Assembly (NCBI GenBank): GCA_030600655.1
Contig: JAUVLP010000008.1
Location: 1-46,817, forward strand
Source: Candidatus Eiseniibacteriota bacterium
GTDB taxonomy: Bacteria > Joyebacterota > Joyebacteria > Joyebacterales > Joyebacteraceae
Length of the DNA stretch: 46,817 nt
Reading direction: 5' to 3'
In this document: piece after piece, positions 1-46,817 of the stretch
How positions within the stretch are numbered: the stretch's first letter is position 1
Layout: each line of letters starts with the position of its first letter
Made by a program: the position numbers and the translations under genes
Notes under the pieces: generated by a model
Told to the model about the DNA's origin: nothing
Seen by the model: only the letters and a program-made list of their open reading frames with translations
Database searches by the model: none

Positions 1-2284
1 CCGTTGCTCCCAGTGCTGCTCCAAACAGGTCGGCTGCGTAGAGGCGCCCTCCAGTAGCAGCGACAGATCCGGTTTCAGAGCGGCCGGGGGAACTTCTCGA
101 CCCGTAGAGGGCAGCCGCCATGGGGAATTGCGCTCCGGCCAGGAGAGCTGACGCAACGACCAGCGTAGGAAACAGCACTGCCCAGTCCATCAGTCTCTCA
201 GGTGGAAGTCCGGATATCGTGTGCACGGCGCGGGCGAAGACCAGAGGGAGGAAACACATCCCAATCTGGAGAGCGATGAAGACGGGAAGGTTCGCGCGTC
301 GCCGAGCTATGCGGGAACCTGCCCACCCACCTGCTGCGAGTCCTCCCATGAACGCGGCGGCGATCATCGCAAGATCCTTGTAGACGTAACCGTAGAGACT
401 CTGAAACGCGACAATGGCGCCGATCTCCAGGGTCATTTCGGTGAATCCTACAACAACGACCGCAAGTACGACGGCGAATCTAAATGTGGTCGATGCAAAG
501 TCGTCCGGCTGACCACAGGCCTCTGCCGTATCGGTGAGACAGCGCCGGCGTAGCCGGTGTACCGTTGCCAAGGTGAGAGTAAGAGCGAGAGCCAGTGCTC
601 CCACAGCGAATGCGCTTGCCAAGGTGAATGTGGAGGCGGCCGATGAGAAGATCTCTGGAGTGGAGCCGAACTGGCGGCTCCACAGGACGAGTGAAAGCAG
701 ATAGCCGGCGGGTTCGAGATCACGGTTGATAGGAGGATCCGTTCTGCGAAGGGCAGCTTCGAGCGAGGCGATGCGTTCCGGGCGCAGCCTGTCATGCAGG
801 TAGTAGTCGCGAAAATGTACTACATCGAGTCGGCGCTCATCTACTCTACGTGATATCTCTGCGGCATCCCTTGTAATAAGACTGTCGTTCATCGTCGCAA
901 GAATGTGGCATGGGTCGCCTGGGAAGATCACTACGCTGTCAAAGACCTCGGACAGAGTGCTTCTCACGCATTCGAGGAAGCGTGCCAGTTCGTCGCCGAC
1001 GTAGTTCTCTGAGGACGTAGTGGAGATGGCCACGAGACCGTCCGGAGAGAGGGCTAGAGAGACTTCTCGGAAGAACTCCTCGGTATAGAAACGATTCAGG
1101 AAAGCGGTCGTGGGGTCAGACACGTTGACGATAATGACGTCATAGGTTCCAAAGGGGTGTTGTTTCACGAACAGCCGCGCGTCGATGAATACGGTCGAAA
1201 CCCTCGTGTCACTGAGGCCGGCAGTGAGAGATGTCCCGCTGACCGCAGTCGCTTCCTGTATGAGGTACGGGTCAAGTTCTACGTACTCAAGAGCGAGAAC
1301 AGTCGGGTGTTTGAGTATCTCTTCGACGGAGCCCCCCAGTCCTCCTCCAAGGAGAAGAACTGAGCGTGGAGATGGATGCTCAATCATTGCCAGATGGGCG
1401 GCTTCCTCCGCGGCAAGTCTGTTTGGAGAGGAGGCGACAAGCAGTCCATTCTCGTAGATGCTGGTCTGGGTACCGGTCTGCGCAGTCACGATTCGACCAT
1501 AGATGGAGTCGCTTGTGCTTATGAACCCGAGCTTTTCCCACTGTGCTGCCACGGTTGCATGATCCAATCTGTCGCCGGGGCCGGTGAGGGCGAGCGCAGA
1601 GAGAACAAGGGCAACGGCAGGAGCCGCCATCTGACGGAGCTGCGGCCTCGGCACTCCCGTCAGAACAAGGGAAAGGCCGGCGAGAGAAGAGATGAGGCCG
1701 GCAAGGAATGCTATATTGAGTGTCCCTACGTTGCCGAGCAGGACGAAGCTCAGCAGCGCACCGGCGATCAGTGCTCCGAGCGCCTCGTAGATGTAGACGT
1801 CACCCACCAGCTCGGTCTTGAGGAATGTGCTCCCGGAGCAACCGCGCCGGACTGGAGTACGCTCCCGGTGTGTTACTGCCACCGACAGCGCAAACATGGA
1901 GCCCGAAAGAAGCGTGAACGGTACGACAGAGATGAGCGCAGCCAGAACGAGCGGTTGAAGCCCTGTGAGTTCGCCGGGTGCGATGCCGATGAATCGATCT
2001 CCCACTCTCGACAGAAGAATGGCTAGAGGAGAAAGGACCGCCAGCACAGCAAAGGCAGCGGCCAGGGTGCCCCTGCCGGCGCGGCGGATGCGGCGCATGC
2101 GGCTCGCCATGGAACTCCCGGCGGCAGCAGAGATAAGCCATACTGACAGGGTGATGCCGAACGACATCTCGTTCCCACGCCAAGCAACCATGAGTTCGCG
2201 GAGGAGTAGTGCCTGGACTGTCAGCGTGGCGAAGCCCAGAGCGGCGAACGCCAGGCGCGGGATAATCGTGCGGCTCGACGGCAT
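1..2284 (-). CDS. Spermidine synthase-like methyltransferase-fold domain fused to multi-TM membrane domains (3' truncated by window edge)
   Basis: Open minus-strand frame from ATG at 2284 (GGAG upstream) to the window edge. Translates as MPSSRTIIPRLAFAALGFATLTVQALLLRELMVAWRGNEMSFG...VLLLGGGLGGSVEEILKH...YDVIIVNVSDPTTAFLNRFYTEEFFREV...GGRLYAADLFGAALGAT. Not in the ORF track because it has no stop inside the window. Confidence 0.85.
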   Translation of the reverse strand, partial: MPSSRTIIPRLAFAALGFATLTVQALLLRELMVAWRGNEMSFGITLSVWLISAAAGSSMASRMRRIRRAGRGTLAAAFAVLAVLSPLAILLSRVGDRFIGIAPGELTGLQPLVLAALISVVPFTLLSGSMFALSVAVTHRERTPVRRGCSGSTFLKTELVGDVYIYEALGALIAGALLSFVLLGNVGTLNIAFLAGLISSLAGLSLVLTGVPRPQLRQMAAPAVALVLSALALTGPGDRLDHATVAAQWEKLGFISTSDSIYGRIVTAQTGTQTSIYENGLLVASSPNRLAAEEAAHLAMIEHPSPRSVLLLGGGLGGSVEEILKHPTVLALEYVELDPYLIQEATAVSGTSLTAGLSDTRVSTVFIDARLFVKQHPFGTYDVIIVNVSDPTTAFLNRFYTEEFFREVSLALSPDGLVAISTTSSENYVGDELARFLECVRSTLSEVFDSVVIFPGDPCHILATMNDSLITRDAAEISRRVDERRLDVVHFRDYYLHDRLRPERIASLEAALRRTDPPINRDLEPAGYLLSLVLWSRQFGSTPEIFSSAASTFTLASAFAVGALALALTLTLATVHRLRRRCLTDTAEACGQPDDFASTTFRFAVVLAVVVVGFTEMTLEIGAIVAFQSLYGYVYKDLAMIAAAFMGGLAAGGWAGSRIARRRANLPVFIALQIGMCFLPLVFARAVHTISGLPPERLMDWAVLFPTLVVASALLAGAQFPMAAALYGSRSSPGRSETGSVAATGGRLYAADLFGAALGAT

Positions 2285-2405
2285 TGAGTGTTCTCCATAT
2301 GATATCACGATGCATTAAGTCTAACAGTCAAGGGGATGAGAAGGGAAGGGAAGTAGATGGGACCGAACTCTGCATCCTGTCTTAGGTTAGAGACCCAGAA
2401 AACGG

Positions 2406-2435
2406 TTGACACTCGCGAGAAGGGTCTGCTAGCCT
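2406..2435 (+). promoter_or_regulatory. sigma70-like promoter (TTGACA-N18-TAGCCT)
   Basis: TTGACA 2406-2411 and TAGCCT 2430-2435 upstream of the first + strand gene. Confidence 0.45.
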
Positions 2436-2575
2436 TCGTCGCAGCAGCGCGCGGCTTTGCTGCGGTTTTCTTCATTGCAGAGGCAATGTAGAAGGCGTGG
2501 TGCGTCTTCGGCAAGCGAATACAGTAATGCTCTCGTCGCAGCCTGCATCTGGTCGCGCGGCCTCCAGGAGGCGTG

Positions 2576-3739
2576 ATGTCACGGAATGAGGACCTGGAAA
2601 AGACCCAAATTGGCGAGTTCCTGACCCATTCTGCGGGAGGGCAGCGAAGCGGGGGCGGTCGTCATCCAAGGCTTGCCCGTTTCATCAGAATGTATCTCGA
2701 ACGCTTCAAGCGTCCGGAGCCCATCTCCTTTTCGCAGGCCTTCAGTCAAGTAAGTCGCATTCTGGTCATCCCCGAGCGAGGCGTTACGGGCGCTCTGTTC
2801 GCCGTTCCGACGTTGCGCGCGATGAGACGCGGTTTTCCTAACGGGAAGATCGCGGTGCTTGTTCACGATGAGGACAAGGATCTTCTTGAGGGGAGTGTCG
2901 AAGTCGACAGAGTGATAGGGTACAACCTTCCCCGTGGAATCAAGCGCTACTCTGCCCTCCTTGCTCTTGCGAAACGTTTCAAGTCCTACCGCTTGGATCT
3001 TGCGATAATTCTCGACAGGGAATTCGATTTGGAGAGGGTCTTCCTTTGCTACCTCACTGGTGCGCCGGTAAGGGCAGGTCTGCAGAGTGACGAGAGCCAT
3101 CCGTTTCTCAATCTCGAGGTGAGCCGGAACGTCTCCGGCAGCACGCGGGCGCAGCTTGGGATTGAGATCGCCCGCGTTATGGGAATAGATGTTACGGGAT
3201 TGCATCTGAGCTGGAGGATTCCGGAACGCGAGCGGCGGCTGGCTGAGCAGCTCATTCATTTCCGCAAGCCACGTGAGGACGAATTGTTGATCGGATTCGA
3301 TCCCGGGCCTGGACGAGGCGGAACTTCGATCTCTGTTTCGCAGCAGGCCAAGCTCCTGGACCGACTCTGCCTGGATTTCCGAGGGAGGGCGATTCTGCTG
3401 ACTGCGCCCGGGCATCATGAACTCATGGGGCGACTGGAATCGAAGCTGTCACGGGATCCGATCGTCGTGCAGCAGCGACGGATGCGCGATGTTGTGAGTC
3501 TCCTGAATCAGTGCGATCTCTTCGTGGCCGGCAATACCGATCTAGTTTACTTCGCAATAGCCATGAATGTTCCGACGGTATCACTCATGACACCACCAGA
3601 GATGGAGGAGGAGGCATTTCCTGCATCGGAGTACCTGGCGGTCGTGGAGCTGACTCCCGGAGCAAGATTCCCCATAGAGGACTTCATGGAGAGGACTCAG
3701 TCGGTTCTCTTGAAGGGTGCTCCGAAAGAGAAGGCGTAG
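2576..3739 (+). CDS. Divergent GT9 (heptosyltransferase-like) glycosyltransferase
   Basis: 388-aa ORF; AGGAGG just upstream. ILVIPERGVTGALFAVPTLRAMRRGFPNGKIAVLV N-terminus and GNTDLVYFAIAMNVPTVSLM C-terminal motif resemble GT9. Confidence 0.7.
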   Translation: MSRNEDLEKTQIGEFLTHSAGGQRSGGGRHPRLARFIRMYLERFKRPEPISFSQAFSQVSRILVIPERGVTGALFAVPTLRAMRRGFPNGKIAVLVHDEDKDLLEGSVEVDRVIGYNLPRGIKRYSALLALAKRFKSYRLDLAIILDREFDLERVFLCYLTGAPVRAGLQSDESHPFLNLEVSRNVSGSTRAQLGIEIARVMGIDVTGLHLSWRIPERERRLAEQLIHFRKPREDELLIGFDPGPGRGGTSISVSQQAKLLDRLCLDFRGRAILLTAPGHHELMGRLESKLSRDPIVVQQRRMRDVVSLLNQCDLFVAGNTDLVYFAIAMNVPTVSLMTPPEMEEEAFPASEYLAVVELTPGARFPIEDFMERTQSVLLKGAPKEKA

Positions 3740-3740
3740 C

Positions 3741-5687
3741 ATGACTCAGTTTCTGCGCCTGATGAGATATGTGAGGCCGTACTGGCGTCGCCTTGTGGCG
3801 GCGCTATTGTGCATGACGGTCTTCGCTGCTCTGAGTGGCGTCTCGCTTGGTATGATCCTTCCCTTTGTGAACGTACTCTTCGAAGAGCAAGCGCTTGTGA
3901 CTACCGAGGTCGGTCATGCGGCCGTCGTCGCACCTGCGGAGAACGCAGGTGGATTCCTGGGAACTGTGGTTAACGACATCGAGAGAGGGGACATCGGGCT
4001 TGGCGGAGTGAAGCAAGAACTCCGTGTCCGGATGCTCGCGCTGTTTGCGAGCGACACGCCCCAGTCGGTGCTTCTCAAGGTCAGCCTGGGTCTCGTTGTC
4101 GTCTTTCTTGTGCGCGCGGTTTTCTACTATCTGCAGGCTCTTCTCATGATCACTCTTGAGCAGCGCGTCATTCGTGATCTGAGGAACGCTCTGTTCTCAC
4201 ATATTACCAGACTGTCGCTCTCATTTTTCCAGCGCGAGCAGACGGGGCAGCTCATCTCACGCATCACGAACGACGTGATGCTGGTGCGTGGTGCACTGGT
4301 GGCGACTTTCGCAGACATGTTCCGTGAGTCACTTCTGGCCATCATCTACCTCGGTATGGCCGTGTGGATAAGCTGGCGTCTCTCGATAATTACTATGCTT
4401 GTACTTCCTCCAATGATTCTGCTGATCGGCAGGATCGGGATTCGGCTCAGGCGTCGGAACGTCCGCATTCAGGAGAAGATGGCTGATATCACATCGACCG
4501 TCGAGGAATCAGTGTCCGGCATCAGGGTGGTTCAGGCGTTCGGCATGGAGGAATACGAACGGAGGCGGTTCTCTTCCCACACTGCGGCGTACTTGAGGCG
4601 GTTCGTCAGGATGGAAGTGCTCAGCGCATTGGCCGCACCGCTGACGGAGTTTCTCGGGGTCGTCGCAGTCGTCGCTATCCTCTGGTACGGTGGACGTCAT
4701 GTGCTTCTGTTCAGGACGATGTCATCGGATTGGTTTCTTGTATTCCTTGCTGCCTCGCTTTCCACAATGCGGCCTCTGAAGAACATCTCGAAGGCCAATG
4801 CTCGACTCCAGACCGGCCTCGCGGCGGCCGGCAGAGTCTTTGACACTCTCGATACGCAGCCTGCCATCAAGAGCGCTCCCGGCGCCGAGCCCATTCGTGG
4901 CTTCGAAGAGGTCATTCGCTACGAAGGTGTGACATTCCGCTATGAGACCGGGCCGGACGTGCTGAACGGCATTGATCTATCGATGCGGCGAGGTGAAGTC
5001 GTGGCGATCGTTGGTCCCAGTGGGGCAGGAAAGTCAACGCTGATGGATCTTCTGCCGCGCTTCTACGACCCAACGGCCGGGCGCATCACCATCGATGGGC
5101 GTGACATCAAGGAGATCGAACTGGATTCTCTTCGTGGCCTCATGGGGATAGTTACGCAGGAAACGATACTCTTCAATGATACGCTCGCTGCGAACATCGC
5201 CTACGGTGTAGAAGACGCTGGGCACGACGACGTCGTCGCTGCAGCTGCTGCTGCGAACGCGCAGGGATTCATCGAGTCGATGTCGGAGGCGTACGACACC
5301 GTGATTGGCGAGCGCGGAACACGACTCTCCGGTGGTGAGAGGCAGCGCATCGCCATCGCCCGGGCTATTCTCAAGGACCCTCCTATCCTCATCTTCGATG
5401 AGGCGACGTCATCGCTGGACACCGAATCCGAACGACTCGTACAGGGCGCCATAGAACGACTGCTCAAGGGTAGAACGGTTTTGATCATTGCCCATCGCCT
5501 GTCGACCGTAAGGAATGCTGACCGGATCATTGTGGTCGATGGTGGTTCGATCGTGGATAGTGGCAGCCACGCTGAGCTCATGCAGCGGGATGGGTTGTAC
5601 CGACGTCTCTACGAGATGCAGTTCAGCGACGAGGATGGAGACGGCCGTGGCGATGACGAGAGCCGGAAGCAGCAGTCCGCTTCCTGA
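3741..5687 (+). CDS. MsbA-type ABC transporter (fused TM + ATPase)
   Basis: Six-TM ABC exporter N-terminus, Walker A GPSGAGKST, LSGGERQR signature, Walker B ILIFDEATSSLD. Confidence 0.92.
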   Translation: MTQFLRLMRYVRPYWRRLVAALLCMTVFAALSGVSLGMILPFVNVLFEEQALVTTEVGHAAVVAPAENAGGFLGTVVNDIERGDIGLGGVKQELRVRMLALFASDTPQSVLLKVSLGLVVVFLVRAVFYYLQALLMITLEQRVIRDLRNALFSHITRLSLSFFQREQTGQLISRITNDVMLVRGALVATFADMFRESLLAIIYLGMAVWISWRLSIITMLVLPPMILLIGRIGIRLRRRNVRIQEKMADITSTVEESVSGIRVVQAFGMEEYERRRFSSHTAAYLRRFVRMEVLSALAAPLTEFLGVVAVVAILWYGGRHVLLFRTMSSDWFLVFLAASLSTMRPLKNISKANARLQTGLAAAGRVFDTLDTQPAIKSAPGAEPIRGFEEVIRYEGVTFRYETGPDVLNGIDLSMRRGEVVAIVGPSGAGKSTLMDLLPRFYDPTAGRITIDGRDIKEIELDSLRGLMGIVTQETILFNDTLAANIAYGVEDAGHDDVVAAAAAANAQGFIESMSEAYDTVIGERGTRLSGGERQRIAIARAILKDPPILIFDEATSSLDTESERLVQGAIERLLKGRTVLIIAHRLSTVRNADRIIVVDGGSIVDSGSHAELMQRDGLYRRLYEMQFSDEDGDGRGDDESRKQQSAS

Positions 5688-6708
5688 GGAAAGCATACTT
5701 GTCGTTCGGATGAGCTCGGTCGGCGACATTGTTCTGACCGAGCCCGTGATCGCTGCGCTCAAGAGCGCTTATCCGGATGCGCGAATCGGGTTCATCGTCA
5801 AACGAAAGTACGTCGATCTCATCGCATCCAATCCGGCAATAGATACCATTCATCTTCTGGACGATAGTTCCTTCTCCGCTCTGAGGCGGCTCTGCCGCGA
5901 AGTGCGAGCTGGAGGCTACTCAGCCGTAGTGGACCTTCACCGGAACGCCAGGAGCCTTGCCCTGACCGTGTGTTCACGCGCGTCTCTGGCCACTGCTTAC
6001 AGGAAGCGGGATCTCAGAGATTCCCTGAGAGTCCGTATCGGGCGACGTCCATTCCGGGCATCCAAGAGGTTGGTCGAACGCTACCTGGACGCGCTTGCTC
6101 CTCTGGGTCTGAGACCGGCATGCAGGAAGCCTCGCTTCCATCTTTCGCCCAGCGACGAGGAGTGGGCTGTTCGCTATCTTGACGATCTTGGTCTCGTACC
6201 GGGTGCCTACGCTGCAGTGGTTCCGGGAGCGCTCTGGGCCACTAAGCGCTGGCCGGCAAGGCGGTTTTCCGCCGTGTCAAGCGCTCTCGCTGCGGAATTC
6301 GATCTCAGTGTCCTTCTTCTGGGATCAATGTCGGAGCGGCAGCTCTGTGAGGATATCGCTGGATATGCGGGCTCCCGTGTTCTCGTCGCGGCAGGAGAGA
6401 CGAAGCTCGGGCAGATGGCGGCCGTCATCGGGTCCGCGCGTATCTTCATCGGAAACGACAGCGGCCCGATGCATATCGCTGCGGCGCTGGGTACGCCCAC
6501 GGTGGCGATCTTTGGCCCCACCGATCCGGGGCAGTTCGACTTCGAAAACAACGAAGTCGTCTACGCGGATCTCGAATGCAGCGCTTGTTCGTTCTACGGT
6601 ACGGATGCGTGCAAGCTTGGTCACTGGCAGTGCATGGAGAGCCTGAGTGCCGGGCTTGTCCTTTCGGCAGCACGGCGTCTTCTCAAGACCTCGGATGGTG
6701 TCTCATGA
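5653..6708 (+). CDS. GT9 family glycosyltransferase (heptosyltransferase-like)
   Basis: ILVVRMSSVGDIVLTEPVIAALKSAYPDARIGFIVK and GNDSGPMHIAAALGTPTVAIFGPTDP. Start overlaps the ABC gene by 35 nt; the track's start at 5515 is too early. Confidence 0.88.
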   Translation: MTRAGSSSPLPEESILVVRMSSVGDIVLTEPVIAALKSAYPDARIGFIVKRKYVDLIASNPAIDTIHLLDDSSFSALRRLCREVRAGGYSAVVDLHRNARSLALTVCSRASLATAYRKRDLRDSLRVRIGRRPFRASKRLVERYLDALAPLGLRPACRKPRFHLSPSDEEWAVRYLDDLGLVPGAYAAVVPGALWATKRWPARRFSAVSSALAAEFDLSVLLLGSMSERQLCEDIAGYAGSRVLVAAGETKLGQMAAVIGSARIFIGNDSGPMHIAAALGTPTVAIFGPTDPGQFDFENNEVVYADLECSACSFYGTDACKLGHWQCMESLSAGLVLSAARRLLKTSDGVS

Positions 6709-7730
6709 GGTACCTTGTTATTCAGACGGCCTTTCTCGGAGATGCTGTTCTGACGCTCCCGCTTCTATCAGTCCTCAGGCGAAGGGGCGGTGCGAACTGG
6801 GTCGGGGTGGTGGCCTCGCCACCGGGGGCTGAATTCCTCCGGGAGCAGGGAGTCGCGGACCTGGTCGTGGAGTATGACAAACGAGGCGTTGATCGCGGGC
6901 TCGGCGCATACCGGCGTCTTATCAGCGATATCAGGAAGCTCCATATCGATGTTGCGCTGGTACCGCATCGTTCGTTCAGAAGTGCGCTTCTTCCAGCGCT
7001 GGCCGGTGTGCCGGTCCGGGTAGGATTCGATGAGAGCGGCGGACGGCTCTTCCTGACCGATGTCGTCAAGTACAGGCTCCGGGACCATGAGATCGAGCGC
7101 GTGGCCTCGCTTGCCGGACCAGTCGGTGTTGTCCTGGAGAGCGGACGGGTGCCTTTTGATATCCGAGTTCCGTCAGGAGAGACTGGTGCGCTGGGCGTCG
7201 CACTTTTCGAACGTGGTATAGAAACCGGACGCGCACTCGTGGCCATCAGTCCCGGAAGCAGGTGGTCAACGAAACGCTGGTTGCCGGACCGCTTCGCCGG
7301 TGTCGCCCGGGCGCTATCTGATGAGCACGGCATGACGGCCGTGATCGTCGGATCGGATGCCGACATGGAGGTTGGGGCGGCGGTGTCGGCGTCTGCCGGT
7401 TCGGACGTGATCGATCTAACCGGCAGGCTCGGCTTGGGGGAGTGGGTGGCCCTGCTTGACAGGGCCGAACTGCTGATCTCAAACGACTCCGCAGCCGCTC
7501 ATGTGGCTGCCGGCGTGGGAACGCCCGTCGTGGCGATTTTCGGCCCGACCGTCGAAGGACAGGGTTTCATACCATATACCGATAGCGCTCTGATCGTGGG
7601 TGTGGACCTTCCGTGTCGTCCCTGTGGCCGGCATGGAGGCGATCAGTGTGGTCTGGGCACGCATGCGTGCATGACGGGAGTCAGTGAATCCGACGTGCTC
7701 AAGGCTGCCAACCGCCTTCTGAGCGGATAG
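6705..7730 (+). CDS. GT9 family glycosyltransferase (heptosyltransferase-like)
   Basis: MRYLVIQTAFLGDAVLTLPLLSVL; SNDSAAAHVAAGVGTPVVAIFGPT. ATGA coupling with the previous gene. Confidence 0.88.
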   Translation: MRYLVIQTAFLGDAVLTLPLLSVLRRRGGANWVGVVASPPGAEFLREQGVADLVVEYDKRGVDRGLGAYRRLISDIRKLHIDVALVPHRSFRSALLPALAGVPVRVGFDESGGRLFLTDVVKYRLRDHEIERVASLAGPVGVVLESGRVPFDIRVPSGETGALGVALFERGIETGRALVAISPGSRWSTKRWLPDRFAGVARALSDEHGMTAVIVGSDADMEVGAAVSASAGSDVIDLTGRLGLGEWVALLDRAELLISNDSAAAHVAAGVGTPVVAIFGPTVEGQGFIPYTDSALIVGVDLPCRPCGRHGGDQCGLGTHACMTGVSESDVLKAANRLLSG

Positions 7731-7738
7731 AGGTTCTG

Positions 7739-8866
7739 ATGGATGTGCTCCTGATCACGGATTCGATGATATGGACCGCAGAGGCAGAGTACGCCCTTTC
7801 TGTGGCATTGGCCGAGGCGTCTGCCGGCCTTTCAGTCACGGTTGCTGCGCCGCAGGGGAGCGAGATGGCATCGCGCGCAGAGGGATACTTCCGTATCGCA
7901 GAGCTTCCGGGAGTCGAGCCGTCGCGGTCGCCAGCGGAGTTCACGGCCTGTGTCAGGTGGTTGGCGTACCTGGTGCGGCGAGAGCGACCGGACATTGTGC
8001 ATTCCTCTCGCTCCACAGCTCATCTCATGGCGGCTCTGGTATGCGGGCGATCTGTTCCCGTCATTCATCTCAGAGGAGGAGCGGCTCCACCTTCGCGACA
8101 TCTGTTGAACCGGTTTCTCTACCGTACGCTGACGTCTGCCGTCGTTGTGTCATCAAGGCGCGTGGAAGGGTGGGTCGCCGCGGGACTCGGCATGGATGCG
8201 AGTCGTGTTTTCCGTGTCTACGCTCCCGTCGACACCGCGCGATTCGTCACATCAACGCCTGATACTGAGCTCCGCTGTGAGCTTGGGGTCGCGCCTGAGG
8301 CCCGAATGATCGTGAATGTGGCACGGCTCGCGCCGGTCAAGGGGCATGCTGCTCTTCTGGATGCGATGCGGATTGTTATCAGCCGGATCCCGGAAGCCGT
8401 GCTTGTGCTGGTCGGTGAACCGTGGTCCGGGCAGCCTGAGGAACTCATGCAGCAGGCAGAGCGACTCGGGATTGCCTCTAACGTGTATTTCGCCGGACGC
8501 CGGGAAGATGTTCCGCGGTTCCTGTCATCTGCTGAACTGTGTATATCGTCCTCTCTCGCAAGTGAAGAGAATTCGCGCGCCGTGAGTGAGTACATGGCTG
8601 CTGGGTGTCCCGTGGTGGGGACCAGCGTAGGTGTCATCCCGGAACTCATTATAGACGGAGTCACGGGGCTCATCGCGCGACCGGGGGATGAGGCGGAACT
8701 GGCTGAGTGCATCCTGGCGCTTCTGACGGATCGGGAGCGTGCGAAGCGGATGGGGGCAGCGGGCCGGAGCCGGGCTGAGAGGATGCTCTCGATCGAAGCG
8801 TTCTTGTCTTCGCTGACGTGCGTTCTCGATCGTGTGGGGATCGGAGCACGAGGAGGCGTCTCGTGA
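7739..8866 (+). CDS. GT4-like glycosyltransferase
   Basis: GT-B C-terminal domain: IVNVARLAPVKGHAALLDAM...SSLASEENSRAVSEYMAAGCPVVGTSVGVIPELI. Confidence 0.87.
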   Translation: MDVLLITDSMIWTAEAEYALSVALAEASAGLSVTVAAPQGSEMASRAEGYFRIAELPGVEPSRSPAEFTACVRWLAYLVRRERPDIVHSSRSTAHLMAALVCGRSVPVIHLRGGAAPPSRHLLNRFLYRTLTSAVVVSSRRVEGWVAAGLGMDASRVFRVYAPVDTARFVTSTPDTELRCELGVAPEARMIVNVARLAPVKGHAALLDAMRIVISRIPEAVLVLVGEPWSGQPEELMQQAERLGIASNVYFAGRREDVPRFLSSAELCISSSLASEENSRAVSEYMAAGCPVVGTSVGVIPELIIDGVTGLIARPGDEAELAECILALLTDRERAKRMGAAGRSRAERMLSIEAFLSSLTCVLDRVGIGARGGVS

Positions 8867-9966
8867 GGGTGCTCTTCATCAATTCGATGAGGGCGTTCGG
8901 GGGGGGCGAGCGGTGGCTGCTGGAAGTGGCTGCCGGACTCGTTGCCAGGGGGCACCAGGCGAGTGTAGCGGCGCGGCAAGGGAGCGCGCTTGCGACGCTC
9001 GCTCGCAGAGATGGGCATCCAGTGTCCGAATTCCCAATGCGTGGGGATATCGACGTGCAGTCGATCATCGGGATCACGAGACTGATGAAACGCAGTAGAA
9101 TCGATGTCGTCAGTGTCAACGTGCAACGAGCGGTGAGACTCGGAGCAGTGGCCGCGTACTTCGCCGGGATAGGAGCCGTTGTCGAGCGGCGCGGACTCCT
9201 GTTCCGACTCAAGAACACGGCGCGCAATCGCTTCATCTACAAGCGACTCATCAGTCGCGTAATAGCCAATTGTGAGGCCATCAAGGACGACATCACGTCG
9301 TCCGGTGTCGTGCCGCCGCGGCACGTAACCGTCATTCCCAACGGGATAGACCCGTCGCGCGTCATGGGTGGCGAGGGGATGGAGCTGAGAAGTGAACTTG
9401 GGATAGGCGAAAAGACTCCTGTCATAGCCATTATCGGGCGTCTCGTGTCGGACAAGGGACACGGTGTTGCGCTCGATGCGTTTTCGCGCATACTTGCCGA
9501 AAGCCCAGACTGCTGTCTTCTGATCACAGGATCGGGCAGGCTGTTGGGTGAACTCCGGCGGCGAGCCCGTCCGCTTGGCGCGGCCGCGCACTTTCTCGGA
9601 CACCGTGACGATATCCCCGCAGTTCTGGATGCCGCCGACGTCACGATGGTCACGAGTTTTCGGGAGGGGATGCCGCACGTGGTTCTTGAGAGCATGGCGG
9701 CAGGTACCCCTGTGGTGGCTACGCCTGCAGCAGGAATACCTGAACTGATAGAGCACGAACTGGACGGCCTGATCGTCGCGATGCATGATCCCCGCAGTAC
9801 GGCGCAGGCAGTGCTCCGAATCTTGAGCGATGACGGACTGGCGCACCGCCTTGCAGCAAACGCCAACAGGCGTGTGCGCGCCGAGTTCTCGCTCGATCTC
9901 ATGATCGATCGCGTGGAAGCCTGTTTCGAGGAAGAAGCTGCGGCCGCGATGAGGGGTGAGCGATGA
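8863..9966 (+). CDS. GT4-like glycosyltransferase
   Basis: VRVLFINSMRAFGGGERWLLEVA; EGMPHVVLESMAAGTPVVATPAAGIPELIE. GTGA overlap with the previous stop. Confidence 0.87.
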   Translation: MRVLFINSMRAFGGGERWLLEVAAGLVARGHQASVAARQGSALATLARRDGHPVSEFPMRGDIDVQSIIGITRLMKRSRIDVVSVNVQRAVRLGAVAAYFAGIGAVVERRGLLFRLKNTARNRFIYKRLISRVIANCEAIKDDITSSGVVPPRHVTVIPNGIDPSRVMGGEGMELRSELGIGEKTPVIAIIGRLVSDKGHGVALDAFSRILAESPDCCLLITGSGRLLGELRRRARPLGAAAHFLGHRDDIPAVLDAADVTMVTSFREGMPHVVLESMAAGTPVVATPAAGIPELIEHELDGLIVAMHDPRSTAQAVLRILSDDGLAHRLAANANRRVRAEFSLDLMIDRVEACFEEEAAAAMRGER

Positions 9967-11087
9967 AGGAGAGGAAGTTTCATCCTGAGAGCGTGCGTTC
10001 CATCCTGCTGATACGCCTCTACTTCCTCGGCGACGTCCTACTCTCGACACCCGTGATGGCAGCTCTGAAGGACAGGTTTCCGGATGCGAAGCTGTCGGTG
10101 CTCATCAAGAAGCGAGCGCTGGACATACTGGTCGGCAACCCCGCGGTTGATGAAGTGATCATATACGATGAGCCTGAGCACTATCATAGTCCGGTGTGGC
10201 AGTTCAAGCTCGCGTCACGACTCAGGCGGGCGCGGTACGATCTGGTGGTCGATCTGACCGGTGATCTCAGAAGCTCACTGCTGCTCCTCGCGGCTGACCC
10301 CGGGTTTAGGGTGGGAGTCAATCATGCCGGTTTCGGGCGTATCCTTGACAGGAGGATCCCGTACAGGTCGACCGGACCTGTCATCGATCACCTTCTCAGT
10401 GTTCTGCATCCGCTCGGCATTGGCGTGAGTGGAGCAGCACCTTTGCTCCACTTGACGGAGGAAGAACGTCTTCGGGCCCGCAACCTTCTCGAGGCGCGCG
10501 GGATCGCGGCCGGCGAGAGCTTCGTGATGCTTTCACCGGGCGCCGGGCGCCGGCTCAAGCGGTGGAAGCCGGAGCGGTTCGGAAGGCTGGCTGAACGGAT
10601 CAAGATGGAGCTTGGATTCAGTTCCGTTGTGACGGGCGCAACCACCGACAGAGAGCTTGCGGATGCTGTCGTAGCGTCCTCGGGCGGAACCGCCGTCAGC
10701 CTGGCTGGCGCAACGGATGTTCGTGTCTTGGCTGCCGTTGCGGCTGAGGCCAGAGTCTTCGTCGGGAATGACAGCGGCCCGATGCATATCACGGCCTCTC
10801 AAGGGACTCCAGTCGTTGGTCTCTTCGGAGCGAGCACGCCCGAGCGGTTCGCTCCCAGGGGTGGGCCGTCGCGGATCATCTGGCATCGACTGGATTGCAG
10901 CCCTTGTGATCAGCGTCGCTGCGAGAGACCGGATGAACCCTGCATGGATGCGATAGGAGTAGCGGAGGTACTGGATGCTGTTATGGAACTGGTGAGCGAA
11001 GTCGGTGTCACTGCGGCAACGCGTAGTGCTGCGCGAAACACGAGCGGCGGTGAGCCTGGGGACGATGCCGGGGAGCAGCAGGAATGA
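9963..11087 (+). CDS. GT9 family glycosyltransferase (heptosyltransferase-like)
   Basis: ILLIRLYFLGDVLLSTPVMAALKDRFPDAKLSVLIKKRA; GNDSGPMHITASQGTPVVGLFGAS. Confidence 0.9.
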   Translation: MKERKFHPESVRSILLIRLYFLGDVLLSTPVMAALKDRFPDAKLSVLIKKRALDILVGNPAVDEVIIYDEPEHYHSPVWQFKLASRLRRARYDLVVDLTGDLRSSLLLLAADPGFRVGVNHAGFGRILDRRIPYRSTGPVIDHLLSVLHPLGIGVSGAAPLLHLTEEERLRARNLLEARGIAAGESFVMLSPGAGRRLKRWKPERFGRLAERIKMELGFSSVVTGATTDRELADAVVASSGGTAVSLAGATDVRVLAAVAAEARVFVGNDSGPMHITASQGTPVVGLFGASTPERFAPRGGPSRIIWHRLDCSPCDQRRCERPDEPCMDAIGVAEVLDAVMELVSEVGVTAATRSAARNTSGGEPGDDAGEQQE

Positions 11088-12250
11088 GCACTCCCGATAT
11101 CATCTGTCTTTCGACAAACCACTGGACTGGGCTTCCGACCAGCAAGCAACACCTCATGTCGGTTCTGGCCAGGAGTGGACGCGTTCTCTATGTAGAACCT
11201 CCCCTGGACATATTCTCCGTTCTCGGACGTCGACGCCAATGGAGCAAATTGAACGGACTGAGAGAGGTTCAAGAGGGATTGTGGGTTCTGTCTCCCGTGG
11301 TTGTCATCGATAGCTCGTTGCCAGGGAAGCGGGTTGCCTTCCACCGGCGCTTTCTGCCGAGGGTGGCGAGAGCCGCGCGCGGGCTAGGGTTCGAAAATCC
11401 CATCCTCTGGTGCTTCTCGCCGGAACACATTGCGTACGCGGGGGGTCTCAGTGAATCCATTCTCATCTATCACGCTGCTGACGATCCGGCGGGTCTCAGC
11501 CGTGATCCGGATATGACACGCGTGCTCGAACGGAAACTGATGAAACGTTCAGACATTGTCTTCGTGGCCTCGCAATCTCTTTGCGAGGCGCGCAGGGAGT
11601 GCGGCGATATTCACAGGCTCCAGAATGCAGCCGACGGCATGCACTACAGAAAGATACTCACCGGAGACGCTTCGGCATCGCTGGACGACTTTGCGGCTGC
11701 GCTTCGGAAGCCGCGGCGCGTACCCTCTGAACTTGCCGGTCTTGACGGGCCCATCATACTGTATGGCGGTGCTGCCTACGGGTGGTTCGACTTCGAGCTC
11801 GTCGCGGACCTCGCGAAGATGCGGCCGGACTGGAATCTGGTCATGGTCGGTCCGTCTGAGCGTTCTGCTCCTCCCCATGGTGTGTTGAGTGTAGGACGGA
11901 AACGCTACGATGATTTCCCTTGGTACGTCGCGGCCGCGGACGTCACTATCCTCCCGTTGAGGGAGGGCTCGCACTCGAGGAACTGCGACCCGATCATCCT
12001 CTTCGAGTATCTGCTCTGCGGCAAACCGGTTGTTGCGACACCGTTTCCAGCTGCTTCCGAGCACGGGGATCTTGTCATCAGGGCTAGTGATGCCGCCGGT
12101 TTCGAGAAGGCCATTTCCTCTGTCCTGGATGGGGGTACGTCTCCGAAGCTGATCAGAAGAAGGGTGGAGTATGCGTTGGATAATGCGTGGGAGAAGAGGG
12201 CCGAAGTGGCGCTCGGATTCATAGAGAAGGCCAAGGAGAAGATGCGATGA
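11084..12250 (+). CDS. GT-B glycosyltransferase (TuaH-like / GT1-GT4)
   Basis: CLSTNHWTGLPTSKQHLMSVLARSGRVLYVEPP; ADVTILPLREGSHSRNCDPIILFEYLLCGKPVVATPF. Confidence 0.75.
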   Translation: MSTPDIICLSTNHWTGLPTSKQHLMSVLARSGRVLYVEPPLDIFSVLGRRRQWSKLNGLREVQEGLWVLSPVVVIDSSLPGKRVAFHRRFLPRVARAARGLGFENPILWCFSPEHIAYAGGLSESILIYHAADDPAGLSRDPDMTRVLERKLMKRSDIVFVASQSLCEARRECGDIHRLQNAADGMHYRKILTGDASASLDDFAAALRKPRRVPSELAGLDGPIILYGGAAYGWFDFELVADLAKMRPDWNLVMVGPSERSAPPHGVLSVGRKRYDDFPWYVAAADVTILPLREGSHSRNCDPIILFEYLLCGKPVVATPFPAASEHGDLVIRASDAAGFEKAISSVLDGGTSPKLIRRRVEYALDNAWEKRAEVALGFIEKAKEKMR

Positions 12251-13485
12251 TCGCGACGGGACAGGCTGTGACTGTGCCTTCCTCACACGGGCGGGCGCGA
12301 GGAGTGTTCGATGGGCTCCAGTTGTTCGGCTTGGTCGTTCTCCTGATCGGCCTTCCCTTTTCGGAAGCAGCAAAGAGCGCGGGTCTGGCTCTCGCGGTGC
12401 TTGGGTTTGCCGGGAAACTGGTACTTGGTCACAGGCCACAGCTTGGGAGAGGCGGTGTTCTCGCAGCGCTCGGTGTCTACTTCGCCGCTGCCGCATTGTC
12501 GGTCATCATGGCGGAGACTGAGATGCGGAGGCCTGACGAACTCATTGCGCTGGCAATGACCATCCTTCCGTTCCTTCTTGTCCTCGATTCGGTCGTCTCG
12601 CGTCCTTCGCGGCGGCTGTTCTTTGCCGGAGCGATTCTAACAGGGGCGGTCGTGGCTCTGCTGCTCTGGTTAGGCAGCTACGATGCTGAGTCCTTCTACC
12701 GGCTGAGTCTGGGTTCGATAGAGAACCCTGTGCCGGCTGGGGAGTACCTGGCTGTCTGTCTCGTTCTGGGCGTGGCCATTCTCTTTGCGGAGATTCGCGC
12801 GACTGCAGTCGGACCGTTCATGGTGCTCCTCGTGGGTTTGATGGGGGGCGCGCTTGTGCTGACGCAGGCCCGCGGTGCTCTCCTTGGTGCGATTTGCGGT
12901 GTGGCATTCGTTGTGTGGGCCACGATACGCAAGCGGAGATACGTGGCGGCGGTGATAGCGGTTGCCGTGGTCGGGACCCTGGTGTTCGCAGCAGCCAATC
13001 CTGATTCGAAGATCGCAGAGAGCTTCGACTTCCAATCCAGAAATACGCAGGCGAGGCTGGCGATATGGCATCAGACCGCTGGCCACATCCTCGAGCGGCC
13101 TGTCACAGGGCATGGGCACGGTAGTTTCTCGCTCCTCGGCGTTACATATTTCGATGGTAAGGTCGTGGAGTACCCGGTGAATGCGCACAACATATGGATC
13201 AACAGCCTGGTGGAGACCGGGATTCTGGGCGCGGGCGCGTTGCTCGCGTATCTGGCGCTCATATTGAGAGGGATATGGAGTTCACTCAGACGTGCGGGTT
13301 ACCCACTTGACAGGGCACTCTCAATAGGGACCCTTGGAGGGGGCATTGTGTCGTTCGTGGCGGGAGTTACGGCTCTTTCTGTTGATGCGGAGCCGGGGAT
13401 GCTCTTCTTTACGATTGCGGCCATCGGCATCAGTGGACCGGATTCTCGGAACGCTGCGGTGGGGGAGGTGCGGGATGCCGCGTGA
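12247..13485 (+). CDS. O-antigen ligase / Wzy-like polymerase (multi-TM)
   Basis: Many hydrophobic segments with a Wzy_C-like section: ARLAIWHQTAGHILERPVTGHGHGSF...VNAHNIWINSLVETGILG. Confidence 0.8.
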   Translation: MIATGQAVTVPSSHGRARGVFDGLQLFGLVVLLIGLPFSEAAKSAGLALAVLGFAGKLVLGHRPQLGRGGVLAALGVYFAAAALSVIMAETEMRRPDELIALAMTILPFLLVLDSVVSRPSRRLFFAGAILTGAVVALLLWLGSYDAESFYRLSLGSIENPVPAGEYLAVCLVLGVAILFAEIRATAVGPFMVLLVGLMGGALVLTQARGALLGAICGVAFVVWATIRKRRYVAAVIAVAVVGTLVFAAANPDSKIAESFDFQSRNTQARLAIWHQTAGHILERPVTGHGHGSFSLLGVTYFDGKVVEYPVNAHNIWINSLVETGILGAGALLAYLALILRGIWSSLRRAGYPLDRALSIGTLGGGIVSFVAGVTALSVDAEPGMLFFTIAAIGISGPDSRNAAVGEVRDAA

Positions 13486-14056
13486 GGGGCCTGCGGTCTT
13501 TCTCGACAGAGACGGTGTGTTGACCGTTGAACGGAGCTACATTACTCGCCCGGGTGAGCTTGAACTGGTACCTGGGGCCGCACGCGCGGTCAGGGCCCTG
13601 AACAACTCAGGTGTTCGCACCGTCGTAGTCAGTAACCAGTCCGCCGTTGCCAGGGGGTTGATGACTGAAGGAGAGCTGGCGGCCATTCACGGTCGTCTCG
13701 AGGAACTCCTTGAAGAAAAGGGCGCGTTTCTCGATGCTGCATACTATTGTCCCAATCTTCTCGGCGCCAGGGTTGCGCGATTCGCGCGCGACGATTCCTG
13801 CCGGAAACCGCGCACGGGGATGCTCGAACAGGCGGCCTGTGATATCGGAATCGATCTGGCGAGTTCCTACATGATAGGAGACCAGGTGACGGATATTGAA
13901 CTCGCAGAACGTGCCGGGTTGACTGCCGTACTTGTGCTGACCGGAAAGGGCGCTGAGACCCGGGCGGTTCTGAGCGAGAGAGGACTTGAGGTCGACCACG
14001 TCGCAGTCGACATTGGTGCGGCTGTTTCATGGATACTCAACTGCATGGAGAGGTGA
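13475..14056 (+). CDS. gmhB: HAD-IIIA phosphatase, GmhB-like (D-glycero-D-manno-heptose 1,7-bisphosphate 7-phosphatase-like)
   Basis: AVFLDRDGVLTVERSYITRPGELELVPGAARAVRALNNSGVRTVVVSNQSAVARG...SCRKPRTGMLEQA...SYMIGDQVTDIELAERAG. Confidence 0.8.
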   Translation: MPREGPAVFLDRDGVLTVERSYITRPGELELVPGAARAVRALNNSGVRTVVVSNQSAVARGLMTEGELAAIHGRLEELLEEKGAFLDAAYYCPNLLGARVARFARDDSCRKPRTGMLEQAACDIGIDLASSYMIGDQVTDIELAERAGLTAVLVLTGKGAETRAVLSERGLEVDHVAVDIGAAVSWILNCMER

Positions 14057-14949
14057 TGACACGGCGGGAACACAAATGCGCTGCGGCCGTCACGTGGACG
14101 TCCGCCATCGCCGGAATGGTAGCCTCGCGGTGGACGGAGTCACGGGGGCTCATCGTCCTGGCGACTTCGCTCGCGGTGCTGTGTGGTTTCCTGCCTGCGG
14201 TTGGAACGGTCGATGGCAGTGCGGTGCCCACGGCTCTTGTGGCGAACTGTGAACCGACGGCGCCACCATTTGGTGTAGGGGAGCGGCTGGTGTTCGATGT
14301 CAAGTACGGTTTCATGCACGGCGGCACGGCCGTGATGAGCATCCCGGAGATGGTCTGGCATCATGGCTACCCCTGCTATCGCATCGTCTCCGTCGCGGAG
14401 TCGAACGCGTTCATATCCGCTTTCTTTCCTGTCAGGGATGTTGCGGAATCGCTGCTTGATGCCCGGGAGATGGTATCAAGGAAGTTTGAGAAGCACCTCA
14501 GCGAAGGTGATTTTCGTGCCCACGACCTGATACTGTTCGACCACGATCGGCACATCGCGATTTACCCGAAGAAGGGACGCGTCGTGCCGCTTGCTCTAAA
14601 TGCTCAGGATATACTATCGTCGCTGTACTATGTGAGGATGATGAAGCTCGAGGTCGGCAGTTCCGTGTCGATAGAGAATCACGCGGATAAGAAGAACTAC
14701 CCGCTCGAGGTCAAGGTACTCCGCCGCGAGCGGGTCAAGGTTCCGGCTGGAGAGTTCGACTGCATTGTTGTGGAGCCAGTGATGCGAACTGGTGGGCTTT
14801 TCAGCCAGAAGGGAAGGCTGTGGGTCTGGATGACCGACGATGACTTCCACATGCCGGTGCTCATGAAAAGCAAGATCGCCATTGGTTCCATATCCACTGT
14901 CCTCAAGAGCTACGAGCGTGCGGAGCACATCCGATCGCAATTTCCCTAA
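14056..14949 (+). CDS. DUF3108 domain protein (exported)
   Basis: N-terminal hydrophobic segment, then GERLVFDVKYGFMHGGTAVMSI...VKVPAGEFDCIVVEPVM...GRLWVWMTDDDFHMPVLMKSKIAIGSI. Confidence 0.72.
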   Translation: MTRREHKCAAAVTWTSAIAGMVASRWTESRGLIVLATSLAVLCGFLPAVGTVDGSAVPTALVANCEPTAPPFGVGERLVFDVKYGFMHGGTAVMSIPEMVWHHGYPCYRIVSVAESNAFISAFFPVRDVAESLLDAREMVSRKFEKHLSEGDFRAHDLILFDHDRHIAIYPKKGRVVPLALNAQDILSSLYYVRMMKLEVGSSVSIENHADKKNYPLEVKVLRRERVKVPAGEFDCIVVEPVMRTGGLFSQKGRLWVWMTDDDFHMPVLMKSKIAIGSISTVLKSYERAEHIRSQFP

Positions 14950-14958
14950 GGAGGTCAT

Positions 14959-15918
14959 ATGCCATCACGTTTTCCGGAAGCCGATCTGACGAAGCTCAAC
15001 AGGGTCTCGATGGCAGCACGGGGCGGCACAGTCAGTGTGGACAGCTTTGTGCATCCCGTCGAACCCGGTCCGGAGATCGATGATCTTCTCTCTATGGTTC
15101 CGGAAGTTTTTGCGGGCGCAGATTTCAAGACGGCAGTGGCTGCCGTCGCTTCCGCGGGACGTGCGGGACGGCCGGGACTCGCGATGTTCGGGGCGCACTT
15201 CATCAAGTGCGGGCTCAGTCGCCTCCTGATCGATCTTATGGAACGCGGCATTGTAACGGCCGTTGCGATGAACGGAGCTTGTGCCATTCACGACTACGAA
15301 ATCGCAATGTGGGGTGTAACGTCGGAGGATGTAGGTGCAGGATTGGAAGATGGAAGCTTCGGTATGTGCGCCGATACCGCCGATGGCATCAATGGTGCGA
15401 TAGTGGAGGGAGCGAAGCGGGGAGCGGGTTTTGGCGAGAGCATCGGGGAGCGTATTGTCGGCAATCGGAGTCCGTATCTTGATGCGAGCATACTTGGCCG
15501 CGCGTACGAGCTTGAGATACCTGCAACGGTGCACGTGGGTATGGGCACCGATATCATTCACCAGCACGCGTCTGCGGACGGAGCAGCGATCGGAGAGACA
15601 AGCCTCCGGGATTTCCGGATCCTGGCTCGTGTTGTCGGGGAGCTGGAGGATGGGTGCGTTCTCAATATTGGTTCCGCAGTCATTCTGCCGGAGGTGTTTC
15701 TGAAGGCGTTCTCAGTAGCCCGGAACCTTGGGTTCGAAGGTGGGGCGCTGACTACGATCTCGATGGATATGAATGAACCGTACAGGGCGCTCACCAACGT
15801 TGTCAGGAGGCCAACAGCGTATCGAGGTACAGGGATTGCGCTTAGAGGGCGTCACGAGCTCCTCTTCCCACTTTTCTGGGCGGGTGTGATCCGCGGTGTC
15901 GAGCGGGGCGGGACATGA
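14959..15918 (+). CDS. Deoxyhypusine synthase-like family protein (bacterial, uncharacterised)
   Basis: MFGAHFIKCGLSRLLIDLMERGIVTAVAMNGACAIHDYEIAMWGVTSEDVGAGLEDGSFGM...NIGSAVILPEVFLKAFSVARNLG. Strong AAGGAGG RBS. Confidence 0.6.
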   Translation: MPSRFPEADLTKLNRVSMAARGGTVSVDSFVHPVEPGPEIDDLLSMVPEVFAGADFKTAVAAVASAGRAGRPGLAMFGAHFIKCGLSRLLIDLMERGIVTAVAMNGACAIHDYEIAMWGVTSEDVGAGLEDGSFGMCADTADGINGAIVEGAKRGAGFGESIGERIVGNRSPYLDASILGRAYELEIPATVHVGMGTDIIHQHASADGAAIGETSLRDFRILARVVGELEDGCVLNIGSAVILPEVFLKAFSVARNLGFEGGALTTISMDMNEPYRALTNVVRRPTAYRGTGIALRGRHELLFPLFWAGVIRGVERGGT

Positions 15919-15931
15919 TAGGCAATAGATG

Positions 15932-15960
15932 TTGACATCAGACAAAGCTTGTGATAGACT
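15932..15960 (+). promoter_or_regulatory. sigma70-like promoter (TTGACA-N17-TAGACT)
   Basis: TTGACA 15932-15937, TAGACT 15955-15960. Confidence 0.65.
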
Positions 15961-15966
15961 GGCATT

Positions 15967-16196
15967 GAAGGTCAGGGTAGAAGAGAAGCCGATTCCAAGC
16001 GCGAAAGGACTCGCATCGCACCATTGCTAAGGGCTTTTTCTCAAATCTGACAGTGCACTCAGTAACGTGCATGGGCATGCCGCCCGCAGAGAGCGGGGCA
16101 TTGTCGTTAGTGTCAGATGGGACTCGCCCTTGGCTGATGAAGAATCTAAGGAATCCCGGCCGGGTGTGTCCCAGTGAGACACCCGGTCTTTTTTGT
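15967..16196 (+). ncRNA. Structured leader RNA / candidate cis-regulatory RNA or sRNA
   Basis: Between a good promoter and an intrinsic terminator. Closing helix ATCTGACA (16045-16052)/TGTCAGAT (16111-16118); internal helices GTGCAC (16053-16058)/GTGCAT (16067-16072, one G-U) and CCCGC (16083-16087)/GCGGG (16093-16097) extended by ATGC/GCAT. Confidence 0.5.
16160..16194 (+). terminator. Rho-independent terminator upstream of the sugar-transferase gene
   Basis: CCGGGTGTgTC-ccagt-GAgACACCCGG followed by TCTTTTTT. Confidence 0.85.
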
Positions 16197-16292
16197 GCCG
16201 GCCGCGATCAAGATGCAACTCCGGCAAAGCAGTGCCGATGCGAAAGCCGGCGGAGACACATCGAGACGTGTTCGCATGACGGGAGTGGAGCT

Positions 16293-16985
16293 TTGTACTT
16301 CGTCGATGAACGATTCGGATACGGGACGATTGAAGAACTCACGCGAGGCGATGTCGAGCGGGACAGCTTGGTGCGCGGCGAGTTCTACAGACGGTTCGTG
16401 AAGCGGCCGTTCGATGTGATCGCAAGTCTTACCGGCCTGATTGTGCTCTCACCTCTCTTTCTGTTGATCTCCCTTCTGGTCAAGCTTGACTCGCGCGGCC
16501 CGGTGCTTTTCAGCCAGTCGCGCGTTGGGAAGGATGGCCGGGAATTCGCGTTTCTGAAGTTCAGGTCCATGGTGATCGATGCTGAGGAACAGAAACACAC
16601 ACTCATGCACCTCAATGAACTTGATGGTCCTGTCTTCAAGATCAGCGACGATCCACGCATAACGCGTATCGGTTGCTTCCTGAGGAAGACCAGTTTTGAT
16701 GAGTTCCCACAGCTGATCAATATTCTCAAGGGTGACATGAGCCTGGTCGGTCCGCGCCCGCCGCTTCCCGGCGAAGTAGAGAAGTACGAGGGCTGGCAGC
16801 GTGAGAAACTGTCGGTGCTTCCCGGTATTACATGCCTCTGGCAGATCAGTGGAAGAAATCACATTGGGTTTACGGAGTGGATGAGGCTGGACATCGACTA
16901 CATCAGGCGGCAGTCGCTGGGGATGGATCTGAGGATTCTCGCCAGAACGCTGCCGGCTGTGCTTACGAGAAAGGGAGCGTACTAG
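16293..16985 (+). CDS. Undecaprenyl-phosphate sugar phosphotransferase (bacterial sugar transferase, WbaP/PglC-like)
   Basis: RRFVKRPFDVIASLTGLIVLSPLFLLISLLVKLDSRGPVLFSQSRVGKDGREFAFLKFRSM...DEFPQLINILKGDMSLVGPRPPLPGEV. Likely TTG start at 16293 (GGAG upstream); the track's 16053 start reads through the terminator. Confidence 0.9.
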   Translation: MYFVDERFGYGTIEELTRGDVERDSLVRGEFYRRFVKRPFDVIASLTGLIVLSPLFLLISLLVKLDSRGPVLFSQSRVGKDGREFAFLKFRSMVIDAEEQKHTLMHLNELDGPVFKISDDPRITRIGCFLRKTSFDEFPQLINILKGDMSLVGPRPPLPGEVEKYEGWQREKLSVLPGITCLWQISGRNHIGFTEWMRLDIDYIRRQSLGMDLRILARTLPAVLTRKGAY

Positions 16986-17030
16986 AAGGAACTGACTGCG
17001 AGAACTGGCGTAGTGGTACGACATCAAGGA

Positions 17031-17084
17031 TCCGGCAGCGGGTGCATCACGAGCAGTCCCTACTCACACCGCAGCGCTGCCGGA
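17031..17084 (+). terminator. Long hairpin after the sugar-transferase gene (possible terminator)
   Basis: TCCGGCAGCG (17031-17040)/CGCTGCCGGA (17075-17084), extended by GGTG/CACC with a bulge; followed by ttgtcgtattttgtc. Confidence 0.55.
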
Positions 17085-17113
17085 TTGTCGTATTTTGTCA
17101 AGATTGGTTTGCG

Positions 17114-17142
17114 TTGACAGCGCGTGCACACTCGAATAGACT
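17114..17142 (+). promoter_or_regulatory. sigma70-like promoter (TTGACA-N17-TAGACT)
   Basis: TTGACA 17114-17119, TAGACT 17137-17142; same hexamers and spacing as at 15932. Confidence 0.65.
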
Positions 17143-17205
17143 CCACAACTGCTACCGTAGGCCCCGTCGGCTCACTGACTGGGTAGCAGAACCGGGACTC
17201 GGATA

Positions 17206-18795
17206 GTGGGTCGAAGAACTGACAAAACAGGGAAGCGCCCAGGCTCGGCTTCTGGGTTGCTGCCTATTGCCGCCATTGTCACACTTGGCGGCCTTCTGCG
17301 TTTCTACGGAATAGGTGCGCAGAGCCTCTGGGTGGATGAACTCTGGAGCGTCAAGGCTGCGTGTATTGGGGGAGGGCTGTCTCCGTACGCTGTCTTCGGC
17401 AACATGCAGGGCCCGGCGCACGCCGTCCTTGTTCATGCTGTGGCGTATCTGTCCAACAGTGAGGCAATGCTGCGCAGCATCTCCGCCCTTTTCGGAACCG
17501 CGACAGTCGCAGTTGTCTACGCTCTGGCCAACGATCTCTTCGACAAGAGAACGGCTCTTCTGGCGGCGCTCCTGACAGCGGTCTCCCCGTTTCTGATCTG
17601 GTATTCGCAGGAATTACGAAACTACTCGATGGTGATTTTCTTTGCAGCCCTGTCGACGTTGGCGGCTTGGCGTCTGGTCGAGCTCAAGAGCGCTTCGTGG
17701 CGCACGTTTGTGCTCGCTACCGTGCTGGGACTGCTCTCGAATCTCTCCGCTGCTTTCCTGGCTCTTGGACACGGGGTCTTCGCGGCTCCCAGGCTTGTCG
17801 AGAACCGTGCATTCCGTGTGAGGTGGGTTCTGGCCTTCGTGGTTGTGTTGTTATTAGTTTCGCCCTGGATCTGGGGGCTCGCAAACTGGGTGAAGGTGGA
17901 CCGGGTTGGCGAGCGGGTGGGCGTTGTCTCTGGGAGTGATGCCTCCGAGCTGCTGAGGGGAGAGACGACATTCACGCCGATGGCCATCCCGTACTCCTTC
18001 TATGTCATGGTCTACGGTTACTCATTGGGGCCCTCGAGTGCCGAGCTGCACACAACCCCGCCGGCGTCGGCGTTCATGAGGCACGGAGCCTATGTGGGGC
18101 CCGCTGCTTTCGTGCTGTTTGTGGCGCTCTGTCTGGGGATCTGGAGTTTTTCCGAGTCGAGAGGGCGACTCCGCATACTCTTCACGACTGTTCTCGCGCC
18201 CATTATCGGAACATCAGTGCTTGCGATTCTGAACGTGAAGGTGTTCAATCCGCGCTACATTGCCGTAGCGCTGCCGCTGATTCTTGTTCTCATGGCGGCG
18301 GGGGCTGTCCGGCTGAAGAGATTGCCGGGCGCGGTGGTCGCGGGTCTTCTGGTTGTCCTGAGCTGTTGGTCGTTAGGCAACTACTACTGGAATTCCGCTT
18401 ACTGGCGTGAGGATGTGAGGGGGGCGGTTCAGCATATCGAGCAGCGGGAGAGTCCCGGCGATGTCGTGCTGGTGCCCGTTGTGGCGGACGTGTTCGAGCA
18501 CTACTACGAAGGTGAGCAGGAACACTTTCTTCTGTACCCGGGGCAGGCCCGGACTGACAACGAAGTTGCGGAACGTGTGACTTCCGGCCTGACGGGGCAT
18601 CATAGACTCTGGTTCGTGAGTTCGAGACTGTGGCACGTCGACCCAGAGGGGAGAATCGCGGCATATCTTGACAGTCGGTACGAGTTATTGGACTTGGTTC
18701 GTTTCCCCGGGGTCAAGGTAAGTCTCTACAGCCTGGGTGAAGTGACATTGCCCTCCGGCGACGGGGAATATGCAGATGAAGGAGAACGGCCGTAA
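17206..18795 (+). CDS. ArnT/PMT-like membrane glycosyltransferase (GT39/GT83-type)
   Basis: LRFYGIGAQSLWVDELWSVKAA...FLIWYSQELRNYSMVIFFAALS; about a dozen TM segments. GTG start. Confidence 0.8.
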   Translation: MGRRTDKTGKRPGSASGLLPIAAIVTLGGLLRFYGIGAQSLWVDELWSVKAACIGGGLSPYAVFGNMQGPAHAVLVHAVAYLSNSEAMLRSISALFGTATVAVVYALANDLFDKRTALLAALLTAVSPFLIWYSQELRNYSMVIFFAALSTLAAWRLVELKSASWRTFVLATVLGLLSNLSAAFLALGHGVFAAPRLVENRAFRVRWVLAFVVVLLLVSPWIWGLANWVKVDRVGERVGVVSGSDASELLRGETTFTPMAIPYSFYVMVYGYSLGPSSAELHTTPPASAFMRHGAYVGPAAFVLFVALCLGIWSFSESRGRLRILFTTVLAPIIGTSVLAILNVKVFNPRYIAVALPLILVLMAAGAVRLKRLPGAVVAGLLVVLSCWSLGNYYWNSAYWREDVRGAVQHIEQRESPGDVVLVPVVADVFEHYYEGEQEHFLLYPGQARTDNEVAERVTSGLTGHHRLWFVSSRLWHVDPEGRIAAYLDSRYELLDLVRFPGVKVSLYSLGEVTLPSGDGEYADEGERP

Positions 18796-18798
18796 CCG

Positions 18799-18814
18799 TG
18801 GCACGAGTTATGCT
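18799..18814 (+). promoter_or_regulatory. sigma54-like (-24/-12) promoter, TGGCACGAGTTATGCT
   Basis: TGGCAC-N5-ATGC, one mismatch to TGGCAC-N5-TTGC; GG/GC dinucleotides 12 nt apart; directly upstream of the wza-like gene. Confidence 0.55.
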
Positions 18815-18884
18815 TTAGGACGTTTCGAGTCGGAGTCCGGTGAGGGGCTCCACTGCATACGGGTGCGACAGGGGGATTGACTCT

Positions 18885-19667
18885 ATGCTGTCGAGGAATG
18901 GAAGACTGCTCCTCGTACTTTTTGGAGCGGTTCTGATATTGTGCATACAGGGCTGCGGCTCTGCGCGCATCGACGCGGAAGCGCCGGATGCGGCGCCAGG
19001 TGCTATGGGAACGGCATTAGTCCCGGAGGATGCGTTTTCGGCCGGGGGGCACACGGTCGAGTACAGATTGCGGATTGGTGACCGGATAGAGGTTGGATTC
19101 CTGGTAGACGGCGAGTTGGATTTCACAACTCCGGTTACCCCGAGCGGGACGGTAAGCGTACCGCTGGCCGGGGAGATTATGGCGGCGGGGAAGACCACAG
19201 GTGAGCTTTCCAGGGCGGTGGAGGAAGCAATGGGCGACTACCTCCTGGATCCGACAGTTACGATCGTTATCGCAGGGATCGCGGATCAACCGATCTTCGT
19301 GATCGGGGAGGTGGACAAGCCCGGACGGATCGAAGCAACAGGCGAGATGACCGTGACTCGCGCGCTCTCAGCGGCCGGGGGAATTCTGTCCTCAGGCAAA
19401 GCAAGCAGCGTGATGGTGGTGCGGACCTCCGGAGTCGAGGAGCCGATCGCGATTCAGGTGGACGTGAGAAAGGTTCTGAACGGAGAGGATTTCGCGGAGG
19501 ATATCATTCTCGTTCCGAATGATGTGGTCTATGTTCCCAAATCATTGATCGGAAAGGTCAACGAGTTCGTTGATCTCTTCTTCGACAACATCGCTCCTGC
19601 CCAGCTGTTCTATCTGCGGGGTTACAATATGGCGCACCTTGCGGACGACAGGCAGGCCTGGTACTAG
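18885..19667 (+). CDS. Polysaccharide export outer-membrane lipoprotein (Wza-like, Poly_export + SLBB)
   Basis: Lipobox-like LILCIQGCGS; YRLRIGDRIEVGFLVDGELDFTTPVTPSGTVSVPLAGEI; PIFVIGEVDKPGRIEATGEMTVTRALSAAGG. Confidence 0.88.
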   Translation: MLSRNGRLLLVLFGAVLILCIQGCGSARIDAEAPDAAPGAMGTALVPEDAFSAGGHTVEYRLRIGDRIEVGFLVDGELDFTTPVTPSGTVSVPLAGEIMAAGKTTGELSRAVEEAMGDYLLDPTVTIVIAGIADQPIFVIGEVDKPGRIEATGEMTVTRALSAAGGILSSGKASSVMVVRTSGVEEPIAIQVDVRKVLNGEDFAEDIILVPNDVVYVPKSLIGKVNEFVDLFFDNIAPAQLFYLRGYNMAHLADDRQAWY

Positions 19668-19707
19668 CACTGGCTTGCGGCCACGGCATTTGAGGAAGGA
19701 TACCGGC

Positions 19708-21066
19708 TTGGAAGGCAGCAACCGGGGAATGCAGGACACATCGCTCCTGCGTGATGTAGTCTACATCATCTTCAAGAGGAAGATGGTGCTGGTCACGCTT
19801 GCCGTTGTCGGAGTGGCAATCATGATATACGGCCTCAAGACGAATGTGCCGAGCTATGAGGCGTCGGCACGCGTGTTGATAAAGCGTCAGCACCAGGGAT
19901 ACGTAATGCCGTCGGAAACGCGCGCTGTGCTCAAGCGGGCCGAGGTCATTAACTCCGAGATATCGATAATCACCAGCACGGCCGTTGCGGAGGCCGTTGT
20001 AGACATACTGGAACTGGCGACCGGGGATGACCGTCCGATGGCCATCCACCGGATGTCGAAAATGATCAAAGCACAGGAGAAGCCGGAGTCCGATATCATA
20101 GACATCTCGTTCCGTCACAGGGATCCCGAGATGGCAGCCGACGTCGTGAACGCGGCTCTCGATGCCTACCTTCAGATCAGGAAAAGGGTTGCACTGAATT
20201 ACGAAGCTGTCGTCTATCTGGATACGCAGGCGGATAGAGTTCGGGCTGAGCGTGACTCGACCGCCATGGAGATAGCGCGTTTCAGTGGCGAGAGGGGCGA
20301 ACTCGCGCAAGGGCGCCGCGCAGAGCAGCAGATGGGGCTCCAGGACCGCTTCAAGAACGAGCTGGCGACTTTGAACTCACACATTCAGTCGTTTGAGGAA
20401 AAGCTGGCTATGGTCCAGGAGTGGTTGGACACGGGAGCGGATCCGTCCCACGTTCCGAGCGGGGAAATCTACGCTATGGCGACCGTTCGGCAGGCCAAGA
20501 ACCGGCTGGTGGAGCTTGAACTGGTTCTGGCAGAGGCCTCTTCGAAGTACACGCCTGATCATCCGGAGGTCCTGAAACTTGAACGGCAGATCACGGGCAC
20601 CCAGGAGGTTCTGCGGAACGAGGTGCGACAGGCCCTTGCTCGGCTGCAGATGCGCGTCGATGAGTGGAAGGCCGAGCGTCGCGCTGTGATCGGCATGTTG
20701 GATGACCTGCACAGCGAGGACGAGGAGCTGGCCAGGAACCTGCTCACTGTCAGGCTCCTGGAGCACGATCTGTCCATCCATGCGGACATGTATGGGATCA
20801 TTATGGACAGGCGGGAGCAGTTCAGGATCACGGCCGCCACCGATCCGAATCTCCTGAACATCGGTATCGTGGCTAGGGCCGCTATCCCGGCGAAGCCGAC
20901 ACCTCAACCGGTTAACATGAGGATCGTTGCAGGTCTCTTCACGATCGTTTTTGGCATTCTGCTCGTCTTCATCATGGAGAGAGCAGACAACTCACTCGAG
21001 CGCCGCGAGGATATCCAGAGGGTGTTGGGACTCAAGGTGCTGGCCACGATCCCGGAGCGTAAGTAG
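19708..21066 (+). CDS. Chain-length determinant / Wzz (GumC-like) protein
   Basis: Two TM segments flanking a long coiled-coil region; YEASARVLIKRQ; PTPQPVNMRIVAGLFTIVFGILLVF. Start TTG 19708 or ATG 19729. Confidence 0.82.
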   Translation: MEGSNRGMQDTSLLRDVVYIIFKRKMVLVTLAVVGVAIMIYGLKTNVPSYEASARVLIKRQHQGYVMPSETRAVLKRAEVINSEISIITSTAVAEAVVDILELATGDDRPMAIHRMSKMIKAQEKPESDIIDISFRHRDPEMAADVVNAALDAYLQIRKRVALNYEAVVYLDTQADRVRAERDSTAMEIARFSGERGELAQGRRAEQQMGLQDRFKNELATLNSHIQSFEEKLAMVQEWLDTGADPSHVPSGEIYAMATVRQAKNRLVELELVLAEASSKYTPDHPEVLKLERQITGTQEVLRNEVRQALARLQMRVDEWKAERRAVIGMLDDLHSEDEELARNLLTVRLLEHDLSIHADMYGIIMDRREQFRITAATDPNLLNIGIVARAAIPAKPTPQPVNMRIVAGLFTIVFGILLVFIMERADNSLERREDIQRVLGLKVLATIPERK

Positions 21067-21067
21067 C

Positions 21068-21916
21068 GTGTATACGAAGTTCTACAAGCTGGCCGAGAGG
21101 CCGTTTGAGCTTACGCCTGATCTCAGGTTCCTCTATCTGAGTGACAAGCACAGAGAGGCGCTTGCCCACCTGACCTACGGAGTCAGGGAACGACGTGTTT
21201 TCGTACAGCTCACCGGAGAAGTTGGGACCGGAAAGACGACGATGCTGGACGCTCTTGTTCACAGACTGGACGCCGGCACAAAGGTGGCGTGGCTCTCGAA
21301 TACTACGATCGGGCGGACCGACCTCCTGCGTGTTCTTGGATGGGGACTGGGGATCAAGCTCAAGGGTCGCTCGAAGATGGAGATCCACCGCGAGATCTCG
21401 GAGTCTCTCAAGGCGTGGACAGCATCCAGCCGGAATGCCGTTTTTATTGTGGACGAGGCTCAGAACCTCAATCTTCCGTTGCTCGAAGAGGTGAGACTTT
21501 TGTCTAACCTTCGCTCCTCCGGGCACGCGAGCCTTCAGATCGTCCTTGCCGGGCAACCGGAACTAAGGCGGAAGCTGGAGCTTCAGCAGCTGAGACAGCT
21601 CAGACAGCGCATCAGCATCAGGTTCCATCTCGATCCGCTTTCGCGCGTCGAGACAGGGGAGTATATCAGGCACAGACTTACAGTGGCCGGCGCGGCGGAT
21701 CTCGAGATTTTTGATCGCAGCGCGGTCGATGAGATATTCAGTTACTCGGGAGGTGTCCCGAGGATGATCAACACGGTTTGTGATAACGCGCTTCTGGCAG
21801 GCTATGCCGATAATCGTCCTTGGATCGGCAAGAGAACGATAACTGAGACAGTCGAGGCCGTCGAATGCAGGACGGGCGGCCATGCTGAGCAGCACGTTCA
21901 GCCGGGCGCCGTCTAG
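21068..21916 (+). CDS. ExeA/GspA-type AAA ATPase (XrtA/PEP-CTERM-associated ATPase-like)
   Basis: YTKFYKLAERPFELTPDLRFLYLSDKHREALAHLTYGV...TGEVGTGKTTMLDAL...AVFIVDEAQNLNLPLLEEVRLLSNL. Confidence 0.87.
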   Translation: MYTKFYKLAERPFELTPDLRFLYLSDKHREALAHLTYGVRERRVFVQLTGEVGTGKTTMLDALVHRLDAGTKVAWLSNTTIGRTDLLRVLGWGLGIKLKGRSKMEIHREISESLKAWTASSRNAVFIVDEAQNLNLPLLEEVRLLSNLRSSGHASLQIVLAGQPELRRKLELQQLRQLRQRISIRFHLDPLSRVETGEYIRHRLTVAGAADLEIFDRSAVDEIFSYSGGVPRMINTVCDNALLAGYADNRPWIGKRTITETVEAVECRTGGHAEQHVQPGAV

Positions 21917-21945
21917 CCGAGTCGGTACGGGATTGGAAGACCGCA

Positions 21946-22776
21946 ATGAGCAAGATTTCGAAAGCTATGGAGAGAGCCGACCGCGAGGAACGCCGGGGGC
22001 ATGATACCGGCGAGCCCGGTATGGTTGGAGAGGTCCGCGAGAAGGCGCAGCCGGCTGAGGACCGCCCGAAAACAGAGGCGGGTGGGATGTCCCCCGAGGA
22101 TTCCTCGGCGAGGCGTGCCCCGGTCCGGACGGCGCGCGCGGTCGAGCTTCCGAAGAGTGCTGAGGAATACCACAACCTGGCGTCTGAGGTCTACCTTGCT
22201 TTGCCGGACATGCGCTCGCGCGTTCTCATGATCGTGAGTGCCGTAGAGGGAGAGGGCACAAGCACCGTGGCGCGGGAGTTCGCCCACAGCGTGGCAGCCA
22301 CCAATGAGGTCCAGACGTTGCTCATGGATGCGAATCTACGCCGGCCGCAGCACCACAAGGCGCTGAGAGCGTCGCAGGATCCTGGTCTGACGGATCTGGT
22401 TCTAGGTGGCGCCGCTTTTGATTCGTGTGTGCGAGATGTCGGCATTCCGCATCTTGTTCTTATGCCGGCGGGACGAAGAGTTGTCGCGCCTCCACGCATC
22501 TTCCTTGACGCCGGTCTCGACAACGTCATCGGGGAGTGTCGCAGGCGTTTCCAGCTGACCGTGATCGATGTCCCACCCCTTCTTTCCTTCTCAGAGGGGA
22601 TACAACTATCCCGGAAGGTAGATGGTGTCGTGCTCGTGGTAAGGGCCGGTCGGACCAAGCGCCAGCTCGTGGAGCTTGCAGTTGACAAGCTCAGCGATGC
22701 GGGTGCGAATGTCATTGGAACCGTTCTGAATCGGAGACAATTCTACATACCTCCGATGATCTACGAGCGCTTGTAG
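21946..22776 (+). CDS. CpsD/CapB-like (BY-kinase family) P-loop protein with altered Walker A
   Basis: MSKISKAMERADREE...MIVSAVEGEGTSTVAREFAHSVA...LLMDANLRRPQHHKAL...LTVIDVPPLLSFSEGIQLSRKVDGVVLVVRAGRT. Confidence 0.82.
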   Translation: MSKISKAMERADREERRGHDTGEPGMVGEVREKAQPAEDRPKTEAGGMSPEDSSARRAPVRTARAVELPKSAEEYHNLASEVYLALPDMRSRVLMIVSAVEGEGTSTVAREFAHSVAATNEVQTLLMDANLRRPQHHKALRASQDPGLTDLVLGGAAFDSCVRDVGIPHLVLMPAGRRVVAPPRIFLDAGLDNVIGECRRRFQLTVIDVPPLLSFSEGIQLSRKVDGVVLVVRAGRTKRQLVELAVDKLSDAGANVIGTVLNRRQFYIPPMIYERL

Positions 22777-22884
22777 ACGTTGGCGCTCCAATTCCACGAA
22801 GGGATGCGGTTCGGCCCATGACTCGTACGGTGGCGACAGCAAGTTTATCAAAGAGCGGCGTCGGTTGGACCCGGGAGCAGTGCG

Positions 22885-24453
22885 ATGAGTGGCACCACAG
22901 AGCGGATGCGGCGTATGTTCGAGCGCAGCGAAGACTACCTTGGGCGCTCGTGGCCCGTGTGGGCTCTCGCCATTCTGATGTATGCGGCCGTTTCCTGGGT
23001 GCTTCTTACCAAGGTCCGCCTGCCTGACCCCCTGTATCTCATTGTTTTCGTCATGGCGCTCGCCATCGTAGCCATAACCCTCCTCAAGATCGAGTGGGCG
23101 GTCCTCGGCCTCGCGGCCATGATAGCATTCACGAGGCCCGGGATCAGCTTTGGCGCAGCTAATACCTTCCACGTCAGCGGTTTCAATCTCGCGCTGGTCG
23201 GTGTCTGGATGGTCTACATTGTCCGGTACGCTGCAGATACGCAGTTGGCGGCCAAGGGTCCTCTTGTACGCCGCACGCAGCTGGACACTATCGTTATCGT
23301 CTTCCTTGTTCTGGTGACGCTCTCGATGCTTGTGGGGCTGAACAAGAACTGGCAGGCTGTGGCGCGAGCAAGGATCCTGCTCTACTGGAAAGAACAGATA
23401 CTCTACTTCGCCTGGTTCTACCTTGTGGTGACCATGCTCAGGACACCGAAGGACCTGAGACGCTTTGCGGTTATCTTTGCTACTGCAGGTCTGTTTGTTG
23501 CCGCTGTCGGTCTTTACAACAGGTTCGGCGGCGCCATTGAGGCCGTCCACGCGACGACGGAGGAAATTGAGGCCGGCGTGATCGGAGGACGTGCCGAGGG
23601 GGCCGGCTCAAAGTTTCTCGGCCTCGGGCACCCGAATTTCCTGGGTGCGTTTCTGATCATGTCCATGCCGTTCTGGTTCTTCGCTGTCGATCACCTGAAA
23701 AGGACGTGGCACAAACTCTTCTCCGATGCTGCCATCCTTCTGGGCTTCCTCGGTCTTCTGTTTACGTACTCGCGGAGCGCGTGGTTTGGAGTTGTGACCG
23801 GTATCGGTATGCTGAGTTTGACCGACAGACGAACCATAATGAGAATCGTTGTTTTCCTTGTTGTCTTTGGCGTTGTCGCGCAGGCGCTATCGTTTGCATA
23901 CACGGGCATGGGCGCTACGAAGCTCATAGCGTTGAGGTTCGAGCAGTTGAACAGAAGTGATTTCTCGGCGAGGCCGGCCATCTTCGCGAGTGCTCTCGAA
24001 GTGATAGCAAATAACCCTCTGACCGGCGTGGGGCCCGGCGCGTTCCCGTGGCACGCGGACAACACCATGGTGATCGGCATTCTCACGCAGGCGCACAATC
24101 TGCTTCTTACTGTCGCTGCTGAAATGGGCATCCCGGCGGCGATCACATACATCATCTTCCTTATCGCCATCTTCCGAATGGGAATGCGGAACCTCCGCGC
24201 CGTCGCGCGTGAGCCGGGATACGGTTTCATTGCCCAGGGTGCGTACGCCGCCTTTTTTGCCATCATAGCTCAGACCTTCTTTGTCCATCTCTTCTATCAT
24301 CGAAATGTCGGATACGCTTTCTACGCCCTGATGGGGATCATCGTGGCGTTGAACCGGATGGTGCGGGAAGGGCAGCTTCCTGTTCCACGCAGGGAGAGCG
24401 CAGAGTCCGGTCAAAGACGGATCGAGGCCGATTCGGTCTGGGCTGAACCATGA
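22885..24453 (+). CDS. O-antigen polymerase/ligase-like membrane protein (Wzy/WaaL family)
   Basis: Multi-TM; ARPAIFASALEVIANNPLTGVGPGAFPWHADNTMVIGILTQAHNLLLTVAAEMGIPAAI. Confidence 0.82.
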   Translation: MSGTTERMRRMFERSEDYLGRSWPVWALAILMYAAVSWVLLTKVRLPDPLYLIVFVMALAIVAITLLKIEWAVLGLAAMIAFTRPGISFGAANTFHVSGFNLALVGVWMVYIVRYAADTQLAAKGPLVRRTQLDTIVIVFLVLVTLSMLVGLNKNWQAVARARILLYWKEQILYFAWFYLVVTMLRTPKDLRRFAVIFATAGLFVAAVGLYNRFGGAIEAVHATTEEIEAGVIGGRAEGAGSKFLGLGHPNFLGAFLIMSMPFWFFAVDHLKRTWHKLFSDAAILLGFLGLLFTYSRSAWFGVVTGIGMLSLTDRRTIMRIVVFLVVFGVVAQALSFAYTGMGATKLIALRFEQLNRSDFSARPAIFASALEVIANNPLTGVGPGAFPWHADNTMVIGILTQAHNLLLTVAAEMGIPAAITYIIFLIAIFRMGMRNLRAVAREPGYGFIAQGAYAAFFAIIAQTFFVHLFYHRNVGYAFYALMGIIVALNRMVREGQLPVPRRESAESGQRRIEADSVWAEP

Positions 24454-25625
24454 TGAACGAGAATCGAGTCGGCGGGCTTCCCAGAAGGATCGCTTTCTAT
24501 ACCGATGCGCGAGCATGGGGTGGAGCCGAGGTCTATATGGCCCAGATTGCAGGTGGGCTGAAGGCGGCCGGCTACGATCCACGGCTTCTTGTTGCGGACC
24601 GTCGGGAAGTGGATGAGTGGGTCGACTACCTCCGTGAGCGCGGGTTACACGTCGAGCGTTTCCGTCCGGGTAAGGAGTTCAATCCGCGGGTTTTCTTCGA
24701 TGGGCTGAAGCTCTTCCGCGGCTTCGAGATCGTGCACTTCAACAAGACTCATCCAAGGAACTGTCTGCCCGCAGTGTGGGCCGCCCGGCTTTCAGGAGCG
24801 AAAGTTGTGATCGCGACCGAGCACCTTGCACTCCCTCCTGACTCGAACGTGCCGTTCGGTCGTAGGATCATCACGACTCTCGTCAGGCTTACCAACAGAC
24901 TGATAGACAAGACGATAGCCGTCTCGGAATTGAGCAGGGACATGCTGATAAGGAACTATGGGATTCCCCCGGAGAAGATCGTCAGCATCAGAAACGGGAT
25001 CGACATATCGCAGTTCGACGCGACGTTCGACCCAAGCGCTGTGCGGGTAGACCTCGGCCTTGGCGCGTCGGATGCCGTAGCCGTCCTCGTTGGGCGAGTG
25101 TGCGACAGGAAGGGGCACACGTTTGCTATCAGGGCCATCGATGAGATCCGCAAGCGGATACCCGGCTACCGCCTTCTCTTTGTGGGAGAAGGCGATATCG
25201 AAGAGAAGCTTAAAGCAGAGGCCGAGAGCCTCGGTGTTACCACCGAAGTGATCTGGGCTGGTTTCAGACGCGACGTCCCCGCGATTCTTGCCTCCGTCGA
25301 TCTTCTGATACTTCCCTCTGAGGATGAGTGTCTGCCGTTTGTGATCCTGGAAGCGATGGGGTCGCGGCTACCGGTCGTGGCGACGGACGTAGGAGGTATC
25401 AGCGAACAGATCGAAGATGGGGTCACCGGCCGCTTGATACGCCCGCGTGACGCTGCCGGCTTGGCAGAGGCCATCATCGACGTGCTGGACCGGTCGGATA
25501 AGGGGAAGTCGCTCGGAGAGGCTGGGCGGCGGAAGTTGGAGGTGGAGTTCTCGATCGAAGCGAGCATCGGGCGGATACCGGAGATCTACCGCGCGATCTA
25601 CTTCCAACACGGACGCCGCCGATGA
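24450..25625 (+). CDS. GT4 glycosyltransferase
   Basis: RIAFYTDARAWGGAEVYMAQIAGGL; LPSEDECLPFVILEAMGSRLPVVATDVGGISEQIEDGVTGRLI. Confidence 0.9.
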   Translation: MMNENRVGGLPRRIAFYTDARAWGGAEVYMAQIAGGLKAAGYDPRLLVADRREVDEWVDYLRERGLHVERFRPGKEFNPRVFFDGLKLFRGFEIVHFNKTHPRNCLPAVWAARLSGAKVVIATEHLALPPDSNVPFGRRIITTLVRLTNRLIDKTIAVSELSRDMLIRNYGIPPEKIVSIRNGIDISQFDATFDPSAVRVDLGLGASDAVAVLVGRVCDRKGHTFAIRAIDEIRKRIPGYRLLFVGEGDIEEKLKAEAESLGVTTEVIWAGFRRDVPAILASVDLLILPSEDECLPFVILEAMGSRLPVVATDVGGISEQIEDGVTGRLIRPRDAAGLAEAIIDVLDRSDKGKSLGEAGRRKLEVEFSIEASIGRIPEIYRAIYFQHGRRR

Positions 25626-26863
25626 AGCAGAGACTCCGCATTCTCTCGATCAATCAGTTTTTCTTCCCGGACAATCAGGGTGGCGTGGAGCGAGTTGCGC
25701 ACGAGACGACGAAGCGACTTGCAGAGCGCGGACACACCATTCACCTTGTTGGGCAAAGGACCGAACCCGGTACTCCCGATACGGAAGAACTCTATGGTTT
25801 TACGGTCCATCGCTACGGGACCGCTGAGAGCCGTGGGCGAATGGGAGGCAGAACAAGGGATGCGCTCTATGCCTCAAGGCGTGTGGTCAGCGAACTGATC
25901 AAAAGTCGGAGATTCGACATTGTGCTGCCGCATCATTACTTCCCCTACTACTCGTACATCAAGAGTGCCGGAAAGAAGACGATACCCGAGGTCATGACTT
26001 TCCACGCCTCATACTGGCAGGAGCTTCGACTTGAGGGGGCCGAGCGCCGGGTGCCCAAACTCCTCGAGCGAGTGTTCTTCGGTGGGATGGCACGGCGGAC
26101 TGAGGTCGCCTGCCTCAAGCGTGCCGACCGCATCGCTGTCCTTAGCGATTTCTCCGCCGAGCAGCTGTCGAGCTATTACTCCTTCGCCGCCGGGAAGGTG
26201 ATCAAGATTCCGGGGGGCGTTGACCTTGAGCGCTTCACACCGGCACCCGACCGTAAGGTGGTGAGAGAGAGACTGAACCTGCCGCTTGACCGGCAGATCC
26301 TGTTGACAGTCAGGCGGTTGGTGCCGCGCATGGGCCTGTCGAATCTCATAACTGCCTTTGGCGAGGTACTCGCCCGACATCCGGAGGCGATGCTTGTAAT
26401 CGCCGGTCACGGGAGGCTGGAGCAGGAACTCAAGCACCAGGTCGTCGACGGTGGACTCTCAGATTCCGTCCGCTTCGCCGGATTTGTAGAGGAGGGCAAG
26501 CTTGTGGACTACTACCAGGCAGCCGACCTCTTCGTGCTTCCGTCTGTTGCCTTTGAGGGCTTCGGAATGGTGACGCTGGAAGCGCTGGCGTGTGGGACGC
26601 CGGCTCTCGGGACACCAATAGGAGCGACCCCGGAGATTCTCAAGCCGCTTGCACCACAACTCGTGCTTCGCGGAACGCGGCCTGCAGCTCTTCGCAGAGG
26701 GATGGGCATGATGCTCGAGTGGCTCTCAGACACACGCGCTGCGGAAGAGCTCCGCAAGCGATGTCGCGATTATGTCGAGTCGAGCTTCGGTTGGGATCCT
26801 GCCGTGGATGCGCTGGAACAGCTCATGTACGAGTTGACGGACGCCGGGAGATGCGATGGCTAG
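25622..26863 (+). CDS. GT4 glycosyltransferase
   Basis: RILSINQFFFPDNQGGVERVAHETTKRLAERGHTIHLV; VAFEGFGMVTLEALACGTPALGTPIGATPEIL. Confidence 0.9.
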   Translation: MKQRLRILSINQFFFPDNQGGVERVAHETTKRLAERGHTIHLVGQRTEPGTPDTEELYGFTVHRYGTAESRGRMGGRTRDALYASRRVVSELIKSRRFDIVLPHHYFPYYSYIKSAGKKTIPEVMTFHASYWQELRLEGAERRVPKLLERVFFGGMARRTEVACLKRADRIAVLSDFSAEQLSSYYSFAAGKVIKIPGGVDLERFTPAPDRKVVRERLNLPLDRQILLTVRRLVPRMGLSNLITAFGEVLARHPEAMLVIAGHGRLEQELKHQVVDGGLSDSVRFAGFVEEGKLVDYYQAADLFVLPSVAFEGFGMVTLEALACGTPALGTPIGATPEILKPLAPQLVLRGTRPAALRRGMGMMLEWLSDTRAAEELRKRCRDYVESSFGWDPAVDALEQLMYELTDAGRCDG

Positions 26864-29204
26864 CGCGGAGAGACTCATCTGGATGGCTCGCCGGGCATTC
26901 GCCATGAGCCCTGCTGAACTCGCAGTCAGATCCTGGCGTGGGGTTCGAAATCGGTTCCTCCGTTCCGGGCGATCACGTCCACAGCACGAACTGGCATCTC
27001 TCGATCAGGTGGTAGTGCGTCGGCCGGGTTGTCTGGACGAGGAGACAGGGAGGCTTCTGCCGGGCGCGCTGGATGGCGCGGCCCTGAAGGAAGCCCTGGT
27101 AAGGATCGGGGCTTCGCCCGATGGAGTAGTGACGGATGCGGAGGGCATTCTCAGCGGCCGGATTCCTGCATTCGGCTGGACGCGATTTGAGCTCAAGTAC
27201 CCACCGGATTGGCTCGGCGATCCTGTGACGGGTGGCTCGTGGCCGCTCGAGTATTGGGCTACGCTCGACTTCCGCTTCCAGGAAGGACTGGACGATCCGC
27301 GCTACGTCTGGGAACTCAACCGGCAGCACGAGCTGGTGACGCTTGCCCGTGCATACGTGCTGACTTCGGACGTTCGCTATGCGGAAGCGGTGTGGTCAGG
27401 CATAAGAACGTGGGTGGAACAGAATCCACCCTTCTACGGGATAAACTGGACGAGCGCGCTCGAGATCTCCATCCGGCTCATTTCGTGGGCGCTCGCAGTG
27501 GATCTAGTAGGTCTTGCGGGGGCGCGGGATGGCGATGCAGAGATCCTGGCGCTGAGTGTCGCGTTGCAGGGGCGGCACTTGCATGATAACCTTTCAGTCT
27601 ATGCTTCATCGAAGAACAATCATCTGATCGGGGAGGCCTGTGGCCTTCTTGTTGCAGGGGCCAAGTTCACGTTTCTCGGTGAGGCGGAGAGCTGGGTAGC
27701 TCGTGGACGACGCGTTTTGGAACGCGAATTGCCCCTCCAGGTGTGTGGTGATGGAGTAAGCCGCGAACTGTCGGTTCAGTACCAGAGTTTCGTAATGGAG
27801 TTCGGCCTGATGGCGTTGGCGGCAGCGAGATCGATCGACCGACCGATGAGTGACGGTTTCCGTGAGGTGATCGGGCGGATGGCGATCTTCCTGACGTCGA
27901 TTTGTGGAGAGGCTGAGATACCTCCTTCGATCGGGGATGAGGACGGTGGGCGAGTCTATGATCTTGGTGGTGAACAGCACCGCCAGGCGCTTCGAGCGGC
28001 TGCGTGTGGAGCACTTGCTGGAGGACTCGCGAGTGTGGAGGCCGTAGAAGCTCGCGACCTGGAGCCGGCGGTCTGGATGATGGGTCCGGAGGTGTCTTAT
28101 GAGAGACCTCCATGTGCTGAGGCGGCAGATGGGAGTGTCGGGGACTCGCGGAGCATGGCGTTCCCCGAGGGTGGGTACTACGTTCTGAGGAGGGGTGGCC
28201 GGCTCGGGGTGATTGACTGTGGCGAACTGGGATATCTTTCGATCGCTGCGCACGGTCACGCTGACTGCCTGTCTGTGTCGATGGCAGTGGATGGGCGCTG
28301 GCTGATAGTTGATCCAGGGACCTACTGCTACCACCGGGCGCGCGAGTGGCGGGATCATTTCAGATCCACACACGCGCACAACACAGTAACCGTGGACGGC
28401 CTGAGCCAATCGGAGATGCGCGGCCCGTTCATGTGGGGCAGACGAGCCAAGCCGCGCCCGCGTGCTTGGATGTCTTCCAGACTCTTCGACCTTTTCGAAG
28501 GGGCTCATGATGGATACGCCAGGAGCAGTGGCGTAACGCACCGTCGCACGGTCGTGCTCACGCTAGGTGGAGCCTGCATCATTGTAGATCAGCTCGATGG
28601 CTCCGGTGAACACCATGTGTCGGCATCTTTTCAGCTCGACACCGGCGTACGCGTCATGGTGGAGGACAGAGATGATCGGGAGGAGAGGGGCAGGAGTGGC
28701 GTGAACGGTGCAGGCGTCATGTGGAGTGCGGATGAGCACATGGATCTGAGTTTCGCGGACGGTACGGGACTTCGGCTGAGCGCCTGGTTGCCAGATGGTC
28801 TGGAGTGCTCGGTATTGACCGGTTCGGAGGAGCCGCGGCGGGGGTGGGTTTCGCACGGATTCGGCCAGATGGATGCGGCGCCGCAGGTTCTGTTCGAGGG
28901 TATGCTCGAGCTGCCTGCTACGCTCGTATGCGCGACTGTCCCGCTCGGGCACGACAGACGCGTCGAGATCGAACGGGAGAGAGATTTCTTGGAACGGGGG
29001 GTAGCTATCCGGTTTACGGATGGGGACCGCGTTGAACGATGCCTCTTCGGAGCATCGGAGTCTGTCGGGGAGTCGTTCAGGGGGACGTTTGGAATCGAGG
29101 TATCTCATGACGGCAAAGTTGAGACCTCGGGCTTCGAGATAGAAAAATGGAATCGTGGAGAACGGACAGCGGATTTCACAGAGGTTTCAAATCAGCTTGA
29201 GTAA
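26856..29204 (+). CDS. Heparinase II/III-like (uronic-acid polysaccharide lyase-type) protein
   Basis: N-terminal alpha-helical toroid-like region plus AHGHADCLSVSMAVDGRWLIVDPGTYCYHRAREWRDHFRSTHAHNTVTVDGLSQSE. Confidence 0.85.
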   Translation: MASAERLIWMARRAFAMSPAELAVRSWRGVRNRFLRSGRSRPQHELASLDQVVVRRPGCLDEETGRLLPGALDGAALKEALVRIGASPDGVVTDAEGILSGRIPAFGWTRFELKYPPDWLGDPVTGGSWPLEYWATLDFRFQEGLDDPRYVWELNRQHELVTLARAYVLTSDVRYAEAVWSGIRTWVEQNPPFYGINWTSALEISIRLISWALAVDLVGLAGARDGDAEILALSVALQGRHLHDNLSVYASSKNNHLIGEACGLLVAGAKFTFLGEAESWVARGRRVLERELPLQVCGDGVSRELSVQYQSFVMEFGLMALAAARSIDRPMSDGFREVIGRMAIFLTSICGEAEIPPSIGDEDGGRVYDLGGEQHRQALRAAACGALAGGLASVEAVEARDLEPAVWMMGPEVSYERPPCAEAADGSVGDSRSMAFPEGGYYVLRRGGRLGVIDCGELGYLSIAAHGHADCLSVSMAVDGRWLIVDPGTYCYHRAREWRDHFRSTHAHNTVTVDGLSQSEMRGPFMWGRRAKPRPRAWMSSRLFDLFEGAHDGYARSSGVTHRRTVVLTLGGACIIVDQLDGSGEHHVSASFQLDTGVRVMVEDRDDREERGRSGVNGAGVMWSADEHMDLSFADGTGLRLSAWLPDGLECSVLTGSEEPRRGWVSHGFGQMDAAPQVLFEGMLELPATLVCATVPLGHDRRVEIERERDFLERGVAIRFTDGDRVERCLFGASESVGESFRGTFGIEVSHDGKVETSGFEIEKWNRGERTADFTEVSNQLE

Positions 29205-29237
29205 CCACATGTTGGGGAGAGGAGAGGTTCCGGAGAT

Positions 29238-30563
29238 ATGAGAATCAGTGTTCTTGGACTCGGATATGTGGGTTGTGTATCGGCAGCCTGTTTTACGGAC
29301 ATGGGCCATCACGTGATAGGTCTGGATGTGGACCCGAGGAAGCTCGAGCCGATTCGAAAGGGTCTGAGCCCCATTGTTGAGCCGGGCCTGGGCGAGCTTA
29401 TCGAAAAGGCCGTCAAGAATGGAATACTGACAGTGACGGACGATTACCACGAAGCGATTACCAAGACGGAAATCTCGCTTGTGTGCGTTGGTACTCCATC
29501 AATGGAGAGCGGCAGTCCGAATCTGGACTACACCAAGCGCGTGTGTGAGCAGATGGGGAAAGTTTTCACGCAGAAGGGTGAGTTCCACACGGTGATCTTC
29601 AGGAGCACAATACCTCCCGGCACCGTTGAGACGGAGCTGATCCCGATTCTCGAGAGTTCGTCGGGGAAGAAAGAGGGAAAGGACTTTGGGGTCTGCTTCA
29701 ATCCGGAATTCCTTCGTGAAGCTTCTGCCATCAAGGATTTCTACAATCCACCGAAAATAGTGATAGGCGAGCGTACGCCTGGAAGTCGTGCGGGCGACGT
29801 ATTGGAGGAGCTTTGTGCTCCAATCGATGCCCCACTTGTAAGAACCGAGCTTTCCGTATCGGAGATGGTGAAGTACGCGGACAACTGCTTCCACGCCATC
29901 AAGGTCTGTTTCGCCAATGAGATCGGGAACGTGGCAAAGGGACTCGGCGTTTCGGACAGTCACAAGGTGATGGAGATCTTCTGCTTGGACACACAGCTCA
30001 ATCTATCTCCCTACTATCTCAAGCCCGGCTTCGCCTTTGGTGGCTCGTGTCTCCCGAAGGACCTGAGGGCAATAGTGCGAATGAGTCAGAGGCTTGACAT
30101 CGAGTGTCCGGTTCTGAGTGCGGCGACGCCGTCGAACGATCTGCAGATTCAGCGTGCCATCAACTACATCAGGGAGAGCGGCAAGAAGAAGGTCGGCGTT
30201 CTTGGAATGAGTTTCAAGGCCGAGACGGACGATCTCAGGGAGAGCCCCATCGTTCAGGTCGTCAGTACTCTGATCGGTAAGGGATACGATCTCTGCATCT
30301 ACGACGAGAACATCTCCTGGGATGAGCTCTTCGGTGCGAATCTTGGATTCCTCGAGAGTGAACTGCCGTACGCGCAGAGTCTCAAGGCTGCCAGTGTCGA
30401 TGAACTACTGGAGAGATCCGAGGTCATTGTTGTGGCCAACAGCGCCGAAGAGTTCGAGAGCGTACCCTCCAGAATGCGCGAGGACCAGATAATGATCGAC
30501 CTCGTGCGAATTGTGGAAGATACCTCAGTGGCGCGCGGAACCTACATAGGTATCGCCTGGTAG
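29238..30563 (+). CDS. UDP-glucose/GDP-mannose dehydrogenase family, most like GDP-mannose 6-dehydrogenase (AlgD)
   Basis: MRISVLGLGYVGCVSAACFTDMGHHVIGLDVD; LDTQLNLSPYYLKPGFAFGGSCLPKDLRAI. Confidence 0.88.
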   Translation: MRISVLGLGYVGCVSAACFTDMGHHVIGLDVDPRKLEPIRKGLSPIVEPGLGELIEKAVKNGILTVTDDYHEAITKTEISLVCVGTPSMESGSPNLDYTKRVCEQMGKVFTQKGEFHTVIFRSTIPPGTVETELIPILESSSGKKEGKDFGVCFNPEFLREASAIKDFYNPPKIVIGERTPGSRAGDVLEELCAPIDAPLVRTELSVSEMVKYADNCFHAIKVCFANEIGNVAKGLGVSDSHKVMEIFCLDTQLNLSPYYLKPGFAFGGSCLPKDLRAIVRMSQRLDIECPVLSAATPSNDLQIQRAINYIRESGKKKVGVLGMSFKAETDDLRESPIVQVVSTLIGKGYDLCIYDENISWDELFGANLGFLESELPYAQSLKAASVDELLERSEVIVVANSAEEFESVPSRMREDQIMIDLVRIVEDTSVARGTYIGIAW

Positions 30564-30610
30564 TAGAGCTGGATGCACGTTTCAGCTCCTACGTTTCGAC
30601 GGAGACGACC

Positions 30611-31828
30611 GTGGAAAAGAACAAGAGAATTCTCATAATTGTCGAGAACCTCCCGGTTCCATTCGACAGGCGTGTCTGGCTTGAGTCGACGACGCTTACA
30701 GCTGCCGGTTACGGTGTCAGCGTCATCTGTCCGCAGGGGAAAAACTTCCGGGAGTCGTTCGAGGTCATAGATGGGATCTCAATCTACCGCTATCCACCGC
30801 CGCCTCCTACGACGAATAAGCTCTCATATGCATGGGAGTTTCCCTACTGCTGGGTGATGTCTCTCAGGCTCGCCTCAAAGGTGGCGCGGAGAGAAGGCTT
30901 TGATGCGATTCATGCGTGCAATCCGCCCGACACATTTTTCCTGATCGGGTTGTTGTTCAAGCTTTTCAGACGCTCGAAATTCGTGTTCGACCAGCATGAC
31001 CTTTGTCCTGAACTCTACCTTTCCAGGTTCGGGGGACGCCCGGCTGTCAATTTCGGGCTGCTTCGCGGCCTCGAGTGGCTCACGTATCGCACCGCAGACA
31101 TGGTGATAGCGACGAATTTCTCTTACAAGAAGCATGCTTCCACGGTCGGACGGTTTCCAGAGAGCAAGATCCACGTTGTCCGGAGCGGTCCGAGGATCTC
31201 TCAGTTCACACCCGTCGAGCCGGAGGAAGAGCTCAAAAGGGGAAAGAAATACCTGGTCTGTTATCTCGGGGTCATGGCTCCTCAGGACGGACTCGACTAC
31301 TTGCTCCGCTCGATCAGACACGTCGTCGATGTTGTCGATCGGAAGGATGTCCACTTCGTGCTGATCGGTTCGGGGGATTCTTTTGTCGATGTGAAGCTCC
31401 TCCGCGACGACCTCGGTCTTACCGATTGCGTCGAGATGACGGGTCGCATTTCAGACGAGGACGTGAGGAGATATCTGTCGACAGCCGATGTTTGCGTCTG
31501 TCCTGATCCGAAGAATCTCCTGAACGATGTCTCCACGATGAACAAGGTTCTTGAGTACATGACTTTTGCCAAACCGATGGTCTCCTTTGATCTCAAGGAG
31601 AGCCACTACTCTGCACAGGATGGCGCGCTGTACGCCGTGCCCAATGATGAAATCGAGTTCGGGGAGCGGATCATACAGCTCCTGGACGATCCTGAACTCC
31701 GGGAGAGACTGGGCAAGCAGAACCGCAAGCGCATCGAGGAATCCCTCTGCTGGGAACACACGGGAGAGGAGATCGTCAGAGCCTACGATGCCCTGTTCGG
31801 TTTCGATGCGGCGCCGGAGGAAGCGTGA
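30611..31828 (+). CDS. GT4 glycosyltransferase
   Basis: ILIIVENLPVPFDRRVWLESTTLTAAGYGVSVICP; VFDQHDLCPELYLSRF. Confidence 0.88.
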   Translation: MEKNKRILIIVENLPVPFDRRVWLESTTLTAAGYGVSVICPQGKNFRESFEVIDGISIYRYPPPPPTTNKLSYAWEFPYCWVMSLRLASKVARREGFDAIHACNPPDTFFLIGLLFKLFRRSKFVFDQHDLCPELYLSRFGGRPAVNFGLLRGLEWLTYRTADMVIATNFSYKKHASTVGRFPESKIHVVRSGPRISQFTPVEPEEELKRGKKYLVCYLGVMAPQDGLDYLLRSIRHVVDVVDRKDVHFVLIGSGDSFVDVKLLRDDLGLTDCVEMTGRISDEDVRRYLSTADVCVCPDPKNLLNDVSTMNKVLEYMTFAKPMVSFDLKESHYSAQDGALYAVPNDEIEFGERIIQLLDDPELRERLGKQNRKRIEESLCWEHTGEEIVRAYDALFGFDAAPEEA

Positions 31829-32835
31829 TGGGTGGGCCAGTCGGGTGCGTTGCCGCGGTCACATACGGATGTAACTCCAGGTGTGTCATGTGCGATATCT
31901 GGAAGAAAGACGCGGATGTGGCGAGGGAGCTTGCTCCCGATGAGTATCGCTGGTTGCCACGCAGTCTCAAATCGATCAACGTGAGCGGTGGAGAGCCTTT
32001 CCTTCGTGACGACCTGCCCGAGATCGTTGCTGTTATGTCAGAGACTTGTGCGAGCGCTCGGATCGTCATATCGACCAACGGTCTTTTGCCGGAGCGCATA
32101 GAGGCCGCTGTTGCGAGGATGATTGAGACATCTTCGAGAGGATCCGATCCGGTGGCTGTGAGGGTATCCGTCGACGGCATAGGGGAGGCGCACGATCGGA
32201 TGCGCGGCATTCCGGGCGCCTACGAAAAAGCGATGGAGACGGTGAGCAGACTGCAGAGGCGATTGGTTCCGGACCTCGGGCTTGCGGCAACCTTGACGAA
32301 GGACAACATCGGCGAGATCACCAAGGTGAAGAAGAAGGCGGACGAACTTGGCATCCGCTTCATAATGAGTGCCGCACACAGTTCCCCGATCTTCTTCGGT
32401 GAGCACGAAGTGGAGCGCCCTTACTCGAAGACGTCCGTGGCTGAGGTGCTCGAGCTCATGCAGGAACACCTCCGCTCGTGGCGTCCCTATGACTGGGCCA
32501 GGGCGTACTACCTGAGGGGGGTCGTCGAGTACATTCGGGGGCGCCCAAGGCGGTTGCCATGCCGCGCCGGGCAGGACTTCTTCTTTCTGGATCCCTGGGG
32601 TGATGTCTATCCCTGCAATATCGGTGGGACGAAAATGGGGAATGTGCGGGAGAGCGGTTTCGAAAACATGCAGCGAAAGACGACATGCGCGGTGCGTGAA
32701 TCAGTGGCGTCGTGCGATGTTCAGTGCTGGATGGTCTGCACGGTAGCACCGCCGATGAGCAAGCGGCCTCTGAAGCCGCTCGCCTGGATGCTCGGAGCCA
32801 AATTCCTAGGGCTTGATACCAGGGTGGACAAGTGA
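31828..32835 (+). CDS. Radical SAM protein with SPASM-like C-terminal cysteines
   Basis: AAVTYGCNSRCVMCDIWKK (CX3CX2C); NVSGGEPFLRDD; C-terminal CRAGQDFFFLDPWGDVYPCNIGGTKMGNVRES...CAVRESVASCDVQCWMVC. Confidence 0.88.
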   Translation: MGGPVGCVAAVTYGCNSRCVMCDIWKKDADVARELAPDEYRWLPRSLKSINVSGGEPFLRDDLPEIVAVMSETCASARIVISTNGLLPERIEAAVARMIETSSRGSDPVAVRVSVDGIGEAHDRMRGIPGAYEKAMETVSRLQRRLVPDLGLAATLTKDNIGEITKVKKKADELGIRFIMSAAHSSPIFFGEHEVERPYSKTSVAEVLELMQEHLRSWRPYDWARAYYLRGVVEYIRGRPRRLPCRAGQDFFFLDPWGDVYPCNIGGTKMGNVRESGFENMQRKTTCAVRESVASCDVQCWMVCTVAPPMSKRPLKPLAWMLGAKFLGLDTRVDK

Positions 32836-32872
32836 GAGTCACCGGTGTCGCTGGGAGGTATGTCATCCTGTT

Positions 32873-34093
32873 ATGAGAGTACTCGCGGCAAACAAGTTCT
32901 ATTTCATTAGAGGTGGCGCCGAGCGATATCTCTTTGAACTGGCTCGTATTCTAGAAGTACGTGGTCACAGCGTAGTTCCGTTCGCGATGGAGCACCCGAT
33001 GAACGAGGAGAGTGAACACGCCGACCTGTTCGTTTCACACGTCAGGTTTGATGCGCGGCGCGGAATCGGGGGCTGCTTCAGGACTGCTGCGCGAGTGATT
33101 CACTCTGTGGAGGCAAGGAGGAAGATCGAAGCGTTAGTAAGACGCACGCGCCCTGATGTGGCCCATCTTCACAACATAGCGCACCAGCTTTCTCCTTCGA
33201 TCATCTATGGGTTGAGAGCGGAAGGCGTTCCGATCGTACAGACACTTCACGATCACAAGCTCATCTGTCCGAACTATCAGATGTTTGTTCATGGGCAGCC
33301 GTGCGAACGCTGTGCAGAGTGGCGCTATTACAATGCGTGTGTTCACAGATGCATGCACGGCTCGGTGGCGTGGAGCGCTCTTGTGGCTTTTGAGGCCTAT
33401 GCGCGCAAATTGATGGGAACGTACAGCAAACACGTAAGTGTCTTCATAGCTCCGAGCCAATCGCTCAGGGAGCGCATGATAGCGCACGGCGTTGAGCCGG
33501 GGAAGATAGTCCATCTGCCATACGCGATTGCACTGGACCGCTACGAACCCCGGTTCGAATCTGATGGATATGCGGTCTACGTAGGCCGGCTTTCGGTTGG
33601 AAAGGGGCTGGAAACGCTGCTGGAGGCTCTCGCACTCTCTCCGGGCGTCGTATTCAAGGTGATAGGGGATGGTCCTCTTGCGGGTGATCTCAGGGCGACA
33701 GTGGAGCAGCGCGGGCTCAGGAACGTGGAGTTCGTGGGCTACAGAACCGGAAAAGAGCTCAGAACGCTGTTGCGCGGAGCTCAATTCGTTGTTATGCCAT
33801 CGGAGTGTTTCGAGAATTCCCCGCTTGCCGTGTACGAGGCATGCGCATACGGGAAGGCCGTGGTCGGCTCGACGATGGGTGGGATCCCGGAGCTGATCGA
33901 GGAGGGCGAGACGGGACTTCTCTTTGCATCCGGCGATGCGGGCGAGCTGGCATCAGCGCTCGCCACGCTTTGGAACGACCCGGAGAGATCGATCCGGATG
34001 GGCAAGGAGGCCCGTCTGCGCGCCGAGAGGGAGTACGGTCCTGATCACCATTACGAGCGGATAATGTCGATTTACGAGAGGGTCATGCAGTGA
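32873..34093 (+). CDS. GT4 glycosyltransferase
   Basis: MRVLAANKFYFIRGGAERYLFELARILEVRGHSVVPF; PSECFENSPLAVYEACAYGKAVVGSTMGGIPELIEEGETG. Confidence 0.9.
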   Translation: MRVLAANKFYFIRGGAERYLFELARILEVRGHSVVPFAMEHPMNEESEHADLFVSHVRFDARRGIGGCFRTAARVIHSVEARRKIEALVRRTRPDVAHLHNIAHQLSPSIIYGLRAEGVPIVQTLHDHKLICPNYQMFVHGQPCERCAEWRYYNACVHRCMHGSVAWSALVAFEAYARKLMGTYSKHVSVFIAPSQSLRERMIAHGVEPGKIVHLPYAIALDRYEPRFESDGYAVYVGRLSVGKGLETLLEALALSPGVVFKVIGDGPLAGDLRATVEQRGLRNVEFVGYRTGKELRTLLRGAQFVVMPSECFENSPLAVYEACAYGKAVVGSTMGGIPELIEEGETGLLFASGDAGELASALATLWNDPERSIRMGKEARLRAEREYGPDHHYERIMSIYERVMQ

Positions 34094-35187
34094 AAATCGC
34101 AATGCTGGGACAGAAGGGCATACCGGCCACGTACGGCGGAATTGAACGCCACGTCGAAGAACTGTGCATGAGACTCGTGGACAGGGGACACGATGTGACG
34201 GTTTACTGCCGACCGTACTATACGAAGATCAAGGGTGACTACCGGGGCATACGTATAGTGACAATCCCGAGCGTGAGAACGAAGCACCTTGACACAGCGA
34301 CACACTGTGCACTGGCCATCCCGCATATTCTGGCCAACAACTACGACATCGTTCACTTTCACGCGCTGGGGCCGTCCCTTTTCGCGAACCTCCCACAGCT
34401 GCGGGGTATGAGAACCGTGGTTACGGTGCACGGTCTCGACTGGCAGCGTGAGAAGTGGGGAAGTTTCGCCACCTGGGTTCTGCGAAGGTGCGAGCACACA
34501 TCGATATTCTATCCTGACAGAACGATTGTGGTCTCCAAAGCTCTGAGGGACTATTTCGAGGATCAATATGGGAAAATAGTGACCTACATTCCGAACGGCA
34601 CGGTCCTCCCGCACATGCGTCAGGCCGAGCAGATAAAGGCAATGGGAATCGAACCCGGGAAGTACATACTTTTCGTGGGCCGTCTCGTTCCTGAGAAGGG
34701 CTGTCACTATCTCCTGGACGCATACCGACAGCTCGATACCGATATGGAACTTGTGATAGCGGGGGGGACCAGTTTCTCTTCGGAGTATGTTGACAAACTC
34801 CACGCGATGGGAGGAGACAGAGTGCGTTTCCTCGGGTACATCTATGGCGACGTGCTGGATGAGTTGTACTCGAACGCGAATGTCTTCGTCCTTCCCTCTG
34901 ATCTTGAGGGGCTTCCGATCGCACTTCTGGAGGCGATGAGCTTCGGAAACTGCTGCCTGACGAGCAATATTCCGGAGAACCTGGAAGTCATTGGCGATTG
35001 CGGCGAGACGTTCAGGAAGGGTGACGTAAAGGATCTTGCCGGCAAGCTTGCGGTGCTGCTCGAGAATCCGGAGCGATGCAAAGCGATGGGGACACGTGCT
35101 CACAGGCACGTTCTCGAGACCTACGACTGGGACGGGGTGACGCTCCACACCGAGGCCATCTATTATTCAATGCTGCGAGGTTTCTGA
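34090..35187 (+). CDS. GT4 glycosyltransferase (DUF1972/WchF-type N-terminus)
   Basis: MKIAMLGQKGIPATYGGIERHVEELCMRLVDRGHDVTVYCRPYYT; VGRLVPEKGCHYLLDAYRQL. Confidence 0.88.
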   Translation: MKIAMLGQKGIPATYGGIERHVEELCMRLVDRGHDVTVYCRPYYTKIKGDYRGIRIVTIPSVRTKHLDTATHCALAIPHILANNYDIVHFHALGPSLFANLPQLRGMRTVVTVHGLDWQREKWGSFATWVLRRCEHTSIFYPDRTIVVSKALRDYFEDQYGKIVTYIPNGTVLPHMRQAEQIKAMGIEPGKYILFVGRLVPEKGCHYLLDAYRQLDTDMELVIAGGTSFSSEYVDKLHAMGGDRVRFLGYIYGDVLDELYSNANVFVLPSDLEGLPIALLEAMSFGNCCLTSNIPENLEVIGDCGETFRKGDVKDLAGKLAVLLENPERCKAMGTRAHRHVLETYDWDGVTLHTEAIYYSMLRGF

Positions 35188-35242
35188 CGCGGGGCATCCC
35201 TGCACGGTTGGTCTTGGACCGGTCATCCAAGGAGTTCAAGGA

Positions 35243-36130
35243 TTGGATATCGCTGGGCTGTTGGCAACAGAACATGAAGCGATCGAGGAAGCGCTTGATC
35301 AATGGCTTCCCGCTGAGGGAGAGTACCCTGCACTGATCCACGAGGCGATCAGGTACTCCGTGCTCGGTGGTGGGAAGCGCCTCCGCCCGATCTTGGCGCT
35401 GGCTGCGACGCGTTCGCTCGGATGCGATGCTGACCGGATTGTCAGGTCGGCGTGTGCCATCGAGTACGTGCACTGTTGCTCACTGGTTCTCGATGATCTG
35501 CCTTCGATGGATGATGCCTCCATGCGTCGAGGCCGGCCAACGGTCCACAGGGCTTTCGGTGTCGCGACGGCCATTCTTGCGGCCAATGCGCTTCTCATGC
35601 ACGCTTTCAGTCTTATCGCCGATAATGGTGAAGCCGTTGGTGCACCAGGAAGTTCTGTGGCGGCAGCCACCAGAGATCTTGCGACGGCTGTAGGCTCGTA
35701 CGGCATGGTCGGTGGTCAGCACGTGGACCTGGAGTCCTCGCGTGGGGGCCGTGTCGATTCAGGAACCGTAGAATACATTCAGAGTCGCAAGACGGGTGCG
35801 CTGTTCGTCGTGGCCGCTACGACTGGAGGCACGCTGCTGGGAGCGGAGCAGCCCCGAATCGACGCCGTCGCGTCTTACGCGCGCAAGCTTGGGTTTATCT
35901 ACCAGATCGTCGACGACATCATGGACGTGGAGGGGGACGAAGAGGTTGTCGGTAAGGATCTCCGCAAGGATAAAGGGAAGCTGACCTTCGTTACCCTGTA
36001 CGGAGTTGATGGTGCACGCAGGATGGCTGAGAACCTTGTGCGTGAGGCGCGTTCCTCGCTCAGTTCCGTGGGAGAAGATGTAGATGCCTTGAGTGAGTTG
36101 GTGGGCTACTGTCTCGAAAGAGTGTCGTGA
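35243..36130 (+). CDS. Polyprenyl (farnesyl/geranylgeranyl) diphosphate synthase
   Basis: GGGKRLRPILALAA; first Asp-rich motif LVLDDLPSMDDASMRRGRPTVH; second YQIVDDIMDVEGD. TTG start with AAGGAG upstream. Confidence 0.9.
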   Translation: MDIAGLLATEHEAIEEALDQWLPAEGEYPALIHEAIRYSVLGGGKRLRPILALAATRSLGCDADRIVRSACAIEYVHCCSLVLDDLPSMDDASMRRGRPTVHRAFGVATAILAANALLMHAFSLIADNGEAVGAPGSSVAAATRDLATAVGSYGMVGGQHVDLESSRGGRVDSGTVEYIQSRKTGALFVVAATTGGTLLGAEQPRIDAVASYARKLGFIYQIVDDIMDVEGDEEVVGKDLRKDKGKLTFVTLYGVDGARRMAENLVREARSSLSSVGEDVDALSELVGYCLERVS

Positions 36131-36152
36131 CCGTTGTTGCCACGGAGGGATT

Positions 36153-37208
36153 GTGACACACATAGTAATACTGGCAGGAGGGTGGGGTGTGAGGTTGTGG
36201 CCGATGAGCACGCGCTCGCGGCCGAAGCAACTCCTGTCCATCGGTGGCGACACATCGCTGCTCGCCCGCACTCTGGCTCGCGTCGCGCCCATCGTGCCTC
36301 CCGAGAGAGTGCTTGCGGTTACGAGCGCGCTTCTCCGCGATCTGATGGCCGGGGAACTGACGGGTGTTCCCGACGCGCGTGTTATAGGCGAGCCGGTTGG
36401 AAAGAACACGGCACCTGCGATTGCTCTGGCCGCACACATCCTCGTGCGTGAAGATCCTGATGCGGTCATGGTCGTTCTCCCGGCCGATCATGTCATCGGT
36501 GATGATGAGGCGTTTCTTGAGGCGCTCGAGCGCGCAATCGAAGCAGCGAGCAAGGAGAATGCTCTGGTTACACTCGGCGTGGTGCCCACGCGACCGGAGA
36601 CCGAATATGGCTATATCGAGGCCGGGAGCGCTGCCGTCACGGAAGGGGCTCTTGTTGTCCGGAGGTTCACCGAGAAGCCCGACGCGGAAGCGGCGCAGCG
36701 CTTTCTCGACAAGGGCGGCTACTATTGGAACAGCGGGATGTTTGTGTGGCGGGCCAAACGGTTCCTTGAGGCAGTGACAGATCTCTTGCCGGATGTGGCC
36801 GAAGCTTTGGACGGCGTGATGGCGAGTCCGGGGGATGCGGCTTTTGAATCTCAGATCGCTGAGTACTACGATTCAGTGTCGGCCATCTCGGTAGACTACG
36901 GGATTATGGAACGCTCGGAGGACGTGATCGTCGTTCCGTCGGACTTTGGTTGGGACGATGTGGGAGCCTGGTCTGCGCTCGGACGCGTATGGGAGCCGGG
37001 CAAGGATGGTTCCTCTGTCTCTGGTGAGGCGGTGCTTGTCGATACGACCGACTGCATCATTCGTGCTGAGGGCGGAGTCGTGGCCGCTATCGGTGTGAGC
37101 GATCTCGTTATCGTGCATACGCCGGAGGCGACGCTGGTCTGCCCACGTGAGCGCGCGCGCGATGTGAGACAGATCGTCGATGAAATGAAGAGGCGAGGTA
37201 AGTGGTAG
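36153..37208 (+). CDS. manC: Mannose-1-phosphate guanylyltransferase
   Basis: VTHIVILAGGWGVRLWPMSTRSRPKQLL; ENALVTLGVVPTRPETEYGYIE; FTEKPDAEAAQRFLDKGGYYWNSGMFVWRA. GTG start with GGAGGG upstream. Confidence 0.87.
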   Translation: MTHIVILAGGWGVRLWPMSTRSRPKQLLSIGGDTSLLARTLARVAPIVPPERVLAVTSALLRDLMAGELTGVPDARVIGEPVGKNTAPAIALAAHILVREDPDAVMVVLPADHVIGDDEAFLEALERAIEAASKENALVTLGVVPTRPETEYGYIEAGSAAVTEGALVVRRFTEKPDAEAAQRFLDKGGYYWNSGMFVWRAKRFLEAVTDLLPDVAEALDGVMASPGDAAFESQIAEYYDSVSAISVDYGIMERSEDVIVVPSDFGWDDVGAWSALGRVWEPGKDGSSVSGEAVLVDTTDCIIRAEGGVVAAIGVSDLVIVHTPEATLVCPRERARDVRQIVDEMKRRGKW

Positions 37209-37221
37209 TATCCCCGGTAGT

Positions 37222-37250
37222 TTGACTGACGCGACGAGCCCGGATATTCT
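37222..37250 (+). promoter_or_regulatory. sigma70-like promoter (TTGACT-N17-TATTCT)
   Basis: Hexamers 37222-37227 and 37245-37250 upstream of galT. Confidence 0.6.
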
Positions 37251-37312
37251 TTCCAGCGTCAGGGCCGTAAGTAAGTTGGCCCATTCTTGTTGGATCAGGA
37301 GCGAGGAGACTG

Positions 37313-38311
37313 ATGCCGCAGCTCAGAAAAGATCCCGTGCTGGGACGCTGGGTTATCATTGCCACCGAGCGGGGAAAACGACCGACCGAGTTCGTCCACA
37401 TTCCAGAGACGCGGCGCGGAGGCTTCTGTCCATTCTGCTGCGGAAACGAGGATAAGACTCCCCCGGAAGTGCTTTCGTACAGGGACACCGGAACAAAGCC
37501 GGACACGCCCGGCTGGCAGGTGCGAGTGGTCCCGAACAAATTCCCAGCTCTGACGATTGAGGGAGAAATAAATCGCGCCGGTGAGGGTATGTACGACAAG
37601 ATGAACGGCGTTGGAGCACACGAGGTGATCATCGAGACACCGGACCACGATGCGGAGCTTTCCCGCCTGCCGGTCGAGCATATCGCTCTCATTCTCAAGG
37701 CGGCAGAAGAGCGGATCGTGGATCTTCAGGGCGATACGCGTTTCCGCTACATCCAGTTCTTCAGGAACCGCGGTTACGCCGCGGGTGCGTCTCTAGAGCA
37801 TCCTCACTCCCAGCTCATTGCGCTTCCGGTCATCCCGAAGCGTCTGACTGAGGAGTTGGCTGGAAGCAAGAAATACTACGGCTACAAGGAGCGCTGCGTA
37901 TTTTGCGACATTGTTGCGCAGGAGCTGTGGACAAACGAGCGCGTTGTCGTCGACGGCGATGCTTTCGTGTCGATAGTACCGTTTGCAGCTCGCTTTCCGT
38001 TCGAGACCTGGGTTCTACCCAAGAAGCATGACCCGTCATTTGAGGACATTGATGCAGACACAAGGCTCGCGCTCGCAACCGTCCTGAAGGAGACGCTGTC
38101 GCGGATGAACGTGGCGCTCTCCGATCCTCCATACAACCTGATCCTCCACACTTCTCCAGTGGGGGAAAGGGACCTCAAATACTATCACTGGCACTTCGAG
38201 ATCATGCCGAAGCTTACGAAGGTCGCCGGTTTTGAGTGGGGTTCCGGCTTCTACATCAATCCGACGTCTCCTGAAGAGGCGGCGAGGTACATGAGAGAAG
38301 TGGAACTCTAG
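37313..38311 (+). CDS. galT: Galactose-1-phosphate uridylyltransferase
   Basis: QLRKDPVLGRWVIIATERGKRPTEF; CPFCCGNEDKTPPEV; GASLEHPHSQLIALPVIP. Confidence 0.88.
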   Translation: MPQLRKDPVLGRWVIIATERGKRPTEFVHIPETRRGGFCPFCCGNEDKTPPEVLSYRDTGTKPDTPGWQVRVVPNKFPALTIEGEINRAGEGMYDKMNGVGAHEVIIETPDHDAELSRLPVEHIALILKAAEERIVDLQGDTRFRYIQFFRNRGYAAGASLEHPHSQLIALPVIPKRLTEELAGSKKYYGYKERCVFCDIVAQELWTNERVVVDGDAFVSIVPFAARFPFETWVLPKKHDPSFEDIDADTRLALATVLKETLSRMNVALSDPPYNLILHTSPVGERDLKYYHWHFEIMPKLTKVAGFEWGSGFYINPTSPEEAARYMREVEL

Positions 38312-38328
38312 AGAGGAGCATCCGGCTC

Positions 38329-39822
38329 TTGAAGGTCATCATGGTGTCGGCTGAGGTTGCGCCGTTCGCACGAGTCGGGGGGCTGTCCGATGTCGTTGGT
38401 GCACTGCCGAAGGAGATAGCGAAGGCGGGACACGAGGTCTGCGTCTTTCTGCCGAAGTATGCGAGCATAGATGACGACCGTTTTGGCGTAGAGTGTGTGG
38501 AGGGGGCGGCGGACCTGGATGTTCCGCGGAGTGGGGGGGAGCCTGTGTCCTTGTATCGTTGTCCGATGCCGGGAGCTCCTGCTGTCACGGTCTACATGAT
38601 TCGATACGATCCCTTTTTCGACCGCGACGGAATCTACGTTGATCCGAAGACGAAGAGAGGCTACCCGGATGAGGTGGCACGCTACGGTCTCTTCAGCCGC
38701 GCGTTGCTCGAGGCTGCTCGCACGCTGAGGCTCGAACCGGACGTTCTGCACCTCAACGATCATCACACAGCCTTGGCCGGTGTCTATCTCCGGGAAATGT
38801 ACGGAGACGATCCGCTCCTGTCCCGCGCAGGCGTCGTTTTCAGCATTCACAATCTGGGCTACCTCGGGACTTTCGATTGCGAGCTGCTGCCGGATCTGGG
38901 ATTCGACGGGGATCGGTGCAGTTACGGGAGTGCCTTTGAATACAAGGGAGGTGTTAGTACTCTCAAGCTCGGGATCGAGTACTCGGATCATGTGAACACC
39001 GTGAGCGAGCGCTACGCAGAGGAGATCGCCGGCTCGCCCGAGTTTGGGCACGGTCTTGAGGGTGTCCTCGCTGAGAAGCGAGACGCCGGGAGACTGACGG
39101 GCATCTTGAACGGGGTCGACTACTCTGTCTGGGATCCGGCTGTTGATGAGCTGATCCCGGCACGGTACTCAATCGACGATATGGCCGGAAAGGAACGGTG
39201 CCGCTCTGAGCTCAGGACCCGTTGCGCTCTTCGGGACAGCGCAGAAGTGCCGTTGATCGGAATCGTTTCACGTCTGGTCGACCAGAAGGGCTTCGATCTT
39301 TTGAGCGAGGTTGCCTCCGACATTATCGCTCTCGGAGCGCAGCTCGTGGTGCTTGGCACCGGTGAGGAGAAGTACCACAAGTTCCTGAAGGCGTTGGAGT
39401 CGAAACACGGCGGTGACGTATCGGTCAATCTGTTGTTTGACAACGAACTTGCTCACTGGATAGAGGCCGGTTCCGACATGTTCCTCATGCCGTCCCGCTA
39501 CGAGCCGTGCGGACTGAACCAGATGTACAGCTTGCGCTATGGAACTGTTCCCATCGTGCGGGCAACAGGTGGACTCGTCGATACGGTTCTGGACTACGAT
39601 GCGGCTTTTGACTCCGGTGTAGGTTTCGTCTTCGCTGGGTACGATTCGATCGAGATGATGACAGCAATCCGACGAGCAGTCAGAACGTACGCCGACCACG
39701 AGGCTTGGACCGGACTCACGAAACGTGGGATGGCGCTTGATTTCAGCTGGAAGTCTTCGGCTCTGAAGTATGTCGAGTTGTACGGGAAGGCGGCGGCGAG
39801 GGCCGCGAATCGCCGGTCCTGA
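38329..39822 (+). CDS. glgA: Glycogen/starch synthase (GT5)
   Basis: MKVIMVSAEVAPFARVGGLSDVVGALPKEIAKAGHEV; SRYEPCGLNQMYSLRYGTVPIVRATGGLVDTV. TTG start. Confidence 0.93.
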   Translation: MKVIMVSAEVAPFARVGGLSDVVGALPKEIAKAGHEVCVFLPKYASIDDDRFGVECVEGAADLDVPRSGGEPVSLYRCPMPGAPAVTVYMIRYDPFFDRDGIYVDPKTKRGYPDEVARYGLFSRALLEAARTLRLEPDVLHLNDHHTALAGVYLREMYGDDPLLSRAGVVFSIHNLGYLGTFDCELLPDLGFDGDRCSYGSAFEYKGGVSTLKLGIEYSDHVNTVSERYAEEIAGSPEFGHGLEGVLAEKRDAGRLTGILNGVDYSVWDPAVDELIPARYSIDDMAGKERCRSELRTRCALRDSAEVPLIGIVSRLVDQKGFDLLSEVASDIIALGAQLVVLGTGEEKYHKFLKALESKHGGDVSVNLLFDNELAHWIEAGSDMFLMPSRYEPCGLNQMYSLRYGTVPIVRATGGLVDTVLDYDAAFDSGVGFVFAGYDSIEMMTAIRRAVRTYADHEAWTGLTKRGMALDFSWKSSALKYVELYGKAAARAANRRS

Positions 39823-39828
39823 TGGTTC

Positions 39829-39857
39829 TTGACAGCCCGAAGGGTGCAAGTTATACT
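39829..39857 (+). promoter_or_regulatory. sigma70-like promoter (TTGACA-N17-TATACT) of the tRNA cluster
   Basis: TTGACA 39829-39834, TATACT 39852-39857; about 21 nt upstream of the first tRNA. Confidence 0.75.
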
Positions 39858-39878
39858 TCTGCTCTGAATGAACACGGC

Positions 39879-39953
39879 GCGGGAATAGCTCAGTGGTAGA
39901 GCGCCACCTTGCCAAGGTGGATGTCGCGGGTTCGAGCCCCGTTTCCCGCTCCA
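39879..39953 (+). tRNA. tRNA-Gly (anticodon GCC), CCA encoded
   Basis: Acceptor GCGGGAA/TTCCCGC, anticodon stem CCACC-ttGCCaa-GGTGG, T-arm GCGGGTTCGAGCCCCGT, CCA end. Confidence 0.97.
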
Positions 39954-40005
39954 GCTATATCAGGCAGGGGTTCTCTGATCTTCGAGCCCCTGCCTGTCCA
40001 AGTCA

Positions 40006-40081
40006 GGCGGCGTAGCCAAGTGGCTAAGGCAGAGGATTGCAAATCCTCGATCCCCCGGTTCGAATCCGGGCGCCGCCTCCA
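40006..40081 (+). tRNA. tRNA-Cys (anticodon GCA), CCA encoded
   Basis: Acceptor GGCGGCG/CGCCGCC, anticodon loop ttGCAaa, T-arm CCCGGTTCGAATCCGGG, CCA end. Confidence 0.97.
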
Positions 40082-40168
40082 TCTGCACCATCGGCCGGTG
40101 TTCCTGGTCTCGCGAGGAGTTTGGCGCACCGCGCTGGCATCCTTTTGAGGGATTTTCCTGCGTCACGA

Positions 40169-40259
40169 GCCGGGGTGGCGAAATTGGTAGACGCATCGGA
40201 CTTAAAATCCGCTGGGGCGTTCTCGCCCCGTGCCGGTTCGATTCCGGCCCCCGGCACCA
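40169..40259 (+). tRNA. tRNA-Leu (anticodon UAA), CCA encoded, long variable arm
   Basis: Acceptor GCCGGGG/CCCCGGC, anticodon loop tTAAaa, variable arm TGGGGCGTTCTCGCCCC, CCA end. Confidence 0.97.
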
Positions 40260-40267
40260 TCCTCTCC

Positions 40268-40301
40268 GACACTGATGCTTCAAACGACCCAGCGCAGTGT
40301 C
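40268..40301 (+). terminator. Hairpin after the tRNA cluster (possible terminator)
   Basis: GACACTG (40268-40274)/CAGTGTC (40295-40301), followed by T-rich actttcgtttcatt. Confidence 0.45.
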
Positions 40302-40360
40302 ACTTTCGTTTCATTGCTGCGACATGAGCACCGCAAGGTGAAGGGTTGCTCTCAGCAACA

Positions 40361-40376
40361 GGGCACAGCTTATGCA
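40361..40376 (+). promoter_or_regulatory. sigma54-like element, GGGCACAGCTTATGCA
   Basis: Two mismatches to TGGCAC-N5-TTGC; GG/GC dinucleotides at correct 12-nt spacing; 75 nt upstream of the paralog-1 ATG. Confidence 0.35.
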
Positions 40377-40450
40377 GTGTGGCATGAGCTGTGTTGCGAA
40401 TGTTGCGCTCCCGGTTTGTGCGCGGGAGAGGGGGCACGGAGGAATTTGCC

Positions 40451-42502
40451 ATGCTGGGCTCGTGTGTACTGGGTAGGGAGCGGTGCTGCAGGATGCCGGG
40501 TTGGGTGAGTGCTGTTGCTGCAGTGCTTCTGGCACTCGTTCTCATGACACCTGCATCCTGTGAGACTGCCTGTTACCCACGGCTGTGCAATATCTACTTC
40601 CCGGACCTGGGTTCTGCGGATCTTGAGCTTCTGGCACAATGGGACGTTCTGGTTCTGGCGAAGCGAGCGGTAGATGAGCATCCTGATGAACTCGCGATGC
40701 TCAGGATCCTGAATCCGGATATCCAGCTCATTGCCCACATGCCCGTAGGCTACCACGGAGAGTGGCTGTCTCCGCCGATCAACGGTGATCTTGTCGCCGA
40801 GCTTCATGCAAACGACTGGTGGTTGAAGGATGCGACGGGCGAGAGGATGTTTCTGCCGTGTGGAGATGGGATTCTGAACGAGACCGTCTGGGCGCCCCTC
40901 AATGGGGAGGGGAAGATGTTGTGCGAGTGGATGGCAGAGTACATCCACGAGCGGCTCGGCCCTGGAGGGCCATGGGATGGTGTCTTCTTGGACTGCTGCT
41001 TCGATGATATCTACTGGGTGGGTGATGCGCACGGCAGCCCGGTGGACGCCAACGGTGATGGGGTCGCTGATGATGCATTAGAACTGAATGCGGCGTGGAG
41101 AGCAGGTATGGAAACTCTTGTCTCTCGACTGAGGGAACTCGTCGGAGACGGCTTCACGGTGACTACCAATGGGAACAACACACTGTATGCCGGTTGCAAC
41201 GGATCCACGCGTGAGCGTTTCCCGCATATGCACGGCGATTGGTATGAGAATATTACGAATCCCGAGTGGGGATACATCGCGATCTCAACTCTCTACTGCG
41301 ATCCAATCGTATCTATTGTCAACGTTATGTGGGAGGGGCCCGTCGTCGAAGGCGAACCCGTCCGCAACGATGCGTTGGAGAAGAAATTCGGGTTCACGTA
41401 TGCCAGCACGCTGGTTTTCGGGGACGGCTACTTCTCCTTTGATGGTGGAGATGGATTGCCGGAGCATTGCCAGGCATGGTGGCACGAACTCTACGACCTT
41501 AAGCTGGGGGAACCAAAGGGGGGGCGGGAGCGGCCGGACATCAGCATCGAGTGGGTCGAGCACTGTGAGATGGTGAGTCTCAGGCGCTTTGGAAACGGTG
41601 TCGCTGTGGTCAATCCCACAACCGTGACTCAGACCGTGGTTCTGGGAGGAACGTATTTTCCGAGGGGATCGTTCAACGGCGATTTCTATCCGCGCTCCGA
41701 TGCAATAACGAGCATAGATCTTGAGAAGGAGTCCGGTGACGTAGTTGTCGGTAGTGGAATCGCTCTGTCATGGGCGCCGGACGTGCAGGTTGCCGTGAAC
41801 GAATCGGGTGCTGTCGAGCTCTCCTGGAGTGGTGTCGGGGGCGCCTCCGGATACTCGGTCTACCGTTCACACAGACCGGACGGTTCCAGCAGTCCCGCAG
41901 CTGTGATCGCAGTGGTGAGCGCACCAGGACATGTGGATACAACTGCGAGTCCGAATCGAACATATTTCTACAGGATCGCGCCCATAGATGGATGGAGTTG
42001 TGAGGGAGCGTTGTCAAGAAACGTCTCCATTATTACGCCGTCGGAGCGAACCTCGAGGGAGCGTTCTGAAGTGGACAGTGTGAACAATCTTCCGGATGTG
42101 TCGGACGGGGTGGATGGATCACCAGAGAGTTGCCAGGACGTCTGTGCTGTGACTGTCGACGGGACGGCGGAGTCGTTCTGGGGACGGCCGGGGGAAGAGG
42201 GAAGGCGAGTGGGGAGCGTATTGAGCCTCCACGGTAGCCACCCTAATCCCGCGGGTAAGGCGACCTCCATCTCGTTCGGCATTGCAGAAGGCTGTGGTGG
42301 CGCAGTTACTCTGACCATCTACGATATCAGAGGGCGAGTGGTGAGACAGCTCCTGGACAAGCCGCTGGCTGTGGGCAGCCACATGGTGACCTGGGATGCT
42401 CGAAGTGATCACGGCCGCCGCGTTGCCGCAGGATGCTATGTGTATGCCTTGACCCGCCGGGAGGAGAGACTGACAGGCAAGATCGTTGTGCTCGGGCCGT
42501 GA
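40451..42502 (+). CDS. Secreted TIM-barrel glycoside-hydrolase-like protein (GHL/GH114-like) with Fn3-like region and FlgD/T9SS-like C-terminus (paralog 1)
   Basis: Signal/TM segment; WDGVFLDCCFDD, TTNGNN, HGDWYENITN; C-terminal NPAGKATSISFGI...LTIYDIRGRVVRQLLDKPLAVGSHMVTWDARSDHGRRVAAGCYVYAL. Start 40451 with CGGAGGA upstream. Confidence 0.72.
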   Translation: MLGSCVLGRERCCRMPGWVSAVAAVLLALVLMTPASCETACYPRLCNIYFPDLGSADLELLAQWDVLVLAKRAVDEHPDELAMLRILNPDIQLIAHMPVGYHGEWLSPPINGDLVAELHANDWWLKDATGERMFLPCGDGILNETVWAPLNGEGKMLCEWMAEYIHERLGPGGPWDGVFLDCCFDDIYWVGDAHGSPVDANGDGVADDALELNAAWRAGMETLVSRLRELVGDGFTVTTNGNNTLYAGCNGSTRERFPHMHGDWYENITNPEWGYIAISTLYCDPIVSIVNVMWEGPVVEGEPVRNDALEKKFGFTYASTLVFGDGYFSFDGGDGLPEHCQAWWHELYDLKLGEPKGGRERPDISIEWVEHCEMVSLRRFGNGVAVVNPTTVTQTVVLGGTYFPRGSFNGDFYPRSDAITSIDLEKESGDVVVGSGIALSWAPDVQVAVNESGAVELSWSGVGGASGYSVYRSHRPDGSSSPAAVIAVVSAPGHVDTTASPNRTYFYRIAPIDGWSCEGALSRNVSIITPSERTSRERSEVDSVNNLPDVSDGVDGSPESCQDVCAVTVDGTAESFWGRPGEEGRRVGSVLSLHGSHPNPAGKATSISFGIAEGCGGAVTLTIYDIRGRVVRQLLDKPLAVGSHMVTWDARSDHGRRVAAGCYVYALTRREERLTGKIVVLGP

Positions 42503-42521
42503 CAAGAAAGCGCCTCGTACA

Positions 42522-42569
42522 CGGGTCCGTGTGACCGGGTCCCCGCACATCGGCCCGGGTGACCGGGCC
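42522..42569. repeat. Tandem imperfect GC-rich hairpin repeat
   Basis: CGGGTCCGTGTGACCGGGTCC (42522-42542) and CGGCCCGGGTGACCGGGCC (42551-42569); the second is a perfect 7-bp stem GGCCCGG/CCGGGCC with a GTGA loop. Confidence 0.6.
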
Positions 42570-42670
42570 TCCTGCAGTACCGCCGACCATGTCCCAGACC
42601 TCTGTCTGCCGAGAGGGCACGCCGTGCCGGGCGGCAGCAATGCAGACTGCACCCTTAATCACTTGACACG

Positions 42671-42686
42671 TGGCACAACTCTTGCA
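42671..42686 (+). promoter_or_regulatory. sigma54 (-24/-12) promoter, TGGCACAACTCTTGCA
   Basis: Exact TGGCAC-N5-TTGCA; 64 nt upstream of the likely GTG start at 42750. Confidence 0.7.
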
Positions 42687-42749
42687 ATACAGCACGGTTG
42701 TGCCATGGGGTGAGACGCTCGAGTGGGTAAAGGCGGAGGGGGTCGATCA

Positions 42750-44816
42750 GTGACGAATTCAGCGATCAGATGTGGGATGGAGGATTGTCGGCGCCGGGTG
42801 CTGGTGCTGCTCGGGATCGGTATGATTCTGACGGTGCTGGTGTTGGGGTGGCCGCACGCAGCGAGCGCAGATGTGTCCTACCCACGGATCGCGAACATCT
42901 ATTTCCCGACGCTGATCGGCGCGGACCTGGAGAAGCTGGCTCGGTATGATGTGCTTGTTCTCGCGAAACGCGGGGAGGAATGGTACAGGGACGAGCTTGC
43001 AGAGCTTAGGGAATTGAACCCTGATATCACGCTTCTTGTTCACATGCCGGTCGGGTACGCGGGAGATTGGGAAGAGCCTTCGATCAACGGGGACATGTGG
43101 GCGAAGTTGTTTGAGGACGACTGGTGGATGAGAGATTCTGCAGGAGACAGGGTCAGGCTTGGGTGCGGTGATTACGTTCTGAATGTATCCACGATGTGCC
43201 CGGAGAATTCGCGAGGACAGATGCTTTGCGACTGGCTGCCGAAGTTCATCGCTGACCGGCTTGGTCCAGGGGGGTTGTGGGATGGCGTCTATCTCGACTA
43301 TTGCATGGATGATATCAGCTGGGTGAACGAATCGCTCGTCGGGCTGATGGATGCGGACAGGAACGGGGCGGGCGATGTGGCGTCTGAGCTGGACGCAGCG
43401 TGGAGAGCTGGTATGGAACGCGTCGTGTCGAGACTCCGCGGGTTCGTAGGGCCCGAGTACATCATTATGACGAACGGCAACAACACGTTGTACGAGAGTT
43501 GCGACGGATCGACGCGTGAGGACTTCCCGAACATGCACGGTGGCTGGTACGAGAACATCACCAACAGTGAGCACGGATACCAGGCGATTCAATCCAACTA
43601 CCGTCGTCCATCCATCAACATAATCAACGCCATCTATCACGGTGCAGCCGACCCCGAGGAGGAGATGCCCGGTGGTGCAGAGCGAAAGCTGCGCTACACG
43701 CTCGCCAGTACATTGGTATATGGCGACGGGTACTTTTCCTTCGATGGAGGAGGCGGACTTCCCGATCACTGTCAGATGTGGTGGAGTGAGCTCTACGATC
43801 TCGATCTGGGCGAGCCATTGGGCAGGGCGGAGGATGTGGCCGTCTATCCCGGCGCCGCTCCGTGGGTCGAGCACCCTGAGATGATTCGCCTTCGAAGGTT
43901 CTCGAAGGGGCTCGTTGTTGTCAATCCGACCACCTGCTCTCAGAGTATACAGCTCAGTGGCGTTTACTACCCGGCCGATGGATTCAACGGGCGGTTCTTC
44001 CCGCTTGAGACGAGCGAGGCCCAGGTCGATATGGAGTACTATTCTGGGGCAATCTACGTTGGGAATGGTCGTGTGCTTGCCGGTGTACCGGCGGTCGAGT
44101 GTGAACTCCTCCAAGACGGGGATGTGAGGCTTGTCTGGAGTGAGGTCGATGGTGCGATCGAGTACAGTGTCTACCGCACGATCCCTCCGGGTAGCAGACC
44201 GGGAGTGGAGGAGCTCATTGCCGTTGTCAATAGCCCAACGTACTGTGAAAGCGCGGTTGGGAATCGTGGTGAGTACGCATATCGCGTGGCTCCGATAGAT
44301 GAATTCGGATGTGAAGGTCAGCTGTCCGCTCCGGTCGCGGCATTAGCAGATAATTCTAGCGACCTGTCTGTGTTGACAATGGCTGATTGGCCGGACGGGC
44401 AGCCTGATCTTCCGTGGCGCGAGCCAGGTAGGCCGGAGATACACGTAGCGGAGATGAGTGGTGGCCGTGATCCGGAACAGAGGGACATTGGGCTTCCAGA
44501 GTCCGGCAGTGGTGATCCAGTCGCAGCGACGCTTCACGGCTGTGCGCCGAACCCGGTGCACAATGAGGCCGTGATCTCATTTGTCATCAGCGACGATGAT
44601 CGCTGGAACGGATCGCGGCATGTGACGCTTGCCATTTACACGGTAGCTGGGCGGTGTGTCTCGAAGATCCTGGACACCGAACTGGTCCCGGGGGAGCACT
44701 CGGTCGTGTGGAACAGGCGCACCAGCGTTGGCGCGCGGGCTCCTGCGGGGTGCTACCTCTATGCCTTGACGGTTGCCGGCAGAGTGATGAACGGCAAGAT
44801 GGTGCTGCTGCATTGA
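42750..44816 (+). CDS. Secreted TIM-barrel glycoside-hydrolase-like protein with FlgD/T9SS-like C-terminus (paralog 2)
   Basis: Co-linear with paralog 1: YPRIANIYFPTLIGADLEKLARYDVLVLAKR, WDGVYLDYCMDD, MTNGNNTLYESCDGSTREDFPNMHGGWYENITN, YGDGYFSFDGGGGLPDHCQMWW. GTG 42750 preceded by GGCGGAGGGGG. Confidence 0.72.
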   Translation: MTNSAIRCGMEDCRRRVLVLLGIGMILTVLVLGWPHAASADVSYPRIANIYFPTLIGADLEKLARYDVLVLAKRGEEWYRDELAELRELNPDITLLVHMPVGYAGDWEEPSINGDMWAKLFEDDWWMRDSAGDRVRLGCGDYVLNVSTMCPENSRGQMLCDWLPKFIADRLGPGGLWDGVYLDYCMDDISWVNESLVGLMDADRNGAGDVASELDAAWRAGMERVVSRLRGFVGPEYIIMTNGNNTLYESCDGSTREDFPNMHGGWYENITNSEHGYQAIQSNYRRPSINIINAIYHGAADPEEEMPGGAERKLRYTLASTLVYGDGYFSFDGGGGLPDHCQMWWSELYDLDLGEPLGRAEDVAVYPGAAPWVEHPEMIRLRRFSKGLVVVNPTTCSQSIQLSGVYYPADGFNGRFFPLETSEAQVDMEYYSGAIYVGNGRVLAGVPAVECELLQDGDVRLVWSEVDGAIEYSVYRTIPPGSRPGVEELIAVVNSPTYCESAVGNRGEYAYRVAPIDEFGCEGQLSAPVAALADNSSDLSVLTMADWPDGQPDLPWREPGRPEIHVAEMSGGRDPEQRDIGLPESGSGDPVAATLHGCAPNPVHNEAVISFVISDDDRWNGSRHVTLAIYTVAGRCVSKILDTELVPGEHSVVWNRRTSVGARAPAGCYLYALTVAGRVMNGKMVLLH

Positions 44817-44851
44817 CGCATTGGGTGTCAATCGGCAGGACTGCATTCCAG

Positions 44852-44893
44852 GACGACAAGCGACGCGGCTGTTCGGCCGTGTCGCTTGTCGTC
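44852..44893 (+). terminator. Very stable 18-bp hairpin after paralog 2
   Basis: GACGACAAGCGACGCGGC (44852-44869) / GCCGTGTCGCTTGTCGTC (44876-44893), 6-nt loop, one G-U pair; no strong U-run. Confidence 0.65.
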
Positions 44894-44905
44894 GTGTTGA
44901 GCATG

Positions 44906-44934
44906 TTGACAGCCGCGCTGCACGGTGCTAGCGT
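44906..44934 (+). promoter_or_regulatory. sigma70-like promoter (TTGACA-N17-TAGCGT)
   Basis: TTGACA 44906-44911, TAGCGT 44929-44934 upstream of the CvpA gene. Confidence 0.5.
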
Positions 44935-44981
44935 GTCAATCGAACAAACCGGCTGCTGGATTCCTCAGCTGAGGGGGAGCC

Positions 44982-45587
44982 ATGAACGTTGTCGATATTG
45001 CCATAGGAGTGATTCTGATTGTCGGATTGTTGTGGGGACTGTCGCGTGGCTTTATCCGAATGCTTTTCGGACTTGCCGCTCTCGTTCTGGGTATCATCGC
45101 TGCCGGGAGAATGTTCGCTTTCGTGGCGGAGAAAGCACTGTTCTTTCTGCCCGGTGAACGGGTATCAGAGGTGGCGGGTTTCGCAGTGGTCTTCCTTATC
45201 GTTTTCCTGGCGATCGTTCTCACCGGCCGTCTGATCGGCAAAGCGCTGAGACTGGCCGCGCTCGGTTGGTTGGATCGACTAGCGGGAGGTCTGCTCGGTT
45301 TCATCATGGCGTCTCTGTGGACGGGGGCATTCCTTCTTCTCGCCGTCATCGGTGGATTTCACCAAGGAAGGGTGCTCGCGAGTTCGAAACTTGCTCCTCA
45401 GGTCTTCGGCGTTACCGATGCGATAGTGATGATGATTCCTGAAGACGTCTGGAGCGATTTCGATGAGGACTATGAGCGTCTGAGGAAGGAGTGGGGAGAA
45501 GCTAAGGTGCGGAAGAGCACTGTTCTTGTATCGGTGGAAGCATCGGACGAGGATGTGAAGCGGGGCCGTGAGATCATCGCAACTTAG
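44982..45587 (+). CDS. CvpA family membrane protein
   Basis: MNVVDIAIGVILIVGLLWGLSRGFIRMLFGLAALVLGIIAAGRM; four hydrophobic segments. Confidence 0.82.
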   Translation: MNVVDIAIGVILIVGLLWGLSRGFIRMLFGLAALVLGIIAAGRMFAFVAEKALFFLPGERVSEVAGFAVVFLIVFLAIVLTGRLIGKALRLAALGWLDRLAGGLLGFIMASLWTGAFLLLAVIGGFHQGRVLASSKLAPQVFGVTDAIVMMIPEDVWSDFDEDYERLRKEWGEAKVRKSTVLVSVEASDEDVKRGREIIAT

Positions 45588-45614
45588 CCAGGCAAGTAGC
45601 GCGGAGGTGACGAA

Positions 45615-46817
45615 ATGGCGGACGAGCCCGAGCGGGGTCCAGCACGAGACGGCGCCGGCGAGCCCGTTGACGAAGCTACAATCAAGAAGGCGAAGCCGGA
45701 GAGCGCATCACCCGGTTCTTCAGGCGACGGTAATTGTGCGGAGTCCGGCGCTGTAGAGGAGGCCGATGTCCTTGGCCGGCTGGGCGTGGACATTACGGAG
45801 ATGGCTCTGGCCCAGGGCGCTGCGGATTTCGACCTTTGGACTGACGAGATATCGCGTGTTAAAGCAGTGCTTGAGAAGCGTGAGCGTCATGCGGCGATGC
45901 TTGTGGGCCCCCACGGTGTGGGAAAACGTGGGCTCGTGTTCTCCCTGGCGCTGCAGATAGCCGCCGGCGACGCTCCGCCGCACGTCGCGGGTCGCCGGAT
46001 CATCGAGCTTCCGTTTCACCGCGTGCTGGCGAGCGCGCGTCAATCTGGTGACTTCGAGCGGTTGGTGTTTACGGCGATGCGTCAGGCTGCCTCGCGCGAG
46101 AACACAATCCTTCTTATGAACAACTTCCCCGCCTTTCTGGGCATAAGCGGGGGTCCGAAAGCACTCTTCGATGCGTCCTATGCCGTGGAGATGGCATGCC
46201 AGCATCCGGGGCTCTATCTGCTCGGCGCGGCGACGCCCACCCTCCACAAAGCGGCTCTGAAAGGGTTGCCGTGGTTGGAGCGCGCGTTTTCGACCGTCTC
46301 AGTGTCCGAACCAGAGCGGGAGGCCGTTCTTGGACTTCTCAGCAAGGTGGCTGAGATGCTGGCTGAGTACCACGGTATCACGATCGGCAGCGATGCTATC
46401 GCGTCGGCCGTGGATCTCTCCAGCTACTATGTTAAGGAGAGAGTCCTTCCAGGTAAGGCCATGGAGTTGCTTGATGAGGCAGCGGCCCAGGCGGTATCTT
46501 CCGCTCCGCGGGGCGCGGAACGCCTGCGTCTTGACGCCTCGCATGTTGCGGGAGCGCTTTCTCACTGGGTCGGTATTCCTCCGGACAAGCTGGCCGGTGC
46601 AGTGAACCATGAACTGCTGGAACTCGAAGATTCGTTGATGAAGCGCGTCAAGGGTCAGGATTTCTGCATAAGGAAACTTGCCGACGTCATTCGCGTTTCG
46701 AGACTGGGTCTGAACGCGAATCCTCGGAGGCCGGACGGTGTCTTTCTGTTTGTGGGGCCGTCCGGGGTCGGCAAGAGCGAACTCGCGCGGGCACTGGCAG
46801 AGGAGCTGTACGGCTCG
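45615..46817 (+). CDS. Clp/Hsp100-like double-AAA+ ATPase (3' truncated by window edge)
   Basis: Open frame to the window end, absent from the ORF track. RBS GGAGGTGA, ATG 45615; AMLVGPHGVGKRGLVFSLALQI (D1 P-loop), KVKGQDFCIRKLADVIRVSRLGLNANPRRPDGVFLFVGPSGVGKSELARALAEEL (D2 start). Confidence 0.8.
   Translation, partial: MADEPERGPARDGAGEPVDEATIKKAKPESASPGSSGDGNCAESGAVEEADVLGRLGVDITEMALAQGAADFDLWTDEISRVKAVLEKRERHAAMLVGPHGVGKRGLVFSLALQIAAGDAPPHVAGRRIIELPFHRVLASARQSGDFERLVFTAMRQAASRENTILLMNNFPAFLGISGGPKALFDASYAVEMACQHPGLYLLGAATPTLHKAALKGLPWLERAFSTVSVSEPEREAVLGLLSKVAEMLAEYHGITIGSDAIASAVDLSSYYVKERVLPGKAMELLDEAAAQAVSSAPRGAERLRLDASHVAGALSHWVGIPPDKLAGAVNHELLELEDSLMKRVKGQDFCIRKLADVIRVSRLGLNANPRRPDGVFLFVGPSGVGKSELARALAEELYGS

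Follow-up and report, generated by a model that had tools for sequence, protein, structure and literature searches.

A conserved leader RNA of an exopolysaccharide operon in Ca. Effluviviacota as a probable transcription attenuator

The RNA ahead of a sugar-transferase gene in the 46,817-nt window (the whole stretch of DNA that we analysed) probably acts in cis as a transcription attenuator for an exopolysaccharide (EPS) operon, alternating between 1:2, 2:3 and 3:4 pairings; the input to which it answers is a separate question. An intrinsic terminator lies upstream of the gene, a covarying antiterminator is mutually exclusive with it, and an anti-antiterminator helix, P1, shares a strand with the antiterminator. 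The conservation of the leader, P1, the terminator and the coevolution of the antiterminator strands are established by comparison of related sequences; we infer that formation of P1 is the off state and that a near-invariant 18-nt motif is the input site. The first-pass annotation had proposed a riboswitch or attenuator, and it is the cis-acting attenuator that we retain, on the strength of one-locus conservation throughout the phylum, P1 and the covarying antiterminator. Coordinates are collected in Table 1.

Table 1. Positions of leader elements and of the first operon gene in the window
Feature	Position	Strand	Remarks
Sigma70-type promoter, extended -10	15932..15960	+	TTGACA-N17-TAGACT; TG precedes the -10
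Leader core	~15995-16195	+	200-nt leader ahead of the sugar-transferase gene
Near-invariant 18-nt motif, CGAAAGGACUCRCAUMGC	16002..16019	+	Candidate input site; directly 5' of P1
SD-like GAAAGGA inside the 18-nt motif	16003-16009	+	
Possible 11-codon leader ORF, AUC...UGA (doubtful)	16015..16050	+	Overlaps the P1 5' strand
P1 5' strand (region 1), YUGCUAAGGGY	16024..16034	+	
Variable P1 interior (8-bp helix, two hairpins)	16045..16118	+	Fold not conserved between genera
Antiterminator 5' strand, GGGACUCGCCC	16119..16129	+	Overlaps the P1 3' strand
P1 3' strand (region 2), RCCCUUGGCAG-like	16126..16136	+	Pairs with 16024-16034
Intrinsic terminator (regions 3:4) and U tract	16159..16194	+	Conserved in 19/19
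Antiterminator 3' strand, i.e. terminator 5' arm (region 3), GGGUGUGUCCC	16162..16172	+	
Polyprenyl-phosphate sugar-1-phosphate transferase, catalytic domain only	16293..16985	+	First gene of the EPS operon

Anatomy and distribution of the leader

The leader is flanked upstream by a GSU2086-family gene (14959-15918) and downstream by the transferase gene. The promoter put forward in the first-pass annotation is borne out: all 19 aligned relatives have an equivalent one at the same position, immediately before the leader, and every match but one in a promoter-pattern search of the phylum fell at the leader locus. The number of promoter-like sites (1, with 0.6 expected) is not significant when taken alone. 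The -35/-10 spacer (15938-15954) contains a conserved string, CAAAGCTTGTGA. It belongs to an inverted repeat, ACAA-AGC-TTGT, that most genera keep and that is a possible operator.

The core of the leader (201 nt, 15995-16195) folded at -82 kcal/mol, compared with -65.8 kcal/mol for dinucleotide shuffles (z -3.6; 0/200). The fold of the longer segment 15967-16292 was unremarkable against shuffles (z -1.5). The terminator that had been read from the sequence earlier also proved real, with a hairpin at 16159-16187 and a U tract reaching 16194 (-22.4 kcal/mol, z -5.0). In the window's genus, three of the four aligned leaders have about 100 nt from terminator to start codon (16195-16292 in the window); the remaining leaders have only about 30-60 nt. 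Conservation of YTG-TAY-TTC-GTC in relatives backs the TTG previously proposed as the start of the transferase. A longer mechanical ORF, beginning at GTG 16053, was rejected as its start; it runs through the non-coding leader.

Conserved structure in homologous leaders, whose absence had been named beforehand as a refutation, was sought in the relatives and found. In an alignment of 19 leaders the conserved parts are the promoter, the motif CGAAAGGACUCRCAUMGC, P1 and the terminator. The GGACTC, AT and GC positions of the motif are invariant in all 19. Substitutions within GAAAGGA are exclusively A to G (one A/C change lies 5' of it), so that pairing with the 16S tail, which we take to be of the CCUCCUUUC type, would be kept. 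P1, the conserved outer helix, had been overlooked in the first-pass annotation. Its cells were paired in 97% of cases compared with 33-59% in slid controls, making this the best register by far. Two of its pairs changed on both sides (one occurs as C-G, U-A and U-G, the other as C-G, U-G and U-A); such changes are few because most pairs never vary. Applied to a MAFFT alignment, RNAalifold predicted little beyond P1 and the terminator.

The two strands of P1 are separated by 86-94 nt in all 19 leaders, and the individual folds between them differ. The 8-bp helix described earlier (16045-16052/16111-16118, enclosing two hairpins) is indeed present in the window, but the three-way junction that it would form is not conserved between genera. 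Since the length of the P1 interior is kept and its fold is not, the junction is a local feature. The octamer repeat GGACTCGC is exact in the window's genus only; its second copy lies at 16120-16127, as had been reported, and its first at 16007-16014 rather than 16008-16015.

A mismatch-tolerant pattern placed the leader in 19 of the 20 phylum genomes examined; 366 genomes from elsewhere gave no match. The 18-nt motif itself was not found, at up to 3 mismatches, in 366 genomes of other families. The sole phylum genome without the leader is 73% complete and is missing a close transferase too. In a DNA search of relatives the leader was always directly upstream of the transferase (19 family genomes), and covariance-model E-values for the leaders ran from 1e-26 to 1e-46. 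The covariance model found no convincing second copy in any genome except the draft G014 (57% complete), which has two leaders, L105 (G014:C291) and L107 (G014:C330), one of them nearly identical to that of G012; this draft is probably a mixed bin. A GTDB-wide pattern scan returned the same phylum and two Rikenellaceae matches that resemble coding sequence; we put both down to chance. The covariance model also matched G035 weakly (E 0.013; 118 genomes scanned), again by chance in our judgment. L025, the nearest transferase outside the phylum, is preceded by coding-like sequence and by no such leader. By taxonomy the phylum of the leader-bearing genomes is Ca. Effluviviacota, a phylum widespread in seeps, known through metagenome-assembled genomes and treated as separate from Ca. 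Eisenbacteria (PMC11323493); some of the records are titled Ca. Eisenbacteria.

The strict linkage to the transferase weakens an alternative raised in the first-pass annotation, that of a free-standing, terminated sRNA which happens by chance to lie ahead of the gene. The leader does have the structure, the promoter of its own and the strong terminator of such an RNA. However, leader and transferase are never apart in 19 genomes, and the gap between terminator and start is often just 30-60 nt, which leaves little space for a second promoter in most relatives. Moreover, the coevolving antiterminator described below would have no role in an sRNA, and we consider this reading very unlikely.

Antiterminator and proposed switch

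The segment GGGACUCGCCC is complementary at 10 of 11 positions to GGGUGUGUCCC, the 5' arm of the terminator. Because both antiterminator strands vary between genera, we tested them for coevolution, comparing the duplex energy of each leader's own strands with all reassignments of strands among nine representative leaders. Own duplexes averaged -17.4 kcal/mol and reassigned duplexes -14.2 kcal/mol, giving an exact permutation P of 6/362,880 for the nine representatives, whose relatedness is not fully corrected for. When only the bases outside P1 were used, P was 356/362,880, and z remained at about -3.5 or stronger after any single representative was dropped. In a sliding control a strong signal was obtained at the antiterminator segment only (z -4.1); the terminator's own arms gave z -3.7. 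A tenth leader, which lay outside the first test, keeps a 7-bp core of the antiterminator, and the result holds with it; its own segment is not the best partner for its terminator arm. The octamer repeat was also considered as a competing antiterminator and was rejected, its 5' copy displaying no coevolution with the terminator (P 0.73-0.86).

Partition functions were calculated at the length at which the 5' arm of the terminator has just emerged. With the motif and the P1 5' strand blocked, the predicted antiterminator reached at least 0.86 in 17 of 19 leaders; it was poor in leaders L049 and L046 in this blocked-state model. In the free RNA, the balance between P1 and the antiterminator ranged from 0 to 1 across species. 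In the full-length RNA at equilibrium, P1 and the terminator nearly always win; thus, switching must be kinetic.

The proposed attenuator would set the entry of RNA polymerase into the EPS operon. An RNA begun near 15967 would expose the 18-nt motif first and P1 afterwards. If P1 (1:2) formed, the 5' arm of the terminator would be left free, and the terminator (3:4) would stop transcription about 100 nt before the transferase start. If instead an occupant covered the motif together with the neighbouring P1 5' strand, the P1 3' strand would pair with the terminator 5' arm (2:3) and permit read-through. Candidates for the occupant, close to one another in likelihood, would be a dedicated RNA-binding protein, a small ligand, and a ribosome or 30S subunit at the SD-like GAAAGGA.

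Candidate inputs

The likelihoods that we attach below to a ligand, a protein and a leader peptide divide the question of input among them; none of the three competes with the switch. In a metabolite riboswitch, P1 would be stabilised when an aptamer made up of the motif and the P1 domain sensed a small molecule, c-di-GMP or a nucleotide sugar for instance. The strong fold, the near-invariant motif, P1 as switching helix and the terminator as output would all suit such a device, which would regulate a committed step of EPS synthesis. We nevertheless find a riboswitch doubtful. Aptamers are normally conserved in the junctions inside P1, whereas the inside of the present P1 shows little conservation and varies in fold from genus to genus; neither a second locus nor any locus outside the phylum was found. 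The first-pass annotation had recognised no known class, and the Rfam models, including those for c-di-GMP, agreed with it, no class coming near its cut-off, whether in the window (searched at E 10) or in ten relatives (E 3).

Conservation that lies in sequence rather than in structure, at a single locus, is what would be expected if a dedicated RNA-binding protein recognised the 18-nt motif and blocked P1, and one can draw a short hairpin whose loop is ANGGAC. Such a protein is possible, if somewhat doubtful, as no obvious regulator lies beside the leader and the candidates from known families failed. Antitermination by a NusG paralogue (RfaH, LoaP or UpxY) was rejected upon finding one NusG-domain protein each in 11 genomes of the phylum and none in two. 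CsrA/RsmA control, prompted by the ANGGAC loop, was set aside as well, with CsrA present in 0 of 20 genomes and three control genomes positive. An ANTAR domain was found in 1 of 20 genomes and in 0 of 14 controls, a search whose sensitivity rests on one clear match, and ANTAR control was likewise rejected.

The third candidate is ribosome-mediated attenuation at a short leader peptide, in which a stalled or waiting ribosome would mask region 1 and permit the antiterminator. The putative ORF has an SD (AAAGGA), an AUA/AUC start at 16015 and a UGA stop at 16048, and its codons Leu-Leu(CUA)-Arg-Val fall inside the P1 5' strand; CUA accounts for 1.8% of Leu codons in the window's genes. Each of the nine representatives has an in-frame stop between codons 9 and 13, seven of them at exactly codon 12, with UGA, UAA and UAG all in use and against a background of 16%, and the layout fits that of 1:2/2:3/3:4 attenuators. 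Against a peptide, an AUG start is present in none of 20 leaders, in four g4 leaders the frame stays open as far as codons 16-46, and in a further leader, from g8, the conserved CUGACAG string is out of frame and so supplies no stop of this kind. At codon 3, furthermore, positions 1 and 2 vary and position 3 is constant, and the spacer is kept as CUCRCAU, more conservation than a plain distance between SD and start would call for. A leader peptide is in our judgment unlikely. Loading of a 30S subunit at GAAAGGA remains a candidate that would require no unknown factor.

Related systems and the downstream operon

Attenuators of the trp type have four regions, whose 1:2, 2:3 and 3:4 pairings exclude one another, and end in an intrinsic terminator. 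The leader described here resembles them in this scheme and in its intrinsic terminator, but its 1:2 pairing encloses about 90 nt and it has no AUG-initiated leader peptide; moreover, trp-type attenuators control amino-acid genes whereas this leader precedes polysaccharide genes. Like JUMPstart/ops with RfaH, and like the LoaP and UpxY systems, it combines a long leader on a polysaccharide operon with a conserved element that governs elongation into the operon, here by prediction. It differs from these systems in that no NusG paralogue was found and in that control is predicted to run through a local alternative hairpin and need not be processive. The EAR element of Bacillus eps operons is a structured cis RNA within an exopolysaccharide operon that counteracts termination, an activity predicted for the present leader as well. 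Unlike EAR, the leader has no Rfam match and precedes the first gene beside its own terminator, an arm of which the antiterminator uses.

Attenuation as a general mechanism is textbook knowledge. The RNA family, the sensor motif and the restriction to one phylum appear to be undescribed in Rfam 15 and in the literature searched, in which few subscription journals were covered; the main text of PMC11323493 contains neither 'riboswitch' nor 'regulat...'. We entertain as a tentative possibility that the 18-nt motif and P1 make up a new sensor class that gates a whole exopolysaccharide operon in one phylum only; examples would be a new aptamer, or an attenuator that senses 30S subunits or initiation and whose AUA/AUC start has to be weak. 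The leader would represent a regulatory RNA family not described so far, one that would act at the committed exopolysaccharide step in a seep phylum and whose switching model can be tested, and one more case in which polysaccharide production is apparently gated at transcription elongation, here without a NusG paralogue. The near-invariant motif provides a definite handle for identifying the signal.

The transferase matches PF02397 (8.7e-66) and covers the C-terminal half only of the EPS/WbaP models (TIGR03025). Downstream of it the operon encodes a GT39-like protein, Wza, Wzz, an XrtA-type ATPase, a tyrosine kinase, a Wzy-like protein and glycosyltransferases, and it is fully syntenic in six genomes from six genera. 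The export, chain-length, ATPase and kinase proteins (18840-24450) bear a likeness, below NCBIfam cut-offs, to XrtA/PEP-CTERM-associated proteins. Further along the window, at 40391-44816, are two adjacent and similar large proteins of 703 and 697 aa that look secreted and whose C-terminal ends appear FlgD-like by eye; three tRNA genes (39879-40256) adjoin the pair.
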